From assembly GCA_016869435.1 (NCBI GenBank), contig VGEB01000001.1, forward strand, positions 1 to 64,000: DNA of 64,000 nt, in the 5' to 3' direction. Positions 1-64,000 of this stretch are shown in pieces; position 1 is the stretch's first letter; each line of letters starts with the position of its first letter. The translations under genes and the position numbers were made by a program. A model generated the notes under the pieces. That model made no database searches, had not been told where the DNA came from, and was given only the letters and a program-made list of their open reading frames with translations. Source of the stretch: Alphaproteobacteria bacterium (GTDB taxonomy: Bacteria; Pseudomonadota; Alphaproteobacteria; Rhizobiales; Beijerinckiaceae).

Positions 1-242
1 CATCCGTCGTCAGGTCGAGGATAAAGGCGCGATGCCGAACATCCCGCCAAAGACGAACCGCAGATGGAAGAACTGCTTCTCGCCCTTCCTCTATCGCAAC
101 CGCAACGCCATCGAGCGGATGTTCGGGCGGCTGAAGGATTTCCGACGCATTGCAACGAGATATGATCGACTCGCAGCAAACTTCCTCGCAGCCGTCTGCC
201 TTGCCGCGACCGTCAGCTATTGGTTATGAGTCCGGAGCCTAA
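1..242 (+). mobile_element. 3' end of an IS5-family-like insertion sequence (C-terminal transposase fragment and terminal end; element continues off the left edge)
   Basis: ORF 32..229 ends in IERMFGRLKDFRRIATRYDRLAANFLAAVCLAATVSYWL, typical of IS5-family DDE transposase C-termini. It is followed closely by a probable terminal repeat (ggttatgagtccggagcc) and then unrelated sequence at about 240. Confidence 0.7.
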
Positions 243-305
243 GTCACGCGAGCTGATCCCCAGTTCGACGCTGAGTTCTTGAAGCAAATCATGGGGCTGA
301 GTCAT
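240..305 (-). pseudogene. 5' stub of an ORF interpreted as retron reverse transcriptase, interrupted by the IS end
   Basis: ATG (303-305) overlaps the effector stop as ATGA. It encodes MTQPHDLLQELSVELGISSRDL, then runs into the IS end. Position (msr-msd, effector, RT) matches Eco1-type retrons. Confidence 0.6.
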
Positions 306-1276
306 GACGGCACCCTAGAACCCGCTACAGTCTGTTTGACGTGTCGTGGTAGTGGCGTCGTCCTACTGATTGCGAGCGCAATATCTGCCTTACGGCGAGA
401 GCTATCAGAAATCGCTACTCCATCCTTGAAGCTGTAATCAAACGGATCACGGTCAATTAGAGCATAGAAATAGTCTTTTCCAGAGTAGGGCAACATCCTT
501 ATCCACCCGACTAATTGCAGGCAATACAATATGTTGCGTATTTCTTTCTCAGTCAAACCAAGACCAATGGCTTCAACAACTTTATATAGAACCCTTGTAT
601 TTATCGCAAAAGTTATGAAAACAATCCAGTAAACGCTAAACATGTTTCTCGCGTTGGCGGATTGCACGAGTAGCTCGGATTTTGGTGCAGATTCCAAATG
701 ACCATTAATAAAATTGATCATTTCTTTCTTGTGCGGGGAAGCCGACCTCAATATAAGTTTTCCGCCTCGATTTGTTCTCCACGGATAAAATCCCACAAAC
801 TCGTCACTATCCTTCTTTATTCGCTCTACGGGCCCAAACCGGATAAATGATTCTTCGTTTGCGTGCCGTTCTTTAAGTATAAGTCGTAACTTTGCGCGGA
901 TGTGTTCGTTGCTCGCAAAAGCGCCCAACTCCGCCAAGCTCCCGGGGCTCTCCGCTACAACAAGGATAACCGATGCTATATGCGCGATATCTTCTTCGAA
1001 CGAAATAAGGTCGTGATAATCGGTCTCTCGATAAAGTTGGTTAGCTTCTTCGGCTAATACTACGTGGCCCTTGAGTGGGCTTCTGACTTGAAAAGATCGA
1101 TAAAGATAGTCTCTCAAACTTTGAAATTGGTCCGACCTTTCCTTCGAAACTACGCCCCCACAAAAAAAGACAACTTTTGTCGGCCGGGCGACCCTTAATT
1201 TGTCCTCGTTCAGATCGGAGTAAAAACTGACGATTTCGTCGATCAACTGCTCTTTACCCTTGGAAGGCAGGAACAA
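302..1276 (-). CDS. Retron effector, nucleoside deoxyribosyltransferase-like (Eco1/St85-type)
   Basis: Motifs VVFFCGGVVS, DLISFEEDIAHIASVILVVAESPGSLAELGAFASNEHIRAKL and SFIRFGPVERIKK resemble the Ec86/Eco1 effector as I remember it (IFLCGGDV..., FPESPGSFTELGAFSNNENLRRKL, SFINYGPVRLLRK). Start uncertain: TTG at 1276 lies inside the msd hairpin; TTG at 1246 with upstream AAGGG is an alternative. Confidence 0.8.
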   Translation of the reverse strand: MFLPSKGKEQLIDEIVSFYSDLNEDKLRVARPTKVVFFCGGVVSKERSDQFQSLRDYLYRSFQVRSPLKGHVVLAEEANQLYRETDYHDLISFEEDIAHIASVILVVAESPGSLAELGAFASNEHIRAKLRLILKERHANEESFIRFGPVERIKKDSDEFVGFYPWRTNRGGKLILRSASPHKKEMINFINGHLESAPKSELLVQSANARNMFSVYWIVFITFAINTRVLYKVVEAIGLGLTEKEIRNILYCLQLVGWIRMLPYSGKDYFYALIDRDPFDYSFKDGVAISDSSRRKADIALAISRTTPLPRHVKQTVAGSRVPS

Positions 1277-1428
1277 GCTGGAGAGCCAGCGGCAGGAGCA
1301 ACGCGACTAGAGATGGCTCTCCAGCTTGTTCCTGCCGTTAAGCGCTAACAATAACGTTCCGTCTGGCGAAGCGCCCGACAGAGCCGAGACAGATAAGCTG
1401 ATTCGGCTCGCACGCGTAAAAAGCAATT
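1245..1428 (-). ncRNA. Retron msr-msd non-coding RNA
   Basis: a1 (1416-1428, AATTGCTTTTTAC on the minus strand) pairs with a2 (1245-1257, GTAAAGAGCAGTT) over 13 bp with 2 G-U. msr stem-loops at 1381-1409 and 1361-1379. msd 23-bp perfect hairpin: arms 1266-1288 and 1314-1336, 25-nt loop. Located directly upstream of the effector. Confidence 0.75.
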
Positions 1429-1431
1429 TTT

Positions 1432-1461
1432 AGTATGGAGGAATTCGTGTCTACGCGTCAA
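1432..1461 (-). promoter_or_regulatory. Putative sigma70-type promoter for the retron RNA
   Basis: Minus-strand TTGACG (1456-1461), 18-nt spacer, CATACT (1432-1437). The expected start falls at about the a1 5' end (around 1425-1428). Confidence 0.45.
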
Positions 1462-1485
1462 ATAAAAGTGTACCGAATTACGTTG

Positions 1486-1524
1486 CAGCATGGCGATCAA
1501 TGCCGAGCTATCGACGACGATCAT
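1486..1524 (-). pseudogene. vapC: Truncated vapC (PIN-domain toxin) 5' end
   Basis: ATG overlaps the vapB stop (ATGA). It encodes MIVVDSSALIAML, a typical VapC N-terminus, then loses homology at about 1485 where the retron-bearing segment begins. Confidence 0.65.
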
Positions 1525-1769
1525 GGCTCGTTGATGTCGTCCATGATCTCCTGTGGAGAACGCGGATCGAGAATCGGCAAGGCGGCGATTTCGGCGCCCA
1601 ACGCCTGCATCTGTTCGACCGTCATGCGACGTCGACGTCGCGCCGGCGCCACGCCCGCCGCCCGCGCGGACTCTTCCAGCGCCTGACGGACGGCCTCGTC
1701 GACGGAAACCCGGCGAGCCGCCGCGAGGCGCTCGGCCAGGGCCTCGGTCTCTCGGGAAAGCGCGATCAT
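1521..1769 (-). CDS. vapB: VapB-family antitoxin
   Basis: 82 aa MIALSRETEALAERLAAARRVSVDEAVRQALEESARAAG..., antitoxin-like RHH/Rv0623-type sequence, followed by the vapC start. Confidence 0.75.
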   Translation of the reverse strand: MIALSRETEALAERLAAARRVSVDEAVRQALEESARAAGVAPARRRRRMTVEQMQALGAEIAALPILDPRSPQEIMDDINEP

Positions 1770-1807
1770 GGCGCAAAGTTTAACATGACTGGGAAAGAAA
1801 GTCCGGC

Positions 1808-3169
1808 CTATTCCCGCTTCGCCTTTTTCGCCGCCTGCCCCACACGAAACGAGACCGCCCAGCCCGGTTTCTCCATCTGCCTACCACGCGCCACGGCGAG
1901 CGCGTCTGGGGCGACATCCTTGGTAATGACGGAGCCGGAGCCGACATAGGCGCCCTGCCCGATCGTCACTGGCGCCACGAGCGATGAATTGGAGCCGATG
2001 AAGGCGTTGTCGCCGATCGTCGTGCGATATTTGAGAAAGCCGTCATAGTTGCAGGTGATGGTTCCCGCGCCGATATTGGCGTTCACGCCGATGTCGGCGT
2101 CGCCGATATAGCTCAGATGATTGACCTTGGCGCCCCGCGCGACATTGGCGTTCTTGATCTCAACGAAATTTCCCGCCTTCGCTTTTTCCGCAAGCGCCGC
2201 GCCAGGCCGCAACCGTGCGAAGGGACCAACGCTCGCGCCTTCGCCGACCTGCGCGCCTTCGAGATGGGAAAAGGCGTGGATCATGGCGCCGTCAGCGATG
2301 GCGACGCCGGGGCCGATGACGACATGCGGCTCGATCGTCACGTCGCGGCCGATCTGCGTATCGGCGCAAAGAAAGACGGTTTCCGGCGCAATCATCGTCG
2401 CGCCGCCCGCCATGACCGCGCGGCGCAGCCGCGTCTGCGCCACGGCCTCGGCTTGAGAGAGCTGGATTCGGTCGTTGACGCCGAGCACTTCGCTTTCATC
2501 GGCGATGACGACTTTCGCTTGGCGTCCGTCGGCCCGCGCGAGCTCAACGACGTCAGTGAGGTAGAACTCGCCCTTGGCGTTCTTATTGTCGATCCTTTCG
2601 AGCAGGCGGAGCGCGTGGGCGCCGTCGATCGCCATCAGGCCGCCATTGCAGAGCGTGACTGCGCGTTCTTCCTCGCTCGCGTCTTTCTCCTCGCGGATCG
2701 CGGCGAGACGCCCCGAGGCGTCGCGCAACAGTCGGCCGTAACCGAATGGGTTGAAGGCTTCAAAGCCAAGAACCGCGACGGCGGCGCCTTCGGCGATAGC
2801 CGCTCGCAACGCGCCGATCGTCGGCGCGGTCAGGAGCGGCGTGTCGGCGAACAGCACGATGAGGTCGTCGCACCCTTCTGCGATGGCGGTGCGCGCGGCG
2901 AGAACGGCGTGCGCGGTGCCGCGCCTTTCGCTTTGGACGAACATTTGCGCGTCGGGAACGTAGCGGCGCGCTTCCGCGCCGACGTCGTCGCGTCCAGGGC
3001 CGACGATCACCGCGACCCGGCTGACGCCCGCCGCGACCGCGCTTGCCAGCACATTGGCGAGCATGGACCGGCCGGCGACTTCATGCAGCGCCTTTGGGCG
3101 GTCGGATTTCATCCTTGTGCCCTCGCCGGCGGCGAGGACGATCGCGAGCGCGCTTCTTTCTGTCGGCAT
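1808..3169 (-). CDS. glmU: Bifunctional UDP-N-acetylglucosamine diphosphorylase/glucosamine-1-phosphate N-acetyltransferase
   Basis: 453 aa; [25 protein letters not shown] nucleotidyltransferase motif plus left-handed beta-helix acyltransferase C-terminus. Confidence 0.97.
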
Positions 3170-3416
3170 CGGGCGCCCAGTGGCTAGACGTTGCGTAAGG
3201 AATCGGCGCAGCGACGCCGCTCAGGCCGCGGTTCTGGCAGATTCGAGCCGCCGAGCGCAAGGCGCCGCGGCCTTCGCGCGCAGCCAACAAAAACCGCCAA
3301 GAAAACCATTTTGTCTCCTCAGCTTTCTTGTATAGAGGGACAGTCGCCAGCCCAGCGCCGCAATAAGGCTCAATCGCCCGTTCTGGACCGCTCGGATCGG
3401 CTTCCTTCGGTAACGC

Positions 3417-4961
3417 ATGTTCGAACGTCGAGATGTTTTGAAAGCGGGGTTGGGCGCAATCGCGGTGGGAATTGTCCCGCCGGCGTCAAGCGCGGAAACT
3501 GCCGGCCAGACGGCGAATCCGAAGGCTCCGGAATCGGCGCCTTTTTCCCGAGAAATGATCGTCGAGTTGGCGCGCGCGCTGGCCGCTAAGCCCTACACGC
3601 CGCCGCGGACCGACCTTCCCGAACCTTTCGCCAATCTCTCTTACGAACAGTTCGTCGGAATCAAGACGAAGCCGGACTCGACGATATGGCGTCCGGACAA
3701 CGCCGGTTTCAGCATCGAGCCACTTCACCGCGGCCATATTTTTGCAGCCGCCGTGGACATCTACCTCGTAGAGGACGGCGCCGCCACGCGTCTGCCCTAT
3801 GAAAAGCGCCGCTTCGATTATGGCGCCTTGAATGTTCCGGAGAAGCTGCCCGACCTTGCATTCTCGGGGTTCCGGGTGCTTCACGCCCGACATGGCGACT
3901 CCGAGGCTGAGCTCGCCTTATTCCAAGGGGCTAGTTTCTACCGCGCGGTCGCGCGCGGACAGAATCTAGGCGTGACGGCTCGCGGTTTGTCGATTCGAAC
4001 CGCCGATCCGCGCGGCGAGGAGTTTCCGGCGTTTCGAAGCTTCTGGATCGAGAAGCCCGCCTTGGGCGACAACGCTCTCGTCATCCACGCGCTCCTCGAC
4101 TCGCCCAGCGTCGCCGGCGTTTACCGATTCACGCTGCGGCCAGGCGAAGCGACGCTCATCGACACGGAATTGACGCTCTATCCGCGGACGGCGATCGATC
4201 ATTTCGGCCTCGCCGGCTTTGCGGCGACCTCGCTCTTCACGCCCCTCGACCGCGCAAGGCCGGACGACTGGCGGCCGATGGTCGCCGACATCAACGGCAT
4301 TCAGATGCTCACCGGCCAGCGCGAATGGCTTTGGCGGCCAGTGTCAAACCGGGAGATTTTGCAGTTCTCCTCTTTCGTCGACGGAAATCCGCAGGGATTC
4401 GGCGCGCTGATCCGGCAGCGCGACATCGAAGATTACGAGGACGATCAACAGCACTGGGAGCGTCGTCCGTCGCTTTGGGTCGAACCGCTTGGCGACTGGA
4501 GCGACGGGGCGCTTCAACTCGTTGAGATTCCGTCTGAATCAGAAATCAACGCCAATATCGTCGCCTATTGGCGACCCAAGACCGCTCTCGCCGCCGGCAA
4601 GGAGACATCCTTTGCCTATCGGCAATTCTGGTGCTGGGAGCCGCCGGCGCGGCCGCCGCTGGCGATCGCCGAGAGCGCGCGCTCCGGCCGCGCGCCGGGA
4701 GCGAAGCTCCGCCGTTTTGTCGTCGTCTTTTCGGGCGAACTATTGGCGGACCCGCAACGCACGGCGCGGCTTAAGGCGGCGTTGACGACCTCTCCCGGAT
4801 TGGCGACCAATATTCAGACCTATCTGAATCCCTCAGCGAAGTCGTGCCGCGTTGTCTTCGACGTGGACCCCTCCGGCGAGAACTTCTGCGAGCTTCGGCT
4901 TGTTCTCCAGTCGGATGAACGCCCGATCAGCGAGACCTGGCTCTACCGATGGACGTCTTGA
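3417..4961 (+). CDS. opgG: Periplasmic glucan biosynthesis protein OpgG/OpgD (MdoG family) with Tat-like signal
   Basis: 514 aa; RRDVLKAGLGAIAVG signal, NLSYEQFVGIKTKPDSTIW, IEPLHRG and REWLWRPV motifs; overlaps opgH. Confidence 0.9.
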   Translation: MFERRDVLKAGLGAIAVGIVPPASSAETAGQTANPKAPESAPFSREMIVELARALAAKPYTPPRTDLPEPFANLSYEQFVGIKTKPDSTIWRPDNAGFSIEPLHRGHIFAAAVDIYLVEDGAATRLPYEKRRFDYGALNVPEKLPDLAFSGFRVLHARHGDSEAELALFQGASFYRAVARGQNLGVTARGLSIRTADPRGEEFPAFRSFWIEKPALGDNALVIHALLDSPSVAGVYRFTLRPGEATLIDTELTLYPRTAIDHFGLAGFAATSLFTPLDRARPDDWRPMVADINGIQMLTGQREWLWRPVSNREILQFSSFVDGNPQGFGALIRQRDIEDYEDDQQHWERRPSLWVEPLGDWSDGALQLVEIPSESEINANIVAYWRPKTALAAGKETSFAYRQFWCWEPPARPPLAIAESARSGRAPGAKLRRFVVVFSGELLADPQRTARLKAALTTSPGLATNIQTYLNPSAKSCRVVFDVDPSGENFCELRLVLQSDERPISETWLYRWTS

Positions 4962-7174
4962 CTTTCGCCTTAGACGACCCGCCGACGGCGGTGGAGCGGA
5001 ACGCCGGCGGTTCCGATCCCGCCGCCGCGCCGCCGACTCCTGTTGAGAGCCGGTTGTCCATGCCGGCGCAGAATATTTTCAAGTTCGAGAGGCGCCAGCG
5101 GCGAAAAGCCGAGGCGCCGTGGCTGTGGCGCACGCCATGGTTCGCGCGGCTTGTAACTTTCGGCGGCGGTTTCGCGCTGACCGCCTATGGCGCGCACGAA
5201 ATGTACAAAGTCGTCGACGTCGGCGGCGTGACGACGCTCAAATGGGCGCTGCTGGGGCTGTTCGTCCTCAATTTCTCCTGGATCGCGCTGTCCTTCGCAA
5301 GTTGCGTCGTCGGTTTCGCCGCGCTGATGCGCCAGCGCCGGCGCGCGCCGCTGCCGTCGTCGCTCGCCGAGCCCACGGCCGTCGTAATGCCGATCTATAA
5401 CGAGGCGCCCAGCCGCGTCTTCGCCGCCTTGCAGACCATCTATGAAGATGTGCAGGCGACGGGCCTTGGCGCGCATTTCGATTGGTTTTTCCTTTCCGAT
5501 ACGACCAATCCCGATATTTGGGTCGCGGAAGAACGCGCCTTCGTCGCCATCCGCCGACGTCTCGGCCCGCAGGCGCGCATTTTCTACAGGCGGCGCGAAA
5601 AGAACACGGCGCGCAAAGCGGGCAATATCGAGGATTTCGTCTCGCGTTGGGGCGGGGCCTATACGCACATGGTCGTGCTCGACGCTGACAGCCTGATGTC
5701 CGGCCCGACCATCGTGCAACTCGCCGCTGCGATGGAAGCCGACCCCGACAGCGGCATCATCCAGACGCTGCCGCTCATCGTCAACCGCAACACGCTGTTC
5801 GCCAGGGTCCAGCAATTCGCCGCGCGCATCTATGGTCCGGTGATCGCGGCCGGACTGTCGGCCTGGATGGGCCGCGACGGCAATTATTGGGGCCATAACG
5901 CCATCATTCGCACGGAAGCCTTCGCGAAGCACTGCGGCCTTCCAGACCTGCGCGGCCGTCCGCCTTGGGGCGGCCATATCCTCTCTCACGACTTCGTCGA
6001 AGCGGCGCTTATTCGGCGCGCCGGCTATGCGGTCTATATGATGCCGACGCTCGGCGGCTCCTTTGAGGAAAGCCCGCCGTCGCTGATCGACCTCTCGATC
6101 CGCGACCGTCGCTGGTGTCAGGGCAATCTGCAGCATGCGCGCGTGTTGTTCGGCAAGGGCTTTCACTGGGCGTCGCGACAGCATTTCCTCACCGGAATCT
6201 TCGGCTATCTGACTTCGCCGCTGTGGCTCCTGCAACTGCTCATCGGTATCGTCATCGTCTTTCAGGCGAGCTATTTCCGGCCGGAATATTTCACCGGCGA
6301 ATTCGCGCTTTTCCCGACGTTTCCACGGTTCGACGCGGAGCGGTCGCTCGAACTCTTTGGCCTCACCATGGGCATCCTGCTCGCGCCCAAGCTCTTGGGG
6401 TTGATCGTCGCCGTCTCCGAGCCGGAAACGCGCAAAGGCTCCGGCGGCGTGATCATGCTGCTGATCTCGACCCTGTTCGAGGTCGTGCTGTCCGCCCTGC
6501 TCGCGCCGATCATGATGCTGATTCAGACCGGCCATGTGCTGCACATCGTCTTCGGATTTGACACGGGTTGGGATCCGCAGCGACGCGACGACGGCTCCGT
6601 GCCGTTCACTGACATCGTCCGCCGTCATATTTGGCATGTCGCGCTCGGACTCCTGAGCCTTATCGCCGGCTTCATGATCTCGACCTCGCTCGTCGCCTGG
6701 ATGTCCCCGACGATCGCCGGCCTGGTGCTCGCGATCTTCATCTCCTGGGCCACGAGCCAGCGATGGCTCGGCCTTGTATTTCGTCGCGCTGGCGTGCTGA
6801 CGACTCCCGAAGAAACGACGACGCCGCCAATCGCCAAGCGCGGCAAGGCGCTGACCAAGGCGCTCGCCCGCGCCGGCGAAGACGACGTCAACGGTCTGCT
6901 CGCAATTCACGCCGACCCGGATTTGCGCGAGCTGCATGAAAACTGGCTGCCGACTCGGCGTCCACGGCAGCGGGGGCAGATCAGCGCCGACCGCGCTCTG
7001 GCCGAGGCCAAAATCGCCGACGCCGAGACGATCGAGGATGCAGTCAATTGGCTGAACCGCGGCGAGCGGCTCGTGGCGCTCTCCGACCGCGCGCTGATCG
7101 GCATGATCGCGCGCCTGCCGCGCCGCGCCGAACTCGCGGCTGCGGCGCAAAGAACTGCGCGCGCCGCGGAGTGA
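4949..7174 (+). CDS. opgH: Glucans biosynthesis glucosyltransferase MdoH/OpgH
   Basis: 741 aa multi-TM GT2; VVMPIYNEAPSRVFA, VLDADSLMSG, RDRRWCQGNLQH. Confidence 0.95.
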   Translation: MDVLTFALDDPPTAVERNAGGSDPAAAPPTPVESRLSMPAQNIFKFERRQRRKAEAPWLWRTPWFARLVTFGGGFALTAYGAHEMYKVVDVGGVTTLKWALLGLFVLNFSWIALSFASCVVGFAALMRQRRRAPLPSSLAEPTAVVMPIYNEAPSRVFAALQTIYEDVQATGLGAHFDWFFLSDTTNPDIWVAEERAFVAIRRRLGPQARIFYRRREKNTARKAGNIEDFVSRWGGAYTHMVVLDADSLMSGPTIVQLAAAMEADPDSGIIQTLPLIVNRNTLFARVQQFAARIYGPVIAAGLSAWMGRDGNYWGHNAIIRTEAFAKHCGLPDLRGRPPWGGHILSHDFVEAALIRRAGYAVYMMPTLGGSFEESPPSLIDLSIRDRRWCQGNLQHARVLFGKGFHWASRQHFLTGIFGYLTSPLWLLQLLIGIVIVFQASYFRPEYFTGEFALFPTFPRFDAERSLELFGLTMGILLAPKLLGLIVAVSEPETRKGSGGVIMLLISTLFEVVLSALLAPIMMLIQTGHVLHIVFGFDTGWDPQRRDDGSVPFTDIVRRHIWHVALGLLSLIAGFMISTSLVAWMSPTIAGLVLAIFISWATSQRWLGLVFRRAGVLTTPEETTTPPIAKRGKALTKALARAGEDDVNGLLAIHADPDLRELHENWLPTRRPRQRGQISADRALAEAKIADAETIEDAVNWLNRGERLVALSDRALIGMIARLPRRAELAAAAQRTARAAE

Positions 7175-7202
7175 CCGCGACAGAGATGAGGCTGATTGGC
7201 CG

Positions 7203-7547
7203 GTGACTCGCATCTACAAGCTCGTCTCGCGCGCCGACTGGAACGCAGCGGAAGCGTCTGGCGTCTTCAACGGCGCCGCGATCGACATCGCCGACGGCTT
7301 CATTCACTTTTCGACCGCCGAGCAGGTCGAGGAAACGGGGGCGAAATATTTCGCCGGCCGAACCGATCTGCTGCTGGTCGCGGTGGACGCCGCCGCGCTT
7401 GGCGAGGCGCTCAAATGGGAAGTTTCGCGCGGCGGCGCGCTGTTTCCGCATCTCTATGCATCGCTGCCCTTTGCGAAAGTCGCGCGCGTCGATCCGCTTT
7501 CGATCGGCGCGAATGGCCGGCACGACTTCTCTAACATTCTCGAATGA
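7203..7547 (+). CDS. DUF952 domain-containing protein
   Basis: 114 aa; [21 protein letters not shown]...[22 protein letters not shown], characteristic DUF952 pattern. Confidence 0.85.
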
Positions 7548-8605
7548 TCGACGCTTTCGCCATCGCGTCGCCGCTCCTGCGCCTGTTCGACGCTGAAACG
7601 GCCCATCGCGCAACGATCGCCGCGCTGAAGGCGCTGCCGCCGCGCGCGCCGGCGCCCGATGATCCGCGCCTCGCGGTTTCAGCCTTTGGGCTCGACTTTC
7701 CCAATCCGATCGGGCTTGCGGCAGGCTTCGACAAGAATGCCGAAGTCGCCGACGCGATGCTCGGCTTCGGCTTCGGCTTCGTCGAAGTGGGGACGCTGAC
7801 GCCGCGCGCGCAGCCCGGCAATCCGCGCCCGCGCGCCTTCCGCCTCATCGAGGATCGCGCCGTGATCAATCGTTACGGCTTCAACAATGACGGCCATGCG
7901 CCGGCGCTGGCGCGCCTGTCGAAGCGCGCGCGACGAGGGATTGTCGGCGTCAATGTCGGCGCCAACAAGGATTCAGACGATCGGATGGCGGACTATGTCG
8001 CCGGCGTTCGCGCCTTCGCCGAGGTCGCAAGCTATTTTACGATCAACGTCAGTTCGCCGAATACGCCGGGACTGCGCGATCTGCAGGAGCCGAAAGCGCT
8101 TTCCGATCTGCTTGCAAGAGTGATCGACGCGCGCGACGCCGCGCGCGTCAGGCGCCACGTGCTCTTAAAAATCGCGCCGGACCTAACGCTCGATCAGCTC
8201 GATAGCGTCGTGCGCGTCGCGCGCGATAAGCGCATCGACGGGATGATCGTGTCGAACACGACGGTGTCGCGCCCCGTGACGCTGCGCTCGCCTTTGGCGA
8301 AGGAAAGCGGCGGCCTTTCCGGCGCGCCCCTCTTCGATCTTTCGACGCACATGCTCGCGCAAACTTTTCTACGCGTCGAAGGACAGTTTCCACTGATCGG
8401 CGTCGGCGGCGTCGACAGCGCGGAAGCGGCGCTCGCCAAGATCGAAGCCGGCGCGACGCTGGTGCAGCTCTATTCCGCGCTCGTTTATGAGGGACCCAGC
8501 CTTGTCAAGCGCATCAAGCGCGGCCAGATCGAAACGATCGAGCGAAGCAAGGAGCCTCTGGCGGCGATGATCGGCAAATGTGCTATCGCGTTATGCCGTG
8601 CATAG
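7544..8605 (+). CDS. pyrD: Dihydroorotate dehydrogenase (quinone)
   Basis: 353 aa; [53 protein letters not shown]. Confidence 0.97.
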
Positions 8606-8709
8606 TAAATCTCGTACTGACGCAGCCCGAGAAAGCAAAGCCCGTCGCGTCTTCCATATGACAGCGCTCGATGCTATCGAGCGCGCAACTCAACGAAAGA
8701 GGAACGACG

Positions 8710-9252
8710 ATGACCGACCATATCTGGCTGGCGACGGGCGAAGCGACGGTTCTGGCGGCTGACGGACAATATACCGACGCCATGCCGGAAGTGATGATCG
8801 GCAACGTCAAGGGACCGGTCGGGCACGCCTTCGCCAGCATGGCGGGTCAGGTCGCCGGCCATCCGCGCATGTTCGTCATCCGCGATCTCAATCAGCAAGT
8901 TCGCCCCGCCACGATGATGACCACCAAAATGACGGTCAAATCGGAAGAATATGTCGAGCTCCTTGGCGGCGTGGTGCAGGCCGCGACCGGCGACGCCATC
9001 GTCGACTGCGTCGCCGAGGGGATTCTCCCCAAGGATCAGCTCAACGAGCTCTGCATGGTCATCATGGTCTGGCTCGATCCGCGTTGCGCCAAGCACAAGA
9101 AGCTCGACAAGAAAGACTTGTATCGCACGAATTACGAAGCGACCAAGCTCGCGATCTCACGCGCCATCAAGGGCGAGCCGACGGCCGACGAACTCATCGC
9201 CAACCGCAAGAGCGTGCAGCATTACGCGCTTGAAGGCGTCTTCGAGGATTGA
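8710..9252 (+). CDS. Formaldehyde-activating enzyme (Fae) paralog
   Basis: ATG at 8710 (MTDHIWLATGEATV...). Fae-like VQAATGDAIVDCVAEGILPKDQLNELCMVIMVWLDP...NYEATKLAISRAIKGEPTADELIANRKS. Divergent from canonical Fae. Confidence 0.85.
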   Translation: MTDHIWLATGEATVLAADGQYTDAMPEVMIGNVKGPVGHAFASMAGQVAGHPRMFVIRDLNQQVRPATMMTTKMTVKSEEYVELLGGVVQAATGDAIVDCVAEGILPKDQLNELCMVIMVWLDPRCAKHKKLDKKDLYRTNYEATKLAISRAIKGEPTADELIANRKSVQHYALEGVFED

Positions 9253-10064
9253 TCGTCGCTGCAAACGCGCAGGCCGATGATCAGGCCCTCCTCGAACCAG
9301 CTCGATAGACATTGCGCCAGCCGCTCCGGCGCGATGTCGCCTGACTGCTGGAAAGCGGCCATCTGGCAAATGTCGCCAAAGGCGTGGCCGGCGCGCGCTT
9401 CGCAGAGCGCGACATATTCGTCGGGCTCGAGCTGGCGGTACGCCGATTCATGATCGACGCGCCACACGGCGGCATATTCGATTTCATCGCCTGTCGCCGG
9501 CGCATCGACTTTTTCCGGCGGCGGCTCCTCGTTGATCGCTGCGCCATAGGACGCGGTCGTGCCGGCGGCGAGTTCGAGCAGCGCCAGACTCGGGTCGAAA
9601 TCGAAGGCGAGCCGCGGCCAGTCATCGGGCGAGAATTCGGCCAGCGCCTGCACGGCGAGCGGCGTTTTGTCGGGAGCGTCGAAGGCGTCGACCATCGCGC
9701 GTTCGAACAGCGCCATCGATACGGGCCGCGCATCGTCGCGCCAAGTCGGACTGTCGCGCATGAAATCCGGCAGTCCGGTCGTAAAAAAGCGTGCATTGAA
9801 ATCGCGCGACGGGCGCTGATCGATGTAATCGTCGACCAGCGTTTCAAATGCCTCGTCTCCGAGGATCGCGCGCAGGCCCGGGTGATCCTGAGAAACGAAA
9901 TCAGCCAGTCTCAGGCGGTAGCCGCTCTGATAGACGGCGAGCAGCGTCTCCGGATTCGCGCCGTGCGGCGACGACCGCAATTTTTTCAGGAGAGGCTTGT
10001 CCGCCTCTCCTGATCCCGCGCGCACGCTCGCCTGAAACATCGATTGGAATTTGGCGAGCTTCAT
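9222..10064 (-). CDS. DUF2063-family protein (BufC/HvfC/MbnC-like partner of MNIO)
   Basis: 280 aa; LLAVYQSGYRLRLADFVSQDHPGLRAILGDEAFETLVDDYIDQRPSRDFNARFF typical of DUF2063; start overlaps the DUF692 stop by 4 bp. Confidence 0.9.
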   Translation of the reverse strand: MKLAKFQSMFQASVRAGSGEADKPLLKKLRSSPHGANPETLLAVYQSGYRLRLADFVSQDHPGLRAILGDEAFETLVDDYIDQRPSRDFNARFFTTGLPDFMRDSPTWRDDARPVSMALFERAMVDAFDAPDKTPLAVQALAEFSPDDWPRLAFDFDPSLALLELAAGTTASYGAAINEEPPPEKVDAPATGDEIEYAAVWRVDHESAYRQLEPDEYVALCEARAGHAFGDICQMAAFQQSGDIAPERLAQCLSSWFEEGLIIGLRVCSDDQSSKTPSSA

Positions 10065-10906
10065 GCCGCGCTGAGCGCTCGCTCGTTCGAGATGCGCGCG
10101 TCGATATCGCGCATATGCTGCATTTCGTCGAGAAGCTCCGAGAGCGGCGGAAAATTGTCGTCGCGTTCGATCATCGCAGAGACGTCGCCGCAGCGCCGGC
10201 GCGCATGCTCGTAGAGCGCCCAGACTTCGTCGCAGACCGGCTGGTCATGCGTATCGACGCGATGCGTCTCGTTGTCGGTATGACCCGCCATATGGAACTG
10301 AACGACGCGCTCGGCGGGAACGCCGTCGATAAAGGCGACCGGATCGAAGCCGTGATTGAAACTCGAAACGAAAACATTGTTGACGTCAAGCAGCAGCAGA
10401 CAATCGGCGCGCTCCGCCATTTCGCGAACGAACTCATGTTCGCTCATCTCGGAGTCGAGGAAGGAGATGTAGGTCGAGGCATTTTCGACAACGAGCCGGC
10501 GCTTGAGGAAATCCTGCACTCGCTGGATGCGCTCGACGATGTGCGCAAGCGACTCGCGCGTATAGGGAATGGGCAAGAGATCATGAAGCGTGACGCCGTG
10601 GACGCCCGTCCATGCGACATGATCCGAAATCCAGGCCGGCTGAACCCGTTCCGCGAGCGCCTTCAATTGCCGCAGGTAATCCATGTTGAGCGGATCGGTC
10701 GAGGCAAGCGACATGGAGACGCCGTGCATGACGACAGGATAATCCGCTCGGATCCGATCGAGCATCGCCAGAGGCCGGCCGCCGGCGAGCATGTAGTTTT
10801 CGGAAATGATTTCGAACCAGTCGATCGGCGGGCGCGACGAAAGAATCTCGTCGTAATAGACGGGCCTCAGTCCTAAGCCGTAGCCAAGCGGCGCGGGCTT
10901 TTCCAT
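10061..10906 (-). CDS. DUF692 / MNIO family multinuclear non-heme iron oxidative enzyme (BufB/MbnB-like)
   Basis: 281 aa; GYGLGLRPVYYDEIL, DWFEIISENYM, VMHGVSMSL, WISDHVAWTG, VENASTYISF, LLLDVNNVFVSSFNHG, VVQFHMAGH. Confidence 0.93.
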   Translation of the reverse strand: MEKPAPLGYGLGLRPVYYDEILSSRPPIDWFEIISENYMLAGGRPLAMLDRIRADYPVVMHGVSMSLASTDPLNMDYLRQLKALAERVQPAWISDHVAWTGVHGVTLHDLLPIPYTRESLAHIVERIQRVQDFLKRRLVVENASTYISFLDSEMSEHEFVREMAERADCLLLLDVNNVFVSSFNHGFDPVAFIDGVPAERVVQFHMAGHTDNETHRVDTHDQPVCDEVWALYEHARRRCGDVSAMIERDDNFPPLSELLDEMQHMRDIDARISNERALSAA

Positions 10907-10986
10907 GACATTTCCCCTCGCGAGCGCCGCCGCTCTTGCCGGAACTGTAGCGGGGACGGCTGAACGAGCCGCCCCCGAACAAGCGA

Positions 10987-11217
10987 TTACTTGGTGTGGC
11001 AGCGGCTCTTCATATTGCAGTGACCTTTATGGTGATGGCACTGCGCCTTATGGTGGCATTTGGCCATGCCGCGGCAGGTGCCCTTGCCGCCGCAATGGGT
11101 CTTGGCGTGGGTCGACTTCGCGCCATGCGCGTGCGCGGGCGCAACCGACGCTCCGCTCAAAGCCAAGGCAACCGCGGCGGCCGCAAGCGCCGAACCTGAA
11201 ATAATATTAGGCTTCAT
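10987..11217 (-). CDS. Candidate RiPP precursor: secreted Cys/His-rich peptide (bufferin-like)
   Basis: 76 aa from ATG 11217 (RBS AGAGGAG). N-terminal signal ...ALAAAAVALALSGASVAPAHAHG, then CGGKGTCRGMAKCHHKAQCHHHKGHCNMKSRCHTK with six Cys; immediately upstream of the MNIO gene. Confidence 0.8.
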   Translation of the reverse strand: MKPNIISGSALAAAAVALALSGASVAPAHAHGAKSTHAKTHCGGKGTCRGMAKCHHKAQCHHHKGHCNMKSRCHTK

Positions 11218-11819
11218 TTCTATCTCCTCTTTATTTCCCCATCGCAAGAGGGGAAGTCGACGCTCTCGCCGCTTGCGCGGCGTCTGCTAGCTTGTACTGA
11301 GCGCGCTCGGGCTTTTTGTCGCCCTCCGGTCGGCGCTGGAAGCAGCGCGGCAACAGGACATCCGCGCTGCTTCTTGTTTCGGCGACTCCGCGCTTTGCGA
11401 TCAGTGCGGCTTAGACCGCGCATCCAAGCTTTGCAATTCCTTAGATTAGGCGTGCAGTTCTGATTCCGCCACCAATAAAATAGACTGTACAGCACGTTCT
11501 CGCCATATGTTTAATATATCAAATCAGTATATTAGTGGGATATTGCATCGCAATATCATAGTTTTGCCGCGACCTGTTCAAAGCGTTCCCTGGTCGCGGC
11601 GCTTGCGGCGGCGGCGCGTCGCTGTTAGATAACGCCCGCGCCGGGATCAAGCCGGCGCATTCGCTTTGGTTTTCGACTTCGGGCCGCGCCGGCCAGTTCG
11701 CTTAGCGAACTTTTTGTCCAGCCTCGCGTTTCAGCGCGGGGGACGTCCGATCGTCGACAGCCGATCCGCAACGCTAACCCTTCGCCGGCGCCGCCCTCTT
11801 AAGGGCCTCAGGAGAACAA

Positions 11820-13562
11820 ATGTCCGCCACTACCGATCGCGCCCCCACGCGCGAAGATTTCGCCGCCCTGCTCGATGAAAGCTATGGCCAGAACGAAGCA
11901 TTCGAAGGCTCCGTCATCAAGGGTCGCGTCGTCGCCATCGAAAAGGATGTCGCCGTCATCGACATCGGCCTCAAGACCGAGGGCCGGGTCGCCATCAAGG
12001 AATTCACCGGCTATGGCCGAGACCCCGCCCCACAGGTCGGCGAAGAGGTCGAAGTCTATCTGGAGCGCGTCGAGAACGCGCTCGGCGAAGCCGTCATCTC
12101 GCGCGACAAGGCTCGCCGCGAAGAGAGCTGGGTAAAGCTCGAAAAAGCCTTCGAGACCAATGAAAAGGTCGACGGCGTCATCTTCAATCAGGTCAAGGGC
12201 GGCTTCACCGTCGATCTCGACGGCGCCGTGGCCTTCCTGCCGCGCAGTCAGGTCGACATCCGGCCGATCAGAGACGTCGGCCCGCTGATGAACGTGCCGC
12301 AGCCGTTTCACATCCTCAAGATGGACCGCCGTCGCGGCAATATCGTCGTGTCGCGCCGCACCGTGCTCGAAGAGAGCCGCGCCGAGCAGCGTCACGAGAT
12401 CGTCGCCAATCTCGAAGAGGGGCAGGTGATTGACGGCGTCGTCAAGAACATCACCGACTACGGCGCCTTCGTTGATCTCGGCGGCATCGACGGTCTGCTG
12501 CATGTCACCGACATTGCCTGGCGGCGCGTCAACCACCCTTCCGAGGTGCTGACCATCGGCCAAACCGTCAAAGTGAAGATCATCAAGATTAATCACGAGA
12601 CGCACCGCATTTCGCTGGGCATGAAGCAACTCCTCGAGGATCCGTGGCAGGGCATCGAGGCGAAATATCCGATCGGCGCCAGGTTCCATGGCCGCGTGAC
12701 CAACATCACCGACTATGGCGCCTTCGTCGAACTGGAGCCGGGCATCGAGGGCCTTGTCCACGTCTCCGAAATGAGCTGGACGAAGAAGAACGTCCATCCT
12801 GGCAAGATCGTATCGACGAGCCAGGAAGTCGACGTTCAGGTGCTCGAAGTCGATCCGGTCAAGCGCCGCATTTCGCTCGGCCTGAAGCAGTGCCTGCAGA
12901 ATCCGTGGGAAGCCTTCGCCGAGAAGCACCCGGTCGGCTCGACCGTCTCCGGCGAAGTGAAGAACAAGACCGAATTCGGTCTCTTCATCGGACTCGACGG
13001 CGATGTCGACGGCATGGTTCACCTCTCGGATCTCGATTGGAACCGTCCCGGCGAGCAGGTGATCGAGGATTACAAGAAGGGCGACGTAATCACCGCCCAG
13101 GTCCTCGACGTCGACGTCGAGAAGGAGCGCATTTCGCTGGGCGTCAAGCAGTTGGCGAGCGATCCCTTCGCCACCGCTGGCGCCGAAGAGGGCGCCGAAC
13201 TCAAGAAGGGCGCCGTCGTCACCTGTGAAGTGACTGAGGTGAAGGATTCCGGCATCGACGTCAAAATCGCCGGCACCGATCTCACGACCTTCATCAAGCG
13301 CAGCGAACTCGCCCGCGACCGCGCCGACCAGCGCCCCGAAAGGTTCGCCGTCGGCGAAAAGGTCGACGCCCGCGTGACGCTTTTCGATCGCAAGGCGCGC
13401 AAGGTCTCGGTGTCGATCAAGGCGCTGGAAGTCGCCGAGGAAAAGGAGGCGATCGCCCAATATGGTTCGGCCGACTCCGGCGCGTCGTTGGGCGATATTC
13501 TCGGCGCGGCGCTGAAAGCCCGCGAGGAGACGCCCAAGAAAGGCAAGAAATCCGAGGAGTAA
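11820..13562 (+). CDS. rpsA: 30S ribosomal protein S1
   Basis: 580 aa with repeated S1 domains (VKNITDYGAFVDLGGIDGLLHVTDIAWRRV; RVTNITDYGAFVELEPGIEGLVHVSEMSW). Confidence 0.97.
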   Translation: MSATTDRAPTREDFAALLDESYGQNEAFEGSVIKGRVVAIEKDVAVIDIGLKTEGRVAIKEFTGYGRDPAPQVGEEVEVYLERVENALGEAVISRDKARREESWVKLEKAFETNEKVDGVIFNQVKGGFTVDLDGAVAFLPRSQVDIRPIRDVGPLMNVPQPFHILKMDRRRGNIVVSRRTVLEESRAEQRHEIVANLEEGQVIDGVVKNITDYGAFVDLGGIDGLLHVTDIAWRRVNHPSEVLTIGQTVKVKIIKINHETHRISLGMKQLLEDPWQGIEAKYPIGARFHGRVTNITDYGAFVELEPGIEGLVHVSEMSWTKKNVHPGKIVSTSQEVDVQVLEVDPVKRRISLGLKQCLQNPWEAFAEKHPVGSTVSGEVKNKTEFGLFIGLDGDVDGMVHLSDLDWNRPGEQVIEDYKKGDVITAQVLDVDVEKERISLGVKQLASDPFATAGAEEGAELKKGAVVTCEVTEVKDSGIDVKIAGTDLTTFIKRSELARDRADQRPERFAVGEKVDARVTLFDRKARKVSVSIKALEVAEEKEAIAQYGSADSGASLGDILGAALKAREETPKKGKKSEE

Positions 13563-13586
13563 AATCCCTCGACCTCCAAATTCGAG

Positions 13587-13611
13587 CCCGCGCCGAAAGG
13601 CGCGGGTTTTT
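13587..13611 (+). terminator. Rho-independent terminator of rpsA
   Basis: cccgcgcc-gaaa-ggcgcggg followed by ttttt, 25 bp after the rpsA stop. Confidence 0.8.
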
Positions 13612-13872
13612 GCTGTCTGCACTTCGGCGCCCCGGCCGAGCGATATCACTCATTTGGTCGGCCCACGCTCCCCTCGGAGAGGAACCTGGGCGAAGGGCGA
13701 GTTCTCGCATCATCCGTTCGAGGATGGATCGGCGGCGCAGTTGAGCAGCGTCAATCTTTCATTCACCAAAATTCGATTCACGTCGGGCCGTTAACCTAAT
13801 TTCCGAAGCGACGGCGCAAACTCAGCGCGTTTTTCCCTGCGCGGCGCTAACCGGCCGCCGGAGTCGCGTCAC

Positions 13873-14790
13873 ATGAGCGTTGCCGAATTCGACCCTATCG
13901 ACAGCCATTATGCGCGCCCGCTGCGCGCCCGGCCAGCCGGCGTACGCGCGGCGATGGGAATGGGCGTTGGCGCGACTCTCATCCTCCTCGCCGCCCTCGT
14001 CTTTTTTCCACGCGAACCCGTAACCGCCGAACAGCAGAACGACACAAGGGCCGCGCCGCGCGGCGTCGCCGCGCCGCCGGCGAAGATTTCCTCGAGAATC
14101 TCCGTTGACGCCGTCGAGGCTTCCGCGCTGATGGCGAAACCCTTCGGCGCGCTAGATGTCGCCGCGCCCGAGTTCGCCAGGGAGAAAAAGGCCTTTGCCG
14201 TGCGGGAGGGCGAGAACGGCTCCGGCCGCATCGACACGATTTCAATCGGACAGTTCGCGGCGGGCGCGCCCTTCATGCACGTCGAAATTCATCAAGATAT
14301 CGCCGAGAAGGAAAAGACTGCCGATTTCTTCCTCGACATGACGCGACACGCCGCGCAGGCCGGACTGAATGTCGCAAGGATCGGTCAGCCCAAGGAACTC
14401 GTCGCCAGATTTGGTTCGTTTGAGACCGCCGAAATAAGATTATCTCAAGCCGCATCCGAAGGCGTCGACGCGGGCGAGCGCAACTGTCTCGCCACGCGCT
14501 TCATTGATCGCAAGCTTGCGCTCGAAATCGCCGGACTCGCGTGCGGCCCGAGGGCGAAGCCGATCGACCGAGTGGCGCTCGGCTGCTTGCTCGACCGCAT
14601 CGCCTACGCCGCGAGTCCGGACAAGCCTGAATTGGTTGATTTCTTCGCGCGGGCGGCGGCGTCCCGACCGATCGGTTGCGACAATATCTCCCGCGACGAC
14701 CTGACCGCGTCGATTCCCACGCCGCAAAAGAACGCCGCGCCTCGCGGGCACGGAAAGACGACGCGTCAGCTCGCGCAGCCGGCGCGCTAG
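13873..14790 (+). CDS. Hypothetical membrane-anchored protein
   Basis: 305 aa ORF with one predicted N-terminal TM (AAMGMGVGATLILLAALVFF); no family recognised. Confidence 0.6.
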   Translation: MSVAEFDPIDSHYARPLRARPAGVRAAMGMGVGATLILLAALVFFPREPVTAEQQNDTRAAPRGVAAPPAKISSRISVDAVEASALMAKPFGALDVAAPEFAREKKAFAVREGENGSGRIDTISIGQFAAGAPFMHVEIHQDIAEKEKTADFFLDMTRHAAQAGLNVARIGQPKELVARFGSFETAEIRLSQAASEGVDAGERNCLATRFIDRKLALEIAGLACGPRAKPIDRVALGCLLDRIAYAASPDKPELVDFFARAAASRPIGCDNISRDDLTASIPTPQKNAAPRGHGKTTRQLAQPAR

Positions 14791-14914
14791 GCGCGTCTCG
14801 CGGTCGCATTCACCCTGACCGCGGATTGATGGCGGGAAATCGCCGCGCCAATTCGCTTTTGCGAAACGATCCCGCTATGATAATCGCTGGCGTTCAGTCC
14901 AAAAGGGGATCGTG

Positions 14915-15253
14915 ATGCGCAATAATTTAGTGCTGTCGGCGGGGCTCGCGTGTCTGGTGGCGTTCACAGCGGGCGAGGCGCTCGCCAAGTCGCGCTACCG
15001 CGTCGCCTCGGACGACAATTACAGGAGCCGCGGCCCGATCGATATCCAGCGCCGCAGCTGGCTCGATCCCGGGACCCAGGTGCCGGTCGGCAGCACCAAT
15101 CGCTACATGGTCCAGCAGACCTACCTCAACCACGATCCGATCCAGCGCAATCAGCCCAGCTGGTACATGCAGGAAACGCTTCCCCAGCGACCGCCCTATA
15201 ACGCCGACATGATCGTCCCTTACGATGAAGGTTTTCCCTTCTGGTGGCCGTGA
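14915..15253 (+). CDS. Hypothetical secreted protein
   Basis: ATG 14915 preceded by AAAGGGGA; signal-peptide-like MRNNLVLSAGLACLVAFTAGEALAKS. Confidence 0.6.
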   Translation: MRNNLVLSAGLACLVAFTAGEALAKSRYRVASDDNYRSRGPIDIQRRSWLDPGTQVPVGSTNRYMVQQTYLNHDPIQRNQPSWYMQETLPQRPPYNADMIVPYDEGFPFWWP

Positions 15254-15549
15254 GTTCGGCTCCTTGGAAGAAATCTTGACATGGGACTGTCTTGACGTGG
15301 GGAGCGCTTTCCTTTAGCTCCCCACAATCTGACGCGGCCCGTTCGCGCAGCCAAGCACCCGTGGCGTTTTCTGAAAACGCCTGTCGGCCGTATCGACGGC
15401 AAAGGAGGGCGCGTTCTTAAAGCCACGGCGACGCCGGAGGCGGAGAGAGACGCGGATCGAGACGACGCCCCGCGCCCCAAGGGTCCGGGCGTATTTTGTC
15501 TTGTCGCCTCTCTCGCGCCAAACGCGACGATGAGAGGACGAAACATAAA

Positions 15550-16167
15550 GTGACGAAACGCGCAGAAGCTAAACATAAGCTGGACCGCCGCCTCGGCCAG
15601 AACATCTGGGGCCGGCCGAAAAGCCCGGTGAACCGTAAGGAATATGGCCCGGGACAGCACGGCCAGCGGCGCAAGGGCAAGCTCTCCGATTACGGCACGC
15701 AGCTCAAGGCCAAGCAGAAGCTCAAGGGCTATTACGGCAATATCTCGGAAAAGCAGTTCCGCAAATATTACGCGGAAGCGATCCGCATGAAGGGCGACTC
15801 CGGCGACAATCTGATCGGCCTTTTGGAACGGCGCCTCGACGCCATCGTTTATCGCGCGAAATTCGTTCCAACGGTTTTCGCCGCGCGCCAGTTCGTCAAT
15901 CACGGCCACATCCGCGTCAACGGCAGGCGCGTCAATATTCCGTCATATCAGGTGAAGGTCGGAGACATGATCGAGGTGAAGGACGCCTCGAAACAGGCCA
16001 TCACCGTTCTTGAATCGATTCAGCTCGCTGAGCGCGACACGCCGGAATATTACGACGTCGACCATTCCAAGATGACCGCGAAGCTCAGCCGCGTGCCGCA
16101 TGCGACGGAAGTGCCCTATCCGGTGCAGATGGAGCCGAATCTCGTCATCGAATTCTATTCGCGCTGA
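15550..16167 (+). CDS. rpsD: 30S ribosomal protein S4
   Basis: GTG start 15550; [48 protein letters not shown]..., 205 aa. Confidence 0.97.
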
Positions 16168-16190
16168 CGTCGGGGCGAAGAATACCGAGA

Positions 16191-16219
16191 AAGCAGCCGC
16201 CTTGCGCGGCTGCTTTTTT
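16191..16219 (+). terminator. Rho-independent terminator of rpsD
   Basis: agcagccgc-cttg-cgcggctgct followed by tttttt. Confidence 0.8.
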
Positions 16220-16338
16220 GTTTGCAATTCTTGACTGTAGAAGCGAGATCGGAAAGTCTGAGCGCAAGACGCCGTCGCCACCCGCAAAACCAACAAGACG
16301 GTCGGAGCGGCGCGGGAAACGTCAAGGGAGAGCGACGC

Positions 16339-16542
16339 TTGTCCGGGCTTTCAAAAAAGCGGCCGCAAAAGAATGAACGCGGCCAGCGTCCCCTCTGGAT
16401 CGCGATCGGCGGCCTGATGGTCAGCGTTTTCAGCTACGCCATGAAGGACATGCAGATCGGCGACGTGGTTTTCTGGTTCGGCTTTGTCCTCGCCTTTATT
16501 GGCGTGCTCTACTGGTTCATTCAACCACGACACGGACTGTAG
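16339..16542 (+). CDS. Small two-TM hypothetical membrane protein
   Basis: TTG 16339 with AAGGGAG upstream; LWIAIGGLMVSVFSYAMKDMQIGDVVFWFGFVLAFIGVLYWF. Confidence 0.45.
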   Translation: MSGLSKKRPQKNERGQRPLWIAIGGLMVSVFSYAMKDMQIGDVVFWFGFVLAFIGVLYWFIQPRHGL

Positions 16543-16636
16543 CCCGGTCAGCGGGATCGCGCCTGCGCCAGATTTGATTTGCCACACTCGCCGAAGACGT
16601 TATGGTCTTGCGCGTCGCAACAGTCATGGACCGCAC

Positions 16637-17290
16637 ATGCCCTTCGCTTCTCTGCCACGTCGTCGTTTTCTTGTCGCGGCCGCCTGCGCGCTTTTCGCCG
16701 CTGCGCCCGCCTACGCCGACAAGTCGCCTTCCGGCAAGGTTTCAATCGACGAGTTGATGGCGCCGAACGACCTGCCCGACATTGTCGAAGGCTCGGCGAA
16801 CGCGCCGGTGACGATCGTCGAATATGCGTCGATGACCTGCAGTCATTGCGCGGCGTTTCATCACGACGTCTATCCCGAGCTGAAAAAGAAGTATGTCGAT
16901 ACGGGCAAGGTGAAATTCATTCTGCGCGAATTCCCACTCGATCCGCTGGCGACGGCCGCTTTCATGCTGGCGCGCGAACTGGGGGACAAGCGCGACGCGG
17001 CCGTCGATCTCCTCTTCTCACAGCAGAAGAACTGGGCCTTCTCAGATAAGCCGCTCGACGGTCTGGCGAATGTTTTGAAGCAGACCGGGCTTGGTCAAGA
17101 AAAATTCGAAGCGGTGTTGAAGGATCAAGCGCTTTACGAGAATGTGAACAAGGTGCGTAATCGCGCTGCTGAAAAGTTTGGCGTCAATTCTACGCCGACA
17201 TTTTTCGTCAACGGGGACAAATACAGCGGCGAGATCGGCCTCGAAGATTGGGACAATATCATCGCATCGAAGACGACCGCGGCGAAGTAA
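16637..17290 (+). CDS. DsbA-family thioredoxin-fold protein
   Basis: Signal peptide; VTIVEYASMTCSHCAAFHHDVYPELKKKYVDTGKVKFILREFPLDP. Confidence 0.92.
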   Translation: MPFASLPRRRFLVAAACALFAAAPAYADKSPSGKVSIDELMAPNDLPDIVEGSANAPVTIVEYASMTCSHCAAFHHDVYPELKKKYVDTGKVKFILREFPLDPLATAAFMLARELGDKRDAAVDLLFSQQKNWAFSDKPLDGLANVLKQTGLGQEKFEAVLKDQALYENVNKVRNRAAEKFGVNSTPTFFVNGDKYSGEIGLEDWDNIIASKTTAAK

Positions 17291-17330
17291 ATTCGATCTG
17301 AAACGCTCAGCATCCCGGATCGGCTCTGCG

Positions 17331-17936
17331 TTAAAACGCGGTCCGCCGCTCCAGCGCCGCCGCGAGCGTGCCCTCGTCGAGATAGTCGAGTTCGCCGCCG
17401 ACTGGCACGCCATGAGCGAGGCGCGTCACCTTGACCCCTGACGGCGACAGAACGTCGGCGATGTAATGCGCGGTCGTCTGTCCGTCGACGGTCGCGTTCA
17501 CCGCCAGCACGACTTCTCGAGTCTCCTCGGCGCGCACGCGCGCGACGAGACTCGCGATCGCAAGATCTTCCGGGCCGGTTCCATCGAGCGGCGACAGCAC
17601 GCCGCCGAGCACGTGATAGCGCGCGTTGAGCAGCCCTGCCCGCTCCAGCGCCCAGAGATCAGCGACCGTCTCGACGACAACGATGATCGACGCGTCGCGG
17701 CGCGCGTCGCGACAGATCGTGCAGGGATCGCTCGTATCGATATTGCCGCACACCGAGCAGGCGACGATGCGGTCCCGCGCGACGCGCATCGCCTCGGCGA
17801 GCGGCGCGAGCAGTTCCTCGCGTTTGCGGATGAGATGCAGCGCCGCGCGCCGCGCCGAGCGCGGACCAAGCCCCGGCAACTTCGCGAGGAGCTGCACGAG
17901 TTTTTCGATTTCGGGACCGGCGACGCGTTCGGCCAT
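17331..17936 (-). CDS. recR: Recombination mediator RecR
   Basis: 201 aa; [36 protein letters not shown] zinc motif, TOPRIM region. Confidence 0.96.
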
Positions 17937-18093
17937 ATCGGATCAACCGCCTCACGAGGGTTTCGCATCATGCCTGCGCTTGTCGCGGGCATCCGCGCCA
18001 GAACGAAACGTACAAGAGCAATCTTTGGGCGGCGTCATCACGTAAATGGCCGACTCAAGGCCGGCCAGGGCGCGAGCAACGTGGCGAGGCGGT

Positions 18094-18417
18094 TCAAAAC
18101 GGCAGCTTCAGCCCCGGCGGCAACGGCAGACCCCCGGTCAACGCCTTCATCTTCTCCGCCATCGCTTCCTCGGCCTTGGCCCGCGCCTGCATATGCGCCG
18201 TGAGGATCAGATCTTCGAGAATTTCCTTTTCGTCCGGATTCAGCAGGCTCGGATCGATGGACACGCTCTTCATCGAACCTTTTGCGGTCAGCGCGACCTT
18301 CACCATCCCGCCGCCCGCTTCGCCTTCGACGACGGTCTGTTCGAGCTCGAGTTGCGCTTCGGCCATCTTGGCCTGCATCTGCTGCGCCTGCTTCATCAGG
18401 CCCATGAAGTCCATCAT
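18094..18417 (-). CDS. YbaB/EbfC family nucleoid-associated protein
   Basis: 107 aa; MMDFMGLMKQAQQMQAKMAEAQLELEQTVVEGEAGGGMVKVALTAKG; between dnaX and recR. Confidence 0.95.
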   Translation of the reverse strand: MMDFMGLMKQAQQMQAKMAEAQLELEQTVVEGEAGGGMVKVALTAKGSMKSVSIDPSLLNPDEKEILEDLILTAHMQARAKAEEAMAEKMKALTGGLPLPPGLKLPF

Positions 18418-20321
18418 TGCGCTTCTCCGTCGTCTTCCTCGATTGGCGCCGCGTCATCATAAAGCGCTCCAGCGGACGTTGCGCCCTCGTCCCTGCCCCG
18501 CACGGCGACGATCTGGGCGCCCGGAAAACGCGCCAGCACGCTCGCAACGAGCGGATCGGATTCCAGAGAGGAGCGGCGCCGGCGCTCCTCCGCTTCGCGC
18601 TGCTCCTTGAGCGACGGCGCGCCGCCCGAAGCGACGATCGAAACCATCCAGCGCTCGCCGGTCCACGCCTGAAGCTTCTGCATCAACGTCGCCGCCAGAT
18701 CGCGCGCGCCGCCAGGCGCGAGTTCGAATTCGATCAACCCGGCTTCGAAGCGAACCAGCCGCACTTCGGATTCGAGCGCGATCTTGAGACGCATGTCCCG
18801 CCTCTGCGCGGCAAGCGCAACAAGCGCGTCGAAGCTTTCGATCATCGTCGTTGCGGCCGGAGCGGCGGACGGCTGCGAGACGGTGGGCTGCGACGCCGCC
18901 ACAAGACGCGGGCCGCGCGCGGGCGTTGCGCCGACGCTGGCGGGCGCCGCGCTGCGCGTCGGGGGCGACGAGGGCGACGGACGATTGTTCCCCGATGCGT
19001 CTTCGCCGAAACCAAGGCGCCGCAGCGCTTCCGCCGGGGTCGGCATGTCGGCGGCGTAAGCGAGCCGCACCAGCACCATGTCGGCCGCCGCCAACGGCCG
19101 CTGCGAGCCACGCAATTCCTCGACGCCCTTCATCAAAATTTGCCAGGCGCGGGTCAGCGCCGGAATGGAAAGGCGGCCGGCGGCGTCTTCGCCGCGGCGC
19201 TTCTCCTCGGGCGTCAGCGCCGCCGAATGGGCGGCCTCGGGCGCAAGCTTGAGTCGCGTCGCAAGATGGGTGAATTCGGCGAGTTCGAGCAGCACCTGCG
19301 CCGGATCGGCGCCGCCGTTATACTGATCCTCGAGAATGCCGATCGCCTTGGCGACGTCGCCGGACATCGTCGCTTCGAAAAGATCGATGACGCGCGCCTT
19401 GTCGGCGACGCCGAGCATCAGCCGCAGATCCTCGGCGGCGACCGCGCCGCCTGCGGAATGCGCCGCCCCATAGGCGATCGCCTGGTCGAGCAAGGACAGC
19501 GCGTCGCGCGCCGAGCCTTCCGCCGCGCGCGCGATCATGGCGAGCGCGTCCGGCTCGATGGCGACTCCCTCGGCCTTGCAAACGTTCCGCAAGTGATCGG
19601 CGAGGAGGCCCGCATCGATGCGGCGCAGATCGAAGCGCTGGCAGCGCGAGCGCACCGTCACCGGCACCTTGTCGATCTCGGTCGTCGCGAAGATGAACTT
19701 CACATGCTCCGGCGGCTCTTCGAGCGTCTTCAAGAGACCGTTGAAGGCGGCCTTCGAGAGCATATGCACTTCGTCGATGATATAGACTTTGGTGCGCGCC
19801 ATCACCGGGCGATAACGGGCGTTGTCGATGATCTCGCGAATGTCGTCGATGCCCGTGTGCGAGGCGGCGTCCATTTCGAGGACGTCGACATGGCGCGAAT
19901 CGATGATCGCCTGACAGTGAACGCCGAGCTCCTCCATATGGATCGTCGGCTGATTGATCGCCGGCCGGCCGTCTCGCGCCGGCAGCTCATAATTGAAGGC
20001 GCGCGCGAGAATGCGCGCGGTCGTCGTCTTGCCGACGCCGCGCACGCCGGTGAGCAGATAGGCTTGATGGATCCGATTGAGATCGAAGGCGTTTTCGAGC
20101 GTCCGCACCATCGGCTCCTGGCCGATGAGGTCCGCGAAGGTGGTCGGTCGGTATTTGCGCGCCAATACGCGATAGGCCGACGGCGGCGCCTGATCGGCGC
20201 CGAAGAGCGAAGGACCGTCGTCGGGCGCCGGCGATGGCCTCGGCGGATCGTGCTCGTGGTCCATCAGCATCCATCCGGCGGCGGACGAGCGACGAACGGC
20301 GCCGTTATTGCGCCACGCCAT
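18414..20321 (-). CDS. dnaX: DNA polymerase III subunit gamma/tau
   Basis: 635 aa; YRVLARKYRPTTFADLIGQEPMVRTLENAF, GVRGVGKTTTARILARAFNYE, IIDEVHMLSKAAFNGLLKTLEEPP. Confidence 0.96.
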   Translation of the reverse strand: MAWRNNGAVRRSSAAGWMLMDHEHDPPRPSPAPDDGPSLFGADQAPPSAYRVLARKYRPTTFADLIGQEPMVRTLENAFDLNRIHQAYLLTGVRGVGKTTTARILARAFNYELPARDGRPAINQPTIHMEELGVHCQAIIDSRHVDVLEMDAASHTGIDDIREIIDNARYRPVMARTKVYIIDEVHMLSKAAFNGLLKTLEEPPEHVKFIFATTEIDKVPVTVRSRCQRFDLRRIDAGLLADHLRNVCKAEGVAIEPDALAMIARAAEGSARDALSLLDQAIAYGAAHSAGGAVAAEDLRLMLGVADKARVIDLFEATMSGDVAKAIGILEDQYNGGADPAQVLLELAEFTHLATRLKLAPEAAHSAALTPEEKRRGEDAAGRLSIPALTRAWQILMKGVEELRGSQRPLAAADMVLVRLAYAADMPTPAEALRRLGFGEDASGNNRPSPSSPPTRSAAPASVGATPARGPRLVAASQPTVSQPSAAPAATTMIESFDALVALAAQRRDMRLKIALESEVRLVRFEAGLIEFELAPGGARDLAATLMQKLQAWTGERWMVSIVASGGAPSLKEQREAEERRRRSSLESDPLVASVLARFPGAQIVAVRGRDEGATSAGALYDDAAPIEEDDGEAQ

Positions 20322-20342
20322 TCGCTGCTCGCCGAAAGAAGT

Positions 20343-20440
20343 GGGAGGCTGAACGAAGACCCGCCCAAGCTCGTTAGGGCTGCTTCCTTCCGGACCTGAC
20401 CCGGTTGGCGAGTGAAGCGTCCACCGCCAACCTCCCGGCC
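20343..20440 (-). ncRNA. ffs: Bacterial small signal recognition particle RNA (4.5S)
   Basis: Minus strand contains GGTCAGGTCCGGAAGGAAGCAGCCCTAACGAG; 5' GGGAGG pairs with 3' CCTCCC; directly upstream of dnaX. Boundaries approximate. Confidence 0.92.
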
Positions 20441-20627
20441 TCTATGTGGCAGAGCCGAGCGGGGGATGCAAGGCTGGCATTGCGCCAAGCTGAGCGCCAG
20501 CCAGGACGCCTGCGAGCCCCCGAAAAGTCCGCCGCTCCTGCTCCGCCGTTCGCCCTCATCGGCAGACGGGGGTGTCGCGCGCGCCGCGCGCTTGCTAAAG
20601 AGAGCGCGAATTTCGAGGAATTTACGC

Positions 20628-21773
20628 TTGAACGCCGTCACCGCCACGTCCGCTGAACGCGAAGCCACGAGCCTAGCGGCCATCCTCGCGCATTTCGCGC
20701 GGGCAGGTTTCGCGCGCTGCGAGCCGCGTCTCCTGCAGCCGGCCCACGTCTTCCTCGATCGTTCCGGAGAAGATTTTCGCGGCCGTCTTTACTTGACGAG
20801 CGATGCCTCAGGCGCGGAATTCTGTCTGCGGCCCGAATATACGATTCCGGTCTGCCTCGATTATCTCGCCTCGGCCGAGGCAGGCCGGCCGGCCGCATAC
20901 GCCTATGGCGGCTCTATCTTCCGCGCGCCCGAACATGGCGCGACGGGCGACGGCGAGTTTCTTCAGGCCGGCCTCGAAAGCTTCGGCCGAGAGGATCGCG
21001 AAGCGGCGGACGCGGAAATTCTCGCCGCGTCGCTTGAAGCCGCCGCCGCAGCGGGGGCGACGGCCCTCCAAGTCCACATCGGCGACGCAGGGCTCGTCGC
21101 CGCCTTTCTCGAAAGGCTCGACATGCCGCCCGTCTGGCGCCGGCGCCTCGCCGCCGGCCATGCCCGCGGCCAAAGGATCGCCGATATTTTCGCCTCGCCG
21201 AGGCGCAACGGCGGGCCGGAGCAGTCAGGGGTATTGGCGGCGCTGACCAAAGTCGATCCGGCCGATGCGCGCCGACTGGTCGAGGATCTGCTCTCCATCG
21301 CCGGCATCGCCGCCGTCGGCGGGCGCAGCGCGGCTGAAATCGCCGAACGCTTCCTCGATCAGGCGACGCTCGCCGACGGCGCCGGCGTGTCGAGAGAAAC
21401 GCGCACGCTGGCGGAAGCTTTTTTCGCCATCGAAGGCGCGCCGGATTTCGCTTCAACGGCCATGCGCCGGCTCGCCGCCGACGCTCGGCTCGACCTTTCC
21501 GCCGCACTCGACGCTTTCGACGCCCGCGCGCGCGCCATCGCCGCGCGGGGCCTCGCCCTCGATAAAATGCGCTTCTCTGCAAGCTTTGCACGCCATCTCG
21601 ACTATTACACCGGCTTCGTGTTCGAGGCGCGCCACGGCGATCGCGGCGAAGCGGTGATCGGCGGCGGACGCTACGACCGGCTGTTCAAGACCCTTGGCGC
21701 GGCGTGTGACATACCGGCGGTCGGCGCCGCCATCTGGATCGACCGTCTTTCGCCCGGCGCGGGAGAGGCATGA
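20628..21773 (+). CDS. hisZ: ATP phosphoribosyltransferase regulatory subunit
   Basis: HisRS-like fold ([43 protein letters not shown]); TTG start 20628 probable; overlaps hisG. Confidence 0.9.
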
Positions 21774-22744
21774 TGTCGCCCGAGCAGAAACTCATCATCG
21801 CCTCCCCGTCGAAAGGCCGGCTGCAGGAGAACGCCGCGGCCTTCTTCGCGCGCGCCGGCCTGGAGCTGACGCAGGGCCGCGGGGCGCGCGACTATCGCGG
21901 CGCCGTCGCGGGAGTCGACGGCGCGGAAGTCGCCTATCTCTCAGCGGCCGAGATCACGCGAAGGCTCGCCTGCGGCGAAGCGCATCTTGGCGTCACCGGA
22001 GAAGATCTGGTGCGCGAAGAAATCGCCGACGCCGAGAAGTCAGTGGAGCTTCTTGCGCCGCTCGGCTTTGGCGCCGCGAATGTCATCGTCGCCGTGCCGC
22101 AAGCCTGGATCGACGTGCGCTATATGAGCGATCTCGCCGATATCGCCGACGGATTTCGCGCCCGCCACGGCCGCGGGCTGCGCGTCGCGACGAAATATGT
22201 GAATACGACGCGGCGCTTCTTCGCCGCGCATGGCGTATCCGACTATCGCATCGTCGAAAGCTCCGGCGCGACCGAAGGCGCGCCCGCGGCGGGCTCCGCC
22301 GATCTCATTGTCGACATCACGACCACTGGCGCGACGCTCGCGGCGAATGCGCTGAAGATCGTCGACGACGGCGTGATTTTGCGCTCGCAGGCCAATCTCG
22401 TCGCCTCGCTGACGGCGCCTTGGAGCGAAACGGCGCGTGAAGCGGCGCGCATCATTCTTTCGCGCATCGCCGCGGAAGAGGAAGCGCGCACGACCCGCGA
22501 GGTGCGCGCCGCTTTGCCTGATCTGAGCGAACATATCCTGCAAGCGGCTAAAGCGAATTTCGGCGCTGGACTGCGCGACAAGGACAGCCGCTCGGCGAGT
22601 TTTTCCTGTCCGGCAAGTAATGTCGCGGCGCTTGCTGACTGGCTGATCGCTCAAGGCGCCAAAAGCGTCACCAGCGCCGGGCTCGACTATGTCTTTCGGG
22701 CCGAGAACGCTTTGTGGAGCAGGCTGGCGGCTCGGCTCGGGTGA
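21770..22744 (+). CDS. hisG: ATP phosphoribosyltransferase catalytic subunit
   Basis: 324 aa; [56 protein letters not shown]. Confidence 0.95.
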
Positions 22745-22750
22745 CCGAAT

Positions 22751-22859
22751 GTCATTCCCGACGCTTCGCTTAAAGCGAAGCGCTCGGGAATCCAGAGTCG
22801 CAATAGGCATTTTAAAGTTGTTGTGGATCCCGGTGAGGCCTTCGGCCTGCGGGAATGAC
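22751..22859. repeat. REP-like intergenic palindromic element (109 bp) bounded by GTCATTCCCG/CGGGAATGAC
   Basis: Perfect 10-bp terminal inverted repeat plus internal hairpins (gcttcgcttaaagcgaagc; ggccttcggcc). Confidence 0.8.
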
Positions 22860-22875
22860 CATTCGAAGATTTAAC

Positions 22876-23895
22876 TCAGGCTTCCATCAATGCGCCGACA
22901 TGCGCCGCGACGCTGCGCGCAAGGTCTTCAGGCTGATAGCCGCCTTCGAGCAGCGAAACGATGCGGCCCTTGCAGCGGCGCGCCGCGATCTCCATGACGC
23001 GGAGCGTCACGTCTCTGAAATCCTCTGCAACGAAGCGCAGTCCGCCGAGCGGGTCGTGCAGATGGGCGTCGAATCCGGCGCAGAGAATGATGAGATCGGG
23101 CAAAAAAGCGTCGAGACGCGGCAGAATGCGCGACGCGAGCGCTTCGCGAAATTGCACGCCGCCGTCGCCCTTGACGAGCGGCGCGTTGACGATCGTGTCA
23201 TGCGCGCCGGTTTCGCTGACCGACCCCGTGCCGGGATAAAGCGGCATCTGATGCGTCGATGCGTAAAGCGCGTTTGAATCGCTCCAAAAAATGTCCTGCA
23301 CGCCATTTCCATGATGCACATCGAAATCGACGATGGCGACGCGAGAGGCTTGATGAGCGGCGCGCGCATGCAAAGCCGCTACGGCGGCGTTGTTGAAAAA
23401 GCAAAAGCCCATCGGCGCATCGCGGGTTGCATGATGTCCCGGCGGCCGCATGGCGACGAAAGCGTTTTTGGCGTCGCCGCGCATCACCGCGTCAACGGCC
23501 GCCATCGCGCCGCCCGCTGCGCGCAACGCCGCCTCATGCGTGGCGCCGTTCATGACGACGTCAGGCCCGATACGCGCATAGCCGTCGGCGGGCGCGGATT
23601 TGGCGAGGCGCGCCAGATGCTGCGAACTATGCGCCCGCAACAGCGCCGCCTGCGGCGCCAAGGGCGCTTCGGCGCGCGAGAGAACCGCAAAACGCGCATC
23701 GTCGAGCGTGCGCAGAATGGCGCGGAGCCGCTCAGGCCGTTCGACATGTCCCGTCCCCATCTCATGCGCCAAAGCCGCAGGATGGGTGACGAGCAGCGTC
23801 GAGGCCGTCGCGGCGCGCGCGCTGAAACATGCAAGGCTTGCGCTTGCGCCGGCAATTGCCTTTCGTCGTGTTACGGCGGCGTTTTGTCCCCTCAT
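22876..23895 (-). CDS. Histone-deacetylase-family (HDAC/AcuC/AphA-like) hydrolase with N-terminal signal
   Basis: RPPGHHATRDAPMGFCFFNNAAVAA, VAIVDFDVHHGNGVQDIF; N-terminus MRGQNAAVTRRKAIAGASASLACFSARAA resembles a Tat/Sec signal. Confidence 0.9.
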   Translation of the reverse strand: MRGQNAAVTRRKAIAGASASLACFSARAATASTLLVTHPAALAHEMGTGHVERPERLRAILRTLDDARFAVLSRAEAPLAPQAALLRAHSSQHLARLAKSAPADGYARIGPDVVMNGATHEAALRAAGGAMAAVDAVMRGDAKNAFVAMRPPGHHATRDAPMGFCFFNNAAVAALHARAAHQASRVAIVDFDVHHGNGVQDIFWSDSNALYASTHQMPLYPGTGSVSETGAHDTIVNAPLVKGDGGVQFREALASRILPRLDAFLPDLIILCAGFDAHLHDPLGGLRFVAEDFRDVTLRVMEIAARRCKGRIVSLLEGGYQPEDLARSVAAHVGALMEA

Positions 23896-24032
23896 CTCAC
23901 GTCCGGTTCGTAGCCTCGGAGGCGCAGCATAGGATCGGTCGAGGCGACTGTCAGCTTTTCGGATTCGACCGCAAGAAACGCATTGCGGGGTTCGCACCAA
24001 AGGTTGGATGATGCGCAAAAGGGATCAGGAAC

Positions 24033-25094
24033 ATGACGCAGGCGCATTTGACCGATCGCGACGAAACGCGCTGGGCGGCGGTCGTCGCGCGCGATGCGCG
24101 CCGTGACGGCGATTTCTTCTATTGCGTCGAAACGACCGGCGTCTATTGCCGCCCCTCCTGCCCGTCTCGGCCGGCGAAGCGCGCCAATGTGCGCTTCTGC
24201 GTCACGATCGGCGAAGCCGAGGCTTTGGGCTTTCGGCCGTGCCGCCGCTGCCGGCCCGATGCGCCGTCGCAGCAGGAGCGGGACGCTGAGAGGATCGCCC
24301 GCGCCTGCCGAATGATCGAGGCGGCGGAAGCGGCGCCGACGCTCGCGCAGCTGGCGCACGCATTCGAGTTGAGTCCCCATCACTTCCACCGATTGTTTTC
24401 GCGCATCGCCGGCGTCACGCCCAAGACCTATGCGCTGGCGCATCGGCGCGCGCGCCTCGGCGGCGCATTGAAGGAAAGCGGCACAGTGACAGAGGCGATC
24501 TACGGATCAGGCTATAATTCGAGCGCGCGCTTCTATGCGACAGCGAAGGAAACATTGGGCATGACGGCAAGCGCCTATCGCGCCGGGGCGCCAAGCGAAA
24601 CGATCCGCTTCGCCATCGGCCAATCGTCGCTTGGGGCGGTGCTTGTCGCCGCAAGCGCGAAAGGCGTCTGCGCCATTTCGCTCGGCGACGACCCCGAAGA
24701 ACTGCTGCGCGATCTGCAGGATCGATTTCCGCAGGCGACGCTCATCGGCGCCGACGAAAGTTTTGAGCGCTATATCGCGGCGGCGGTGGGCATGGTCGAG
24801 CGGCCTCAAACGCGCTTCGATCTGCCGCTCGACATGCGGGGTACGGCCTTTCAACAGCGCGTCTGGGCGGCGCTGCGCGCCATTCCGGCCGGAAAGACGG
24901 CGAGCTACGCCGAGATCGCGAAGCGCATCGGCGCGCCGAAAGCGACGCGCGCAGTCGCGCAGGCCTGCGCCGCCAATCCGGTTTCGGTCGCGGTGCCCTG
25001 TCATCGCGTCGTGCGCAGCGACGGCGCGCTCTCCGGCTATTATTGGGGCGTGGCGCGCAAGCGCGCGTTGCTGGAGCGCGAACGCAAACCCTGA
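24033..25094 (+). CDS. ada: Bifunctional transcriptional regulator/O6-methylguanine-DNA methyltransferase Ada
   Basis: 353 aa; GVYCRPSCPSRPAKRANVRF, AraC HTH, NPVSVAVPCHRVVRSDGALSGYYWG. Confidence 0.95.
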   Translation: MTQAHLTDRDETRWAAVVARDARRDGDFFYCVETTGVYCRPSCPSRPAKRANVRFCVTIGEAEALGFRPCRRCRPDAPSQQERDAERIARACRMIEAAEAAPTLAQLAHAFELSPHHFHRLFSRIAGVTPKTYALAHRRARLGGALKESGTVTEAIYGSGYNSSARFYATAKETLGMTASAYRAGAPSETIRFAIGQSSLGAVLVAASAKGVCAISLGDDPEELLRDLQDRFPQATLIGADESFERYIAAAVGMVERPQTRFDLPLDMRGTAFQQRVWAALRAIPAGKTASYAEIAKRIGAPKATRAVAQACAANPVSVAVPCHRVVRSDGALSGYYWGVARKRALLERERKP

Positions 25095-25106
25095 ACCAAC
25101 GGCGCG

Positions 25107-25799
25107 CTATTGTTGAAGCGCCACATATTCTTCATTGATCGCGTCGTGCAGCTCTTTCCATAAAGGATTGATGCGCACGTCCGGTCCCCAATTGTAGAGC
25201 GCCTTGGCGACCTCTGCGACCGTCTCGTTGATCGGTTCGCTTTCGCCCTGCTCCAATTCGAAGGAGAAAAGCTTCGGCGGGGCGTCGCCCTTCCAAGCGT
25301 CCCAATGTTCGTTCGAATAGTTGGAGACGCCGCGCTGCGCCGCGAGCGCTTCCGGCTGATATTTTGCGAAGCGTCGATGCAGAGGCCCGTCCGGCTGCTC
25401 CGCGCGATAAGCGTCGCGCACTGTGAAATAGCGCACATGCTGCAGTTCATGCGCGAGACAACAGCCGAGCCGCGCCTCGCTCATTTGCGGATCGTAGTAG
25501 ATTTCAATGTTTCCGTCGGGGAAAGACTGTCCCTCGGACCTGAAGTTCTGGCCGAGATAGTCGAAGGTCTTCGTCTGCGGGCTGAGCGTCACTTTGCCCG
25601 CGTCATAGCCGAACGCACGCGCCAGCGTCTCGAGCGCTTGCCGCTTCTTCGAAAAATCGGGCGAGGCCCTAATGTCGCCGGCCGCCGCCTTTGCCTCAGC
25701 GCCGTGCTGCGCGCGCCGCGAGAGACCAAGCCAGCGGCGCAGAAAGGACAATGCGCCGAATGTCCCCGTCTCATCTCCCGCTATTGAACGGCTCTTCAT
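25107..25799 (-). CDS. Hypothetical protein with HExxH zincin-like motif
   Basis: ATG 25799 MKSRSIAGDETG...; LGCCLAHELQHVRYFTV; overlaps the upstream gene. Confidence 0.7.
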   Translation of the reverse strand: MKSRSIAGDETGTFGALSFLRRWLGLSRRAQHGAEAKAAAGDIRASPDFSKKRQALETLARAFGYDAGKVTLSPQTKTFDYLGQNFRSEGQSFPDGNIEIYYDPQMSEARLGCCLAHELQHVRYFTVRDAYRAEQPDGPLHRRFAKYQPEALAAQRGVSNYSNEHWDAWKGDAPPKLFSFELEQGESEPINETVAEVAKALYNWGPDVRINPLWKELHDAINEEYVALQQ

Positions 25800-26247
25800 G
25801 CGTAATGACCCACTCGAACTCCGGATGCGCCGCGGCGACATGCTCCCACCATCGCCGCCCGTCCTGCAAGCGCGGCGAAAGGTCGTTGACCCTGAACCGC
25901 CGGAACGCTTCCGGCTGCGCTGTCGTCCCGGCGATGACCGCCTCGACCATGGCGCGCCCGAGGCCACGGCGCAGGGAGTTGATCTGCTCGAAAACGAGCG
26001 ACGGCGGCTCATAGGCGCCGGCGAGCAGAAGCGCGATCCCTGACGCCTCTGTCCCGTCTGGCGTCGTAATGAGTTTCGCCGAGGTCGACGCTTTGATTTC
26101 AAAGAAGCCGCGCCCATAGGGCCGCGAATCGACGTAAAGGCCGAGCGCCGCCAGGTTATGGGCGATCGCCTCAGCGATCGCCCGCATCGCCGGATCGACC
26201 GGCTGGGCCGGTGCCCGTCTGAACCGCCAAGCTTCCCAGAACGCCAT
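25771..26247 (-). CDS. Hypothetical protein
   Basis: 159 codons from ATG 26247 (MAFWEAWRFRRAPAQPVDPAMRAIAEAIAHNLAALGLYVDSRPYGRG...). Confidence 0.65.
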   Translation of the reverse strand: MAFWEAWRFRRAPAQPVDPAMRAIAEAIAHNLAALGLYVDSRPYGRGFFEIKASTSAKLITTPDGTEASGIALLLAGAYEPPSLVFEQINSLRRGLGRAMVEAVIAGTTAQPEAFRRFRVNDLSPRLQDGRRWWEHVAAAHPEFEWVITHEEPFNSGR

Positions 26248-26322
26248 GCAGACCCCCAAAACGGGCGGTGGAAGGGCCGTCGTCCGCCGTGCCCTTCCCG
26301 CCGTTCCATGCGATAAAGAGCC

Positions 26323-27492
26323 ATGGCGACACCGATTCGCAACGCTTTCGACCCAGGCTTCGGCGTTTATGTCCACTGGCCGTTCTGCCTGTCGAAATGC
26401 CCCTATTGCGATTTCAACAGCCACGTCCGGCGCGGCGACGTCGACGAGGACCGCTTCGTCGAGGCCTTCGCCGTCGAGCTTGCGCATCGCGCCGCCCTCA
26501 CGCGGGGGCGCGAAGTCCGCTCGATCTTCTTTGGCGGCGGCACGCCGTCGCTGATGTCGCCGTCGACGGTTGAAGCGGTTCTATCCCAGATTTCGAGCCA
26601 TTGGAGCCTCGCCAAGGACTGCGAGATCACGCTCGAAGCCAATCCGACCAGCGTCGAAGCCTCGCGCTTCAAAGGCTTCAAATCCGCCGGCGTCAACCGC
26701 GTGTCGCTCGGCGTGCAGGCCTTGAACGATATCGATCTCCGGGCGCTCGGGCGGCAGCATTCGGTCGCCGAAGCGCTGATGGCGCACGACGTCGCCAATT
26801 CGGTCTTCGCACGCACGTCCTTCGATCTGATCTACGGCCGTTCCGGCCAGACCCCCGCGGCCTGGCGCAAAGAACTGGAGCTGGCGCTCGCCCGCGCGCC
26901 CGAACATGTCTCGCTTTATCAGCTGACGATCGAGCCCGAGACGATGTTCGAGCGCATGGTCAACGCCGGCAAGATGGCCCTGCCCGAGGCCGACGTTCAG
27001 CGCGCGCTCTGGGACGTGACGCAGGAGGTCACCGCCCGCGCTGGCCTGCCCGCTTACGAAGTCTCCAACCACGCGCGGCCGGGCGCCGAGTGCCGTCACA
27101 ATCTGGTCTATTGGCGCTATGGCGAATATGTCGGCGTCGGTCCCGGCGCTCACGGGCGCATCGTCACGCCGCGCGGGCGGCGCGCCCAGGCGGCCGAGCG
27201 GCACCCGGAGATGTGGCTCACCTGCGTCGAAACCGAAGGGCACGGCCTGATCGAGGACGAACTGCTCTCCTCCGAGCAGGAAGGCGACGAGTTCCTGTTG
27301 ATGGGTCTGCGGCTGCGCGAAGGCGTCGATCCGCAGCGCTATTTTCTGCTGACCGGGAAGCGCCTGTCGCAATCGCGGATCAGCGAATTGATCGGCGACG
27401 GGCTCGTCGAATTCACCCGCGAGAACCGGCTGCGCGTGAGTTCTGAAGGCTTCCCAGTGCTCGATGCGGTGGTCGCCGACCTCGCGGCGTAG
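26323..27492 (+). CDS. hemW: Radical SAM family heme chaperone HemW
   Basis: 389 aa; FGVYVHWPFCLSKCPYCDFNSHV CX3CX2C motif, FFGGGTPSLMSP, GVNRVSLGVQALND. Confidence 0.95.
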   Translation: MATPIRNAFDPGFGVYVHWPFCLSKCPYCDFNSHVRRGDVDEDRFVEAFAVELAHRAALTRGREVRSIFFGGGTPSLMSPSTVEAVLSQISSHWSLAKDCEITLEANPTSVEASRFKGFKSAGVNRVSLGVQALNDIDLRALGRQHSVAEALMAHDVANSVFARTSFDLIYGRSGQTPAAWRKELELALARAPEHVSLYQLTIEPETMFERMVNAGKMALPEADVQRALWDVTQEVTARAGLPAYEVSNHARPGAECRHNLVYWRYGEYVGVGPGAHGRIVTPRGRRAQAAERHPEMWLTCVETEGHGLIEDELLSSEQEGDEFLLMGLRLREGVDPQRYFLLTGKRLSQSRISELIGDGLVEFTRENRLRVSSEGFPVLDAVVADLAA

Positions 27493-27564
27493 CGGATTTC
27501 CCTCAAAGACAGGCGCGACCGGCGCCGCTCAAGAGACGGCGCCGGCTGAGCGTTCAGGGCGAAC

Positions 27565-28338
27565 TTAGCGCTGGTACAATTTCTCCAGCGCGTCGGAGCC
27601 GAGAAGTTCGCCGATGCGGCCAAGGATTAGCAGCACGACGCCAAACATCGCGAGCGACATCCATCCGAAAAAGACGAAGCCCCAGTGCAGCGGACCTGCA
27701 AAACCTTCGTCCATCGACCAGAATGTATGGCCCCATTCGTTGAATCCCACGTTCGGGATGGTCATGAAGACGCCGACGACGAGAACCACGAAGGCGAGAG
27801 AATAGCCCCTCGCGAAAATGGGCAGGCGCGTCCTTGCGTAGAAGAACGCGCCTAGCCCTATGATCGCGAAAAGCGGATATGAAACGTAAAAGGTGATGAT
27901 ATTGCTTGGCGTGAAATCCGTGTCGCGCACGGCGGTCATGTGCCAGACCGCCGTCTGCTCCGAAAAGAAGCTTAAGCCCCAATAGAGGGCGAGCGCGAAA
28001 ATAAGCAGCCACTGAACCAGATAAATGAGCCGGCGCATTTCAGTCGGAGCGGCCAGGCTCGCCAGATCGCGGTCTCGCGTGCGCCACAGAAAGCCAACCA
28101 AGCCTGCCGCGCCGAGGAAGGACGCGAGAATCGCAAATTGCAGCAGGCCCATCCAATAGACCTGGAACTCGGGCGCGAATGAATCGAGGCCGACGCTCCA
28201 GGCAAAAAATTGCTCATAGAGACGCAGGATGATCACGAACGTCATCAGCGCGGCGAGGCCGATGAGAACGGGCTTCGTATCCATGATTCGTTCGGCGCCC
28301 AGGGCGACAGAACGAGTTTCTGCTTTTGTCACGCTCAT
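27565..28338 (-). CDS. pmoC: Particulate methane/ammonia monooxygenase subunit C (orphan pmoC)
   Basis: 257 aa from ATG 28338 (SD GGAG); YWGLSFFSEQTAVWHMTAVRDTDFTPSNIITFYVSYP and NVGFNEWGHTFWSMDEGFAGPLHWGFVFFGW. No pmoA/pmoB in the window. Confidence 0.93.
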   Translation of the reverse strand: MSVTKAETRSVALGAERIMDTKPVLIGLAALMTFVIILRLYEQFFAWSVGLDSFAPEFQVYWMGLLQFAILASFLGAAGLVGFLWRTRDRDLASLAAPTEMRRLIYLVQWLLIFALALYWGLSFFSEQTAVWHMTAVRDTDFTPSNIITFYVSYPLFAIIGLGAFFYARTRLPIFARGYSLAFVVLVVGVFMTIPNVGFNEWGHTFWSMDEGFAGPLHWGFVFFGWMSLAMFGVVLLILGRIGELLGSDALEKLYQR

Positions 28339-28527
28339 AATTATCTCCAAATTTCCGGGCTGCAGGAGGCCTGCCGCGCCTCCTCAAGGGCTCGATGCGC
28401 GCATGTCGGCAACCGCATTGATGACAGCGGCCGTCACGGCGGAAGAGTCTGAATGCTTCTCGCGCGCGTCCTTCGTCCGCGCCGCCGTCGAAAGGGCGAG
28501 GACGGATAGTCGTCTGCTAGAAAAGCT

Positions 28528-28914
28528 TCAGCCGTGCTGAGGAGGAGGCCGCGGCGATTGAGGCGCGCCTTTCGGCTCGATTCGCGGCGTGACGCCGGAC
28601 GTCGCTCGCGGAAGCGAAATCGCTTCCGTTGCAAAAATCAGCGCGATCGAAGCGACCGACTTTACAGGCGGCGCATCCAATGCGCCGCTATGAAGAATGC
28701 AGCAAGATCCATGGCAATGGCGGCTGTGGGGGATGGCCGGCGGGTCGCCGCCGTTCGCGCCGTCCTGCGGCGCGCAATTTCCGCCGAAGACGACGCCTTC
28801 GCCAAGCGTTGCGAAATGCGTGGCCGCGATCGTCGTCTGCGCGAGAAACAGACAGGCGACCAGCGTCGCAAACATGCGCGCGCGCAACTGCATTCGCTGA
28901 AAAATTGGAGCCAC
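28528..28914 (-). CDS. Small secreted Cys/His-motif protein (DUF2946-like)
   Basis: 128 aa; N-terminal hydrophobic segment MFATLVACLFLAQTTIAA, then HSRHCHGSCCILHSGA; upstream of and co-oriented with pmoC. Confidence 0.5.
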   Translation of the reverse strand: MAPIFQRMQLRARMFATLVACLFLAQTTIAATHFATLGEGVVFGGNCAPQDGANGGDPPAIPHSRHCHGSCCILHSGALDAPPVKSVASIALIFATEAISLPRATSGVTPRIEPKGAPQSPRPPPQHG

Positions 28915-29326
28915 CGCCGCCTCTCGGTTTCCAAAGTCGACGTTAGGTTTCGATCGCTCGCCCGGTCAAGCAAGTCATCTATGGGCAGTCATGCGGCGAA
29001 ACGACGCTACGAAATTGACGCAGGACAAGGACGAAAGCGACGCGCCTGATTTCAAATTCGATTCTGAAGTGCGCTGTCAAACTGGATCGAAATTCGCCGC
29101 AGCGAATATTTCATTGATCGCATTCATCGACGTGGAGAGGCCATTCTTAAGAACTGGCTTTCGACGCAAACGCCTCGGACTCACTCTTTCATCAACCTCA
29201 GGCATGCTGTTTCGAACCGGCTCGCCGAAACGGGCGCCCTGTCGTAAGTTCGAATATGCGGCCGGCCGTTTGACTTCGATCATGCGGCGCGGCGGCCACG
29301 TAGCGTAGCGCTTGAGTTGAAAGCAA

Positions 29327-32179
29327 ATGCCGGAGGCGGTTTCAAGTCTTGAAGACGGCGCATCGACGCGCCCTTTGGAAGAAACGCAGAAGGCTGCGCT
29401 TGAGATCGTGCGCGGTCTCGTCACCGAGTTGCATCCCGATTTCGTCGACTTGCGGCTCGTGCGCCTCGACTGCGACCTTGACAGAGATTTAGGGCTCGAC
29501 AGCCTGTCGCGCGCCGAGCTGCTGCTGCGGCTTAATCGCAAGTTCAAGGTTCAGCTTCCCGAAGGACTGATTGGACAGGCCAACAGTCCCCGCGATCTCG
29601 TCAACGCAGTTCTCGCCGCTGGCGCAGCTTTGCCGCCTGCGTCGTCTCGTCCAATATCGCATGTGACGCTTGAGAGCGTGGACGAGCCGATCGAGGCCAA
29701 GACGCTGATCGATGCGCTCGCTCGACATGCCGAGCGCCACGAGGCTCGTGAACATGTCTTGCTCTGGCGAGCCGAAGGTCCTCCGGAGCCGATGACATAC
29801 GGCGAACTCTACCACGCGGCGCGCGCCGCAGCGGGCGGCCTCGTTGAGCGCGGCGTCGGTTGTGGAGATCGCGTTGCGATCATGCTGCCGACTAGCCGCG
29901 ATTTTTTCGTCGCTTTTTTTGCGGCATTGTTTTGCGGTGCGGTTCCTGTGCCGATTTATCCGCCCTTTCGCTTGGCGCAGATCGAGGAACATTTGCGCCG
30001 CCAAGCCGGCATATTGTCGAACGCCGAAGCCGGCGTGCTCATCACCAATGCCGAGATCAGAGTCGTCGGAAATTTGCTCTATGGGCTCGTCAGCGCGCTT
30101 CAACACATCGTGACGATTCGGGATCTGAACTCTGCTCCGCCTATATCCGGACCATTGCCGGCGCCGCCCGACGCCACCGCGCTCATCCAATACACCTCAG
30201 GCAGCACCGGCGATCCCAAGGGCGTCGTTCTGTCTCACGCCAATCTCCTTGCGAACATCCGCGCCATGGGCGGGATGCTGAAGGCTTCGTCGGCAGACAG
30301 GGTCGTGAGCTGGCTGCCGCTCTATCATGACATGGGGCTCATCGGCTGCTGGCTTGGCAGTCTCTACTACGGAGCGACGGCGCTCATCATGTCGCCGTTG
30401 TCCTTTCTCGCTGATCCGGCGCGCTGGTTCTGGGCGATCGATACGCACAAGGCCACAATCTCGGCGGCGCCCAATTTTGCCTACGAGCTGTGCTTGAAGG
30501 CGATCGACGATACGAAAATTCGCGGTCTGGATTTATCGTCGCTGCGAGCGATTATGAACGGCGCCGAGCCGGTCAGTCCAACATCCGTCGCGCGCTTTGC
30601 TCAGCGATTTGCGCCTTACGGCTTTCGGCCCGAGGCGATGACTCCCGTTTACGGATTGGCGGAAAATGCGGTTGGGCTTGCCTTCCCGCCGCTAGGCCGG
30701 GGACCGCTGATCGATCGCGTGGATCGCAAGGCGCTCGACCGGGACGGCGTTGCGCGAGTCGCGGCCGCCAACGTCGAGAACGTCATCTCTCTCGTTGCCT
30801 GCGGACGGCCTCTTCCGCATCATGAAATCCGAGTTGTCGATGACGCCAGTCGCGAATTGCCGGAGCGACACGAAGGGCGCATTCAGTTCCGCGGGCCGTC
30901 CGCGACGCGAGGATATTTCCAGAATCCGGAAAAGACCGCTGCGCTGTTTGACGGCGATTGGCTCGAGACCGGCGATCGCGGCTACATCGCAGGAGGCGAT
31001 GTCTTCATCACAGGCCGCATAAAGGATCTGATCAAGCGCGCCGGACGCAACATTTATCCGCAGGAGCTCGAAGAGGCTGTCGGTTCGCTTGAAGGAACGA
31101 GAAAAGGCTGCGTCGCGGCGTTTCCCGCGATCGATGCGCGCGCCGGCACGGAGAGGCTCGTCGTCCTCGCCGAAACGCGCCTGACCGACGATGCGCGACG
31201 GGAGTCCCTGCGCAAGAGGATCGTAGAGGCGTCTCAAGCCTTGCTCGATCTCGCGCCGGACGAAGTCGTTCTCGTTCCGCCGCACACCATCCCCAAGACG
31301 TCGAGCGGGAAAATAAGGCGCTCGGCCGCTCGCGCCATGTTCGAATCGGGTCAGTTGCGAACGAAAGGCAAAAGCCCGCAATGGCAGCTCGTGCGCGTCG
31401 CCCTCTCCGGCGTTGCGCCTCGGCTGCATCGCTTCTCGTTAAATTTCGCTATTTCGGCTTTTAACGCTTACGCGTGGAGCGTGCTGGTCCTGATTGGCGC
31501 TTTGGTTTGGCCATGCGTGCTGTTGACGCCGAAGCGAATATGGCGTCACCGCCTTGTCAGCGCGGCCGCGCGATTGTTTTTCCGCGCCATCGGATGCCCG
31601 CTCACGATTACCTGCGACGCGCCAGTTCGGCAGGAAAATGCGGTCCTCATCGCCAATCATTCGAGCTATCTGGACAGCGCCGTCATGGTCGCCGCCTGTC
31701 CCGGCGAGCTTTCGTTCGTTGCGAAGGAAGAACTTGCGCATCAGCTTGTGGCTGGTCCCTTCTTGCGGCGGATTGGCGCGATCTTCGTGCGCCGCACCGA
31801 CCCGGCGGGCGGCGTCGCCGACGCAAGAGCCGCCTTGCAGTCAGCGCGCGCCGGCATGCGCCTCGTCTGGTTTCCCGAAGGCACCTTTTCGCGAATGCCC
31901 GGGCTATTGCCATTTCATATCGGCGCGTTCTCAACCGCCGCGCAATTGGGGCTTCCGGTCGTGCCGATCACCATACGCGGGACGCGTTCGATTTTACGCA
32001 GCGATTCATCGCTGTTCAGGCGCGGCCCCATCGCCGTACATATCGGCGCGCCAATCGAGCCGAAGGGCGCCGATTTTCAAGCGGCGGTCGGGTTGCGCGA
32101 CGCTGCGCGCAAAAAAATATTGGAGCATTGCGGCGAGCCCGACCTTGGCCATGAGAGAGTGACGCTGACGGCGCCCTAA
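29327..32179 (+). CDS. Multidomain ACP - fatty acyl-AMP ligase - PlsC-type acyltransferase
   Basis: 950 aa: ACP (DRDLGLDSLSRAELLLRL), AMP-binding (YTSGSTGDPKGVVLSHANLLANI), C-terminal acyltransferase (IANHSSYLDSAVM; FPEGTFSRMPGLLPF). Confidence 0.9.
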   Translation: MPEAVSSLEDGASTRPLEETQKAALEIVRGLVTELHPDFVDLRLVRLDCDLDRDLGLDSLSRAELLLRLNRKFKVQLPEGLIGQANSPRDLVNAVLAAGAALPPASSRPISHVTLESVDEPIEAKTLIDALARHAERHEAREHVLLWRAEGPPEPMTYGELYHAARAAAGGLVERGVGCGDRVAIMLPTSRDFFVAFFAALFCGAVPVPIYPPFRLAQIEEHLRRQAGILSNAEAGVLITNAEIRVVGNLLYGLVSALQHIVTIRDLNSAPPISGPLPAPPDATALIQYTSGSTGDPKGVVLSHANLLANIRAMGGMLKASSADRVVSWLPLYHDMGLIGCWLGSLYYGATALIMSPLSFLADPARWFWAIDTHKATISAAPNFAYELCLKAIDDTKIRGLDLSSLRAIMNGAEPVSPTSVARFAQRFAPYGFRPEAMTPVYGLAENAVGLAFPPLGRGPLIDRVDRKALDRDGVARVAAANVENVISLVACGRPLPHHEIRVVDDASRELPERHEGRIQFRGPSATRGYFQNPEKTAALFDGDWLETGDRGYIAGGDVFITGRIKDLIKRAGRNIYPQELEEAVGSLEGTRKGCVAAFPAIDARAGTERLVVLAETRLTDDARRESLRKRIVEASQALLDLAPDEVVLVPPHTIPKTSSGKIRRSAARAMFESGQLRTKGKSPQWQLVRVALSGVAPRLHRFSLNFAISAFNAYAWSVLVLIGALVWPCVLLTPKRIWRHRLVSAAARLFFRAIGCPLTITCDAPVRQENAVLIANHSSYLDSAVMVAACPGELSFVAKEELAHQLVAGPFLRRIGAIFVRRTDPAGGVADARAALQSARAGMRLVWFPEGTFSRMPGLLPFHIGAFSTAAQLGLPVVPITIRGTRSILRSDSSLFRRGPIAVHIGAPIEPKGADFQAAVGLRDAARKKILEHCGEPDLGHERVTLTAP

Positions 32180-32195
32180 CCGCGCTGCTTGGTCG

Positions 32196-33278
32196 TCACC
32201 CCATTTGCCCGCGATGGCGCAAGAAATGATCGGCAAGCACACAGGCCATCATCGCTTCGCCAATCGGAACCGCGCGGATGCCGACGCAGGGGTCGTGACG
32301 GCCCTTGGTGACGATATCAGTCTCCTTGCCGAAGCGATCGATCGTGCGGCGCGGCGTGAGAATCGACGACGTCGGTTTCACCGCGAAACGCACGACGATT
32401 GGCTGGCCCGTCGAAATGCCGCCGAGCACGCCGCCGGCGTTGTTCGACAAGAACCGCGGCCCGTTCTCTCCGGCGCGCATCTCATCGGCGTTCTCTTCGC
32501 CGGTGAGTGCGGCGGCGGCGAATCCGGCGCCGATTTCGACGCCCTTCACCGCATTGATCGACATCATCGCCGCGGCGAGATCGGCGTCGAGCTTGCCGTA
32601 GATCGGCGCGCCCCAGCCAGCCGGGACGCCTTCCGCCACGACTTCGATCACCGCGCCGACGGATGAGCCGTCCTTGCGCACGCCGTCGAGATAGTCCGCC
32701 CATAATTGCGTCGTGCCAGCGTCGGGGCAAAAGAGCGGATTGCGTTCGACTTCCGCCCAGTCGAAACGCGTGCGGTCGATCTTGTGCGGACCAACCTGCG
32801 CCAGCGCGCCGCGAATCGTCACGCCGGCGATCACCTTTCGCGCGACGGCGCCGGCGGCGACTCGCGCCGCCGTTTCGCGCGCCGATGATCGCCCGCCGCC
32901 GCGATAGTCGCGCACGCCATATTTCGCGTCATAGACATAATCGGCGTGGCCGGGACGATATTTGTCGGCGATCTCCCCGTAGTCTTTGGAACGCTGGTCG
33001 GTGTTCTCGATCATCAGCGCGATCGGGGTTCCGGTCGTCACCTGTCGGCCGTCGCCGTCGGCAAAAACGCCGGAGAGGATTTTCACCTCATCCGCCTCCC
33101 GCCGCTGCGTGGTAAAGCGCGACTGTCCCGGCTTGCGCTTGTCGAGATAGCCTTGGATGTCCTGCGCTTCGAGCGGAATTTTCGGCGGACATCCGTCGAC
33201 GATCGCGCCGAGCGCCGGACCATGGCTCTCGCCGAAGGTGGTGACGCGGAAGAGATGGCCGAAACTGTTGTGGGACAT
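32196..33278 (-). CDS. aroC: Chorismate synthase
   Basis: 360 aa; [71 protein letters not shown]. Confidence 0.97.
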
Positions 33279-33372
33279 GCGGTCTTCTAGGCCCGGTGCC
33301 GGCGCCGGTCAAACGGCGGATTTAAGTCGCCTGCGCCATGACGCGGCGCCCGCGCGCCGTTAAGATAGGCCC

Positions 33373-36300
33373 ATGACCCTCACCCATAAGCCCGTCGGCC
33401 CCGGGAGCCATATTTTCCTCGTCGACGGATCCTCCTTTGTCTTTCGCGCCTATTTCCAGTCGATCCGACAGGATGCGAAATACAATTATCGCTCCGACCG
33501 GCTGCCGACCGGCGCCGTGCGGCTGTTCTGCACGAAGCTCTTACAGTTCGTACGCGAGGGCGCGGCCGGCGTGAAGCCGACGCATCTCGCCATCATCTTC
33601 GACAAGAGCGAGCACTCGTTCCGCAAGGATATCTATCCGGACTACAAGGCGCATCGCGCCGAGCCGCCGGAAGACCTCATTCCGCAGTTTCCGCTGATGC
33701 GCGCCGCCGTCCGCGCCTTCGGGCTCACGCCGATCGAGCAGGACGTTTATGAGGCGGACGATCTCATCGCGACCTATGCGATGCAGGCGCAGGCCAAGGG
33801 CGCGGATGTGCTGATCGTCTCCGCCGACAAGGATCTGATGCAGCTCGTCGGTCCCGGCGTGACCATGTATGACCCTGCCTCGGGGACCGCCGGCGCGAAA
33901 GGCGCGCGCGAAGAACGGCTCATCGGCGAAGCCGAGGTCGTCGACTATTTCGGCGTCGCGCCGAATAAGGTCGTCGACGTGCAGGCGCTTGCCGGCGATT
34001 CGACCGACAATGTGCCGGGCGCAAAGGGCATCGGCGTCAAAACCGCCGCTCAGCTCATTAACGAATATGGCGATCTCGATACGCTGCTCGCCAAGGCGTC
34101 CGGCATCAAGCAACCGAAGCGGCGAGAGGCGCTGACCGAGCCGGACGCGGTCGCGCGCATTCTTATTTCGAAGAAGCTCTGCGAACTCGTGCGCGACGCG
34201 CCCCTCGAAACGCCGCTGGAAGACCTCGGCCTCCATCAGCCCGATCCCGCAAAGCTGATCGGTTTTCTGCAGGCGATGGAGTTCACGACGATCACCCGCC
34301 GCGTCGCCGAATTGTATGGGGTGCATGCGCAGGATATCGCGCCCGATCCCGATTTTGTCGGCGCATCCGGCTGGCGCACGCGCGACGGCGAAGTGCGGAA
34401 TGACGCGCCCCCTGCGCCGGAAGCCGTCGAACCGCCTGAGTCCTCAGCTAAGCTGGGCGATGAGAGCGTGAAGGGCGGTTTCACCCCCACAACCCTCGTC
34501 GCTACGCGCCGCGCCGAGGCGCAGGCGAACAGAATCGACCGCTCCGCATACGAATGCGTGACCTCGCTCGAACGCCTCGATCAATGGATCGCCGATGCGA
34601 GGGAAGCCGGAATCGTCTCGCTCGACACGGAAACAACGTCGCTCGATCCCATGCGCTGCGAACTTGTCGGCGTCTCGCTTGCCGTCGCGCCGGGCCGCGC
34701 TTGTTACATTCCGCTGGGGCATCGCGAGGATGGCTCCGGCGATCTCTTTGGCGGCGCCAATCTCCTTTCCGGTCAAATGCTGCTCGGCGAGGCGATCGCG
34801 AAACTGAAGCCCTTGTTCGAAGACGCTGCGATCCTGAAGATCGCGCATAATATGAAATATGATCTACTCGTTCTCGCGCGTTACGGAATCGACGTGGCGC
34901 CGATCGAGGATACGATGCTGATCTCCTATGCGCTCGACTCGGGGCTCAACAATCACGGCCTCGATGAATTGGCGCTCAAACATCTTCGACATGAGAACAT
35001 CAAATTCGCTGCGGTCGCGGGCTCGGGACGCAGTTTCATCGGCTTCGCCCGCGTCGCACTCGACAAGGCGACGGAATACGCCGCCGAGGACGCTGACGTG
35101 TCGCTGCGGCTGTGGCGCGCGCTGAAGCCGCGGCTTTCCGCCGAGCATATGACCAATGTATACGAAACGTTGGAGCGGCCGATGGTCGCGACGCTTGCGC
35201 GCATGGAGCGAAGAGGCGTCGCTGTCGATCGCGCGATCCTGTCGCGTCTCTCCGGAGAATTCGCGCAGGACATGGCGCGCCTCGAAGCCGAAATATTCGA
35301 TCTTGCCGGCGAGAGCTTCAACCTTGGCTCGCCCAAGCAGTTGGGCGACATATTGTTCGGCAAGATGGGACTGCCGGGCGCAAAAAAAACGGCGACGGGC
35401 GCCTGGTCGACCTCGGCAAGCGTTCTCGAAGACCTCGCGGGCTCCGGCAATGATTTCGCGCGCCGCATTCTCGACTGGCGCCAAGTCTCCAAACTCAAGA
35501 GCACCTACGCCGACGCCCTGCCCGGCTATATCAATCCAGATACCGGCCGCGTGCACACGAGCTATGCGCTCGCCGCGACGACGACGGCGCGGCTCTCTTC
35601 GTCAGAGCCGAACCTGCAGAACATCCCCGTGCGCAACGAGGCCGGCCGCAAGATTCGCAAAGCCTTCGTCTCGCCGCCTGGTCGAATATTAATTTCGGCG
35701 GATTACTCGCAGATCGAACTGCGGCTGCTCGCGCATATCGCCGACATTCCGCAACTAAAGAAAGCCTTCTCCGAAGATCTCGACATTCACGCGATGACGG
35801 CGAGCGAAATGTTCAACGTGCCGATCAAGGACATGCCGGCCGAAACCCGCCGTCGCGCCAAGGCGATCAACTTCGGCATCATCTATGGCATTTCCGCCTT
35901 CGGACTCGCTAATCAGCTCGGCATCCCGCGTGAAGAGGCCGGCGCCTACATCAAGCGCTATTTCGAGCGCTTTCCCGGCATTCGCGACTATATGGATTCG
36001 ACGCGCAAAACGGTGCGCGAGAAGGGCGAGGTCTCGACGATATTCGGCCGCGTCTATCACTTTCCCGGCATCGCCTCGGCCAATGCGTCGGACCGCGCCT
36101 TTTACGAGCGCGCCGCGATCAACGCGCCGATTCAAGGCGCGGCCGCCGACATCATCCGGCGCGCCATGATCCGAATGGACGACGCGCTCGCGCGCGCCGG
36201 ACTTTCAGCGCAGATGCTTTTGCAGGTGCATGACGAGCTGGTGTTCGAAGCGCCCACGAATGAAGCCGAGGCGACGATTGACGTGGCGCGCCGCGTGATG

Positions 36301-36387
36301 GAGCAGGCGCCCGCGCCCGCCGTCCATCTCGCCGTGCCGCTGAAGGTCGATGCGCGCGCCGCTATGAATTGGGACGAAGCGCACTGA
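33373..36387 (+). CDS. polA: DNA polymerase I
   Basis: 1004 aa; 5' nuclease, 3'-5' exonuclease (SLDTETTSLDPM) and polymerase (ADYSQIELRLLAHI, RRRAKAINFGIIYGIS, LQVHDELVFEAP) domains. Confidence 0.97.
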   Translation: MTLTHKPVGPGSHIFLVDGSSFVFRAYFQSIRQDAKYNYRSDRLPTGAVRLFCTKLLQFVREGAAGVKPTHLAIIFDKSEHSFRKDIYPDYKAHRAEPPEDLIPQFPLMRAAVRAFGLTPIEQDVYEADDLIATYAMQAQAKGADVLIVSADKDLMQLVGPGVTMYDPASGTAGAKGAREERLIGEAEVVDYFGVAPNKVVDVQALAGDSTDNVPGAKGIGVKTAAQLINEYGDLDTLLAKASGIKQPKRREALTEPDAVARILISKKLCELVRDAPLETPLEDLGLHQPDPAKLIGFLQAMEFTTITRRVAELYGVHAQDIAPDPDFVGASGWRTRDGEVRNDAPPAPEAVEPPESSAKLGDESVKGGFTPTTLVATRRAEAQANRIDRSAYECVTSLERLDQWIADAREAGIVSLDTETTSLDPMRCELVGVSLAVAPGRACYIPLGHREDGSGDLFGGANLLSGQMLLGEAIAKLKPLFEDAAILKIAHNMKYDLLVLARYGIDVAPIEDTMLISYALDSGLNNHGLDELALKHLRHENIKFAAVAGSGRSFIGFARVALDKATEYAAEDADVSLRLWRALKPRLSAEHMTNVYETLERPMVATLARMERRGVAVDRAILSRLSGEFAQDMARLEAEIFDLAGESFNLGSPKQLGDILFGKMGLPGAKKTATGAWSTSASVLEDLAGSGNDFARRILDWRQVSKLKSTYADALPGYINPDTGRVHTSYALAATTTARLSSSEPNLQNIPVRNEAGRKIRKAFVSPPGRILISADYSQIELRLLAHIADIPQLKKAFSEDLDIHAMTASEMFNVPIKDMPAETRRRAKAINFGIIYGISAFGLANQLGIPREEAGAYIKRYFERFPGIRDYMDSTRKTVREKGEVSTIFGRVYHFPGIASANASDRAFYERAAINAPIQGAAADIIRRAMIRMDDALARAGLSAQMLLQVHDELVFEAPTNEAEATIDVARRVMEQAPAPAVHLAVPLKVDARAAMNWDEAH

Positions 36388-36396
36388 CCGCTCATT

Positions 36397-38028
36397 TCAC
36401 AGGCCCGGATCGTCCCCGCTCTGCGTCTCTTCCGTCGCCAGACCGAAGGTCGATCGCAACCAGAGCCGCTCATGCACATAATAGAGCACGAAGACCGCCA
36501 GCAACTCGGCGCCAGTGATTTCGCCCGCGAGTTCGGCGTTTCGCAAGAAGGCGTAAACGATCAGGAAGGTCGAAATGCTCGCCGGCGCGAGCCAAGACAA
36601 CGCCTTCGCCAAGCTTCGCGTCGGAGTCGGTCGATGCGACTCGCGCATAAGCGTCAGGCCTTCCATGGAGGCGTAGCTGAGCTCCGTCAGCGGCGCCGCC
36701 GCGCGGCCGTTAGATGCGGCGACAGCCTTGACCATGCCGACCGCGACCGTGTCATTGGTGATGCGGTCGATGAGTATGAAACCGCCGGTTTCGCGATTCT
36801 CGACATAGGGGTCGCAGGCGATCACGGTTTCGAGCGACAGCCGGGCGTCGCCGATTTCGTTAAAGGCGAGCGTCGCGCCTCCAGGAAGGGGCTGCGACCG
36901 GCCGGTTTCGATATCGATGCGCGCATCGACCGCGGTGACGGCGGCAGGCGCGGTCTTCGTTCCGAGCTTCAACAAATAGCTCTTGCCGGCGACGAGCGGC
37001 TCACGCACGAGCCATAAGAGCTTGGCTTCGAGGCGATCTCCGATTTTTGCGGGCGAGACCGGCGAACACAAAAGATCGCCGCGCGAAATGTCGATTTCTT
37101 CAGCGAGAGTCAGCGTCGTCGACTGGCCTGATCGGGCGCTGTCGAGATCGCCATCATAAGTGACGATTCTGGCGACGCGCGTGTCGCGCCCTGAAGGCAG
37201 AACGCGAATGATGTCGCCAGGCCGAATATTGCCGCCGCTGATGAAGCCGGAGAAGCCGCGGAAGTCGAGATTGGGTCGATTGACCCACTGCACCGGCATG
37301 CGAAAGGGCGCGATCTGCATCGCGTCTTCCACAGCGACGCCTTCGAGATAGGAGAGAAGCGGCGGACCGTGGTGCCAAGGCATGTTGACGCTGCCGTGGA
37401 CGAGATTGTCGCCATCCGTCGCCACCAGCGGCGCGACATAGATGGAGGCAAAGCGAAGATTGTCGGCGAAGGCGTGAAAATCCGCCTTGATCTTGCGAAA
37501 AACCTCTTCACTGTAGCCGACGAGGTCCATCTTGTTGACAGCGACGACGACATGACGAACGCCGAACATCGAGGTGATGACGCTGTGCCGGCGGGTTTGC
37601 GGCAGAATGCCCTTGCGCGCGTCGACAAGCAGAATGGCGAGATCGGCGGTCGAGGCGCCAACCGCCATGTTGCGGGTATATTGCTCATGGCCGGGCGTAT
37701 CGGCGACGATGAATTTGCGCCGGTCGGTCGCGAAATAGCGATAGGCGACATCGATGGTGATGCCCTGTTCGCGCTCCGCCGCAAGGCCGTCGACAAGCAG
37801 CGCGAAATCCAGCGCGTCGCCCTGCGTGCCGTGCTTCTTCGAATCGCTTTCCAGCGTCGCGATGATGTCGTCGGGCGCGAGATCGGCGTCGTAGAGCAGG
37901 CGCCCGATCAGGGTCGATTTGCCGTCGTCGACCGAGCCGCACGTGATGAACCGCAAAAGCGGCTTTTCGCCGATCAGTCGCGCCGGCGCGCGCGAGGGCA
38001 ATGCAGTGGCGACGGCGCCGTGCATCAA
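36397..38028 (-). CDS. cysN: Sulfate adenylyltransferase subunit CysN with C-terminal DUF2061-like membrane domain
   Basis: 543 aa; GTPase [32 protein letters not shown]-terminus [59 protein letters not shown] in place of CysC. Confidence 0.93.
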
Positions 38029-38942
38029 AAATATCCTTCCTGCTTCTTTTGCTCCATTGAGCTGGAGCCGTCGTGGTCGATGAGCCGCCCTTGACGCTCC
38101 GAGGAGCGGCTCTCGCGCATTTCCGCAATGATTTCGTCGAGACTGGCTGCGCCGCTTTCGATGGCGCCCGTCAGCGGATAGCAGCCGAGCGTGCGAAACC
38201 GCACCTGCTTTTGTTCAATCTCTTCACCGGGAGCAAGCTCCATGCGGTCATCGTCGACCATGATCAGCGTGCCGCCGCGGCGCACGACCGGCCGCTCTTT
38301 GGCGAAATAAAGCGGAACGACCGGAATATTTTCGCGGGCGATGTAATCCCAGATATCGGCTTCCGTCCAATTCGACATCGGAAAAACGCGCAGACTCTCG
38401 CCGGGCGCCTTTCGCGTGTTGTAGAGACGCCAGAATTCGGGCCGCTGATTCTTCGGGTCCCAACGATGCTGCGCCGTCCGAAACGAGAGCACGCGCTCCT
38501 TGGCGCGCGACTTCTCCTCGTCGCGGCGCGCGCCGCCAAAGGCGGCGTCGAATCCATATTTGTCCAGCGCCTGCTTAAGCGCCTCGGTCTTCATGATTTC
38601 GGTGTGAAGCTTCGAGCCATGGACGAAAGGGCTGATATTCATCTCAATCCCTTTGGGATTGATATATTCGATCAGCTCGACGCCAAGTTCCTTCACTCGA
38701 CGGTCGCGAAACTCGATCATCTCGCGAAATTTCCATGTCGTATTGACATGGAGCAGCGGAAACGGCGGCTTCGACGGATAGAAGGCCTTCATGGCGATGT
38801 GCAGCATCGCCGCCGAGTCCTTGCCGATGGAATAGAGCATCACCGGCCGTTCGCATTCGGCGACGGTCTCGCGCATGATATGGATGCTCTCGGCTTCGAG
38901 GCGATCGAGATAGCCGAGCGGACGGACGGCGAGCGCGGTCAT
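38025..38942 (-). CDS. cysD: Sulfate adenylyltransferase subunit CysD
   Basis: 305 codons; [40 protein letters not shown]... Confidence 0.97.
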
Positions 38943-39688
38943 GGGCGCGCCTCTTGCGGCGCCCCGCGACGCAATACGCCGTCTTCGTCGACATGGAGGC
39001 CGCATTCCTTCTTGCCGTCGTCTTCCCACCACCAGCGGCCGGCGCGTTCGCTCTCGCCCGGAAGCACGGCGCGCGTGCATGGCGCGCAGCCGATCGACAG
39101 AAAGCCCTTGGCGTGAAGATCGTTGATCGGCACTGAAAATTCCTCGACCGCCGCGACGACGGCGTCGCGCGTGTAATCCGTCAGCGGATTGAGCTTGAGC
39201 ACCCTGTATGTCTCGTCGAAAGCGATGACGGGCGCGTCGGCGCGCGCCTGCGACTGATCCGCGCGTAGTCCCGTCACCCAGCCCGAAACGCCGGCGAGCA
39301 GCCGCGACAGCGGTTCGACCTTGCGCACATGGCAGCAGGCCTTGCGCGCCTCCACTGAGTGATAGAAGCCGTTGATCCCCTGCTCTTCGATCAGCGCCTC
39401 AAGCGGCGCGGCCTGCGGATAGGCGGCGCGGATGCGTCGCGCATAGCGCGCTTCGGTGCGCTCCCACAGCTCATAGGTCTCGGGAAACAGCCGGCCCGTG
39501 TCGATTGTCACGACGTCGATATCCAATCCTTGCGTGAAGATCGAATGGGCGATGAGCTGATCCTCGATGCCGAAACTCGTGGTGAACACGATCCGGCCGG
39601 GAATGAATTCGCGCAGCAGCAGCAGGCGATGATCGAGATCAAGCGGCGCTAGCCGCGGCGCTAGCGTTTCGGCGATTGACGGCTTCAT
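38939..39688 (-). CDS. cysH: Phosphoadenylyl/adenylyl-sulfate reductase
   Basis: [29 protein letters not shown] and C-terminal [23 protein letters not shown] (Cys pairs of the APS-reductase type). Confidence 0.95.
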
Positions 39689-40191
39689 GACCGCGCCGCG
39701 CTCCGGCGCGCTTCGAGAATCGAGCCGCGCCCGGAATAACCGCGCTGATAGCTCATCGTGTAGACGTTGAGCGCAGCGCGCCACTGTTCCTCGTCCTGGC
39801 GCTCGGCGAGGTCGTCCGGAATTTCGATCGTGTCGAAGCCGCAGCCGACTGCGTGCGAATATTGGTCAGCCACGAGCCGCCCGCTGGCGCGAAGTTCGCC
39901 CTTAAATCCCGCGCGCCGCAGCAGCCGCGCCAGCGAAAAGCCGCGGCCGTCGGAGAAAGCGGGGAAGGAAATCGAAATGAGACCCAGTCGCGGCAACGCG
40001 TCGATCAGGGCCGAAGGATCGGTGACGTTCGGCACGATCACGCCAAGCGCCGCGTCGGGCGCAAGGACCTCGAGGGCATGTTGAAGTCGAGGCAATGACA
40101 CGATCACCTTTCCGGCTTTCGGCAGCGCTTCTTCATCAGCGAGACGGCGCCAGGCGTCCTCGATGAAGCGCCCCTCAGATATCAGCGCCAT
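39685..40191 (-). CDS. DUF934 domain-containing protein
   Basis: 168 aa; RGFSLARLLRRAGFKGELRASGRLVADQYSHAVGCGFDTIEIP; between cysI and cysH. Confidence 0.9.
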   Translation of the reverse strand: MALISEGRFIEDAWRRLADEEALPKAGKVIVSLPRLQHALEVLAPDAALGVIVPNVTDPSALIDALPRLGLISISFPAFSDGRGFSLARLLRRAGFKGELRASGRLVADQYSHAVGCGFDTIEIPDDLAERQDEEQWRAALNVYTMSYQRGYSGRGSILEARRSAARS

Positions 40192-41899
40192 CTTCGCCCT
40201 CCCGACGCAAAACGTCTTTGAATCGAGCATGACCAAGTCGGCGCCAGGTGTCGATGAAGGCTTCGCCTTCCTCGCGCTCGGCGAGATAGAAATCGACGAG
40301 ATGCTCGATCACGTCCGGCGTCTGTTCCGCGGTGACGCCGGGTCCCAGAATTTCGCCGATCGACGCCGAAAACGTCGGATCGCCGCCGAGCGTGATCTGA
40401 TAGGATTCCTGGCCCTTTTTCTCGAGACCGAGAATGCCGATCGCGCCGACATGATGATGGCCGCAGGCGTTGATGCAGCCGGAAATCTTGATGCCGAGCT
40501 TGCCGATGCGCCGCTGCCGCGACATGTCCGCAAAACGCTTCGAGATCGCCTGCGCGATCGGAATCGAGCGCGCCGTCGCAAGCGAGCAGTAATCGAGACC
40601 GGGGCATGAGATGATGTCGGAGACGAGGCCGGCGTTCGCCGTCGCGAGCCCGGCGGCGTCGAGCATGCGCCACAGCGCCAAGAGGTCGTCCTGCTTCACA
40701 TGCGGCAATATGATGTTCTGCTCGTGGCTGACCCGCAGTTCGCCAAAGCCGAAGCGCTCGCTGGCGTCGGCCAGCACGCGCATCTGATCGGACGTGGCGT
40801 CGCCGGGGACGCCGCCGATGGGCTTCAATGAAACCGTGACGATGGCGTAGCCGGGTATTTTGTGCGCGCTGACGTTTACGTCGACGAAATTGGCGAAAGC
40901 CGGCGTTCCGAGTTTCGCGGCGCGCAGCAGTTGAGAGTCGCGCGGCAGCGTTTCATAGGGCGGCGGCGCAAAGAAACCGGCGATGCGCTCGAACTCGTTC
41001 GGATCGTGGGCGAAAACCGAGCGGTCCATCGCTGCGAATTCGTTTTCGACGGCGGCGCGGATTTCGTCGATGCCCTTCTCGTGAACGAGAATTTTGATGC
41101 GCGCCTTATATTTGTTGTCGCGCCTGCCGAAGCGGTTGTACACGCGCATGATCGCTTCGAGAAAGGCGAGCAGATCATGCCGTGGCACGAATTCGCCGAC
41201 GACCTTGCCGACAAAGGGCGAACGTCCGAGTCCGCCGCCGACGACGACCTGATAGCCGATCTCGCCATCGTCGTTCCTGACGATGCGCAGACCGATGTCA
41301 TGCACCAGGATCGCGGCGCGGTCGTGCGCCGCCCCCGTCACCGCCATCTTGAACTTGCGCGGCAGGAACGAAAACTCGGGGTGCAGGCTCGACCATTGGC
41401 GCAGAAACTCCGCCGTCGGGCGCGGGTCTTCGATTTCGTCCACCGCGACGCCGGCGAAATGATCGGCGGTCACATTGCGGATGCAGTTGCCGGAAGTCTG
41501 AATGGCGTGCATCTCGACGTCGGCGAGCGCTTCGAGAATGTCCGGCGTATCGACGAGCTTTGGCCAATTGTACTGCAGGTTCTGTCGCGTCGTGAAATGG
41601 CCGTAGCCCTTGTCCCATTTGTCGGCGATGTCGGCGAGCTGACGCATCTGGCGCGCCGTCAGCGTGCCATAGGGAATGGCGACGCGCAGCATGTAGGCGT
41701 GAAGCTGGAGATAGAGTCCGTTCATCAGGCGGAACGGGCGAAACTCCTCTTCGGTCAGCGCGCCGGAAAGCCGTCGGCGCACCTGTTCGCGAAACTCGGC
41801 GACGCGCTGACGCACGAAAGCCGCGTCATATTCATCGTAGCGATAGGTCGTCAGCGGCGCATTGGGCCGCTGCGCGACGCGCAAGTCGACCGCCGTCAT
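40175..41899 (-). CDS. cysI: Nitrite/sulfite reductase (siroheme, 4Fe-4S)
   Basis: 574 aa; TRQNLQYNWPKL, SGNCIRNVTADHFAGVA, KISGCINACGHHHVGAIGILG. Confidence 0.95.
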   Translation of the reverse strand: MTAVDLRVAQRPNAPLTTYRYDEYDAAFVRQRVAEFREQVRRRLSGALTEEEFRPFRLMNGLYLQLHAYMLRVAIPYGTLTARQMRQLADIADKWDKGYGHFTTRQNLQYNWPKLVDTPDILEALADVEMHAIQTSGNCIRNVTADHFAGVAVDEIEDPRPTAEFLRQWSSLHPEFSFLPRKFKMAVTGAAHDRAAILVHDIGLRIVRNDDGEIGYQVVVGGGLGRSPFVGKVVGEFVPRHDLLAFLEAIMRVYNRFGRRDNKYKARIKILVHEKGIDEIRAAVENEFAAMDRSVFAHDPNEFERIAGFFAPPPYETLPRDSQLLRAAKLGTPAFANFVDVNVSAHKIPGYAIVTVSLKPIGGVPGDATSDQMRVLADASERFGFGELRVSHEQNIILPHVKQDDLLALWRMLDAAGLATANAGLVSDIISCPGLDYCSLATARSIPIAQAISKRFADMSRQRRIGKLGIKISGCINACGHHHVGAIGILGLEKKGQESYQITLGGDPTFSASIGEILGPGVTAEQTPDVIEHLVDFYLAEREEGEAFIDTWRRLGHARFKDVLRREGEDGADI

Positions 41900-42219
41900 G
41901 GCGCGCCTCCAGTCATCGCCTGCTTGCCGAGATCAAGGCGCACGCTCGGTCCCTTCACCCGCATGCGCTCGCGATAATGCAATGGCGTCGGAACCCCGTC
42001 CCCGCCGATTTCGACGTCGGCGAGATAAACGTCGACAACGCGATTGGCTGAAATGTCGCGCTTGCCCGAGGCTTCCAGCGCCGCCGCTTCTTCGGCGTTC
42101 CGCGCGATGCGCGCACGGCGATGGTGCCGCTCCCAGCCCGAGGGGCCGAGAAACACCACTTCGCCGTCTGTCAGATTCGAGGCAATCAGGATCTGCGGAT
42201 GTTTGAAGGCGGCCATCAC
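41896..42219 (-). CDS. DUF2849 domain-containing protein
   Basis: 107 aa upstream of cysI with 4-bp overlap; LIASNLTDGEVVFLGPSGWERH... Confidence 0.85.
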   Translation of the reverse strand: MMAAFKHPQILIASNLTDGEVVFLGPSGWERHHRRARIARNAEEAAALEASGKRDISANRVVDVYLADVEIGGDGVPTPLHYRERMRVKGPSVRLDLGKQAMTGGAP

Positions 42220-42587
42220 GTTTCCTGCGCCAGCTTCAGTCGAAGCCCGCTCATGTCATCCGACCAGATGATCTGGCAGGACAGACGCGAATTTTCGTAA
42301 AGCATCGGCAATTCGTCGAGCTTTTCGATCTCTTCTTCATTGGGCGGCGGCACGCGTCGGGCCCATTCGGCATCGAGGACGACATGGCATTCGGCGCAAG
42401 CGAGCGCGCCGCCGCAGGTGTTGTCCATGCCAACGCCATGGTCGCGCAAAATCTCCATCAGCCGCCAGCCTTCGACCGCCTCCAGTTCATGGACGACGCC
42501 GTCACGATCCTCCACATGGAGGGTCGGCAGAGTTTGCTGCGACGACTGGGCGGGCCGCTGCGCCACCATGTTCTCGATGTTGCTCAT
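42216..42587 (-). CDS. 2Fe-2S ferredoxin
   Basis: 123 aa; DNTCGGALACAECHVVLD...RLSCQI cysteine motif of ISC-type/adrenodoxin-like ferredoxins. Confidence 0.92.
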   Translation of the reverse strand: MSNIENMVAQRPAQSSQQTLPTLHVEDRDGVVHELEAVEGWRLMEILRDHGVGMDNTCGGALACAECHVVLDAEWARRVPPPNEEEIEKLDELPMLYENSRLSCQIIWSDDMSGLRLKLAQET

Positions 42588-42863
42588 AAAGTTGACGCGC
42601 CGACTCTTCCGCTCCGGCGGACCGCCGCGGACGTTTTGCAGTTCGAACGCATAAACCTCTAAACCGCCCGGATGTCAATTCACGACATAATTGTGGAGCT
42701 TGGTTTATAATAACAACTTTATGATGTTATTTATGTCCGTCACAATTGCAGCGCCATCGCGCGATTAGCTGAAACAGGGCTGACAAGCGCCGGAAAACCA
42801 TGTTTGCTATGCTCTTGTCCCTGCTTTACAGCGGCGCTAGCGCGAGATCCGATAGGAGCACCC

Positions 42864-43700
42864 ATGGCCAAGAAGCCGGTCAAGATCACCAGGGAAGCGC
42901 CAGCGAAACGGGAGCCTGAAAGCCGGAGTCGGAAGGCTGAGGCTCCCGTCGCCGCGCCGAACGGCGCCAGTCGCCCCGCCGTCATTGTCGTCGGCGCGGA
43001 CAAGGGCGGGGTCGGCAAGACCACGATCGCCAGAGCGATCCTCGATTTTCTCTCGCTCAACGACATCCATGCGCGCGCCTTTGATACCGAAACGCCGCGT
43101 GGGACGCTTCATCGCTTCCACCCCGACGAGACGATGATCGTCGATCTGACCGAACCCGCAGACCAGATGAAGATCATCGACACGCTGAACACGTCGAAGG
43201 CCAAGGTCAGCGTCATTGACGTGCGCGCCGGCGGCTTGAGCCCTGCGCTCGAGGCGCTCGACGAGATCGGCTTCTTTGACGCGGTGAAGAATGGTGAATT
43301 CCGCTTCGTTTTGCTGCATGTGATCGGCCCCTCCATCTCTTCGCTGGAGGAGATCGCCGAGATCGCGCCCTATGTCGCGGACGCCAATTATTTCATGGTG
43401 AAGAATCACGTCAACGACACGACGTTCTTCGAATGGGATCCACAGACCCACGCGAAATATTTCGAGGACGTCGTCACCTCGGGCGAGATCACCATCCCCA
43501 AACTCAGCGAACTCGCCTACGAGCAGGTCGAACTGTCCGGCGCGCCGTTCTCGACATTCATCGCCAATCAGGATGCACAAGGCCAGCCGGCGGAGCATTC
43601 CTTCGTATTGCGCGGTTATGTGCGGACCTGGCTGGCGCGCGTCGCCGACGAGTTCGAACGAGTCGGCCTTCGCGAACTTGTCAGCGAAAAGCGACGATAG
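42864..43700 (+). CDS. ParA/MinD-like P-loop ATPase
   Basis: VIVVGADKGGVGKTTIARAILDFL deviant Walker A; 278 aa from MAKKPVK. Confidence 0.8.
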   Translation: MAKKPVKITREAPAKREPESRSRKAEAPVAAPNGASRPAVIVVGADKGGVGKTTIARAILDFLSLNDIHARAFDTETPRGTLHRFHPDETMIVDLTEPADQMKIIDTLNTSKAKVSVIDVRAGGLSPALEALDEIGFFDAVKNGEFRFVLLHVIGPSISSLEEIAEIAPYVADANYFMVKNHVNDTTFFEWDPQTHAKYFEDVVTSGEITIPKLSELAYEQVELSGAPFSTFIANQDAQGQPAEHSFVLRGYVRTWLARVADEFERVGLRELVSEKRR

Positions 43701-43737
43701 AGGTCGCGGGCGCGAGTCATTTCCGGCCAAAGGCGAG

Positions 43738-44451
43738 ATGACGGGCCGCACGCTTGCGTTCTTCGTTTGCTCGCCGCATTCGCGAACGGGCGTCACCACG
43801 GCGGCGCGTTTGCTCACCGATTACTTTTTATCGCGCAATGCGGACATAGAGGGTTTCGACACTGACTTCCGCGACCCACTCTATGCGCTGTTCTTTCCGG
43901 AACGAACGCGCGTCGTCGATCTCAATGACGTCAAGGGACAGATATCCCTCTTTGACCGCCTGCTGGTCGCCGACGAAAGACCGAAGATCGTCGACGTCTG
44001 GCATTCTTCCTATGAGCGCCTGTTCGCGACCATCGCCGAAATCGGCTTTATGGAAGAAGCGCAACGGCTGGGAGTCGAGCCAGTCGTGCTCTTTCAGACC
44101 GACATTGCGCAAAGCGCCGCGAACAGCGCGCTGGTCCTGAAGACCACATGGCCCGATCTCACGATGAGCGTCATTCATAATCGCGGCGCCTCGCCGCTCG
44201 GACCGCACTCGCTCGCCGTCCTTGCGCGCTATCCCGCGAGCGGCAAATTCGTCATTCCGCGCCTCGAGGCGCCAATAGCGCGCGCGCTCGACGACGTCGA
44301 TCTGTCGCTGTCCCGATTCATGAGAGCGCCGCCGCCGGAAATGTCCGTCGTCGTACGCGCGGCGCTCCGTGAATGGCTCTTGCCGATATTCACCCAGTTT
44401 CAGAGCTTCGAATTGCGGCTGGCGCTGCAGTCGAGCCAATGTCTCCGCTAA
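43738..44451 (+). CDS. ParA-like protein with degenerate Walker A
   Basis: MTGRTLAFFVCSPHSRTGVTTAARLLTDYFLSRNADIEGFDTDFRDPLY; aligns positionally with the upstream ParA but lacks the signature KGG and GKT lysines. Confidence 0.65.
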   Translation: MTGRTLAFFVCSPHSRTGVTTAARLLTDYFLSRNADIEGFDTDFRDPLYALFFPERTRVVDLNDVKGQISLFDRLLVADERPKIVDVWHSSYERLFATIAEIGFMEEAQRLGVEPVVLFQTDIAQSAANSALVLKTTWPDLTMSVIHNRGASPLGPHSLAVLARYPASGKFVIPRLEAPIARALDDVDLSLSRFMRAPPPEMSVVVRAALREWLLPIFTQFQSFELRLALQSSQCLR

Positions 44452-44461
44452 AGGCCGCGCT

Positions 44462-45511
44462 ATGGACTACCGCAGACTCGGCGACAGCGATCTCTCGGTC
44501 TCCGCAATCTGTCTCGGCTCGATGACGTGGGGAGAGCAGAACACCGAGGCCGAAGGCCACGCGCAATTGGATTATGCGTTCGACTGCGGCGTCAATTTCA
44601 TCGACACGGCGGAAATCTATTCCATTCCCCCGCGGCGAGAGACTCAAGGGTCGACTGAACGCATCATCGGCAGCTGGCTCGCCGCGCGCAGGAACCGCGA
44701 CAAAGCTGTCATCGCCACCAAGATCGCCGGACGCGGCGACGCCAACTGGCTGCGTCCCGGAGGAGTCGGGACCGTTCTCGACGCCGCGAACATCAATGTT
44801 GCGATCGAGGGCTCGCTAAAACGGCTGCAGACCGACTACATCGATCTGTATCAGCTGCACTGGCCGGATCGCTCGCTGCCGCTTTGGGGCGCGGGCGGCA
44901 CGACCTATCGGCGACCGACCAAGCGCGACGAAGTACCGATCGAAGAGACGCTCGAATCGCTGGCGCGGCTGGTCAAGGCGGGCAAGGTTCGCCACATCGG
45001 CCTTTCCAACGAAACTCCGTGGGGCGTCGCGCGCTTCCTGCGCGCCGCCGAGCTTGATCGCGGGCCGCGAGTCGTTACCGTTCAAAACGCCTATAATCTT
45101 CTCAACCGCACGTTCGAGATGGGTCTCGCCGAATTCGCCGAACGCGAACATGTCGGGTTGCTCGCCTATTCGCCGCTTGCCCAGGGCTACCTCACCGGCA
45201 AATATCAGGGCGGGGCGCGGCCGCCCGGCGCGCGCACCACGCTGTTCGAGCGCGCGCAGCGTTACGAGCAGCCGGAAGTCGAACAAGCGATCAGCGCCTA
45301 TCTGGCGCTCGCGCGTGATATCGGCGTCGATCCGGCGCAGCTCGCAATCGCCTTCGTCACGTCGCGGCCCTTCGTGACTTCAAACATCATTGGCGCGACG
45401 ACGATGGCGCAGCTCAAAACCGACCTTGCCTCGGCAGAGTTCGCAGTCACGCCGGAAATCGAGCGGCGCATCGACGCGATCCATGCGGTCCGCAGCAACC
45501 CCGCGCCATGA
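44462..45511 (+). CDS. Aldo/keto reductase
   Basis: MDYRRLGDSDLSVSAICLGSMTWGEQN...; FIDTAEIYSIPPRRETQGSTERIIGSWL. Confidence 0.95.
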   Translation: MDYRRLGDSDLSVSAICLGSMTWGEQNTEAEGHAQLDYAFDCGVNFIDTAEIYSIPPRRETQGSTERIIGSWLAARRNRDKAVIATKIAGRGDANWLRPGGVGTVLDAANINVAIEGSLKRLQTDYIDLYQLHWPDRSLPLWGAGGTTYRRPTKRDEVPIEETLESLARLVKAGKVRHIGLSNETPWGVARFLRAAELDRGPRVVTVQNAYNLLNRTFEMGLAEFAEREHVGLLAYSPLAQGYLTGKYQGGARPPGARTTLFERAQRYEQPEVEQAISAYLALARDIGVDPAQLAIAFVTSRPFVTSNIIGATTMAQLKTDLASAEFAVTPEIERRIDAIHAVRSNPAP

Positions 45512-46008
45512 CTGAAAGCGCAACGCTTCGCGAAGAAACAGCCGAGGATCATCCGGCCGTACGCGAGCTGCTCACCGCGGCCTTCGAGCGATCCGGCGAG
45601 GCCGAACTCGTCGATGCGCTGCGCAACGAAGGCGACTTGGTCTTGGGCTGCGTCGCCGCCGTCGACGGCCTCATCGTCGGCTACGCCGCCCTGTCCAGGG
45701 TGAGAGCTCCCTTTCCGGCGCTTGGGCTCGGTCCTGTCGCAGTCGCCGCGGCCTATCGATGCAAAGGCGTCGCCGGCGCTCTCTTGCGCTGGAGCTTGGC
45801 GCGTGCGCAGAACGATCAGTGGCGCGGGGTTTTTGTGCTGGGCGACAGCGCCTTCTATGGCCGTTTCGGATTCCGACCGGAACTTGCCGCCGGCTTCAGC
45901 TCGCCATACGCGTGCCCGCGTTTCATGGCGCTCGCGCTCAACGGCGCGCTTCCCGACAAAAAAGGACCGGTCGATTATGCGCCAGCCTTCGGCCGGCCCT
46001 GCGTCTGA
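45508..46008 (+). CDS. GNAT family N-acetyltransferase
   Basis: 166 aa; LRNEGDLVLGCVAAVDGLIVGYAALSRV...YRCKGVAGALLRWSL...VLGDSAFYGRFGF. Confidence 0.9.
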   Translation: MTESATLREETAEDHPAVRELLTAAFERSGEAELVDALRNEGDLVLGCVAAVDGLIVGYAALSRVRAPFPALGLGPVAVAAAYRCKGVAGALLRWSLARAQNDQWRGVFVLGDSAFYGRFGFRPELAAGFSSPYACPRFMALALNGALPDKKGPVDYAPAFGRPCV

Positions 46009-46011
46009 CGA

Positions 46012-46662
46012 TCACGCGTGTCCCGCGTTCGACGACAGCCGTTCGGGATCGACGCCGATCGAGCGCAAGGCGCGCGCATATTTCGTCGCGAGGTCCCGGT
46101 CGAACAGCAAGGCGGGATCGGCAGGGCAATTCAGCCAGCCGTTGCGCTGGATCTCTTCTTCGAGTTGGCCAGCGTCCCAGCCCGCATAGCCGAGCGCGAG
46201 CAGCGCCCGGTCGGGTCCGCGTCCCGCCGCGATGGCGCGCAGAATGTCGATCGTCGCGGTGAGAGACACGCCATCGTCGATCGGCAGCGTCGAATTGTCC
46301 AGGAAGAAATCCGGCGAATGCAGCACGAAACCGCGGTCGGTCTGCACCGGCCCGCCAGAGAGCACCTGGATGTCTTCGGCGCGGCGCGGCAGGCTGATGC
46401 GCTCCTCGGGAGCGATCACCTGAAGCTGCACCAAAAGATCCGGAAAATTGCGAACGCGGGCCGGCTGGTTGACCACGATGCCCATAGCGCCGTCTTCCGA
46501 ATGGGCGCAGAGATAAATCACCGACCGCGCGAAGCGCTGATCCAACATGCTCGGCATCGCAATGAGCAATTGGCCGTCGAGAAAGCGGCGCTCAGCGGGA
46601 CGAGCGCTTTGGCTTTCGCTCATCGGCCCCGCGAAATCTTGCTTCTTGCCGGCTGCCCTCAT
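46012..46662 (-). CDS. YqgE/AlgH family protein
   Basis: [42 protein letters not shown]...[17 protein letters not shown]. Confidence 0.95.
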
Positions 46663-46753
46663 AGGGTCATGCTACGCTCGCCGCGTCTCAAGAACAAGCG
46701 GCGCGAATCGCGTAACTGACTGCCTTGACTGAAGGACGGGCCGCCGCAGACCT

Positions 46754-47563
46754 ATGACGCGCTCAATATTCCTGATCGTCGCGCCACTTGCAGCAACGCT
46801 CGCGCAGGGCCTTTCGACGGAGTCGCTCGCCAAGAGCGCCACTTTCGCTTCCCCGATCGTTAAGAGCGTAGCGTCCAGCGCTCGGCTTCTCTCGGCCGGC
46901 CCTCCGCAAGGCGGCGCGTATCGCGCCGCCGTCGAGATCGCGCTCGATCCGAAGACGATCACCTATTGGCGTCAGCCAGGCGAGGCTGGCTCGGCGCCGA
47001 CGTTCGACTTCTCGAAATCCGTGAATGTCGCCAAGGTCGAACCGTCATTTCCGGCGCCCAAACATATCGATGAGGCCGGAACCATCGTCGCCGGCTACGA
47101 CTCCGGCGTCCTTCTCCCATTGAAAGTGACGCCGCGCGATCCGAACGCGCCGGTGACGCTCAATCTCACGCTCGGTTACGCGTCCTGCGGCAAAATCTGC
47201 CTGCCCGCGCGCGCCGATCTGTCGCTGGAGCTGCCGCGCGACGGCGCGTCTCCGCATGCGGCGGCGATCACTGAGGCGGAACGGCTGGTGCCGAAAAAGC
47301 TCACCGCGGAGGAAGCGAAAAAGCGCTTTGCGCTGTCGCGCAATGGCGCGCACGGCTCATGGCGGCTTCGCTATCTCGGACCCGGCAAGGCGCAGGATCT
47401 CTTCGCAGAAGCGTCGGAGCCGTTCTTCATCGAGAGCGCGCGCGCCGGAGAGGAATTCGAACTTAAGCTTTTTTCCGGCGACGCTCCAGCCAAGGCCGCC
47501 GATGCGACGCTGACGATCGTCACCGACGCCGGCGCCTTCGAGGCTCCGGCGCGGCTGGAATAG
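46754..47563 (+). CDS. Protein-disulfide reductase DsbD N-terminal-domain protein (secreted)
   Basis: Signal peptide; ITYWRQPGEAGSAPTFDFSKSVNV..., LTLGYASCGKICLPARADLSLEL. Confidence 0.8.
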   Translation: MTRSIFLIVAPLAATLAQGLSTESLAKSATFASPIVKSVASSARLLSAGPPQGGAYRAAVEIALDPKTITYWRQPGEAGSAPTFDFSKSVNVAKVEPSFPAPKHIDEAGTIVAGYDSGVLLPLKVTPRDPNAPVTLNLTLGYASCGKICLPARADLSLELPRDGASPHAAAITEAERLVPKKLTAEEAKKRFALSRNGAHGSWRLRYLGPGKAQDLFAEASEPFFIESARAGEEFELKLFSGDAPAKAADATLTIVTDAGAFEAPARLE

Positions 47564-47584
47564 AAGCGCGCCTCGGCTCTCGCC

Positions 47585-48883
47585 CTACTCAACTTCCGCG
47601 TCGATCGGCGCTGAAGGCTCATGATCGAGCTTCGGCGTGCGCTTGAACGTCGATTTGCGTCCGCGCAGGGTCTGCAAAATCTTCGCGCCATTAGCGAAGG
47701 CGAGATAGATCATCAGCGGCGGAATCGATGCGACCGTTTTCAGATAATCCAAGATGGTCCCGCGCTTGAGCGCCAGATAGGGTGGAAGCGTCATGCCAAG
47801 CGCCACCAGCACCGTCATGATCCCCACGACCTCCAGCAGGTCTGCGTAGGGCGCGAGAGAACCGTGTAGAATAACGCCAAGAACAAAGGCGATGAATCCG
47901 ATTGCGGCCGTGGGGAAGAAAACCTGATGGGCGATGAGAGAGATCGCCATCACCCGGCGCGTCAGGCTCCAGGGCGAGCGCCAGATCGGCAAAATGTTTT
48001 TTTGCGCGACCTGCACAAAACCATTAGACCAGCGCCTTTGCTGACGGCGGAAGTCGCGAATTCCCTCCGGCACCTGACCGGGGATCGGCGGCTCGGACAC
48101 GAACAGCCCGCGCCAACCTTTGAGCGCCGCCCGCACGGTGAGATCGAGATCCTCGCACAGCGAATAGTCCGACCAGCCGCCAGCGTCCTCGATCGTCGCG
48201 CGCCGCCATATGCCGCCTGTTCCGTTGAACTGGAAGAGCCAGCCGGCATGGGCCCGCGAGCGCTGCTCGATGAGATAATGCCCGTCCTGCACAAGACCCT
48301 GTGCGCGCGTCAGCCAGTTCTTTTCGAAATTCTGGAACTCGCAGCGCGACTGCACGAAGCCGACGCGATCGTCGGTGAGAAATAGCGGGACCGTGCGCCT
48401 CAGCCAATTGGACGGCGGACGGAAGTCGGCGTCGAGCATCGCCACGAAGGGTTCATCCGTGATCGCGAGGCCGTGCGCGCAGGCGCCAGCCTTAAATCCC
48501 GAGCGGTCGGCGCGCCGCACATGATCGATTACCGCGCCGCCGGCGCGAAGCTCCGCCGCCACCGCGTCGGCGCGCGCGCTGGTCTCGTCGGTGGAATCAT
48601 CGAGAAGCTGGATGCGCAGCTTTTCCTTGGGCCAATCCAGAAGCGCGACGCAGCGCAATGATTGCTCGGTGACGAGCGGCTCGTTGAACACGGGGATTTG
48701 CAGTAGAACGCGCGGCAAATCCCTGTCTGGCGTCGCGGGCGCTTCCGAATCGCGAATGCGCCGTAACTGGTCATATAAGAAGCGGCCGATGACGACGAGA
48801 AAACCGGCCCCGATCGCCAGCACGATCGCCGTGCTGAGCATCACGACCGCGTCGATGAGGAATTGAAAAAGCCCCAGCACCAA
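47585..48883 (-). CDS. Glycosyltransferase family 2 (cellulose-synthase-like, multi-TM)
   Basis: 432 aa; VLLQIPVFNEPLVTEQSLRCVALLDWP, VAMLDADFRPP, RRQQRRWSNGFVQV. Confidence 0.9.
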   Translation of the reverse strand: MVLGLFQFLIDAVVMLSTAIVLAIGAGFLVVIGRFLYDQLRRIRDSEAPATPDRDLPRVLLQIPVFNEPLVTEQSLRCVALLDWPKEKLRIQLLDDSTDETSARADAVAAELRAGGAVIDHVRRADRSGFKAGACAHGLAITDEPFVAMLDADFRPPSNWLRRTVPLFLTDDRVGFVQSRCEFQNFEKNWLTRAQGLVQDGHYLIEQRSRAHAGWLFQFNGTGGIWRRATIEDAGGWSDYSLCEDLDLTVRAALKGWRGLFVSEPPIPGQVPEGIRDFRRQQRRWSNGFVQVAQKNILPIWRSPWSLTRRVMAISLIAHQVFFPTAAIGFIAFVLGVILHGSLAPYADLLEVVGIMTVLVALGMTLPPYLALKRGTILDYLKTVASIPPLMIYLAFANGAKILQTLRGRKSTFKRTPKLDHEPSAPIDAEVE

Positions 48884-48888
48884 ACGGC

Positions 48889-50046
48889 CTATCCTTCTTC
48901 ATAGGGAACCGGCGAAGGCCTCGCTCCCGCGCGCGCGTTCACGCTGTCCTTGGCCCAGACCACTCGGTCGGTGATCCAGGCGTTCAACCAGACCGCCAGC
49001 ATCGTCGCCTCGCGAACAACAAACACCGCAGGCGCCAACCAGGATAACTGCCATCCTTTGGCCATAGAAAGCAATGTCTCGACCGCAAACCACAGGAAAA
49101 GGGTCGCCGAGGCCGCGACGGCGGGGGTGAGGCCGACGAGCGGCGCCGCCAGCGCGGAGGCCATAACCGCTGGAACTGCTTGGCATATTGGCTCGGCCAA
49201 GAAGGAAATGATTTCGTCGTTGCGGCGGATAACCATCCAACGCAATTGCCGGTGATAGACGTCCGCGAAGTTGCGAACGCCAAGCTCCTGCCGGACGGGC
49301 CGATGGGAGAAAACCGGCCGCTTGCCGATCCGTCGCATCGCCTTCGCCAAGGCGTTGTCTTCGCCGACCGTGTGGGAGATTGCGTCGAAGCCGCCAGCGC
49401 GCAGGAAATCGGATCGCCTGAACAGCATGATTTTTCCGATGCCGTGTCCCTGCCCCAACGCCGAGGCGAGAAACAATATGCGCGCATGCGGTCCGTTGAT
49501 GATCGCGGCTTCGACATGAGCGGCAAAATTTTCGAGCCGCGCGCAATAGGGAATGGCGCAGACGAGCCCGACGTCATCGGTCAGGTTCCGCATGTGCTGC
49601 GCCATCGCATCCGGCTCAAGCAACACATTCGCGTCCTTCATGAAGATGACGTCTTGAGTCGCCTGCATGAAGGGCGCGTAAAGATTATCCACCTTGGGAC
49701 TTACGGCGAATTTCGCGGTCGAAAGAAGAATGCGCGACGCGACAGCCGGATGACGCGCGAAAATGGCGCGCATGTGCTGGACCGCGGGCGCGTCGAGGTC
49801 TGTTGCGGACGCTGTCACATCGAAATCGCGATAGTGCTGCGTCAGCGCAGACTCTTGCGTGCGGTCGAATTCTTTTTCGAGAAGCTTGACCGGAAGAACG
49901 ATCGAGACCGCCGGCTGGTCTCGCCGCGTGGCGCGGCGGGCGGCGATTCGAGGTTGGGCGATTGTCGCCGCGACCGAAACAAACAGCAAAGCGATAGCGA
50001 TGATCCAATAGATCGCCGCCGCCCACATGATGAGATCGAAGATCAC
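48889..50046 (-). CDS. Ceramide glucosyltransferase-like glycosyltransferase (GT21/HpnI-like)
   Basis: GTG 50046 overlaps the SDR stop; AVSIVLPVKLLEKEFDRTQESALTQHYRDFDV, VDNLYAPFMQATQDVIFMKDANVLL, GEDNALAKAMRRIG, HRQLRWMVIRR. Confidence 0.85.
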   Translation of the reverse strand: MIFDLIMWAAAIYWIIAIALLFVSVAATIAQPRIAARRATRRDQPAVSIVLPVKLLEKEFDRTQESALTQHYRDFDVTASATDLDAPAVQHMRAIFARHPAVASRILLSTAKFAVSPKVDNLYAPFMQATQDVIFMKDANVLLEPDAMAQHMRNLTDDVGLVCAIPYCARLENFAAHVEAAIINGPHARILFLASALGQGHGIGKIMLFRRSDFLRAGGFDAISHTVGEDNALAKAMRRIGKRPVFSHRPVRQELGVRNFADVYHRQLRWMVIRRNDEIISFLAEPICQAVPAVMASALAAPLVGLTPAVAASATLFLWFAVETLLSMAKGWQLSWLAPAVFVVREATMLAVWLNAWITDRVVWAKDSVNARAGARPSPVPYEEG

Positions 50047-50954
50047 TTTTCGCCGCGCTCCGACGTCTCCGGCACTTCGGCGGGAAACTGCCGCATGACG
50101 CCGTCGACCAGCGCCGCCGGCAGGAAGGAGAACATGCGCATCGCCCAGTACATGTAAAGCGGAAAGGCGATGACGTTGCGACGGCGTTGGAGCCCGCTCT
50201 TGATGATGCGTGCGGCTTCTTCGTCGGAGATGGCGCCGGGCTGCCAGGACTCGGCGCCCGCCGACGCCGGCGTTTTTTCGATGGCGCGCGCCGAGAAGGG
50301 CGTCTTCACGATGGTGCGCGCCGACATGGGCGTCTTCACATAGCCCGGCACGATCAGCGCGACATGCACGCCATAAGGCGCGAGCTGGGCGCGCAGGCAG
50401 TCCGCCCACATGTGAACGCACGCCTTCGCCGCGCAATAGGCCGGCGAATGGGGCAGCGCGCGCACGCCAGCCATCGAGCCCACGATCGCGATCCTGCCGC
50501 TCTTGCGCGCGCACATCAGCGATATGGCCGGCTCGACGGTGTTGAAGACGCCGGCGACGTTGATCGCGAGCATGGCGCGCACCGCTTCGGGCGTTTCGAG
50601 AAGCTGGCCGGGCGACAGCCCCGTCGAGACGCCGGCGTTGGCCACAAGAATGTCGAGCGGACGTCTTTCATGCGCAGACTGAATGATGCGCGCCACATTG
50701 TCGCGATCGCGCACGTCGGCGACATGCGTCTCGGCCTCTTCAGCGCCAGCAGCGAGACAGGCGTGCGCGGCCGCCTCAAGCCGCTCGGCGTCGCGGCCGA
50801 GCAGGACAAGGCACGCGCCGTCGCGCGCATAGGCGAGCGCCAGGGCGCGGCCGATGCCGCTCGACGCACCGGTGATGAGCAGGCGCATCCCCCCTCGCGA
50901 GCGGGGGTCGGTCGCCGAGGGCGAACCAGCAGGCATGCTTTGCTCGACGCCCAT
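50043..50954 (-). CDS. SDR family NAD(P)-dependent oxidoreductase
   Basis: MRLLITGASSGIGRALALAYARDG, ILVANAGVS, SPAYCAAKACVHMW. Confidence 0.93.
   Translation of the reverse strand: MGVEQSMPAGSPSATDPRSRGGMRLLITGASSGIGRALALAYARDGACLVLLGRDAERLEAAAHACLAAGAEEAETHVADVRDRDNVARIIQSAHERRPLDILVANAGVSTGLSPGQLLETPEAVRAMLAINVAGVFNTVEPAISLMCARKSGRIAIVGSMAGVRALPHSPAYCAAKACVHMWADCLRAQLAPYGVHVALIVPGYVKTPMSARTIVKTPFSARAIEKTPASAGAESWQPGAISDEEAARIIKSGLQRRRNVIAFPLYMYWAMRMFSFLPAALVDGVMRQFPAEVPETSERGEK
50254..50338. repeat. In-frame approximately 30-bp tandem repeat inside the SDR gene (2 clear copies plus a degenerate third)
   Basis: 50279-50308 and 50309-50338 are 27/30 identical (cgatggcgcgcgccgagaagggcgtcttca / cgatggtgcgcgccgacatgggcgtcttca); protein VKTPMSART-IVKTPFSARA-IEKTPASAGA. 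Confidence 0.85.
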
Positions 50955-50957
50955 CCG

Positions 50958-51401
50958 TTACCCCGCCCCGGACGGCTTCGCCGCCCGACCCTCCCCCTCC
51001 AGGAGAGGGTGAAAACGCAGAGTCGCCTCGCCGATAATGCCGGGCGCTCGCGCCGCGCCATAGGCAATGAGACGGACGAAAATCTCATTCTCGGTCGCGC
51101 GCAGCACGCGCCCCGACAGCCTGACAGTGTCGCCACGCAGGATCGGCTGCACGAATTTTCCGGCGAGCGAAGAGATGACGAGGTCGCCGCGCCATGCTCT
51201 CAACATCGGCTCGAAAGCGGCGAGGAGCTTCATGCCATGCACCGGCGGCGCGGAGAGGCCGATCGCCGCCGCCACCGCATCGTCGAGATGCAAGGGATTG
51301 GCGTCGCCCGAAACCTCGGCATAGCGTGCCAGCGCCGGCGCGTCGAAGGGACCGATGATCGTTTCGGGAAGCGTGTCGCCGACCTTGACGCCGCCGCTCA
51401 T
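50958..51401 (-). CDS. MaoC-like dehydratase
   Basis: VKVGDTLPETIIGPFDAPALARYAEVSGDANPLHLDDAVAAAIGLSAPPVHGMKLLA hotdog hydratase motif. Confidence 0.9.
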   Translation of the reverse strand: MSGGVKVGDTLPETIIGPFDAPALARYAEVSGDANPLHLDDAVAAAIGLSAPPVHGMKLLAAFEPMLRAWRGDLVISSLAGKFVQPILRGDTVRLSGRVLRATENEIFVRLIAYGAARAPGIIGEATLRFHPLLEGEGRAAKPSGAG

Positions 51402-51793
51402 GACGCGCTCCCAAATCCGGCGCGCGGCACAAGCCGCAACAGCGTCTCGATTCGCGCGCAGGTTTCGCCGCCCGGCGTCGCGATAGTCGCCGCCATCATC
51501 AGACGCGGCGGGGTTTCCTCGCGGGTCATGGTCACGCGCAAATCATAGCTCTCTCCGGCGACGAGCGGCGCCTCATAGGAGAAGCTCTGCGACTCATGCA
51601 CGGGCACGACGTCGAGTTCGGCGCAAAGGTCGCTCACCACCGAAAAAAGCGAGGGCTCGGCGAGCCAGACCGCGGGATAGGCGAGCGGGACGCTGGCTCC
51701 GTCGGCGCCCGTTTCCCGCGCATAAGCCTCGGCGCGCGCGGGATCGACTTGCAGGCGGAAAGGCCCGAGGGCGAGCGGCGGCTCAAGCGGCAT
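51398..51793 (-). CDS. Hotdog-fold FAS1-dehydratase-like protein
   Basis: 131 aa; FRLQVDPARAEAYARETG...VPLAYPAVWL...VVPVHESQSFSYEAPLVAGESYDLRVTM. Confidence 0.75.
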   Translation of the reverse strand: MPLEPPLALGPFRLQVDPARAEAYARETGADGASVPLAYPAVWLAEPSLFSVVSDLCAELDVVPVHESQSFSYEAPLVAGESYDLRVTMTREETPPRLMMAATIATPGGETCARIETLLRLVPRAGFGSAS

Positions 51794-53018
51794 GACGAAC
51801 GATCAGCACGGCGTTGATCCCTCCGAAGGCGAAAGAATTCGACATTGCCGCATCGATCTTATGCTTGCGCGCGACGTTGGGGACAACGTCGAGCGGACAT
51901 TTGGGATCCCGTTCCAGGAAATTGATGGTCGGCGGCGCGATCTGTTCGCGCATCGCCTGTATGGTGATGACAAGCTCCAGGCCGCCGCTGGCGCCCAGCG
52001 CATGTCCGTGAATGGGCTTCGTCGACGACACCGGCACGGTGCGCCCATAATCGCCAAAGACGCGCAGAATCGCTTCGGCTTCGGTGATGTCATTGGCATG
52101 AGTCGCGGTGCCATGCGCGTTAACATAATGAATGTCCTGCGGCGCCATTTCCGCGTCTTCCAGCGCCAGAACGATCGAGTTCGACGCGCCTTCGAGGTCG
52201 GGGCGCACCGGGTCCTTGGCGTCGCTGGTCGTGCCGTAGCCGGCGAGTTCGCACAAGGGTTCGTGGCCCCGCGCCCGCGCCGATTCCTCGGTTTCGAGAA
52301 TAAAGACCGCCGCGCCTTCGCCAAGCGACATGCCGTTGCGGCCCTTCGAGAAGGGACGACACAGGCTCGGCGTCAGGACGCGAAGGCCCTCCCAGGCGCG
52401 GATCGTCGCATTGATGACGCAGGCTTCGGCGCCGCCGACGATCGCCTTGTCCACAAGGCCCTGTCTGATCATCTGCATGCCAAGGCCGATCGACTGCGTC
52501 GCCGACGAGCAGGCGCTGCCGATCGCGAAAGTGGGTCCGAGACAGGAATAGCGCATTCCGACCGTCGCGGGGGCGGCGCTCGGGATGAGCTTGGGAACGC
52601 TCAACATCTCAGGCCGGGTCCCCTCGACATAGTAGCGATAGATGCCGTCCTCGATCGTCGTCATCCCGCCGATGCCGGACCCGATGATGACGGCCGTTCC
52701 CGGCCCGGCGATGTCTTTGCGCTTAAACCCCGCCTGCGCCATCGCTTCGTCCGCCGCGACGACGCAGAACTGCGTAAAGGGATCGCAGAAGGGTAGGACA
52801 TTGGCTTCGATGTGTTCGGCCGGATCGAAGTCAGGCACCTGCGCAGCAATTTTGATGCGGCCGTCGTAAGGGCGTTCGGTCTTGAGCGGACGAATCTGGC
52901 CGACGCCGTCGCGCGCTGCTTCCCAGAGTTTTTGAGCGCCGACGCCCGAGGCGCAGACCGCGCCCATGCCGGAAATAACGACGCGGCGCCCCTGGGGGCG
53001 CGCTCGCGAGAACGCCAT
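51783..53018 (-). CDS. Beta-ketoacyl-ACP synthase (FabF-like)
   Basis: 411 aa; VVISGMGAVCASGVGAQKLWEA, IGSACSSATQSIGLGMQMI active-site Cys, NAHGTATHANDITE, KPIHGHALGASGGLE. Confidence 0.95.
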   Translation of the reverse strand: MAFSRARPQGRRVVISGMGAVCASGVGAQKLWEAARDGVGQIRPLKTERPYDGRIKIAAQVPDFDPAEHIEANVLPFCDPFTQFCVVAADEAMAQAGFKRKDIAGPGTAVIIGSGIGGMTTIEDGIYRYYVEGTRPEMLSVPKLIPSAAPATVGMRYSCLGPTFAIGSACSSATQSIGLGMQMIRQGLVDKAIVGGAEACVINATIRAWEGLRVLTPSLCRPFSKGRNGMSLGEGAAVFILETEESARARGHEPLCELAGYGTTSDAKDPVRPDLEGASNSIVLALEDAEMAPQDIHYVNAHGTATHANDITEAEAILRVFGDYGRTVPVSSTKPIHGHALGASGGLELVITIQAMREQIAPPTINFLERDPKCPLDVVPNVARKHKIDAAMSNSFAFGGINAVLIVRHAA

Positions 53019-53294
53019 TTACTGCTTCTCGCGTTCTTTCTGAATGTGATCCGCAATCGCCTCGATCAGACTCTTGACGTCCTTGGCTTCCTGCAGCGAG
53101 CCGTCCATCGGGATGTAGACGTTGAACTTCTCTTCGAGCGCCGTGAGAATCATGACGATGTCGACGGACTTGAGGTCGAGGCTCTCGATCGACGCGTCCA
53201 TCGTGATCTTGCTTCGATCGACCATGCCTTCCGAGGCGATCACTTCAATGATCTCGTCAACGAGCTGGCTTTTATCCTGCGGATTGTCTGTCAC
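53019..53294 (-). CDS. Acyl carrier protein
   Basis: GTG 53294 with GGAGGG upstream; VDEIIEVIASEGMVDRSKITMDASIESLDLKSVDIVMILTALEEKFNVYIP. Confidence 0.88.
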   Translation of the reverse strand: MTDNPQDKSQLVDEIIEVIASEGMVDRSKITMDASIESLDLKSVDIVMILTALEEKFNVYIPMDGSLQEAKDVKSLIEAIADHIQKEREKQ

Positions 53295-53514
53295 GAATCC
53301 CTCCGTTTCAGGGTCCTCGCCGCTTGGCGACACCCGGCGCTCGCGCGCGCGACGCATTGACGCGGCGGCGCCGTCCGGCGCCTCCAAATCCGGGCCCATG
53401 GCCGGCCCCCCATTGCCCGTCCCGGCTATTCCGCCCCAGCGCGCCTTATTTTTCGCCCTCAAGCGCGACCGGCACTGGTTACGGCGTTTGCTTCCGAAAA
53501 TAAAGCCCGCTCCG

Positions 53515-53632
53515 CTAGATCACGCTGCGTTTAGGCGGAATCGCCTAAACGCAGATGACGTGATCGATTCCCAAAGCTTAGAGCGCGCTTTGCGCGAAAA
53601 ACCGGCATCCACTTTTTCGCAGCGCGCTCTAG
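53515..53632 (+). repeat. RIME-like palindromic intergenic element, copy 1
   Basis: ctagatcacgctgcgtttaggcggaatcgcctaaacgca...agagcgcgctttgcgcgaaaaaccggcatccactttttcgcagcgcgctctag; two palindromes; inverted copy at 55997-56115. Confidence 0.8.
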
Positions 53633-53707
53633 CAGCGGATTTGCTGTGGCCCGGCCGGACGCTTCATGCGAAAAGGCCGCCCGAAACAGCGGAGGGCGAA
53701 GGCGAAA

Positions 53708-55573
53708 ATGACGGGACAGGAGACGGCGCTTGCGGGTGCTTTTCAACAGGCTACGGAAGCCCAATGGCGCAGCCTGGTCGAGCGCGCGCTTAAAGGCGCG
53801 TCTTTCGAAACGCTCGTTTCCAAAACCTATGATGGACTTTCCATCGCGCCGCTTTATGCCCACGCCGCAGCTTCGCCCCTGCCCGCCGTTCGGAAGCACC
53901 CCGGGCGCTGGGCCATTCTCGCGCGCGTCGACCTCGGCGACGCCGACGCCGCCAACCGTATGGCGCTGCACGACCTCGAAGGCGGCGCCGACGGGCTGCA
54001 TCTCGTCTTCGCCGGCTCGATCGGCGCTTATGGCGGAGGTCTCGCCGGCAGCGACGATGACGCGATCGCCCATACGCTCGCCAATGTTCGCCTCGATTAC
54101 GGCATTCCGGTCACGCTCGACTATTCGCTGCGCGCGCCGGGCGCGGCGGAGGCGCTCATGCGCTTCATCGACCGCCAGCATATCGAACCCTCGCTTACCC
54201 GCGTGTCGTTGGGCTTCGATCCGCTCGGGGCGCAGGCGCGGCATGGATACGCCGCGCAGCCGTGGCCGCAAGCCTCCAAGAGCTTCGCGCGAGAGGTGAA
54301 GGCCGCCGCCGATGCGGGCTTTCTCTACGCGGTCGCGGTCGCTGACGCCCGCGTTGTGCATTCGGCCGGCGGGACCGAGTCGCAGGAACTCGCCTTCGCG
54401 CTTTCAGCGGCGGTCGCCTACCTGCGCGCGCTCGCCGAGGCCGGAATCGATCTTGATGTGGCGCGCGGTCTGATCGCCTTCCGATTCAGCGCCGACGCCG
54501 ACGAATTGCTCGGCGTCGCCAAGTTCCGCGCCGCCCGACGCCTTTGGGCGCGGGTCGAACAGGCCTGCGGGCTCTCGCCAAAGCCGTCGCTGGTCTTCGC
54601 CGAGACCGCCTGGCGAATGATGTCCCGGCGCGACCCGTGGAACAATATTCTGCGCGGGACGCTCGCCGCCTTTTCGGCAGCGGTCGGCGGCGCCGACACG
54701 ATCTCGGTGCTGCCCTTCACTCAGGCCTTGGGCGCGCCCGACGATTTCGCGCGACGCCTGGCTCGCGACACTCAGCTGGTTCTGCAGGATGAGTCGCATA
54801 TCGACGCCGTCGACGATCCGACCAACGGCGCCGGCGGCTTCGAAGCGCTGACCGACACGCTGTGCCAACAGGCGTGGGCGCTGTTTCAAGAGATCGAAAC
54901 CGAAGGCGGGCTCCCGGGCGCGCTGGAGAAGGGAGCCTTCCAGGCGCGCGTCGCAGAGGCCGCGGAGCTGCGGGCCAAGAATATGGCCCGCGCCAAGGAT
55001 AAGCTTATCGGCGCGAACCAGTTTCCCGACATTCACGAGGGCGCGCTCGATGTCCTCTCGCCCTATGACGCGACGGCCGAAAACGTCGAGCCGCCGGCCG
55101 ACGCGCTAGAGAGCATTGCGCTCGCGCCGCATCGTCTCGCCGAACCGTTTGAGCGACTGCGCGAAGAATCCGACGCGTGCCTGGCCGCATCGGGCCATAG
55201 ACCCAAGATTTTCCTGGCGAATCTCGGCTCGGTCGCCGCCTTCACGGCGCGGGCCAATTTCGCCAAGAACTTTTTCGAGGCCGGCGGCGTCGAGGCGGTT
55301 TTCGGCCCGGAGACCGAATCGACGACCGACATCGTCGATGCTTACCGGGCGTCTGGCGCCAAACTCGCTTGCATCTGTTCATCCGACAGGGTCTATGGAG
55401 ACGCGGCGGAGACGGCGGCGCTGGCGCTCAAGGGGGCAGGCGCGCGCCTTTATCTCGCCGGCCGGCCGGGGGAACTGGAGGAGCGCCTGCGCCATGCGGG
55501 CGTGACGGCGTTCATCTACGCCGGCTGCGATATGCATGGCGCGCTGCAACGCGCGCTTTCGGAGGCCAAATGA
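53708..55573 (+). CDS. mutA: Methylmalonyl-CoA mutase small (beta) subunit
   Basis: 622 codons; EAQWRSLVERALKGASFETLVSKTYDGLSIAPLY..., C-terminal B12-fold-like region (NLGSVAAFTARANFAKNFFEAGGVEA). Confidence 0.9.
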   Translation: MTGQETALAGAFQQATEAQWRSLVERALKGASFETLVSKTYDGLSIAPLYAHAAASPLPAVRKHPGRWAILARVDLGDADAANRMALHDLEGGADGLHLVFAGSIGAYGGGLAGSDDDAIAHTLANVRLDYGIPVTLDYSLRAPGAAEALMRFIDRQHIEPSLTRVSLGFDPLGAQARHGYAAQPWPQASKSFAREVKAAADAGFLYAVAVADARVVHSAGGTESQELAFALSAAVAYLRALAEAGIDLDVARGLIAFRFSADADELLGVAKFRAARRLWARVEQACGLSPKPSLVFAETAWRMMSRRDPWNNILRGTLAAFSAAVGGADTISVLPFTQALGAPDDFARRLARDTQLVLQDESHIDAVDDPTNGAGGFEALTDTLCQQAWALFQEIETEGGLPGALEKGAFQARVAEAAELRAKNMARAKDKLIGANQFPDIHEGALDVLSPYDATAENVEPPADALESIALAPHRLAEPFERLREESDACLAASGHRPKIFLANLGSVAAFTARANFAKNFFEAGGVEAVFGPETESTTDIVDAYRASGAKLACICSSDRVYGDAAETAALALKGAGARLYLAGRPGELEERLRHAGVTAFIYAGCDMHGALQRALSEAK

Positions 55574-55992
55574 GGATTCTAGCGTTGGCGCTTGCAGCCT
55601 GCGTGGCGGCTGGGAGCGCGTACGCCAAACAGCCGCGCGGTCCAAAAGCGAAGCCGGAGGGCGAACAGGCGCTATCCGGCTCGGGCAGCAACGCCAACGG
55701 TAGATGGAGCATCGAAACCACGACGACGGTCGGCGAGTGCCAAATCGTCATCCCGCAGACTTTCGATATCGTCGACAATAAGATCGCGGCGCCGCCTGGC
55801 GCGGCTGGCTCCTCTTGGGGCTATGTCGACGAAGGAGGGACGCTCGTCGCGAGGTTCACCGGCCAAGGCGACCGCGTGGTGCGCTTCAGTGGAACGCTGC
55901 GCAACGGGAAAGGCTCCGGCCCATGGTCATCGTCGACCGATCTTTGCGGCGGCACCTGGCGCGCGTCGCGCATTGACGCTGCGGCGCAATAG
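55570..55992 (+). CDS. Hypothetical secreted protein
   Basis: ATG overlaps mutA stop; signal MRILALALAACVAAGSAYA; no family recognised. Confidence 0.65.
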   Translation: MRILALALAACVAAGSAYAKQPRGPKAKPEGEQALSGSGSNANGRWSIETTTTVGECQIVIPQTFDIVDNKIAAPPGAAGSSWGYVDEGGTLVARFTGQGDRVVRFSGTLRNGKGSGPWSSSTDLCGGTWRASRIDAAAQ

Positions 55993-55996
55993 CGCG

Positions 55997-56115
55997 CTAT
56001 AGAGCGCGCGGCGAAAAAGTGGAACCCGGCGTTTCGCTCAGGTGCTCTCTAAGCTTTATGAAACTATTACGTTTTCTGCATGTGGGTGATTGAGCCCAAA
56101 TGCAGCGTGATCTAG
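55997..56115 (-). repeat. RIME-like palindromic intergenic element, copy 2 (inverted relative to copy 1)
   Basis: Reverse complement aligns along its length with 53515-53632 (shared TAGATCACGCTGC, AAGCTTAGAG, TCCACTTTTTCGC.GCGCGCTCTA blocks). Confidence 0.75.
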
Positions 56116-57461
56116 CGTCGCTGGCGTTCCTCGAAGTAGCTGTCGTCGTCGCCCTGGAACAGGCCTTCGCCAGGCATCGGACGCGCCGCCTGCACGACCG
56201 TCGGCTGACCCGAATCGGCGTCGGCTGAACGAACCCCGAGCCCATCGCGCTGATAGATGTCGTCGCGAAACTGGGTGACGCCATCCGGCGCCGCCCAGGC
56301 CGTAACATAGACCCAGTAGACCGGAACCGCCGGCGTGATCTTGACGTCTACGCGCTCGCCCGAAGCGATGACCTGGTCGATGTGGTCGCGGTCCCAGCCC
56401 GGCGTCTCCTTCAGGAGCCAGGCGACATAGTCGCGAACGTTCTGAAGCCGGATGCAGCCCGATGAGACGAAGCGGAAATCATCGCCGAAAACGCCCTTGG
56501 CAGGCGTGTCATGCATGTAGACCCCGTAGGGGTTGGCGATGTCGATGCGCACCACGCCAAGCGAGTTGAAATCGCCGCCGATGTCCTGGCGAAACCGGAA
56601 ATTGAGCGCGTCCAGCGAGCGCCAATTGATCTGCTCGGGCTGCAGCTCCTGATTGTCCTTATTGTAGACGCGGATGTGATTGGCGTTGAGATAGTTTGGA
56701 TCCGCCTGCATCTTGGGGATCAGATCCTTGCGGATCACCGACGCCGGCACCGTCCAGAACGGGTTGAAATTGACCTGGATGGCCTTGGTCTGCATCACCG
56801 GCGACTGGCGGTCGATCTTGCCGACGCCGGCGACATGATGGGTGACGACCTCCCCGTTCTCCACGGTCTCCACCGTGGCCGCCGGAATATTGGCGGTGAC
56901 GTAACGGTTGCCGAGATCGCGGGAAAAACTGCGCAGACGCACGAGATTGGTCTCGAGCTGCCGCAGGCGGATCTCAGCCGGAACATTCAACGCCTGAATC
57001 GTCTGCTGATTGACGACACCGGTCGCGGTGATGCCGTGACGGGCCTGGAAGCGGCGCACCGCCGCCTCGACATAGGAGTCGAACACCAGGCTCGCGCCCG
57101 TTTCGGACCCGATGTCGCCGGCGGCGATCAATCGGCGGCGCAGCGCCGAGACCGCCGGTCCGTTCGAGCCGAGCCGCAATTGCTGTCCCGGCACCGCGGG
57201 CCAGCCTCCGTTAGCCACGATTTCGCGAAAGCGTTCGATCGCAGCCTCAGTGGCGGCCACCGTCTGAGTCGAGAGTATAGGGGTCGTGGAACGCGACACC
57301 GTGAGGCGGGCGTCGGCGTCATAGCGCTGCGCCCATTCGGCCTGCCCGTCCTGATCGAAAGCGGCGCAAGCCGGCGCGAGAGCGACTGCGCCGACGGCAA
57401 GCGCAACGCCGCGAATAAGTTGCAAAAATGCGGATTCTTGCACAGATCGCTCCAATCTCAT
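56112..57461 (-). CDS. Murein L,D-transpeptidase family protein (YcbB/LdtD-like)
   Basis: 449 aa; peptidoglycan-binding (VSALRRRLIAAGDI), NIPAATVETVENGEVVTHHVAGVGKIDRQSP, GVYMHDTPAKGVFGDDFRFVSSGCIRLQNVRD catalytic motif. Confidence 0.95.
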   Translation of the reverse strand: MRLERSVQESAFLQLIRGVALAVGAVALAPACAAFDQDGQAEWAQRYDADARLTVSRSTTPILSTQTVAATEAAIERFREIVANGGWPAVPGQQLRLGSNGPAVSALRRRLIAAGDIGSETGASLVFDSYVEAAVRRFQARHGITATGVVNQQTIQALNVPAEIRLRQLETNLVRLRSFSRDLGNRYVTANIPAATVETVENGEVVTHHVAGVGKIDRQSPVMQTKAIQVNFNPFWTVPASVIRKDLIPKMQADPNYLNANHIRVYNKDNQELQPEQINWRSLDALNFRFRQDIGGDFNSLGVVRIDIANPYGVYMHDTPAKGVFGDDFRFVSSGCIRLQNVRDYVAWLLKETPGWDRDHIDQVIASGERVDVKITPAVPVYWVYVTAWAAPDGVTQFRDDIYQRDGLGVRSADADSGQPTVVQAARPMPGEGLFQGDDDSYFEERQRR

Positions 57462-57613
57462 CGCCAGGGGGCGGCCCGGCGGTCAAGCCGAAAGGCGGCG
57501 CGCTCTACAGGACCGCGCCGGCTGTTTTGATCGAGTTGTGCATCTTCAATCTTAACAAGCACCGAATAGTCCGGCGATTTTGTGACCTGTGAAGCTATGG
57601 CGAGGCGCGCCTC

Positions 57614-58345
57614 TCAGCCCACCCGGGCCCACCCGCTCATGCCCAAACGCTCCTGCGGCAGGAAGCGGGACTTATATTCCATCTTGCGCGAACCTTCGAC
57701 CCAATAGCCAAGATAGACATGCGGCAGGCCGAAACTGCGGGCGCGCTCGGCATGATCGAGAATCATGAACGCGCCCAGCGAGCGATGCTCCAGCTCCGGC
57801 TCGTAGAAGGAATAGACCATTGACAGGCCGTCGGAGAGTCGGTCGGTCAGACAACAGGCGGCGAGCGCGCCGATTTCGCCGTTCGCGCGCGCGAGCCGAT
57901 ACTCGATAAGCCGCGTGTCGACGTGGCTGTCCTCGATCATCATTTGATAATCGACCATGCTCATATCGGCCATGCCGCCGTCCGAATGGCGCGCGCCGAC
58001 ATAGCGACGAAATAAGGCATATTGTTCGTGCGTTGCGCGCGCCGGTCGGGTTTCGGCGACAAGATCGGAGTTCCGCCTGTGGATGCGCCGCATGCCGCGC
58101 GAGGGGCTGAACTCGTCGATCTTCACCCGCACGGAAACACAGGCTCGGCACTGCTCGCACGCCGGGCGATAGGCGATGGTCTGCGAGCGACGAAAGCCCG
58201 ATTGGGTTAACGTGTCATTGAGCGCCGGCGCCCGAAGTCCGATCAGATGGGTAAAAACCTTCCGCTCCTCGCGACCCGGCAAATAGGGGCACGGCGCGGG
58301 AGAGGTCAGATAGAATTGCGGCGCGTCGCGCGGCTCTTTGGTCAC
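57614..58345 (-). CDS. bpt: Arginyl/leucyl-tRNA--protein transferase
   Basis: GTG 58345; [56 protein letters not shown]. Confidence 0.93.
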
Positions 58346-58431
58346 GCTCTGTGGTCCCGGATACGAAATTAATCTAGAGCGCCCGCGCGGCGCGCGCCAA
58401 GGCCATATTTGCGGAGTCGAAGGCGCAAATT

Positions 58432-58914
58432 TTAAGACGAACGCCGCAAAATGATCACGTCGGCGAGGATGTCGTGCAGGCAGCGCTTGTCGCTGGTGAA
58501 CAGCGACACGAGCAACAGCGGCGGGAAAAGCCAGGTGACATAAAACAGCACGGCATGGACAGCCGCCTGCAGAAACGGCACGGGATTGCCTTCCATGGTG
58601 CGCATCTCCAGGTCCATGAAAGCCATTCCGGGCGTCGCCATTCGCGGTCCGGAGACCGTCAGACCGTTGTAAAAGAAGGCGACGATCGGAAACAGCGGCG
58701 GCAGAATGAAGGCCGACAATCCGGCGCTCAAGATCAAGAGCGCGACGAAAAGCGCCGCCGACATGCCGGAGACGAGAATCAAATCCAGCATGACCGCCAT
58801 GATCCGGCGGGTGCGCACGCCCTCGAGCGCCTGCGGCGGAATATAGGGCGCGGCGCGCGCGCCAACTCGGCGTATCGGCGTCTCGCCGCTGGAAAAAGGT
58901 TCGCGCTCGGTCAT
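58432..58914 (-). CDS. RDD family membrane protein
   Basis: [23 protein letters not shown]..., [26 protein letters not shown]. Confidence 0.85.
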
Positions 58915-59097
58915 CGACTCGCCGCCTTTCAGTTGGCCCGCCAAAGATCGGCGACCGTGGACGAGGTTTCAAGTGCGCCGCGCAGCTTGCGGAATGCGGG
59001 GATTAGTCCCTGCTCCGCCTTGACGAGCGCGGCCGGTTTGTCGCAAGGCTCCGGCCAGCCGGCGCGCGTCCTCGCCCGCCCGGAGCAGCCTCGGGAA

Positions 59098-59346
59098 ATG
59101 CACATGGCCAGCAACGCCGTCGACGGCGGACATTTGCGCGCCTTCATCGAGCGTATCGAGAAGCTCGAAGAGGAGAAGCGCGCGATCGGCGACGACATCA
59201 AGGATGTCTACGCGGAAGCGAAAGGAACGGGATTCGACCCCAAGGTGATGCGCAAGATCATATCGCTGCGCCGGCAGGATAAGCATAAGCGCCAGGAGGA
59301 GGAAGAAATCCTCGACCTCTATCTCTCCGCCCTGGGTATGGAGTAA
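59098..59346 (+). CDS. DUF2312 domain-containing protein
   Basis: [73 protein letters not shown]. Confidence 0.97.
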
Positions 59347-59402
59347 GCCCCTCCGACCGGCGGACGGGCTTGGCCGTTACACAAGCTATTTCGAGGCGCA
59401 GA

Positions 59403-60905
59403 ATGGATTTTGGCGCCCAGGATGAAGTCGTGCGCTTTCTCGCCTCGCTCGACGGCGGCGCGGCGCGGATCGTTACGACTCACATCTCCGTCGTCGCGCT
59501 TTGCCGGACCCGCGCCTACAAGCTCAAGAAAGCGGTGCGCTTCCCCTATCTGGATTTCTCGACGCCGAGCCGCCGAGTGGCGATGTGCGAGCGCGAAGCG
59601 GCGCTTAACATGCGCTTCGCGCCCGAACTTTATCTTGGAGCGCATCGCGTGACCCGCGAGGCCGACGGCGCTCTGGCGCTCGACGGCGCTGGCGAAACGA
59701 TCGACGCGGTGGTCGTCATGCGCCGCTTCGCCGACGCCGACCTCTTGGAACAGATCGCAAAGGACGGCCGCCTGACGCGTCAAATGGTGGAGTCGCTCGC
59801 CCGTCGCATCGCAAGGACTCATGACGAAGCGGCGCCGGACTATCAGCGGGGCGGCGCCGCGGCGATGCGCCGAACGCTGGACGACGCGGCCTTGAGCCTG
59901 CGCAACGCGGCGCCTGCCGGCGTGGATCAGATCGAGGCCCTCGTCGCGCGGCATGGCGCCGCGCTGGATGCGCAAGCCGCGCTTCTCGACGGGCGCAAGG
60001 CGCTGGGTAAGGTGCGCCGCTGTCACGGCGATCTGACCCTGCGCAACATCTGTCTTTTCGAGGGCGCGCCGACCCTCTTCGACTGCCTCGAATTCGACGA
60101 CGAGATGGCGACCATCGACGTGCTGTATGACGTCGGTTTCCTGCTGATGGATCTTTGGCGAGCAGGCGAGCGCGCCTTCTCCAATCTTGCCTTCAACCGC
60201 TACCTCGATGCGCGCGACGAAACCGACGGCCTGCCGCTCCTCCCCTTTTTCATGTCGCTGCGCGCCGCCATACGCGCGCATGTTGAAGCCGCGCAGCAAA
60301 ACGCCGAACGCGGTCGTCTCTACTTCGATCTCGCAGCGGCGCTGCTCGCGCCTTCCAAAGGCGCCGTCGTCGCGATCGGCGGCCTTAGCGGGTCGGGCAA
60401 GTCGAGCGTCGCCGCAGCGCTCGCGCCATTGATCGGATGTCCGCCCGGCGCGCGCGTCATCAACAGCGACCGCATCCGCAAGCGGCTTTTTGGAGTCTCG
60501 CCGACCGCGCGTCTTCCGCAGGAGGCGTATGCGAGCGCCGTTTCGGCTAAGGTCTACGGCGAGATGTTCGAAGATGCGGCGCGAACGGCCGCACTCGGCT
60601 GGCCGGTCATCGTCGACGCCGTCTTCGATCGTCCTGAAGATCGGGCGGCGATTAGAGCCGCGGCTGGACGCGCGCGTGCGCCGTTCTTCGGCGTCTGGCT
60701 CGATCTCGATCTGACGCGGCGCGCGGCGCGCATCGAGGCGCGGATCAATGACGTCTCCGACGCCACTTGCGAGGTGCTGACAGCGCAAATGAAAAAAGCG
60801 ACCGGCGCGATCGAATGGCTCAAGGTCGACGCCTCGAAAGATACGACAAACATCGCCGCCGAGATCAAGACGACGTTCGACTTCGGGAGCGACACGCCAG
60901 TGTGA
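59403..60905 (+). CDS. Bifunctional aminoglycoside phosphotransferase-like/ATP-binding kinase protein
   Basis: 500 aa; RCHGDLTLRNICLFEGAPTLFDCLEF and C-terminal P-loop VVAIGGLSGSGKSSVAAAL. Confidence 0.9.
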   Translation: MDFGAQDEVVRFLASLDGGAARIVTTHISVVALCRTRAYKLKKAVRFPYLDFSTPSRRVAMCEREAALNMRFAPELYLGAHRVTREADGALALDGAGETIDAVVVMRRFADADLLEQIAKDGRLTRQMVESLARRIARTHDEAAPDYQRGGAAAMRRTLDDAALSLRNAAPAGVDQIEALVARHGAALDAQAALLDGRKALGKVRRCHGDLTLRNICLFEGAPTLFDCLEFDDEMATIDVLYDVGFLLMDLWRAGERAFSNLAFNRYLDARDETDGLPLLPFFMSLRAAIRAHVEAAQQNAERGRLYFDLAAALLAPSKGAVVAIGGLSGSGKSSVAAALAPLIGCPPGARVINSDRIRKRLFGVSPTARLPQEAYASAVSAKVYGEMFEDAARTAALGWPVIVDAVFDRPEDRAAIRAAAGRARAPFFGVWLDLDLTRRAARIEARINDVSDATCEVLTAQMKKATGAIEWLKVDASKDTTNIAAEIKTTFDFGSDTPV

Positions 60906-60906
60906 G

Positions 60907-60992
60907 CCGTCATTGCGAGCCGAAGGCGAAGCAATCCAGAATCGCGCAGGCGCATGGATTGCTTCGGCGCTAACGCGCCTCGCAATGACGGC
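60907..60992. repeat. GTCATTGCGAG palindromic intergenic repeat
   Basis: Terminal inverted repeat GCCGTCATTGCGAG / CTCGCAATGACGGC with internal gaagcaatcca / tggattgcttc. Confidence 0.85.
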
Positions 60993-61003
60993 CGTACCTT
61001 GAG

Positions 61004-61999
61004 CTACGGAATCAGCACCGCCGCGCCCTGAAGCCGACCTTCGCGCAGATCGGCGAGCGCCTCATTCGCTCGCGCCAGCGGATAGCGCGCTATATGCATT
61101 CTCAGCGGCAGCTTCGGCGCCAGCGCGAGGAACTCCCGCGCATCGTCCCGCGTGAGATTGGCCACCGAAAAAAGCCGTCGTTCCTCCCAGAGCAGCGCAT
61201 AGGGAAAGCTCGGAATGTCGCTCATGTGAATGCCGCCGCAGACGATGGCGCCGCCCTTCTTCGTCGCGGCGAGCGCGCGCGGAACGAGCGCGCCGACGGG
61301 CGCGAAGATCAGCGCGGCGTCGAGCGGCTCCGGTGACGGCGCGTCGGAATCCTGCGCCGACGCCGCGCCAAGCGAGCGCGCAAAATCCGCGGCGGCCCGA
61401 TCGCCCGGCCGCACGAAGGCGTGAACGCGCCTGCCTTGCGCGATCGCGACCTGGGCGATGATATGCGCGGCGGCGCCGAAGCCGTAGATGCCGATCGTTT
61501 CGGCCGGCCCCGCCATCCTTAACGTCCGCCAGCCGATGAGGCCGGCGCAAAGAAGCGGCGCAAGCGGCGCTGGATCACCCTCTTCCGGTAACGGGAAGCA
61601 GTAGGAGGCGTCGGCGACGGCGTGTGTCGCATAGCCGCCGTCGCGCGTATATCCGGTGAACAGCGGGTCATCGCACAAGTTCTCGCGCGCGCTCGTGCAA
61701 TAGGCGCAATGCCCGCAGGTGTGGCCGAGCCAGGGCACGCCGACCCGCTGTCCAAGCTCGACGCCGGTCACGTCGGAACCGATCGCGTCGACGCGGCCGA
61801 CGATTTCATGTCCCGGAATGATCGGCAGCTTCGGCTGCGTGAGTTCGCCGTCGACGACATGGAGATCGGTGCGGCAAACGCCGCAAGCCTCAATCTTGAC
61901 CCGCAATTCGGCGGGTCCGGGCGAAGGCGCCCGCCGCTCCTCCATGACAAGCGACGCATGGGGCGCCGGCAGGACCATCGCCGACATCGTTTGCATCAT
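61004..61999 (-). CDS. Zinc-dependent alcohol dehydrogenase family protein
   Basis: KIEACGVCRTDLHVVDGELTQPKLPIIPGHEIVGRV, GHTCGHCAYCTSARENLCDDPLFTGYTRDGGYA. Confidence 0.93.
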   Translation of the reverse strand: MMQTMSAMVLPAPHASLVMEERRAPSPGPAELRVKIEACGVCRTDLHVVDGELTQPKLPIIPGHEIVGRVDAIGSDVTGVELGQRVGVPWLGHTCGHCAYCTSARENLCDDPLFTGYTRDGGYATHAVADASYCFPLPEEGDPAPLAPLLCAGLIGWRTLRMAGPAETIGIYGFGAAAHIIAQVAIAQGRRVHAFVRPGDRAAADFARSLGAASAQDSDAPSPEPLDAALIFAPVGALVPRALAATKKGGAIVCGGIHMSDIPSFPYALLWEERRLFSVANLTRDDAREFLALAPKLPLRMHIARYPLARANEALADLREGRLQGAAVLIP

Positions 62000-62001
62000 G
62001 T

Positions 62002-62128
62002 CCCCCTCCCCAACCCTCCCCCGCTTCGCGGGAGAGGGAGCTAGATTCGGCCCCATTGTCGCAATTGGCGCGAAACCCGCTCGTTAGCGTCCCCTCTCCC
62101 GCGAAGCGGGGGAGGGACAGGGAGGGGG
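62002..62128. repeat. Long imperfect inverted repeat (37-bp arms, approximately 53-bp spacer)
   Basis: ccccctccccaaccctcccccgcttcgcgggagaggg vs the reverse complement of ccctctcccgcgaagcgggggagggacagggaggggg; nearly identical arms. Confidence 0.8.
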
Positions 62129-62569
62129 CGCGTCCGCCAACAGCTTGCTCAAAAAAAACCGCGCATGTCCGGGAGGAAATCCGGCGATCTCGCCGATACG
62201 GGTAAAGCCGAGAGTTCCATAGAAGGCGGCGGCTCCGGGATCGAATGTGTCGACATAGATCCCCACGCAGCCGCGTTCCCGGGCGATCCGCTCGGCTTCA
62301 GCGATCAGCCGGCGCCCCCAGCCGCGGCCGCGTTGAGTCCGCTCGACCCAAAGATGGCGAACGTAAAGCCAGCGCCAGTGCGATACGCCATTGAGCCCGG
62401 CGACAAGAGTTCCCTGCGGATCGCGCGCGACGATGCAGAGGGGCGTTTCTCCGCGCGGGCCGAACCGAACCGCGATCTCTTCGCCGAGCCTCGCCGCAAG
62501 CTCGGCCGACTCGGTCGGTTCGATCGAAAGGACGCTCTTCTCAACTTCTTGGTTTTTGATCATGATCAC
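62084..62569 (-). CDS. GNAT family N-acetyltransferase
   Basis: WLYVRHLWVERTQRGRGWGRRLIAEAERIARERGCVGIYVDTFDPGAAAFYGTLGFTRIGEI. Confidence 0.9.
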   Translation of the reverse strand: MIMIKNQEVEKSVLSIEPTESAELAARLGEEIAVRFGPRGETPLCIVARDPQGTLVAGLNGVSHWRWLYVRHLWVERTQRGRGWGRRLIAEAERIARERGCVGIYVDTFDPGAAAFYGTLGFTRIGEIAGFPPGHARFFLSKLLADAPPPCPSPASRERGR

Positions 62570-62572
62570 GTC

Positions 62573-63541
62573 GTGAGACGAGTCCTCGTCCTGCTATTTT
62601 GGGCGTGCGTCGCCTGCGCTGCAACGGCCCAAGGCGAAGACGGCTCCTGTTCGCCCGTCGACATCGCGCCGGGGCCGGCGTCGACCGGCGAGCGCGTGCG
62701 CGACTATGCGCCGATTTTCGACCTCTGCGCCAACGGCGGCGAATCGCGGCTGGCGATTCGCCGCATGAGCGTCGACGGGACGCAGCTGATCCTGACGGTC
62801 GATCCGCAATCTTTGCAAACGTCGCTGGAGCGCGCGTCATGTTGGCGCTGCGAAGAGACGAGCGACGCCGCGCAGGCCGAAACGCGCTATCTCAAGGCGC
62901 TTCATCCGCCGCAGGACTCGACGCGGCCGCCGGCGCTGGTCAATGCGGGGCTCATTCACGGCGACGGCGACGGCGCTTTCGTCACCGGCGACCTCTGCCC
63001 GAGCCGCAAGCCGCTCGACCGCAGCTTCTTCGAAAAGCTTGCCGCGCAGGGTCCGGGCGCGCCCGTGGCGCTAGCCGTCTCCGGCGGCTGGATCGCCCGC
63101 CACGGCGCCGACATCGCCTGGTTGCGCGAGAAGGAGCGGATCGGCGCGCTCGCCATCACCTGGGCCAATCATTCCTATAGCCATCCCTATGCCCCCCACC
63201 TTTCAGATAGGCGGAATTATTTCCTGCGGCCCGGCGTCGACGTCGATCGGGAAATTTTCGAAACTGAAAAGCTCATCATCGCCGAAGGCGAAACCCCGTC
63301 CACGTTTTTTCGCTTTCCGGGTCTCGTCGCCGACGCGGCGCTGCTGGAACATGTCCGCAGCCGCCATCTGATCGTGTTCGGCGCCGACAGTTGGCTGGCG
63401 CTGGGCTTAAGGCCGCGCCCCGGCTCGATCGTGCTTGTGCATCCCAACGGCAATGAGCCAGTGGGCATAAAGCTGTTTTCGCGGCTCATCGACGCCGGGG
63501 CGATGCCGTTGCCGCTGCGGCCGATCAACGAGGCGCCATAG
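62573..63541 (+). CDS. Secreted polysaccharide deacetylase-like protein
   Basis: GTG 62573; signal RRVLVLLFWACVACAATAQG; ITWANHSYSHPY, FFRFPGLVADAALLEHV. Confidence 0.7.
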   Translation: MRRVLVLLFWACVACAATAQGEDGSCSPVDIAPGPASTGERVRDYAPIFDLCANGGESRLAIRRMSVDGTQLILTVDPQSLQTSLERASCWRCEETSDAAQAETRYLKALHPPQDSTRPPALVNAGLIHGDGDGAFVTGDLCPSRKPLDRSFFEKLAAQGPGAPVALAVSGGWIARHGADIAWLREKERIGALAITWANHSYSHPYAPHLSDRRNYFLRPGVDVDREIFETEKLIIAEGETPSTFFRFPGLVADAALLEHVRSRHLIVFGADSWLALGLRPRPGSIVLVHPNGNEPVGIKLFSRLIDAGAMPLPLRPINEAP

Positions 63542-63741
63542 CCGGCTAAACGCCCTTCATTGACAAGGTTTCCGGCGGCTCTTATCTCTCGCGCGGAAAC
63601 GCCGCGTCGGTCTCGGCGCCCCGCCGTTGGCGCGCTGTCGCAGGCGGATGTTATTCATGCATTATGCGACGTTCCGCCGGCCGCCGTCCCCCGGCGCGCC
63701 GAGAAGGCGGCAGACGCTGCGCGGGAGAAAGGTTCGCAAGA

Positions 63742-64000
63742 ATGATCGGCGCACTCGCCAAAAAGATTTTCGGCACCGCCAATGATCGCCGGCTCAAGAC
63801 CTACGCGCCGAAGGTCAAAGCGATCAATGCGCTGGAGCCGCAGGTCGAGTCGCTCTCCGACGACGAGCTTCGCGATCGCACCCGCCAGTTCCGCGAAGAG
63901 CTGGCGGCCGGCAAGACTCTCGACGATCTGCTCGTTCCCGCTTTCGCCACGGTGCGCGAGGCGGCCAAGCGCACCCTCGGCCAGCGCCACTTCGACGTCC
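63742..64000 (+). CDS. secA: Preprotein translocase subunit SecA, N-terminus (truncated by window end)
   Basis: [86 protein letters not shown]; open to the window end. Confidence 0.95.

Follow-up and report, generated by a model that had tools for sequence, protein, structure and literature searches.

Retron-Eco1 (Ec86, type II-A) acts as an NAD-hydrolysing filament, in which the effector is assembled with RT-msDNA (PMC12405507, PMC12887533). A mobile element within the RT is known from another natural retron, Retron-Bth1, whose RT is interrupted by a group II intron; RT-DNA is still made, and there is no canonical effector (PMC12548924). Taking type II-A as defined by the PADLOC names and two papers (PMC12405507, PMC12548924), we investigated a locus at the start of a 64,000-nucleotide stretch of DNA, hereafter the window. 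An earlier note had described a retron there. Its assignment to the type II-A family, with intact RNA and effector, was upheld, but a complete working system was not found, as the RT is cut and is absent from the assembly. In our judgement, the locus is very probably a type II-A retron disabled by an IS5-family element, with the RT lost, the RNA and effector intact and the effector most likely inert. It is thus a new but non-working example of an already known retron type, and probably a recent relic.

The retron unit runs on the minus strand from 1461 to 302, through a promoter-like site, a1, two msr hairpins, the msd hairpin, a2 and an ORF of 314 aa; the complete msr-msd RNA spans 1428-1245. 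Position 1 of the window is base 1 of contig C1 and lies within the insertion sequence (IS), whose far side is outside the window. The features are as follows.

1432-1461, minus strand: promoter-like TTGACG-N18-CATACT (consensus scan; a likeness in sequence only)
1349-1432, minus strand: a1 and msr, comprising TTTACGCG, stem-loop 1 (1409-1381), stem-loop 2 (1379-1361) and TTATTG (covariance model)
1416-1428, minus strand: a1, AATTGCTTTTTAC (13 contiguous pairs with a2)
1361-1379, minus strand: msr stem-loop 2, GTCGGGCG-CTT-CGCCAGAC (covariance model from nine relatives)
1266-1336, minus strand: msd hairpin with a perfect 23-bp stem, 1336-1314 / 1288-1266 (sequence and RNA fold)
1245-1257, minus strand: a2, GTAAAGAGCAGTT, sharing two bases with the effector start codon (sequence, pairing with a1)
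302-1246, minus strand: NDT-like type II-A retron effector, 314 aa, TTG start (PADLOC, PDB 7v9x, fold match to 7xjg/8qbl)
239-304, minus strand: 5' end of the retron RT gene, 22 codons, MTQPHDLLQELSVELGISSRDL (N-terminal similarity to the RTs of relatives)
1-242, plus strand: right end of an IS5-family element with the C-terminal part of its DDE transposase (Pfam DDE_Tnp_1_2; four copies end at the same base)

The promoter-like site, the 13-bp a1/a2 pairing (G-U pairs counted), the two msr stem-loops and the msd hairpin had all been read from the sequence in the earlier note, and each was recovered. Promoter-like sites numbered 2 in 401 nt of the consensus scan, against 0.3 expected from shuffles. 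The RNA stretch folded at -98.9 kcal/mol (z = -9.1), and none of 200 dinucleotide shuffles was equally stable. Homologues of the RNA were found by a covariance model based on an msr alignment of nine regions 5' of NDT_II-A effectors (six alphaproteobacterial and three gammaproteobacterial, the window being left out). In all of these regions a1 is followed by TTACGYG, and they also share a hairpin (GTC-n-GGYG-nnn-nGCY-n-GAY) and ATTG. Within the hairpin columns, 95.8% of cells were paired, compared with 28-47% when slid, with few true double-sided changes (one pair). The model matched the window at 47.0 bits (E 4.7e-9), and among 61 genomes (its own, the same genus and the same order) only the window's genome and one other (G056) matched; the same two were the only carriers of the effector. 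The a1/a2 pairing is conserved in 28 other retrons. Across 29 retrons, a1 paired better with the a2 of its own retron than with permuted partners, the mean being reached in 0 of 20,000 permutations, in a test with a2 positions hand-picked from the GTA motif and the relatedness between retrons left in. The sequence evidence thus supports an RNA that looks intact from a1 through msr and msd to a2. A second match of the model, at 31455, was attributed to chance (11.6 bits, E 0.65), and a sub-threshold match of the msd hairpin to Rfam MIR528 was rejected as that of a plain long hairpin. No Rfam 15 family matching within the window covers the RNA signature used below. Elsewhere in the window, a small bacterial SRP RNA is encoded at 20340-20436 on the minus strand (RF00169, 58.7 bits).

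The assignment of the ORF to an Eco1/St85-type effector also held. It matched PADLOC NDT_II-A at 5.5e-67, and its convincing relatives among PDB sequences were the Ec86/Eco1 effector chains (7v9x), at 5.4e-13 with the single sequence and 2.1e-29 with a 20-sequence profile; Pfam had no model for it. The AlphaFold2 model (pLDDT 90.6, pTM 0.88) has an NDT-like domain and a C-terminal winged helix, and its three best PDB matches were the Eco1 complexes 7xjg, 8qbl and 8qbk (E 1.1e-9 to 3.8e-9, probability 1.00). The TM-scores against these complexes were modest (0.46-0.51), which may reflect a difference in how the two domains are angled in the predicted model. Glu106, the residue replaced by Ala in 8qbl, an inactive Eco1 filament, is invariant in 20 sequences and is also residue 106 of the window's effector. 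The N-termini of relatives place the start at TTG 1246-1244, so that the last two bases of a2 fall in the start codon; on the same ground, a TTG at 1276, which lies in the msd stem, was discarded as the start. The closest effectors found were those of Microvirga (51% identical), Mesorhizobium (46%) and Brevundimonas (43%). Sequence and model together support an effector gene of the type II-A NDT type that looks intact.

Comparison with the genomes of relatives, in which the gene order is glmU-vapB-vapC-glmS with vapC whole, showed that the retron unit splits vapC, between glmU-vapB and glmS. The window departs from the relatives' DNA at 1489/1490, after vapC MIVVDSSALIAML. On this side (1479-1769, minus strand), the VapB-like antitoxin gene (1521-1769) is intact and vapC breaks off at the insertion point, some 13 codons in. 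On the glmS side (contig C63), the last ~180 bp match none of the IS flanks. The effector was absent from all 36 other genomes of the genus examined, so the retron unit was probably acquired in this lineage, and on our reading horizontally.

The order ncRNA-effector-RT on one strand was likewise borne out: the RT ORF starts at 304, its start overlapping the effector stop (ATGA). Its N-terminus aligned with the Microvirga RT at a BLOSUM62 score of 39, reached by 0 of 2000 shuffles, and the score summed over the RTs of ten relatives was also reached by 0 of 2000. The RT-positioned ORF start of the earlier note is therefore present and similar to the RTs of relatives, but it holds only 22 retron codons before an IS5-family element, whose end lies near 240, breaks it; no complete RT with YADD and VTG motifs exists at the locus. 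The element has the DDE transposase, inverted terminal repeats and short target duplication of its family. An RT ORF left of the IS, whose lack in the full genome would, according to the earlier note, speak against its reading, was not found in the assembly. PF00078 (RVT_1) had no match in the host genome (controls matched in 3 of 14 genomes), the RT of a relative (L017) had none in the host assembly in a search without a positive control of its own, and no RT is encoded at any of the four IS left ends.

It might be argued that the IS was simply inserted, the organism itself having both RT halves and only the draft lacking the 3' one, so that the retron would be inactive until the IS exits precisely. 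The contig does break exactly in the IS, and with the 3.16-Mb draft in 209 contigs, a contig carrying the 3' part of the RT could have gone unassembled or been discarded. But the assembly is 99.92% complete, the RT is absent from all of it, and right ends (C1, C120, C107 and C41) and left ends (C92, C111, C40 and C8) are equal in number, four each, with no RT sequence in the left flanks, which encode a membrane protein, lspA, a DUF3035-type gene and a SEC-C-type gene. We consider this explanation unlikely.

The ends of the IS read GGCTCCGGACC.. and ..GAGTCCGGAGCC, and TA adjoins both end types in all four copies. Because a TTAA target is common to three copies, the ends cannot be paired by target duplication alone. 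C111 and C107 were paired by an interrupted reading frame in common, and C8 and C41 by a common CTAG target. At the former pair (L040 and L009), the IS splits the membrane-protein gene, the halves of which read on across the TTAA target. The left flanks left over were C40 (lspA) and C92 (DUF3035-type and M16 peptidase genes), neither with an RT, so the retron's IS joins C40 or C92 or, less likely, unassembled DNA. The end of C40 (L041, lspA) and the start of C92 (L039, DUF3035-type) both stop at an IS left end, with TTA/TAA flanks. These two flanks are direct neighbours in relatives. Two left ends that face one ancestral gap suggest, as far as contig ends can tell, a rearrangement linked to the IS, either an inverted pair of IS copies or a rearrangement on a large scale. 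It was probably the IS, or a rearrangement that began at it, that also took away the 3' part of the RT.

Considering that the effector gave no match as a direct query of genome_contigs and that the diverse effector alignment held no conserved stretch usable as a query, other retrons were sought by the RNA signature, exactly TTTACGCG-N12..42-GTCGGGCGNNNCGCCAGAC, which occurred in 0 of 100 shuffles of the window. It marked 23 contigs, all proteobacterial by title. Sixteen of them had more than 1.2 kb beyond the signature, and all 16 had same-strand profile matches to an effector and an RT in the order ncRNA-effector-RT; 14 showed no damage within the stored DNA, and two (L087 and L092) were decayed. 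The two viral contigs with the signature each had an effector and an RT. The RNA signature detects both intact and broken type II-A retrons without recourse to the RT. Among the seven shorter contigs, L089 and L098 were visibly decayed and the other five were too short to judge. All four decayed retrons kept the RNA signature; L087, L089 and L098 had decayed by deletion and L092 by insertion of a transposase, which sits between effector and RT. On the E. coli plasmid pCombat13F7-1 (L049, 2270-3151), a St85-type effector has no adjacent RT gene listed, which may be an annotation gap, the PLSDB gene table being incomplete.

These contigs also bear on whether the effector has been kept in its own right, as a stand-alone (or domesticated) NDT/NADase-type enzyme or a toxin, with the ncRNA as a leader or an RNA-only regulator acting via a2 and the start codon. 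The ORF is intact and Glu106 conserved, and a2 holds a purine-rich stretch along with the start codon, so that RNA folding could affect translation. Nevertheless, none of the 16 relatives with sufficient sequence has an intact copy lacking the RT, the other two damaged relatives have damaged effectors as well, and Eco1-type effectors are reported to act within the RT-msDNA filament (PMC12405507, PMC12887533). We regard this as very improbable. That the locus was never a retron and merely resembles one by chance is scarcely credible, as the covariance model, effector profile, effector fold, RT N-terminus and gene order are all concordant.

We therefore return to a type II-A retron disabled by the IS. 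By analogy with Eco1, the RT of intact relatives would prime on a G of the msr and copy the msd hairpin into branched RNA-DNA (msDNA), and RT-msDNA and effector would then assemble and hydrolyse NAD in response to phage. In the window, transcription of RNA and effector from the 1461-1432 site may persist. With the RT absent, we infer that no msDNA is to be expected, that the effector is most likely inert, and that the locus would be decaying. Since the effector ORF is undamaged, either the RT was lost recently or the effector is of some use. The locus is a natural case of an intact type II-A effector gene without its RT-msDNA partner, and the host's tolerance of the lone effector agrees with the idea that Eco1-type effectors depend on the RT-msDNA complex rather than acting as free toxins.

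In comparison with known systems, the locus is like Retron-Eco1 in the order ncRNA-effector-RT, the single long msd hairpin, and the effector fold (NDT-like and winged helix) with Glu106, the Eco1 complexes being its top three fold matches. It differs in that its effector is ~20% identical by structural alignment and has a TTG start overlapping a2, and in that its RT is cut at codon 22. The copies on E. coli and Vibrio plasmids (L020 and L021), whose effector and RT are annotated as retron St85 family, share the msr signature; their effectors are 26% and 21% identical to that of the window, and unlike it they have complete RTs and an additional hairpin between a2 and effector. The closest retron found, in Microvirga sp. 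VF16 (L096), has an effector 51% identical over 309 aa, the same RNA layout and a comparable RT start (LLEELAINLGL, LLQELSVELGI in the window), but its RT stays in frame up to the end of the stored DNA. The remnant in Bradyrhizobium uaiense (L087) has decayed too and has a similar msd and an effector 53% identical over 145 aa; there, however, a deletion fuses the N-terminal half of the effector to the C-terminal end of the RT, and no IS lies in the RT. Retron-Bth1 shares with the window a mobile element in the RT, which in Bth1 is a group II intron and in the window an IS, which does not splice.
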